NCBI GenBank assembly: GCA_903837025.1
Contig: CAILTC010000101.1
Coordinates: 1 to 13,658, forward strand
DNA: 13,658 bases
Source: an uncultured Bacteroidota bacterium
GTDB taxonomy: Bacteria; Bacteroidota; Bacteroidia; Flavobacteriales; Flavobacteriaceae
Reading direction: 5' to 3'
Shown: in pieces, positions 1 to 13,658 of the stretch
How positions within the stretch are numbered: the first letter of the stretch is position 1
Layout: the number at the start of each line of letters is the position of its first letter
Program-made: the position numbers and the translations under genes
Notes under the pieces: generated by a model
What the model saw: only the letters and a program-made list of their open reading frames with translations
Database searches by the model: none
What the model was told of the DNA's origin: nothing

Positions 1-849
1 GCTTCCCAAAAAGCTATTGCAGATGCAGGAATTGACCCAGAAACCATTGACTACATTATTTTTGCACACAATTTTGGCGATGTAAAACATGGAACAACCC
101 AATCGGATATGATTCCAAGTTTAGCCACACGTGTCAAACATAAACTACAAATACAAAACCCACGATGTGTTGCTTATGACATTCTTTTTGGTTGTCCGGG
201 TTGGATTGAAGGAGTGCTTCAAGCCAATGCTTTCATCAAATCGGGCATGGCAAAACGTTGTTTGGTAATTGGTTCCGAAACATTATCGAGAGTTGTTGAT
301 CCGCACGATCGCGATTCTATGATTTATTCTGACGGAGCAGGCGCAACAATAGTTGAAGCTTCTGACGATGAAACTGGAATGCTTGCTTACGAAAATGCAA
401 CTTACGCCATTGAAGAAGCCAATTATTTGTTTTTCGGAAAATCTTATAATCCAGAGTTGACCGAAGATGTTCGCTATATAAAAATGTACGGACGTAAAAT
501 TTACGAATTTGCTTTGAGCAAAGTTCCTGCAGCTATGAAAAGTTGTTTAGACAAAAGCGGATTAGGAATTGAAGATGTGAAAAAAATCTTGATTCACCAG
601 GCAAATGAAAAAATGGATGAAGCCATAATTCACCGTTTTTACCGATTATACGGAAAATCAGTACCTAAAGACATTATGCCAATGAGCATTCACGAACTAG
701 GAAACAGCAGTGTTGCGACCGTTCCAACGCTTTTAGATTTATTGATCCGCGGAAAAATCGAAAACCAAGAACTACACAAAGGCGACGTTCTTATTTTTGC
801 ATCTGTGGGTGCAGGGATGAACATTAATGCTTTTGTTTATAGATATTAA
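1..849 (+). CDS. Ketoacyl-ACP synthase III (FabH-like), 5' end outside window
   Basis: The open frame runs from base 1, so the gene begins before the window; the ATG at 109 is internal. 282 residues are visible, and against a usual length near 350 about 70 N-terminal residues are missing. Family hallmarks are the acyl-accepting cysteine in FGCPGW (codon 193-195), the histidine in ILIHQAN and the asparagine in HELGNSS, the Cys-His-Asn triad of condensing enzymes of the FabH/thiolase fold. DGAGATIVE and SVGAGMNINAF are also typical of the fold. Known role of the family: condensation of an acyl-CoA with malonyl-ACP to start a fatty acid or specialised acyl chain in the cytoplasm. The neighbouring methyltransferase and glycosyltransferase suggest (inference) a special lipid or lipid-linked product rather than housekeeping FabH. 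Substrate cannot be read from the sequence. Confidence 0.9.
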   Translation, partial: ASQKAIADAGIDPETIDYIIFAHNFGDVKHGTTQSDMIPSLATRVKHKLQIQNPRCVAYDILFGCPGWIEGVLQANAFIKSGMAKRCLVIGSETLSRVVDPHDRDSMIYSDGAGATIVEASDDETGMLAYENATYAIEEANYLFFGKSYNPELTEDVRYIKMYGRKIYEFALSKVPAAMKSCLDKSGLGIEDVKKILIHQANEKMDEAIIHRFYRLYGKSVPKDIMPMSIHELGNSSVATVPTLLDLLIRGKIENQELHKGDVLIFASVGAGMNINAFVYRY

Positions 850-873
850 AAAAAAGTAAAGAGTTGAATGTTA

Positions 874-911
874 AAGGTTAAAAGTGGTCAGATTTGAAAA
901 CTTTTAACCTT
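874..911 (+). terminator. Inverted repeat after ketoacyl synthase gene
   Basis: A perfect 12-bp inverted repeat (aaggttaaaagt at 874-885, acttttaacctt at 900-911) with a 14-base loop lies 25 bases after the stop codon. It could end transcription of the synthase gene, but no clean T run follows and the arms are AT-rich, so it may only be a repeat remnant. Confidence 0.35.
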
Positions 912-945
912 GACCTTTTAAACAATAATAGAACTAAAGAACGAT

Positions 946-970
946 AGATTACTTCGTTCCTCGCAATGAC
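946..970. repeat. Dispersed intergenic repeat fragment (ATTGCGAGG type)
   Basis: Read on the - strand this stretch begins GTCATTGCGAGGAACGAAG and ends taatct. I recall sequences of this kind as recurrent intergenic repeats in many bacterial genomes, including Bacteroidetes. Here it runs across the first possible start codon (966) of the downstream methyltransferase gene. Only one copy is in the window, so copy number is not shown. Confidence 0.5.
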
Positions 971-1496
971 TATGTACGAGAAAACATTTCCAAATAAGAG
1001 ATTCAAATATACTTTAGAATTCCTGCAAAAACACGTTTCTAAGTCCGAAACCATTTTAGATTTAGGTGTCGAAAATCCGTTTTCAAAGATAATGAAAGCC
1101 GAAGGTTTTCAAGTCAAAAATACCACTGGCGAAGATTTAGACATCAATCAAAACGTGTTTGTATCTGAAAAACAAGAGGTCGTAACTGCTTTCGAAATTT
1201 TCGAACATTTACTGAATCCGTTTACAATTTTGTCAGCAATAAAATCCGATAAATTACTTATTTCTATTCCTTTACGACTATGGTTTTCTTCTGCTTATCG
1301 TAGTAAAACTGATATGTGGGACAGACATTATCACGAATTTGAAGATTGGCAATTAGATTGGCTTTTAGAAAAAACAGGTTGGAAAATTATTGATCGAGAG
1401 AAATTTACACATCCTGTCAAAAAAATTGGCTTTCGTCCTTTCCTAAGACTCATCACACCTAGATATTATATTGTTTACGCTGAAAGAGTAAAATAA
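966..1496 (+). CDS. SAM-dependent methyltransferase-like protein
   Basis: A 176-residue protein resembling class I SAM-dependent methyltransferases. Visible features are a beta-strand plus motif-I-like ILDLGVENPFS (about 30-40), an acidic DLDI near residue 57 and the FEIFEHLLNP stretch (about 77-86) that resembles motif post-II/III of the Methyltransf_11/23 type (VIEHL.DP). Motif I departs from the usual DxGxGxG because the second and third glycines are replaced in DLGVENP, and the protein is short for the family, so activity is not certain. The ATG at 966 lies in a repeat-like sequence; the ATG at 972 (MYEKTF...) may be the original start. The stop overlaps the start of the glycosyltransferase by one base (TAATG), indicating translational coupling. 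The substrate is unknown; the context suggests an envelope lipid or glycan. Confidence 0.75.
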   Translation: MTMYEKTFPNKRFKYTLEFLQKHVSKSETILDLGVENPFSKIMKAEGFQVKNTTGEDLDINQNVFVSEKQEVVTAFEIFEHLLNPFTILSAIKSDKLLISIPLRLWFSSAYRSKTDMWDRHYHEFEDWQLDWLLEKTGWKIIDREKFTHPVKKIGFRPFLRLITPRYYIVYAERVK

Positions 1497-2344
1497 TGAA
1501 TTTCTATATTGTCATTCCAGCACATAACGAAGAAGCTTTTATAGCTTTGACCTTGCAATCCTTGATTTCGCAAACCGTTTTACCTAAAAAAATTGTCATT
1601 GTCAATGATAATTCTACCGATAAAACTGCCGAAATTGTTTTGGCTTTCGCCAAAGAAAATCCGTTTATTACTTTAGTCAACAAAACATCTAGCGCGATAC
1701 ATTTGCCAGGAAGCAAAGTAATTCAGGCTTTTCACAAAGGCTTCGAAACTTTGGATAATGAATACGATATCATCGTAAAATTAGATGCTGATTTGATAAT
1801 GCCTAATAATTATTTCGAACGAATCCAATCCATTTTTGAAAAAGATTTAAAAGTAGGGATGGCTGGTGGATTTGCTTACATCGAAAAAAACGGGGATTGG
1901 ATTCTAGAAAACCTAACCGACAAAGATCATATTCGTGGTGCTTTCAAAGCGTACAGAAAAGGATGTTTCGAGCAAATAGGAAACCTGAAACCAGCAATGG
2001 GCTGGGATACTGTTGACGAATTGTTGTGCAAATTTTACGGATGGAAAGTAGTAACCGATGCTTCCTTGAAAGTAAAACATCTGAAACCAACTGGTGCCAA
2101 TTATAACAAAACCGCACGTTACAAACAAGGCGAAGCATTTTACACCTTGGGCTATGGATTTTTCATAACAGCAATAGCTTCGGCAAAACTGGCGATGATG
2201 AAAAAAAAACCATTACTTTTCATTGATTATATTCAAGGTTTCATGAAAGCCAAATCGGCAAAAACTGCTTTATTAGTCACTCCAGAACAAGCCAAATTCA
2301 TTCGGAATTATCGATTGAAGAAAATGAAAGAGAAACTTTTTTAA
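1496..2344 (+). CDS. Family 2 glycosyltransferase
   Basis: A 282-residue GT-A fold glycosyltransferase. The N-terminus IVIPAHNEEAFI is the typical start of GT2 enzymes, followed by VIVNDNSTDKTAEIV (about 34-48) for nucleotide-sugar binding and the metal-binding DAD motif in VKLDADLIMPNNYF (97-99). AMGWDTVDEL near residue 167 fits the acceptor-side ED-like region. No clear membrane span is seen; the last residues are basic (RLKKMKEKLF), which could help it sit at the inner membrane. Known role of the family: transfer of a sugar from an NDP- or lipid-linked donor to a glycan or lipid. It is coupled to the preceding methyltransferase by a TAATG overlap, so the two probably act on the same product (inference). 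Donor and acceptor are unknown. Confidence 0.92.
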   Translation: MNFYIVIPAHNEEAFIALTLQSLISQTVLPKKIVIVNDNSTDKTAEIVLAFAKENPFITLVNKTSSAIHLPGSKVIQAFHKGFETLDNEYDIIVKLDADLIMPNNYFERIQSIFEKDLKVGMAGGFAYIEKNGDWILENLTDKDHIRGAFKAYRKGCFEQIGNLKPAMGWDTVDELLCKFYGWKVVTDASLKVKHLKPTGANYNKTARYKQGEAFYTLGYGFFITAIASAKLAMMKKKPLLFIDYIQGFMKAKSAKTALLVTPEQAKFIRNYRLKKMKEKLF

Positions 2345-2388
2345 TGTTGAATTTAGCTTCGGCATTCAGTTATTTTAAAAAAGCCAAG

Positions 2389-2420
2389 AACTCTTAACTC
2401 ATAACTCACAACTTATAACT
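2389..2420. repeat. Degenerate 7-bp tandem repeat (TAACTC-like)
   Basis: About four and a half imperfect copies of a heptamer can be laid out: aactc, TTAACTC, ATAACTC, ACAACTT, ATAACT. It lies in the 99-base gap before mlaE and runs directly into a -7-like box at 2420-2427. Confidence 0.6.
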
Positions 2421-2427
2421 ATTTTTG
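2420..2427 (+). promoter_or_regulatory. Candidate -7 box for mlaEF
   Basis: TATTTTTG matches the Bacteroidetes -7 consensus TAnnTTTG and lies 16 bases before the mlaE start codon. No TTG is found at the expected -33 position, which falls in the heptamer repeat, so support is partial. Confidence 0.4.
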
Positions 2428-2443
2428 ACAATATTATAAAACT

Positions 2444-3193
2444 ATGATGCTCCTTCGTTATATCTCTCAAATAGGAAAATACTTTTTGATGTGGAAAGAA
2501 ATTTTCAGCAAACAGACCAAATGGCCTGTAATGAAAGATCTTATCTTCAAAGAAATCGATGATTTAATTATTGGTTCACTTGGAATTGTGGCCTTCATTT
2601 CCTTTTTTGTAGGAGGTGTTGTTGCCATTCAAACAGCCCTGAACTTAAACAATCCATTAATTCCGAAATACCTCATTGGTTTTGCCACAAGGCAATCCGT
2701 AATTTTAGAATTTGCACCAACATTTATCTCAATAATTATGGCGGGAAAAATGGGGTCTTTCATCACTTCAAGCATAGGAACCATGCGCGTTACAGAACAA
2801 ATAGATGCACTCGAAGTTATGGGTGTTAATTCGTTAAATTATCTTGTTTTCCCAAAAATCATCGCCTTATTACTATATCCTTTTCTTATTGGTATAAGTA
2901 TGTTTTTAGGTGTTTTTGGTGGCTGGATGGCGTCGGTTTATGGTGGATTTACATCAAGTACTGATTTTATTATGGGTGCCCAAATGGAATTTAATCCATT
3001 CCATATTACTTATGCATTTATAAAAACAATAATTTTTGCTATGTTTTTAGCGACTATTCCATCCTTTCATGGCTATTATATGAAAGGTGGCGCTCTCGAA
3101 GTAGGAAAAGCAAGTACCGTGTCCTTTGTTTGGACATCAGTTTGCATTATTCTGATAAATTATATTATAACCCATTTGTTATTAGGCTCATGA
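2444..3193 (+). CDS. mlaE: MlaE-family ABC transporter permease
   Basis: A 249-residue multi-span inner-membrane protein of the MlaE (former DUF140) family, about the usual length. An amphipathic N-terminal helix is followed by hydrophobic segments around 41-66, 86-105, 132-165, 190-205 and 225-247. The conserved family stretch GTMRVTEQIDALEVMGVN occupies 112-129, and a GYYMKGGALEVGKAS region near 210-224 matches the second conserved block. MlaE proteins form the permease of the Mla-type system that moves phospholipids between inner and outer membrane and maintains outer-membrane asymmetry. The stop overlaps the ATG of the ATPase gene (ATGA), so the pair forms one transporter. No MCE-domain (MlaD), STAS (MlaB) or periplasmic (MlaC) gene is in the window. 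A second ATG follows immediately (2447), so the exact start is open by one codon. Confidence 0.93.
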   Translation: MMLLRYISQIGKYFLMWKEIFSKQTKWPVMKDLIFKEIDDLIIGSLGIVAFISFFVGGVVAIQTALNLNNPLIPKYLIGFATRQSVILEFAPTFISIIMAGKMGSFITSSIGTMRVTEQIDALEVMGVNSLNYLVFPKIIALLLYPFLIGISMFLGVFGGWMASVYGGFTSSTDFIMGAQMEFNPFHITYAFIKTIIFAMFLATIPSFHGYYMKGGALEVGKASTVSFVWTSVCIILINYIITHLLLGS

Positions 3194-3951
3194 TAGAAAT
3201 AAAAAACGCAGAGAAATCATTTGGCGACAGCAAAGTTCTTAAAGGTGTTTCGGCAGTTTTCGAAGCTGGAAAGGCCAATTTAGTAATCGGACAAAGTGGA
3301 TCGGGTAAAACCGTTTTGCTAAAAAGTTTATTAGGAATTCATAAACTCGATTCAGGAACGATTTCATTTGATGGCAGAATCTATTCTGAACTTGATGAAG
3401 TAGAAAAGAGAGATTTAAGAACCGAAATTGGAATGGTTTTTCAAGGAAGTGCCTTATTTGATTCGATGACCGTTGCCGAAAATATAGGTTTCCCGTTGAA
3501 AATGTTTACCAATAGTCCAAATTCCGAAATACAAAAACGCGTTGATTTTGTTTTAAAAAGGGTTAATCTTATTGATGCACACAATAAATTACCTTCGGAA
3601 ATTTCTGGAGGAATGCAAAAAAGGGTAGCTATTGCTCGCGCTATTGTAAATAAACCAAAATACCTTTTTTGTGATGAACCCAATTCTGGTTTAGATCCCA
3701 ACACCGCTATTTTGATCGATAATCTTATCGAAGAAATAACCGATGAGTACAATATTACCACCGTGATAAACACCCACGATATGAACTCGGTAATGGAAAT
3801 TGGAGATAAAATTATATTTTTGAAAAATGGCCTTAAAGAATGGGAAGGCACAAAAGACGAGATTTTCAGAACCGATAATCAAGCTATAGTTGACTTTGTT
3901 TATTCTTCTAATTTATTTAAAAAAGTAAGAGAAGCTTATTTAAAAAGCTAA
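3190..3951 (+). CDS. mlaF: MlaF-type ABC transporter ATPase
   Basis: A 253-residue single-domain ABC ATPase. Visible motifs are Walker A GQSGSGKT (34-41), Q-loop MVFQGSALFDSMTVAENIGFP (from 82), signature ISGGMQKRVAIARA (138-151), Walker B YLFCDEP with catalytic Glu163, D-loop SGLDP and switch His196 in NTHD. ALFDSMTVAENI and ISGGMQKR are typical of the MlaF branch. The start at 3190 is chosen over an in-frame ATG at 3130 because MIEIKNAEKSFGD is the normal ABC N-terminus and gives the ATGA overlap with mlaE, whereas the longer form would read 20 residues of unrelated sequence inside mlaE. It powers the MlaE permease at the cytoplasmic face. The stop codon sits inside a hairpin that probably ends the transcript. 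Confidence 0.93.
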   Translation: MIEIKNAEKSFGDSKVLKGVSAVFEAGKANLVIGQSGSGKTVLLKSLLGIHKLDSGTISFDGRIYSELDEVEKRDLRTEIGMVFQGSALFDSMTVAENIGFPLKMFTNSPNSEIQKRVDFVLKRVNLIDAHNKLPSEISGGMQKRVAIARAIVNKPKYLFCDEPNSGLDPNTAILIDNLIEEITDEYNITTVINTHDMNSVMEIGDKIIFLKNGLKEWEGTKDEIFRTDNQAIVDFVYSSNLFKKVREAYLKS

Positions 3952-3963
3952 TCTTACTCTTTT
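3924..3963 (+). terminator. Terminator hairpin overlapping the end of mlaF
   Basis: Arms agtaaga (3924-3930) plus agctt (3933-3937) pair with aagct (3945-3949) plus tcttact (3952-3958), with a two-by-two internal loop, followed by CTCTTTT. It covers the mlaF stop codon and lies just before the converging guanylyltransferase gene. The T run is short, so efficiency is uncertain. Confidence 0.55.
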
Positions 3964-3980
3964 CGATTTCTATAAAACTA

Positions 3981-5042
3981 CTACGTTAATTTTATTTGGG
4001 AAACAATTCCCTTTATTTCTTGTTCCTTACTTTTTGGGTAAATTAACAAAACATTGTCTTTATCTACGATTATATAATCTTCAAGACCGTCAATAATTAC
4101 GAGTTTATTTTTTGCCGTACTTATGATATTGCTGGATGAATTATGCAACAAAACGGTAGCATTTACGACGGCATTATCATTATCGTCTTTTGGTAATTTT
4201 TCGTGCAAAGAACCCCAAGTCCCAAGGTCATTCCAGTCGAAAGTGGCAGGAAGCACAAATACATTCTCAGCTTTTTCCATGACGGCGTAATCTATAGAAA
4301 CATTTTCGGCCAAGGCATAATTTTCTTCAATGACAGCGGCTTCTTTTGCAGTATTATAACTTTCGACACCTTTAAGAAACAAAGCATTCATTTGTGGTTG
4401 AAATTTTTCGAAAGCTTCGGTTATGGTTTTCACACTCCAAATAAAAATCCCTCCATTCCACAAGAAATTACCGCTTTTAATAAACGTTTTAGCCGTTTCA
4501 TAATCTGGTTTTTCTCTAAACTGAGAAACTTTTTTTATCGGATTCACATCGGTTTTATCATATTCGATGTAACCAAAACCCGTATTAGGAAACGTAGGCT
4601 GAATTCCGAGCGTCATTAGTGCGTTTTCATTGCCACAATAATCAAAACAATGTTGCAAATTTTCTGCAAAAGCTGTTTCATCTTCAATCCAATGGTCGCT
4701 TGGAGCTACCACCATAACTGCATTGGGATTTTGTTTTTGAATTTTTAGCGAAGCATATAAAATACAAGGAGCTGTATTTCGCATAGCGGGTTCTAATAAA
4801 ACCTGCTCTTGCTTAACCATTGGCAATTGCTCTAAAACAATAGAATTGTATTTCTCGTTGGTTAAAATCAAGATGTTTTCAACCGGAATCAATTTTGATA
4901 ATCGGCTAAAGGTTTTCTGGATTAAGGTATCTCCCGAACCCAACATATCGTGAAATTGCTTTGGAAAATCAGTGGTACTTACCGGCCAAAACCGAGAACC
5001 AACTCCACCGGCCATTATAATTGCGTAATAATTTTTATTCAT
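3981..5042 (-). CDS. manC: Mannose-1-phosphate guanylyltransferase
   Basis: A 353-residue nucleotidyltransferase that makes GDP-mannose from mannose-1-phosphate and GTP. The N-terminus carries the signature AGGVGSRFWP (11-20) and PKQF (27-30), then EPAMRNTAPCI, the metal-site region APSDHW, FREKPD and WNGGIFIW, all typical of the ManC/GMP family. The length fits the monofunctional form, without the C-terminal isomerase (cupin) domain of bifunctional enzymes. GDP-mannose feeds mannosylated and fucosylated glycans such as capsule, O-antigen or glycoprotein sugars. It lies 51 bases downstream of the SprT-like gene on the same strand and could be the last gene of that operon; it converges with mlaF across a 29-base gap. 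The start at 5042 gives the usual MNKNYYAIIMAGG N-terminus. Confidence 0.95.
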   Translation of the reverse strand: MNKNYYAIIMAGGVGSRFWPVSTTDFPKQFHDMLGSGDTLIQKTFSRLSKLIPVENILILTNEKYNSIVLEQLPMVKQEQVLLEPAMRNTAPCILYASLKIQKQNPNAVMVVAPSDHWIEDETAFAENLQHCFDYCGNENALMTLGIQPTFPNTGFGYIEYDKTDVNPIKKVSQFREKPDYETAKTFIKSGNFLWNGGIFIWSVKTITEAFEKFQPQMNALFLKGVESYNTAKEAAVIEENYALAENVSIDYAVMEKAENVFVLPATFDWNDLGTWGSLHEKLPKDDNDNAVVNATVLLHNSSSNIISTAKNKLVIIDGLEDYIIVDKDNVLLIYPKSKEQEIKGIVSQIKLT

Positions 5043-5093
5043 TTTATACGTTTCTATGAGAACCGAAGTTATCTCAAATTATTTTAATTTATA

Positions 5094-5693
5094 TCAACTC
5101 GGCAACAATTCTACCTCTGCATTTGGATTAAAAAGATAGGTTCTTCCTGAATTTATTTCTACACATTCGTAGCGTTTTGTTCTCAGTGCTCCTTTTTTGA
5201 AAATCTTTCCGTTATGAATTCTGAAAACACTGCCGTAAGGAACTTCAAAGATATAATTTTTATCGTTTTGAACATCAAATTGTTTCAATGCCAATGATAA
5301 TGTAGCATCCGTATCGCTACTTGCAGAAGGATTTTTAAAATGTCTTGCCAATAAAGGAAGCAAATGATTCGGAAAAATCTCAGGTCGAATAAACGGAACC
5401 ATCAACCGTTGAAAGGAATATTTCCATTCAGTTCCATGTGGTTTTATATTTCTTCCAAATTTTTCGAAGGCAACCAAATGAGAAATTTCGTGAATTAGGG
5501 TAATCAAAAACTTGTATTTATTGAGACTCGAATTAACCGTAATTTCGTGTTTCCCGCTCAAGCCTTTTCTATAATCGCCATGCCGAGTTTGTCGTTCGTT
5601 CACAATTTTAAGATGTACTTGATTAATAACAATCAGCTCAAAAACTGGTTTCACGGCATGTTCGGGCAAATATTTTGATAAGGTTTCGCTCAA
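5094..5693 (-). CDS. SprT-like zinc metalloprotein, TTG start
   Basis: A 199-residue protein with the zinc-peptidase motif HEISH (His68, Glu69, His72) in LITLIHEISHLVAFEKFG and a further likely ligand, His86, in IKPHGTEW, the pattern of the SprT/Spartan domain. The C-terminal third holds basic and aromatic residues (FRIHNGKIFKKGALRTKRYECVE), but the four-cysteine zinc ribbon of E. coli SprT is not seen. SprT-domain proteins in eukaryotes cut DNA-protein crosslinks; the bacterial role is poorly defined. No ATG is in frame between the upstream stop (5747-5745) and the conserved N-terminal region, so TTG at 5693-5691, giving MSETLSKYLP, is the likely start. It begins 5 bases after the SDR stop, so the two are probably translated from one mRNA. 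Confidence 0.88.
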   Translation of the reverse strand: MSETLSKYLPEHAVKPVFELIVINQVHLKIVNERQTRHGDYRKGLSGKHEITVNSSLNKYKFLITLIHEISHLVAFEKFGRNIKPHGTEWKYSFQRLMVPFIRPEIFPNHLLPLLARHFKNPSASSDTDATLSLALKQFDVQNDKNYIFEVPYGSVFRIHNGKIFKKGALRTKRYECVEINSGRTYLFNPNAEVELLPS

Positions 5694-5698
5694 AATAA

Positions 5699-6376
5699 TT
5701 AAGGATTTGTAGATGAAACCTGCAATACTTTTCCGTTGTAATATTTATTAGCGGTCAAGGCAAAATTACAAATATAATCAGCCATTTCTTTTGCAGTAAT
5801 TGGTGCTTCGTAACCTGGAAAAGCTTCTTGTAACATTTCAGTTTGAACAGCGCCAAGAGCCAAAACATTAAATGAAATTCCTCGCTCTTTGTATTCCTCG
5901 GCTAACAATTCGGACAAAGTAATAACAGCACCTTTACTTGAGCTATATGCCGAAAGCCCAGCGAATTTAAGACTTCCTTGAATACCTCCCATCGAACTTA
6001 TAGTAACCACATGACTTCCTTTTTGCAAATAAGGCAAGCACGCACGCGTTAAATTGGCAACGCCAAAAACATTGACTTTATAGATATTCTCAAAATCGGA
6101 TTGGGAAGTTTCGGAGAAAGGTTTCAGTAATAAACTACCTGCATTATGTATAATTATATCTACATTTTTCCAGGATTGCGAAAGGAATTTCTCGACTTGT
6201 TGCATTTCATTTTCGTCAGACAAATCGACAGAAAGGCAAGTAATATTTTGATTCTCGATCAATTCCTGAGACGTTTTTCTGGAGATTGCAACTACATTGT
6301 GACCGGCATTGGCAAACTGCAACGCCAATTCATAACCAATTCCTCTTGAAGTTCCTGTAATAATGATATTTTTCAT
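5699..6376 (-). CDS. SDR-family NAD(P)-dependent oxidoreductase
   Basis: A 225-residue classical short-chain dehydrogenase. The Rossmann cofactor motif TGTSRGIG is at 7-14, the NAG motif appears as IIHNAG (75-80), an Asn in VNVFG (about 102) and the catalytic set is Ser127/Ser128 with Tyr144 and Lys148 in YSSSK. ALGAVQTEM near residue 173 is the usual P(G/A)xV.T loop, here with Ala-Leu-Gly in place of the common Pro-Gly. The protein is somewhat shorter than the typical 245-250 residues but complete at both ends. Substrate is unknown; SDRs reduce or oxidise alcohols, ketones or acyl intermediates in the cytoplasm. It is the first gene of a likely SDR, sprT-like, guanylyltransferase operon and is separated from the upstream acyl-CoA dehydrogenase by a terminator. 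Confidence 0.93.
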   Translation of the reverse strand: MKNIIITGTSRGIGYELALQFANAGHNVVAISRKTSQELIENQNITCLSVDLSDENEMQQVEKFLSQSWKNVDIIIHNAGSLLLKPFSETSQSDFENIYKVNVFGVANLTRACLPYLQKGSHVVTISSMGGIQGSLKFAGLSAYSSSKGAVITLSELLAEEYKERGISFNVLALGAVQTEMLQEAFPGYEAPITAKEMADYICNFALTANKYYNGKVLQVSSTNP

Positions 6377-6436
6377 AGAGCGAAATTAAGCAAAAACTTT
6401 AAAAAAAGCGATTTTTGAAACTGATATAAATTCCAA

Positions 6437-6472
6437 TAAAAAACCCTTTCCTTTTTTAATTGGGAAAGGGTC
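6437..6472 (-). terminator. Rho-independent terminator of acyl-CoA dehydrogenase gene
   Basis: On the - strand a stem ACCCTTTCC/GGAAAGGGT (arms 6471-6463 and 6451-6443, 9 bp, 11-base loop) is followed at once by TTTTTTATT. It lies 22 bases past the dehydrogenase stop, and this orientation isolates that gene from the SDR gene downstream. Confidence 0.85.
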
Positions 6473-6493
6473 TGAATAAAAATAATCTTCCAC

Positions 6494-7636
6494 TTATCCA
6501 GCAATAATACTTCTAGAAATTACAATTTTCTGAATTTCGGAAGTACCTTCATAAATTTGGGTGATTTTAGCATCACGCATCATTCGCTCCACATGATATT
6601 CTCTTACATAACCATTTCCGCCATGTATTTGTACGGCTTCAACAGTAGTATCCATAGCGGTTTGCGAGGCAAAAAGTTTTGCCATGGCTCCACTAATATC
6701 ATAATTATTATGATTGTCTTTGTCCCAAGCCGCTTTCATACAAAGATGCCTTGCGGCTTCAATATTTACGGCCATATCGGCCAATTTGAAAGCAATGGCT
6801 TGATGATTGCAAATTTCTGTACCAAAGGCTTTGCGTTCTTTCGAATATTTTAAGGCCAATTCGTAAGCTCCAGAAGCAATTCCTAGGGCTTGAGAAGCAA
6901 TTCCTATTCTTCCGCCAGCCAAAGTTTTCATTGCAAATTTGAATCCAAAACCATCTTCACCAATTCTATTTTCTTTCGGAACTTTCACATCATTAAACAT
7001 CAACGAATGGGTGTCGGAACCACGGATCCCCATTTTTTGCTCTTTGTGACCAATAGCAAAACCTGGCATATCTTTAGTCATAATCAAAGCATTGATTCCT
7101 TTGTGTTTTTTATCGGCATGGGTTTGTGCAATGACAATATAAACCGAAGCTGAATTCCCATTGGTTATCCAGTTTTTTGTTCCATTTACCAAATAATAAT
7201 CCCCCATATCTATCGCTGTCGTTTTTTGTGAGGTGGCATCACTCCCAGCTTCGGGTTCGCTCAAACAAAAAGCACCGTGAATTTGACCTGAAGCCAAACT
7301 TGGCAACCATTTTTGTTTTTGTTCTTCGGTGCCAAAAGCTTGTAATCCCCAACAAACAAGCGAATTATTGACGGACATCACCACCGAAGCCGAGGCGTCA
7401 ACTTTCGATATTTCTTCCATGGCAAGGACATACGAAATCGTATCGAGACCGCTTCCTCCATATTTTGGATCCACCATCATTCCCATAAAGCCAAGTTCCC
7501 CCATTTTTTTGATTTGATCGGCCGGGAAGAGTTGTTTTTCATCTCTATCAATTACTCCAGGCAACAATTCGTTTTGGGCAAAATCTCTGGCGGCCTGCTG
7601 CACCATTAATTGTTCTTCAGTTAGATTAAAATTCAT
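6494..7636 (-). CDS. Acyl-CoA dehydrogenase (short/branched-chain type)
   Basis: A 380-residue flavoprotein of normal family length that oxidises acyl-CoA to trans-2-enoyl-CoA, the first step of beta-oxidation or branched-chain amino acid breakdown. Features are the N-terminal helical domain (1-120), the FAD/substrate signature AFCLSEPEAGSDA (122-134), NGTKNWITNG in the beta domain, and the C-terminal helical domain with AVQIHGGNGYVREY and the catalytic base Glu363 in IYEGTSEIQ. Position of the catalytic Glu matches short- and medium-chain enzymes rather than isovaleryl-CoA or long-chain enzymes, where it lies on another helix. Electrons would go to an electron-transfer flavoprotein, not encoded here. 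A -7 box precedes it and a strong terminator follows, so it is probably a single-gene unit. The exact chain specificity cannot be read. Confidence 0.95.
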   Translation of the reverse strand: MNFNLTEEQLMVQQAARDFAQNELLPGVIDRDEKQLFPADQIKKMGELGFMGMMVDPKYGGSGLDTISYVLAMEEISKVDASASVVMSVNNSLVCWGLQAFGTEEQKQKWLPSLASGQIHGAFCLSEPEAGSDATSQKTTAIDMGDYYLVNGTKNWITNGNSASVYIVIAQTHADKKHKGINALIMTKDMPGFAIGHKEQKMGIRGSDTHSLMFNDVKVPKENRIGEDGFGFKFAMKTLAGGRIGIASQALGIASGAYELALKYSKERKAFGTEICNHQAIAFKLADMAVNIEAARHLCMKAAWDKDNHNNYDISGAMAKLFASQTAMDTTVEAVQIHGGNGYVREYHVERMMRDAKITQIYEGTSEIQKIVISRSIIAG

Positions 7637-7679
7637 AATATTATAAAATAAATGGTGATTTTTGTTATAAAAATATATT

Positions 7680-7687
7680 CAAAGATA
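7680..7687 (-). promoter_or_regulatory. Candidate -7 box for acyl-CoA dehydrogenase gene
   Basis: TATCTTTG on the - strand fits TAnnTTTG and lies 43 bases upstream of the start codon. A matching TTG at -33 is not found at the expected distance. Confidence 0.5.
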
Positions 7688-7812
7688 CTTTTTAAAAATG
7701 AAATTTTCGATTTAGATTTATAATTTTTGAAAACTATAACGTTTTCGAAAAATGCCGAAACACTTTCTTTTCGATGTTGAATCCGTTTCGAATATTCGGA
7801 TTACTAGGCCGC

Positions 7813-7820
7813 TATTTTTG
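7813..7820 (+). promoter_or_regulatory. Candidate -7 box for the 7825-7986 RNA
   Basis: TATTTTTG matches TAnnTTTG. Transcription would begin around 7825-7828, just before the first base of the GC-rich structured block at 7831. No clear TTG lies 17-23 bases upstream, so the promoter is only half supported. Confidence 0.4.
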
Positions 7821-7824
7821 TCAT

Positions 7825-7986
7825 GAGGTTGCGTGAGGGATGGAAGCGGCATCCTTTTGTGGAGCGAAAGCGGAACAAAAGATAAAGCGTACAGCACGAC
7901 CCGAAAGTGGCAAGAGGCACGACGAAGCCAACTGGAGGGGCACGCCCAAAGAAAAAAGGCTGTTATTTATGGTATTTAGCCGTTTT
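7825..7986 (+). ncRNA. Candidate structured non-coding RNA (Flavo-1-like?)
   Basis: A block clearly richer in GC than its flanks sits in a 494-base gap without a convincing gene. GCGTG (7831-7835) can pair with CACGC (7941-7945) to close the structure. Inside, CTTTTGT (7854-7860) pairs with ACAAAAG (7875-7881), followed by a GGA/GGA internal loop able to form tandem G-A pairs and a GC-GAAA-GC tetraloop hairpin (7864-7871). TGGC (7908-7911) can pair with GCCA (7927-7930). The end, ggct (7958-7961) against agcc then GTTTT (7978-7986), can act as a weak terminator. The wording GAGGGATGGAAGCGGCATCC resembles sequences I recall between genes in many flavobacteria, and the Rfam Flavo-1 class is a candidate identity, but I cannot confirm that assignment. 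A non-RNA dispersed repeat is the alternative. Confidence 0.45.
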
Positions 7987-8130
7987 GAATCAACAAATTG
8001 CTTTTCGAAATCATAAAGTTTTGGCAATTGCCCACCAATTCCTTGATTCTTTATCGATCTAAAACTTTTTGTAAATAATTTTTAGTAATTTTCAACGTTT
8101 TACTAAAGTATCTTAAATTTTATAATAAAA

Positions 8131-9021
8131 ATGAGTTCGATTCTTTCATCAGACCAAAAAAAATCAATAGCGCTATCCGTTCTTTTATACGGGACAATGT
8201 TGCTCATTTTATTCTTTATCCGCTTTTGGCCACCCGCAAATTTAGCTGAATTAACAGGCGGTGGTGGCGGTGGTGGTGGTGTTACTGTAAATTTTGGCGA
8301 TAGTGATTTAGGTTCAGGTGCCAATTATAAAAGTGAGGTTTTGAATGTTAAAAATCAAGCCAAACAAGTACCTACAAAAGCGACTCCGGAGGAAGCTATT
8401 TTGACTCAAGAAAATGCTACCGAAGAAACTGCGGTAATTCCGAAGAAAGAAAAACCATTAAAACCAACACCTGTTTTAAAAGAAGCAGTTAAACCTGTTG
8501 TGGCAAAGCCAAAGGTTTCTAATACTACCAACGATGCGTTATCTAGCATTCTGAAAGGGTCTAATAAAGGCGGCGATGGCGATGATAAAACGGCTGGGAA
8601 CAAAGGAAAATCGAACGGAAGTTTAAGCGCTAACGGCTATTATGGCACGGGAGGTTCTGGAGGCGGAACAGGCGGAGGAAATGGTACCGGAAACGGAATA
8701 GGAACTGGCAGCGGTTACGGTGCTGGAAATGGTGGCGGTTCAGGAAACGGAAGTGGTTATTCTTTGGGCAACCGAAAAGCAATATCAAAACCAGCTCCAA
8801 AATATACCTGTAACGAATCAGGAAAAGTAGTTGTAGAAGTTTCTGTAGACAGAAATGGAAGAACAACAAATGTCATTGCCGGAATAAAAGGAACTACAAA
8901 CACAGCAAAATGCTTATTAGACCAAGCGACAATTGCAGCTATGAATACGAGATGGGACGCTAGCAGCGACGCTCCAGAAAAACAAGTTGGTAAAATTGTT
9001 TATAATTTCAATTTGAATTAA
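8131..9021 (+). CDS. TonB-like energy transducer with glycine-rich linkers
   Basis: A 296-residue protein with a short cytoplasmic N-terminus, one membrane span (about 13-31), eight glycines in a row (43-50) followed by VTVNFGDSDLGSG, a Lys/Pro-rich periplasmic stretch (about 80-130), a second glycine-rich linker (169-213) and a C-terminal domain (about 220-296) of TonB-C type with GKVVVEVSVDRNGRTTNVIA and a terminal VGKIVYNFNLN. Cys227 and Cys261 could form a disulphide. TonB proteins carry proton-motive-force energy from ExbB/ExbD across the periplasm to outer-membrane TonB-dependent transporters. The exbB-exbD pair lies just beyond on the opposite strand, so the three probably work together, although transcribed from different promoters. 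The poly-Gly is coded by GGN triplets, so length changes would stay in frame. Confidence 0.85.
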   Translation: MSSILSSDQKKSIALSVLLYGTMLLILFFIRFWPPANLAELTGGGGGGGGVTVNFGDSDLGSGANYKSEVLNVKNQAKQVPTKATPEEAILTQENATEETAVIPKKEKPLKPTPVLKEAVKPVVAKPKVSNTTNDALSSILKGSNKGGDGDDKTAGNKGKSNGSLSANGYYGTGGSGGGTGGGNGTGNGIGTGSGYGAGNGGGSGNGSGYSLGNRKAISKPAPKYTCNESGKVVVEVSVDRNGRTTNVIAGIKGTTNTAKCLLDQATIAAMNTRWDASSDAPEKQVGKIVYNFNLN

Positions 9022-9027
9022 ACAAAT

Positions 9028-9068
9028 GGGACGCTGATTAAACGGATTTTGGCGGATTGACATAGATT
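9028..9068. repeat. Dispersed repeat-like remnant after tonB-like gene
   Basis: Non-coding sequence containing gctgattaaacggatttt and ggcggattgacatagatt resembles phrases I recall as recurrent intergenic sequence in Bacteroidetes. It carries near-direct copies of ggatt(tt). One copy only here, so the call rests on recollection. Confidence 0.3.
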
Positions 9069-9072
9069 AGAT

Positions 9073-9113
9073 AAACAGAAAATGCCTCGAAATTATCGAG
9101 GCATTTTCTGTTT
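9073..9113. terminator. Bidirectional terminator between tonB-like gene and exbD
   Basis: A perfect 18-bp stem (9073-9090 with 9096-9113) has a five-base loop aatta. The outer parts of the arms are A/T-rich, providing a T-rich right side (gcattttctgttt) on either strand. It lies between converging genes, 51 bases after the tonB-like stop and about 100 bases after exbD. Confidence 0.8.
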
Positions 9114-9115
9114 CT

Positions 9116-9185
9116 GTCATTTCGACGAAGAAGAAATCTTATTTGTAGTTCTCGCTATGTGATTTCTCCCATTGGTCGAAATGAC
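9116..9185. repeat. Palindromic intergenic repeat (GTCATTTCGAC ends)
   Basis: A 70-base element has ends GTCATTTCGAC (9116-9126) and its exact complement gtcgaaatgac (9175-9185), with a second matching block GAAATC (9133-9138) against gatttc (9161-9166). The arms differ by a few bases and a length change. Elements with these ends are, as I recall, common between genes in flavobacteria. It lies between the terminator and the exbD stop. No coding is seen in it. Confidence 0.65.
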
Positions 9186-9214
9186 AAAAATTACTCAAGC
9201 AAACAAATCTGAAA

Positions 9215-9610
9215 TTACTTTGGGCTCGTGGCAATCACAAACTTCAAATTATTACGAACGCCAATTTGCAAAACATCAACTAAATCTTGAACTTGTAAAT
9301 TGAAAGGAATTCGAACAATAACCGTTTGATCTTTTTTGACATTCATTTTAGACATCAAAGTTGTTTCGAGTGCTTCAAAAGTTACGGGCTGTTTGTCGAT
9401 ATAGAATTTTTTATCTTCGGTAACTGATAAACTAATGTATTGTTTGTTTGTTTTTTCGTTAGACTTCGCTTTTGGCAATGTCATTTTGATCACATTAGGG
9501 TTGGCCAAAGTAGAAATAATCAGGAAAAACAACAGCAAGAAAAACATGATATCGCTCAAGGAGGATGTCGCTATTTCGGCATGAAATCTTCGTTTTCGTT
9601 TTATTGACAT
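9215..9610 (-). CDS. exbD: ExbD/TolR-family biopolymer transport protein
   Basis: A 131-residue protein of typical ExbD size. A basic cytoplasmic N-terminus (MSIKRKRRFHAEI) is followed by one membrane span (about 21-36) beginning with the essential Asp20 in SLSDIMFFLLLFF, the proton-carrying residue of the family. The remaining periplasmic domain (about 40-131) includes LPKAKSNEK, ISLSVTEDKKFYID and the closing LKFVIATSPK. With ExbB it forms the proton channel that energises a TonB-type protein. It follows exbB with a 2-base gap, so the pair is co-transcribed and probably translationally coupled. Its 3' side faces a palindromic repeat and a bidirectional terminator. Confidence 0.95.
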   Translation of the reverse strand: MSIKRKRRFHAEIATSSLSDIMFFLLLFFLIISTLANPNVIKMTLPKAKSNEKTNKQYISLSVTEDKKFYIDKQPVTFEALETTLMSKMNVKKDQTVIVRIPFNLQVQDLVDVLQIGVRNNLKFVIATSPK

Positions 9611-9612
9611 TG

Positions 9613-10308
9613 TTATACTTTTTGAATAATATTTACAAACTCCAATATCTGTTTCTGAATTTTTAAAGCAAAATTATCAATCTTTCCGTTCAATAAATGA
9701 TAGGCGCTATACGCGATGATTCCCACCAATAAACCGGAACCGCTACTAATCATTTTTTCGTATAAACCCCCAGAAATATTACCAATACTGATATTTTCGG
9801 TTACCGAAATACTATAAAATATTTTTATAACTCCCGAAATTGTTCCAATAAATCCTAATGTTGGTGCAATCCCAGCAATAAGACCCAGTTTTCCTAAATG
9901 CTTTTCCATTTCGCCAATTTCAATATCAGCGGCGCGATCCATATTCGATTCGATTTCGACAATAGGTCTACCAATAATAAGAATTCCTTCTTTTATAATA
10001 TTCCCCGAAGCAGTATTGCTTCTTTCGGCGATAGACTTTGCTAATTCAAGATTTCCCGAATTAAGATTATCCCTCACATCTTTCATCAAATTACTATCTA
10101 TTTTCGATGCTCTGTGAATGTATAAATAGCGTTCAATTATTACATAAAAAGTATATAATAATAATAATGAAATTGGAATTAAGAAAAAACCTCCTTTGAA
10201 AATAAATTGTAAAACAGAAATTTCAGTGTTTGGAGCTATTTTTTGAATCACTACTCCCGAAGCAGCATTAGCAATTGTGTCGGCCTGTAATTGTATTAAA
10301 CTAAACAT
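9613..10308 (-). CDS. exbB: ExbB/TolQ/MotA-family proton channel protein
   Basis: A 231-residue membrane protein. After an N-terminal stretch it shows a first span (about 38-58), a long cytoplasmic loop, and two further spans (about 141-165 and 188-206). The family hallmark GLIAGIAPTLGFIGTISGVI (142-161) carries the conserved threonines (Thr150, Thr156) lining the proton path, and GLYEKMISSGSGLLVGIIAY matches the third-span block. It builds the pentameric ring around ExbD in the inner membrane and powers the TonB-like transducer, probably the one encoded at 8131-9021. It is the first gene of the exbB-exbD operon, with a -7 box about 50 bases upstream, and is divergent from folC. Confidence 0.95.
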   Translation of the reverse strand: MFSLIQLQADTIANAASGVVIQKIAPNTEISVLQFIFKGGFFLIPISLLLLYTFYVIIERYLYIHRASKIDSNLMKDVRDNLNSGNLELAKSIAERSNTASGNIIKEGILIIGRPIVEIESNMDRAADIEIGEMEKHLGKLGLIAGIAPTLGFIGTISGVIKIFYSISVTENISIGNISGGLYEKMISSGSGLLVGIIAYSAYHLLNGKIDNFALKIQKQILEFVNIIQKV

Positions 10309-10357
10309 ATATTATTATTTTACTCATTAATTCTAAAATTTATTTCAATTTTGCAAT

Positions 10358-10365
10358 CAAAGATA
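10358..10365 (-). promoter_or_regulatory. Candidate -7 box for exbB-exbD
   Basis: TATCTTTG on the - strand fits TAnnTTTG and is 49 bases upstream of the exbB start. A TTG at the -33 spacing is not evident. No equally good box was found for the divergent folC gene. Confidence 0.5.
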
Positions 10366-10433
10366 CTTTTCGATGTACTATTAAACTAAAAAAATCGAAA
10401 AATATTTTAACCCACTCCTATTTTAATAACAAA

Positions 10434-11654
10434 ATGAACTATCAAGAAACAACAAACTGGTTATTTAATCAACTCCCGATGTACCATTTACAAGGTGCTT
10501 CGGCTTATAAAAAGGATTTAACTAATGTTCAATTATTGGTCAATCATCTCGAAAACCCACAGAAGAAGCTCCAATGCATTCATGTAGCGGGAACAAATGG
10601 CAAAGGTTCTACCTCGCACATGTTGGCATCGATACTTCAAGAATCGGGCTACAAAGTTGGCTTATATACATCACCACATTTAATAGATTTTAGAGAGCGA
10701 ATCAAAATTAACGGAATAGAAATTCCCGAGGATTTTGTCTGCAATTTCATCAATAAAAACAAAGTTTTTTTCGAAGCCAATGACATGAGTTTTTTTGAAA
10801 TGACTGTTGGATTGGCTTTCGATTATTTTGCCAAAGAAAATGTAGACATCGCTATAATCGAAGTGGGAATGGGCGGAAGATTAGATGCCACAAACATTAT
10901 CACGCCAATGATTTCGGTTATTACGAATATCGCTTTGGATCACACTCAATTTCTTGGAAACACAGTCGAAGCCATTGCTTTTGAAAAAGCAGGAATCATC
11001 AAACCAAAAATACCCGTTGTAATTGGCGAATATACCTCCGAAACAAAACCTGTTTTTCTGGCTAAAGCCAAAGAAAACGATTCCGAAATTTACTTTGCTT
11101 CCGATTTGATTACAGCAGATTATCCCTCTGATTTAATTGGCGATTACCAAATACACAACAAAAAAACGGTTATCGAAACTGTAACGATAGTAAACGCACA
11201 GCAGCAATTTGAAGTTTCGGAAGCCCAAATTAAAAATGGTTTATTGAATGTTGTGAAAAACACCGGCCTCCTAGGAAGATGGCAACAACTGGGTGAATCG
11301 CCGAAAATTATCTGTGATACAGCCCATAACAAAAACGGCTTGGAAATTGTGATGAAACAAATTAAAAAACAAAAATTTGATGCTTTACATATCGTTTTGG
11401 GTGTGGTAAACGACAAAGATTTGGCTGAAATTTTACCTTTATTCCCCAAAGAGGCCATTTATTATTTCTGCAAACCCAATATTCCTCGTGGTTTAGATGC
11501 TCGAATTTTAAAAGAAAAAGCGGCTGATTTCGGATTAATAGGCGAAGTATATAATTCTGTTTCAGAATCTTATACGAAATCTTTGCAAAACGCTGCAAAA
11601 TCCGATATGATATACATTGGCGGAAGCACCTTTGTTGTTGCAGAAATTTTATAA
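10434..11654 (+). CDS. folC: Folylpolyglutamate synthase / dihydrofolate synthase
   Basis: A 406-residue Mur-ligase-fold enzyme of normal FolC length. The ATP-binding loop is HVAGTNGKGSTS (50-61), followed by GLYTSPHLIDFRERI (76-90), the central EVGMGGRLDATNII with the metal-binding acidic and glycine residues, LDHTQFLG, and DTAHNKNG in the C-terminal domain. It adds glutamate to dihydropteroate to make dihydrofolate and extends the polyglutamate tail of folates in the cytoplasm. The start MNYQETTNWLFNQLPMYHLQG matches the family N-terminus. It lies alone on +, divergent from exbB and directly upstream of the tRNA gene promoter; no strong terminator is visible in the short gap after its stop. 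Confidence 0.96.
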   Translation: MNYQETTNWLFNQLPMYHLQGASAYKKDLTNVQLLVNHLENPQKKLQCIHVAGTNGKGSTSHMLASILQESGYKVGLYTSPHLIDFRERIKINGIEIPEDFVCNFINKNKVFFEANDMSFFEMTVGLAFDYFAKENVDIAIIEVGMGGRLDATNIITPMISVITNIALDHTQFLGNTVEAIAFEKAGIIKPKIPVVIGEYTSETKPVFLAKAKENDSEIYFASDLITADYPSDLIGDYQIHNKKTVIETVTIVNAQQQFEVSEAQIKNGLLNVVKNTGLLGRWQQLGESPKIICDTAHNKNGLEIVMKQIKKQKFDALHIVLGVVNDKDLAEILPLFPKEAIYYFCKPNIPRGLDARILKEKAADFGLIGEVYNSVSESYTKSLQNAAKSDMIYIGGSTFVVAEIL

Positions 11655-11671
11655 TTTTTTCTATATTATGC

Positions 11672-11701
11672 TTGTATATACGGAAAAGTGGTGTATATTT
11701 G
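11672..11701 (+). promoter_or_regulatory. Promoter of the tRNA-Val gene
   Basis: A complete Bacteroidetes-type promoter: TTG (11672-11674), a 19-base spacer and TATATTTG (11694-11701), matching TTG-N19-TAnnTTTG. Transcription would start near 11706-11708, leaving a leader of about 30 bases before the tRNA. It is the best-formed promoter in the window. Confidence 0.85.
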
Positions 11702-11735
11702 CACTCGCAATAACGCAAGACATTGCAACCCGAAA

Positions 11736-11813
11736 GGGCGATTAGCTCAGCTGGTTCAGAGCACCTCGTTTACACCGAGGGGGTCGGGGGTTCGAACCCC
11801 TCATCGCCCACCA
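11736..11813 (+). tRNA. tRNA-Val (anticodon UAC)
   Basis: A full cloverleaf: acceptor gggcgat/atcgccc (11736-11742 with 11803-11809), D stem gctc/gagc, anticodon stem cctcg/cgagg (11764-11768 with 11776-11780) with loop TTTACAC and anticodon TAC at 11771-11773, T stem ggggg/cccTc with one G-T pair and T loop TTCGAAC, discriminator A at 11810 and an encoded CCA at 11811-11813. It reads GUA and other valine codons. It has its own promoter and a strong terminator immediately after the CCA. Its 3' half (from 11770) is also read on the other strand as the C-terminus of the recombinase, which marks it as the likely target of the neighbouring integrated element. Confidence 0.97.
11770..11813. other. 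Candidate attachment-site half in the tRNA-Val 3' end
   Basis: The recombinase frame extends 44 bases into the tRNA and stops there, as expected if an element inserted at the tRNA 3' end and rebuilt it. The matching copy of the tRNA 3' segment at the other end of the element would lie beyond the window, so the exact crossover point is unknown. The terminator at 11815-11853 may also belong to the duplicated identity block. Confidence 0.4.
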
Positions 11814-13326
11814 CAAGGGACAAAGAAGAAATAATCTTCTTTGTCCCTTTTTTATTTCTGTCTATTTCCCTGTTAATCAGATACATTAATTGAACAGCTT
11901 CGTTAATTCTGGTGGTTCGAAATCCAGTTCCGTTAAATGTCAGATTTTCGGGATAAATTGAACCAATTAAATCCCTACATTCTGCGAATGTCCCACCTTC
12001 ATAGCCTATACTAAGCCTTAACAGATTATCTATTCCCTCATTCAACAACCCTTCAATATCTTCTTTTTCATTACTGATTCCTGATAATTTAGCTTCAAGT
12101 TTAGTAACCATACTTCCATAATCAGATTTCATTTCTCTATAATCCGAAGAATCAATTTGATTTGTTACAACTAATTCTCTTGCTTTAGAAAGCCTATTCT
12201 CATAATCTTTTATCTGAGCTAGTAGTTGTCGTTTTTCATCTTGTATTCCTTTAGTTTGTTCTTTATAGGCTTCTGCTATCAGTGCAGTATAAAGCTTTTT
12301 ATATTCTTGTCTTGGTAAGTACTTTTGGAGTTCATTTACAAATAGTTCATTTACTGATTCTGCCCTGAAACGATGCGCACAACCACCAAAACAATGATAA
12401 TAGGCATAATACCTATTACGTCCTTTCGATTTGCTTCCGGAAAGAATCTTTGCACATATCGGACATATTAGAAAACCACGAAGCGGAAGTTCTTCAATAG
12501 TTTCGACTTTTGGTCGTGATGTTTTTCCACGTCCATCAAGTACATCCTGCACTGTATAGTATAATGCTTCAGAAATTATAGCTTCGTGTTGTCCTCTAAC
12601 AAAAAAACTTTCTTCGTCTTTATATTTAGGAACGAATATCTTCCCACAGTATAAAGGATTACGCACTGCGAGCCAAAAACTGTGCATTCCTGTCTTAATA
12701 CCTTTCTTTTTTGCTAGACGGTGTATATCTTCTGTACTAAATATTCCTTTAGATAATTCTTGAAAAGCCCATCGCATAATGGATGCTTCAGGCTCTTTAA
12801 GGGCAATATATTTACTTCCGTCTTCCTTTGATCTGTTTGCATATCCAACAGGAGCTTGACTTACATAACGACCTTCTTTTTTAGCTCTACGCATACCATG
12901 AAATACATTTAATGCTCTCCGATCGTTTTCGACTTCAGGTGCGGCAAGATAGAAGGCAAGCATCATCTTGTTTTCTGGAATAGAAAGATCAAGGGGTTGT
13001 TCTATAGCTTGAGGTTCAACACCTAGCTTTCGAAGCAAATTTATCATTTGGTAAGCATCACCTGCATTACGACTGAACCTATCCCATTTGGTAAATAGAA
13101 CCAAATCCGTTTTATTTTTATGTTTCTTAAGATTAACCAGCAATTTTTTCCATTGCGGTCTAATAAAAGTTTTCGCCGAATGGTCTTCATAAATCACATC
13201 CCGTATTCCAATAGAATTGATTTCACAATATTTTCTCAGCACTTCCTCCTGATTTCTCTGGGAATAGCCTTTATCCGCTTGCTCATCTGTGCTCACGCGT
13301 ACGTATAAGTCTGTTATGTTTTTCAT
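11770..13326 (-). CDS. Large serine recombinase (integrase) ending inside tRNA-Val
   Basis: A 518-residue site-specific recombinase. The N-terminal resolvase domain (about 3-150) has the nucleophile Ser12 in YVRVSTDEQ with Arg10, and the conserved DRFSR (82-86). A recombinase domain (about 155-265) follows, then a zinc ribbon with Cys288, Cys291, Cys312 and Cys316, and a coiled coil (about 353-425). It should catalyse integration and excision of the surrounding element through a Ser-DNA bond. The last 14 residues (505-518, ending GFEPPTPSV) are translated from the antisense of the tRNA-Val 3' half, and residues about 492-504 from its terminator hairpin; the TAA stop is made by bases of the anticodon loop (11770-11772). 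The ATG overlaps the stop of the 56-residue gene upstream (ATGA). No lesion in catalytic motifs is seen, so it is probably active. Confidence 0.93.
   Translation of the reverse strand: MKNITDLYVRVSTDEQADKGYSQRNQEEVLRKYCEINSIGIRDVIYEDHSAKTFIRPQWKKLLVNLKKHKNKTDLVLFTKWDRFSRNAGDAYQMINLLRKLGVEPQAIEQPLDLSIPENKMMLAFYLAAPEVENDRRALNVFHGMRRAKKEGRYVSQAPVGYANRSKEDGSKYIALKEPEASIMRWAFQELSKGIFSTEDIHRLAKKKGIKTGMHSFWLAVRNPLYCGKIFVPKYKDEESFFVRGQHEAIISEALYYTVQDVLDGRGKTSRPKVETIEELPLRGFLICPICAKILSGSKSKGRNRYYAYYHCFGGCAHRFRAESVNELFVNELQKYLPRQEYKKLYTALIAEAYKEQTKGIQDEKRQLLAQIKDYENRLSKARELVVTNQIDSSDYREMKSDYGSMVTKLEAKLSGISNEKEDIEGLLNEGIDNLLRLSIGYEGGTFAECRDLIGSIYPENLTFNGTGFRTTRINEAVQLMYLINREIDRNKKGTKKIISSLSLVVGDEGFEPPTPSV
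11815..11853 (+). terminator. Rho-independent terminator of tRNA-Val
   Basis: A perfect 15-bp stem (aagggacaaagaaga at 11815-11829 with 11835-11849), loop aataa, followed by a run of six T (11848-11853). It begins two bases after the encoded CCA. It lies wholly within the recombinase coding sequence on the other strand and has no T run in that direction, so it should stop only the tRNA transcript. Confidence 0.92.
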
Positions 13327-13493
13327 TCTCTCTTTCTTAAATATTTAGCTACTGTATTATTTGCCAATTTCCTCAAAAATCCTAAGATATTCTTGGCTTG
13401 TTCGAGCGTTAAATCCAGTCCTTCTGTCTTTAACATTTCCAAAGCTTTCTCTGGAGTGATTCTTCTTTTTTCATTCTCTTCTTCATTTTTCAT
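13323..13493 (-). CDS. Small 56-residue protein coupled to the recombinase
   Basis: An ATG at 13493-13491 opens a 56-residue frame starting MKNEEENEKRRITPEKALEM and ending AKYLRKRE. The N-terminus is highly charged; the rest, TPEKALEMLKTEGLDLTLEQAKNILGFLRKLANN, reads as two or three amphipathic helices. It has no membrane span, cysteine or enzyme motif. It is preceded by a strong Shine-Dalgarno site (AAGGAGG, 6-base spacing), and its TGA overlaps the recombinase ATG as ATGA, so the two are co-translated. I do not recognise a named family, though similar short proteins beside recombinases in Bacteroidetes seem familiar. A role in controlling the recombinase or setting its direction is possible but inferred from position only. 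The gene is short enough to be missed by routine calling. Confidence 0.75.
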   Translation of the reverse strand: MKNEEENEKRRITPEKALEMLKTEGLDLTLEQAKNILGFLRKLANNTVAKYLRKRE

Positions 13494-13497
13494 CACG

Positions 13498-13505
13498 CAC
13501 CTCCT
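13498..13505 (-). promoter_or_regulatory. Strong Shine-Dalgarno site of the 56-residue gene
   Basis: AGGAGGTG on the - strand, within AAAAAAGGAGGTGCGTGATG, is a near-perfect anti-16S match with 6 bases between GGAGG and the ATG. It fixes the start codon. Such sites are rare in front of Bacteroidetes chromosomal genes, and the other genes here lack one. Confidence 0.8.
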
Positions 13506-13517
13506 TTTTTCAATAGC

Positions 13518-13541
13518 AAAAGACCTCCAAAACGGTCTTTT
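13518..13541 (-). promoter_or_regulatory. Leader hairpin upstream of the small gene and recombinase
   Basis: A perfect 8-bp stem, AAAAGACC with GGTCTTTT, and an eight-base loop (GTTTTGGA on the - strand) lies between the -7 box and the Shine-Dalgarno site, 13 bases before the latter. The T run after the stem is short (TTTT then GC), so it could be a weak terminator, an mRNA-stability element or a protein-binding site. Confidence 0.5.
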
Positions 13542-13570
13542 ACTAATTCGACATATATCACACTTCCTTA

Positions 13571-13578
13571 CAAAGATA
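13571..13578 (-). promoter_or_regulatory. Candidate -7 box of the integration module
   Basis: TATCTTTG on the - strand matches TAnnTTTG, 78 bases upstream of the small-gene ATG. The expected -33 position (near 13598-13600) reads TGA rather than TTG and lies within a short direct repeat, suggesting a weak or regulated promoter. Confidence 0.5.
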
Positions 13579-13641
13579 GAATGGATTTTTTTCTAAATCA
13601 TAGGTGAAATATAATCATGATAGGAGACAATATGTAATAAA

Positions 13642-13656
13642 AAAACACCCTTTAAG
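13642..13656 (-). terminator. Possible 3' half of a terminator at the window edge
   Basis: On the - strand CTTAAAGGGTGTTTTTTTATT looks like the right arm and T run of a terminator whose left arm (ACACCCTTTAA or similar) would be outside the window. If so, an element gene on the - strand ends just beyond the right edge. Confidence 0.3.
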
Positions 13657-13658
13657 CA

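Follow-up and report, generated by a model that had tools for sequence, protein, structure and literature searches.

The window, i.e., the whole stretch of 13,658 nucleotides that was analyzed, contains a recombinase ORF on the minus strand, whose 3′ end runs antisense through a terminator-like hairpin into a tRNA-Val(TAC) gene (Table 1). Pfam assigned a Resolvase domain to residues 7-154 (PF00239, 82.9 bits) and a Recombinase domain to residues 180-266 (PF07508, 39 bits); the zinc ribbon at residues 281-333 (PF13408) reached 24.1 bits, just below the cut-off of 25.3. Including this sub-cut-off zinc ribbon, the ORF has the domain set of large serine integrases, and its domains are those of a serine recombinase, not of the tyrosine recombinases to which the SSV-type integrases belong. 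Residue S12 is invariant across 31 aligned homologues and is presumably, by analogy, the catalytic serine of the N-terminal motif. The protein is thus a large serine recombinase, the predicted integrase of a tRNA-targeting mobile element, with a predicted recombination activity.

TABLE 1. Positions of the features in the window.
Feature	Position	Strand	Basis or remark
folC, chromosomal flank, used for finding empty tRNA-Val sites	10434..11654	+	
tRNA-Val(TAC), attachment gene; its antisense gives tail and stop	11736-11813	+	ARAGORN
Host-coded tail GDEGFEPPTPSV and TAA stop, antisense of tRNA-Val bases 33-71 (canonical)	11770..11808	-	Host origin assumed from core position in relatives
Core GTGGG (putative att overlap)	11807..11811	-	Mapped in Met and Arg relatives; Val-type left end starts GTGGAC
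Element-carried part of the ORF, to the valine codon at the core	11809..13326	-	Assumed for the window element from core position in relatives
Terminator-like hairpin of the tRNA, element-borne, coded inside the recombinase ORF on the other strand	11815..11849	+	15 pairs, covariation, not at empty sites
Recombinase ORF, integrated state, 518 aa	13326..11770	-	ORF and Pfam
57-aa ORF, overlaps recombinase start	13323..13496	-	Candidate cofactor or candidate directionality factor

The translated protein ends in KGTKKIISSLSLV-VGDEGFEPPTPSV. ARAGORN placed the anticodon at 11771-11773, and the TAA stop codon corresponds to 11770-11772 of the plus strand, i.e., to T33, T34 and A35 of tRNA-Val in canonical numbering. 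An earlier note on this DNA had described a recombinase frame which passes through the antisense of terminator and tRNA and stops on anticodon-loop bases, and this was confirmed by the ORF, the tRNA call and the hairpin. It had also derived the C-terminal 27 or so residues from this antisense sequence, which is right for the coding. Past the probable crossover there are just 12 residues (GDEGFEPPTPSV) and the stop, which would be of host origin, and the terminator-coded part is the element's. A small ORF similar to the 57-aa ORF was found upstream of the recombinase in 67 of 78 scanned loci (loose pattern ..ITPEKAxxML..LTLEQA..FLRKLAN..). The 57-aa ORF itself gave weak sub-threshold matches only against Pfam and PHROG.

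Homologous loci and the element-borne hairpin

The comparison was extended to 80 homologous loci from named genomes, the best 80 of 318. Since an intact tRNA lies at the recombinase 3′ end in 68 of these 80 loci and the ORF reads into it in 66, all in one frame, the read-through is not due to chance. The 68 loci consist of 62 found by script (tRNA end within 3 nt of the valine codon) and six Arg(acg) loci added by eye (L038, L055, L061, L071, L076, L081), each of which the script had listed with a tRNA-Arg among its leftovers. Eleven anticodons are represented, the targets being Arg(acg) (23 loci), Pro (22, four anticodons), Met (11), Leu (5), Val (3), Arg(tcg) (3) and Gln (1). Twelve loci lack an intact tRNA: L083 ends at a tmRNA (read by eye), L084 in a masked stretch and L023 at a contig end, L069 is a junction described below, and tRNA fragments are found instead at L009, L013, L017, L020, L028, L036, L045 and L056. 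Among the 62 scripted loci, 38 have their stop codon within the RNA gene and 24 have it past that gene, and the tail following the valine in the integrated state comprises 10 to 129 residues. These tails vary with the tRNA that was hit, a point which the earlier note had proposed to check. Of 3974 matches, 120 proteins were listed, and the tails of 110 of these contain a loose GFEP-type motif.

Some loci deviate from this pattern. In L083, L142 and L144 the frame enters, by sequence, an apparent tmRNA 3′ end rather than a tRNA. At L038 and L055 the ORF stops before the tRNA in another frame; there, as in P0035, the usual frame is left at an A-run before the hairpin (run length 5 to 9), leading to an early stop, for which slippage or a sequencing error is possible. 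Two near-identical elements (G107:C1:4217242-4218081 and G108:C6:374742-376211) contain, directly upstream of the intact recombinase, a second copy interrupted by in-frame stops. Distant serine recombinases were also found about 100 bp from folC in G002:C48 (L140), G043:C34 and G046:C2 (41%, 26% and a partial match of 22%), which suggests repeated use of the tRNA-Val site, the tRNA itself being seen only in L140.

The hairpin of the window is followed by a T run on the tRNA strand. Its sequence GGGACAAAGAAGA occurs without mismatch at only three places in the genome of the window, all adjoining tRNAs, i.e., at the window locus, at a second recombinase fragment beside a tRNA-Arg(TCG) and at a second tRNA-Val at a contig end. 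The fragment (G000 C430, L005, 7307-7807) is a recombinase C-terminus which, read by eye, is joined directly to a sugar-kinase-like frame and represents either a decayed element or a misassembly. The second tRNA-Val(TAC) (G000 C476, L004, 1-113) has an identical hairpin, within which the contig ends, and may carry a second element of the same kind.

Empty sites were collected from 30 folC-tRNA-Val loci; after removal of the window locus, of two loci in which no tRNA was called and of two lying at contig ends, 25 relatives were readable past the tRNA. The window hairpin is absent from all 25 within the inspected 70 nt past the tRNA, and therefore it belongs to the element. At these sites L095, L112 and L118 have a GGACAAAT hairpin, and the rest have other sequences. 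At least 4 T within 8 nt after the best stem, as in a Rho-independent terminator, were found in 57 of 64 loci, so that termination is predicted. In a set of 31 hairpins, 10 of 15 pairs were changed on both sides, with 56 double-sided changes (cells) vs. at most 10 when the partner was slid. The positions were 92% paired; the 31 hairpins were hand-picked from the long-stemmed ones, which favors pairing, so that the covariation outweighs this value. The last element-borne codons thus seem to double as a putative replacement for the native terminator of the tRNA.

Crossover core and left ends of related elements

In Flavobacterium cutihirudinis (G103) and F. hibisci (G104), 112,441 aligned positions upstream of the recombinase are 99.99% identical, which in two different species implies a recent movement of the element. 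At the left end of this tRNA-Arg element attR reads ..GAGTAGTGACGTTTAG.. and attL reads ..GAGAAGTGACCTCGAC.., and common to both is AGTGAC only. Four Met-type elements have GTAGC at both attL and the nearest left end, the shared stretches being 5, 5, 7 and 8 bp long. In these mapped Met and Arg relatives the core, with a length of 5-6 bp, is the antisense of the last acceptor-stem bases and lies at the tRNA 3′ terminus. Outside G103/G104, left end and recombinase were paired by proximity, and the left end taken for G072 immediately follows a different, distant recombinase. The earlier note had considered a crossover inside the tRNA or the terminator; the mapped relatives point to the tRNA 3′ terminus and speak against the terminator or a position deep in the tRNA. 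The second copy of the tRNA 3′ segment which it had asked for did not turn up as a long duplicate in the mapped relatives, and this does not refute the reading, because a serine integrase is expected to share a short core only. Likewise, no second attR-like tRNA copy was detected within 10 kb of the homologues, where complete tandem tRNAs (L016, L035, L048) and a 15-nt tRNA match (L027, 1945-1959) occur.

Two motifs flanking the core are consistent with this position. On the element side of 78 loci, a GGGAC-like motif was found at a distance of 10 nt in 42 and of 7 nt in nine, and was missing in 27; of 43 left ends, 26 have it at 11 nt and three elsewhere, and 14 lack it. This spacing would put the crossover centre inside the core. 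A TTCGAA-like, zinc-ribbon-like motif is found in the tRNA halves at 15 or 16 in 66 of 78 loci (18-19 in ten, none in two) and in the left ends, where the pattern was written slightly wider, at 20 or 21 in 37 of 43 (none in six). It therefore lies 5 bp further from the core in the left ends than in the tRNAs of these relatives, matching the 5-bp displacement that PMC3783163 gives for the zinc-ribbon motif when attB and attP of serine integrases are compared. For the window, half-site symmetry would place the crossover dinucleotide at 11808-11809 of the plus strand (tRNA 71-72).

Several routes to further ends were discarded. The murF region is not syntenic in the genome of the window and gave no access to attR there. 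Tandem tRNA-Met pairs were rejected as split sites, as each locus of the element-bearing clade has its own upstream region. A search for the empty site of the G103 left flank in 80 relatives gave a full match only to G103 itself and matches of 28-53 bp to nine others, and the ends of Pro-type elements from G109-G111 and G107/G108 could not be placed. The SAAADM tails at L013, L017 and L020, considered as attP, belong to a repeat unit in which a 27-nt 3′ fragment of tRNA-Met precedes an ORF that we take, from its motif, to be GIY-YIG-like. This unit was also seen in L218 (575, 935, 1295) and L212 (791); two such fragments and one complete tRNA-Met are spaced exactly 360 bp apart in L218. It is a tiny tRNA-end repeat unit that may be mobile.

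The other end of the elements starts with the same core, and in relatives the recombinase frame encodes there the peptide V[AT]LTxQF[ST]NHFxxDLKKLxx and a stop, an alternative tail of 17-27, mostly 21-25 residues. For the tRNA-Arg element of F. cutihirudinis and F. hibisci (112 kb), the predicted circular junction reads body-GTGAC-TFSSQFTNHFMNDLKKLAYFQVNL followed by a stop. To avoid selection by coding, left ends were sought by DNA patterns over nt 0-32 only, which had been derived from left ends first found with peptides, and coding was tested from nt 33. The Met-type search gave 24 sites in 11 of 150 genomes, all of which were read, and the Arg-type search 50 sites in 33 of 299 genomes, of which 30 were read; the reversed controls gave 0 in both cases. 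Over nt 33-59 the recombinase frame is open in 21 of 24 Met-type sites vs. 1 and 0 in the other frames, and in 30 of 30 Arg-type sites vs. 1 and 11. Peptide identity amounts to 0.482 vs. 0.300 (sd 0.062) in column permutations for the Met-type and to 0.880 vs. 0.646 for the Arg-type, with 0/2000 permutations as high in either. Pairwise differences of the Arg-type by codon position are 311/86/786 over nt 33-54 vs. 1210/1211/1258 past the stop, and those of the Met-type are modest in bias (738/551/798). The lack of stops alone is a weak signal, as 3.75% and 169/2000 permutations have equally few. In a wider set of 43 left ends, partly seeded with peptides, the frame is open in 40 vs. 2 and 9. 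The first ~28 nt show no codon-position bias (311/337/315), are half-site-like and have a motif in common with the tRNA T-loop.

From these values the excised-form tail is very likely under selection at the protein level in the relatives, with the sites being related by descent and thus not independent events. Some of the conservation may have been inherited by relics, since many left ends come from genomes or arrays in which no recombinase was matched to them; G006, for example, has three left-end sites and no recombinase. Left ends are also stacked 1-8 kb apart at one tRNA region at L246 and L247 (G105), at G141:C34 (L284, L290, L294, L296) and at L165 (G076), which resembles a cassette-like accretion, some of these genomes being without a matched recombinase.

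In addition, natural junctions were searched for upstream of 52 left-end sites (two of 54 were dropped by script filters). An in-frame upstream ORF of at least 100 codons exists at two of the 52, both coding for serine recombinases: L324 comprises the last 354 codons of a homologue, whose full match has one stop, and L283 is a distant serine recombinase of G072 (Pfam) with an open ORF fused to the left end. A stem of 8 or more pairs lies within 60 nt before 30 of the 52 sites, compared to 57 of 500 random 60-mers. Furthermore, open recombinase ORFs run into a left end at L069 (544 aa) and at L137, whose tail is only loosely similar and lacks the DLKK part, and decayed recombinases are present at the same kind of junction in the G104 left flank and at L247. 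These fusions look like an element inserted between an older element and the tRNA (accretion), which recreates attP. Two protein-database searches with excised-form tails gave no match, but the second did not return the tail of its own query either, so that this result has little weight; in plasmid and phage records every match was below 60% identity, and none of five IMG/VR loci was recognizably the attP form, two of them running out near the junction.

For the element of the window, the contig ends 332 bp past the recombinase start, and no left end was found in its MAG (89% complete, 665 contigs). The only known source of a Val-type left end is G100, the genome of L006, an 85% identical homologue; this left end starts GTGGACCCCTTGATACAAAATTCGAACC.. 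and reads V-DPLIQNSNLLLKDLKLLSEVSEV followed by a stop, on another contig. The excised tail of the window element is thus a prediction, and core and conserved tail were demonstrated in the relatives, from which the same architecture can be assumed here.

Proposed exchange of the C-terminus and competing explanations

In the proposed mechanism, the recombinase would be the integrase of a tRNA-targeting element, and its gene would extend across the attachment site (attP) of this element. In the excised circle the last 17-27 residues would be encoded at the far end of the element and joined in frame to the body through the short core. Integration at the tRNA 3′ terminus would cut the gene at the core. 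The body would stay at one end and its own C-terminal codons would move to the other, which in one mapped element is 112 kb distant; a replacement tail and stop would be read from the antisense of the host tRNA. The last element-borne codons would form, on the other strand, a terminator-like hairpin which replaces the native one of the tRNA. Because the crossover maps to the core at the tRNA 3′ terminus, the host would supply everything after one valine (GDEGFEPPTPSV in the window). We regard this anatomy as very probable. In the relatives attP appears to lie inside the integrase coding sequence, and different C-termini of the free and the integrated form are predicted from the two ends of six element copies. 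The statements of the earlier note that the integrated state supplies the end of the protein and that excision would change it are thereby supported, the latter by the other tail encoded at the left ends of relatives. That a gene spanning attP exchanges its C-terminus for tRNA-coded residues upon integration is, taken as a whole, probably the best explanation of the data.

A regulatory role of this exchange is proposed tentatively. The enzyme may differ in activity, direction preference or stability between the integrated and the excised state. Possibly, the integrase senses its own integration state via its C-terminus: the conserved excised tail would set integration competence or block excision, and the tRNA-coded replacement would switch direction or stability. 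Such a directionality control within one gene would work with any tRNA, as any tail serves once the conserved one is gone. An effect of the tail on direction is plausible, because fusion of a directionality factor (RDF) to serine integrases changes their direction (PMC5737554). As to the built-in difference between integrated and circular form suggested by the earlier note, it is the excised form that bears the biological signal, its tail being conserved as protein in relatives; the tRNA-coded tail seems to be simply a chance contribution of the host.

It could also be that the exchange is real and has no regulatory meaning: the conserved tail would be the C-terminus of the ancestor, which the circle uses or tolerates, and the tail coded by the tRNA would be neutral. 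We consider this possible, with a probability somewhat below even. It would agree with integrated tails which follow whichever tRNA is hit over such a range of lengths, and with an AlphaFold2 model of L069 built with 30 homologues (mean pLDDT 70.7, pTM 0.34), in which nearly all of residues 492-544, i.e., the hairpin-coded part and the tail, have a pLDDT <50, as have 82-87, 110-155 and 268-276. In the alignment of this model only L069 itself carries the excised-form tail, so that the low pLDDT says little about the tail. However, tail codons at an end distant from the gene are maintained by selection on the protein, so they must be of some use to the excised form. The same selection bears on the idea that left ends are conserved merely as DNA, i.e., as a half-site of the integrase with the open frame as a by-product. 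This would fit their first ~28 nt, but beyond nt 33 the Arg-type variation is mostly in third positions and frame 0 alone is open in 30 of 30 sites; moreover, according to PMC3783163, the contacts of a serine integrase should cover ~50 bp of attP, or ~25 bp in each half. It is disfavored and improbable.

Two further explanations concern the end of the ORF and the crossover. If translation or transcription slipped at the A-run before the hairpin, the protein would end there and the annotated end would not be real. The early stops of L038, L055 and P0035 and the A-runs of 5 to 9 are in line with this, yet the ORF enters the tRNA in one and the same frame in 66 of 80 loci, and this frame is the one selected at the left end, which makes slippage improbable as well. 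If, as is the case for many tyrosine integrases, the crossover lay in the T-arm or the anticodon and the 3′ segment of the tRNA were duplicated, this would account for the tRNA fragments followed by foreign DNA beside the eight fragment-bearing loci listed above. Nevertheless, attL and left end share only 5-6 bp in G103/G104, G065 and G072, which refutes it for the G103/G104 element, and the 27-nt tRNA-Met fragments at L013, L017 and L020 match the separate GIY-YIG-like repeat unit; this explanation is hardly credible.

Comparison with known integration systems

If the exchange of the C-terminus upon integration is true, these elements represent a bacterial, serine-type counterpart of self-disrupting integrases, common among the Bacteroidota loci found, in which the enzyme is kept in both states. 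One stretch of DNA would be reused as protein code, att half-site and tRNA terminator. The arrangement would account for the GFEPPTP-type tails among the listed proteins and offers a testable route to how a serine integrase might choose its direction. For anyone mining integrases as tools, it also matters that sequences obtained from integrated elements may carry a wrong C-terminus.

Older cases of tyrosine integrases with attP at the 3′ end of int may exist. The archaeal suicidal (SSV-type) integrases resemble the present case, as their attachment site lies inside the integrase gene and integration separates the body from the C-terminal codons. PMC8371274 describes them as tyrosine recombinases whose split parts are inactive and regards self-disruption of a recombinase as exclusive to the Archaea; here, in contrast, a bacterial serine recombinase would lose only its tail and gain a new one from the host tRNA. 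The integration-dependent immunity of mycobacteriophage BPs is alike in that attP lies in a gene, the repressor gene, and free and integrated forms code for different C-termini, the viral form bearing an ssrA-like degradation tag; the BPs integrase also has a C-terminal proteolysis signal (PMC4557955). In BPs the repressor changes, whereas here the integrase itself would change, and none of the 52 tails with visible stop (of 54) ends in AA as in an ssrA-like tag, judged by the last residues; L069 ends in TIAA.

The large serine integrases of A118/LI, Bxb1 and phiC31 agree with the present one in their domains and in the 5-bp zinc-ribbon shift between attP and attB (PMC3783163). Unlike in these, the target here is the 3′ terminus of a tRNA gene, one half-site overlaps a terminator-like hairpin coded in the integrase gene and this gene would span attP. 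Compared to the engineered integrase-RDF fusions, which contain a whole RDF, the present tail is natural, has ~17-27 residues and is putative in its action. A search of the open-licence PMC literature gave no description of a bacterial serine integrase gene spanning attP at tRNAs. The nearest precedents are the archaeal suicidal integrases and the integration-dependent repressors of mycobacteriophage BPs.
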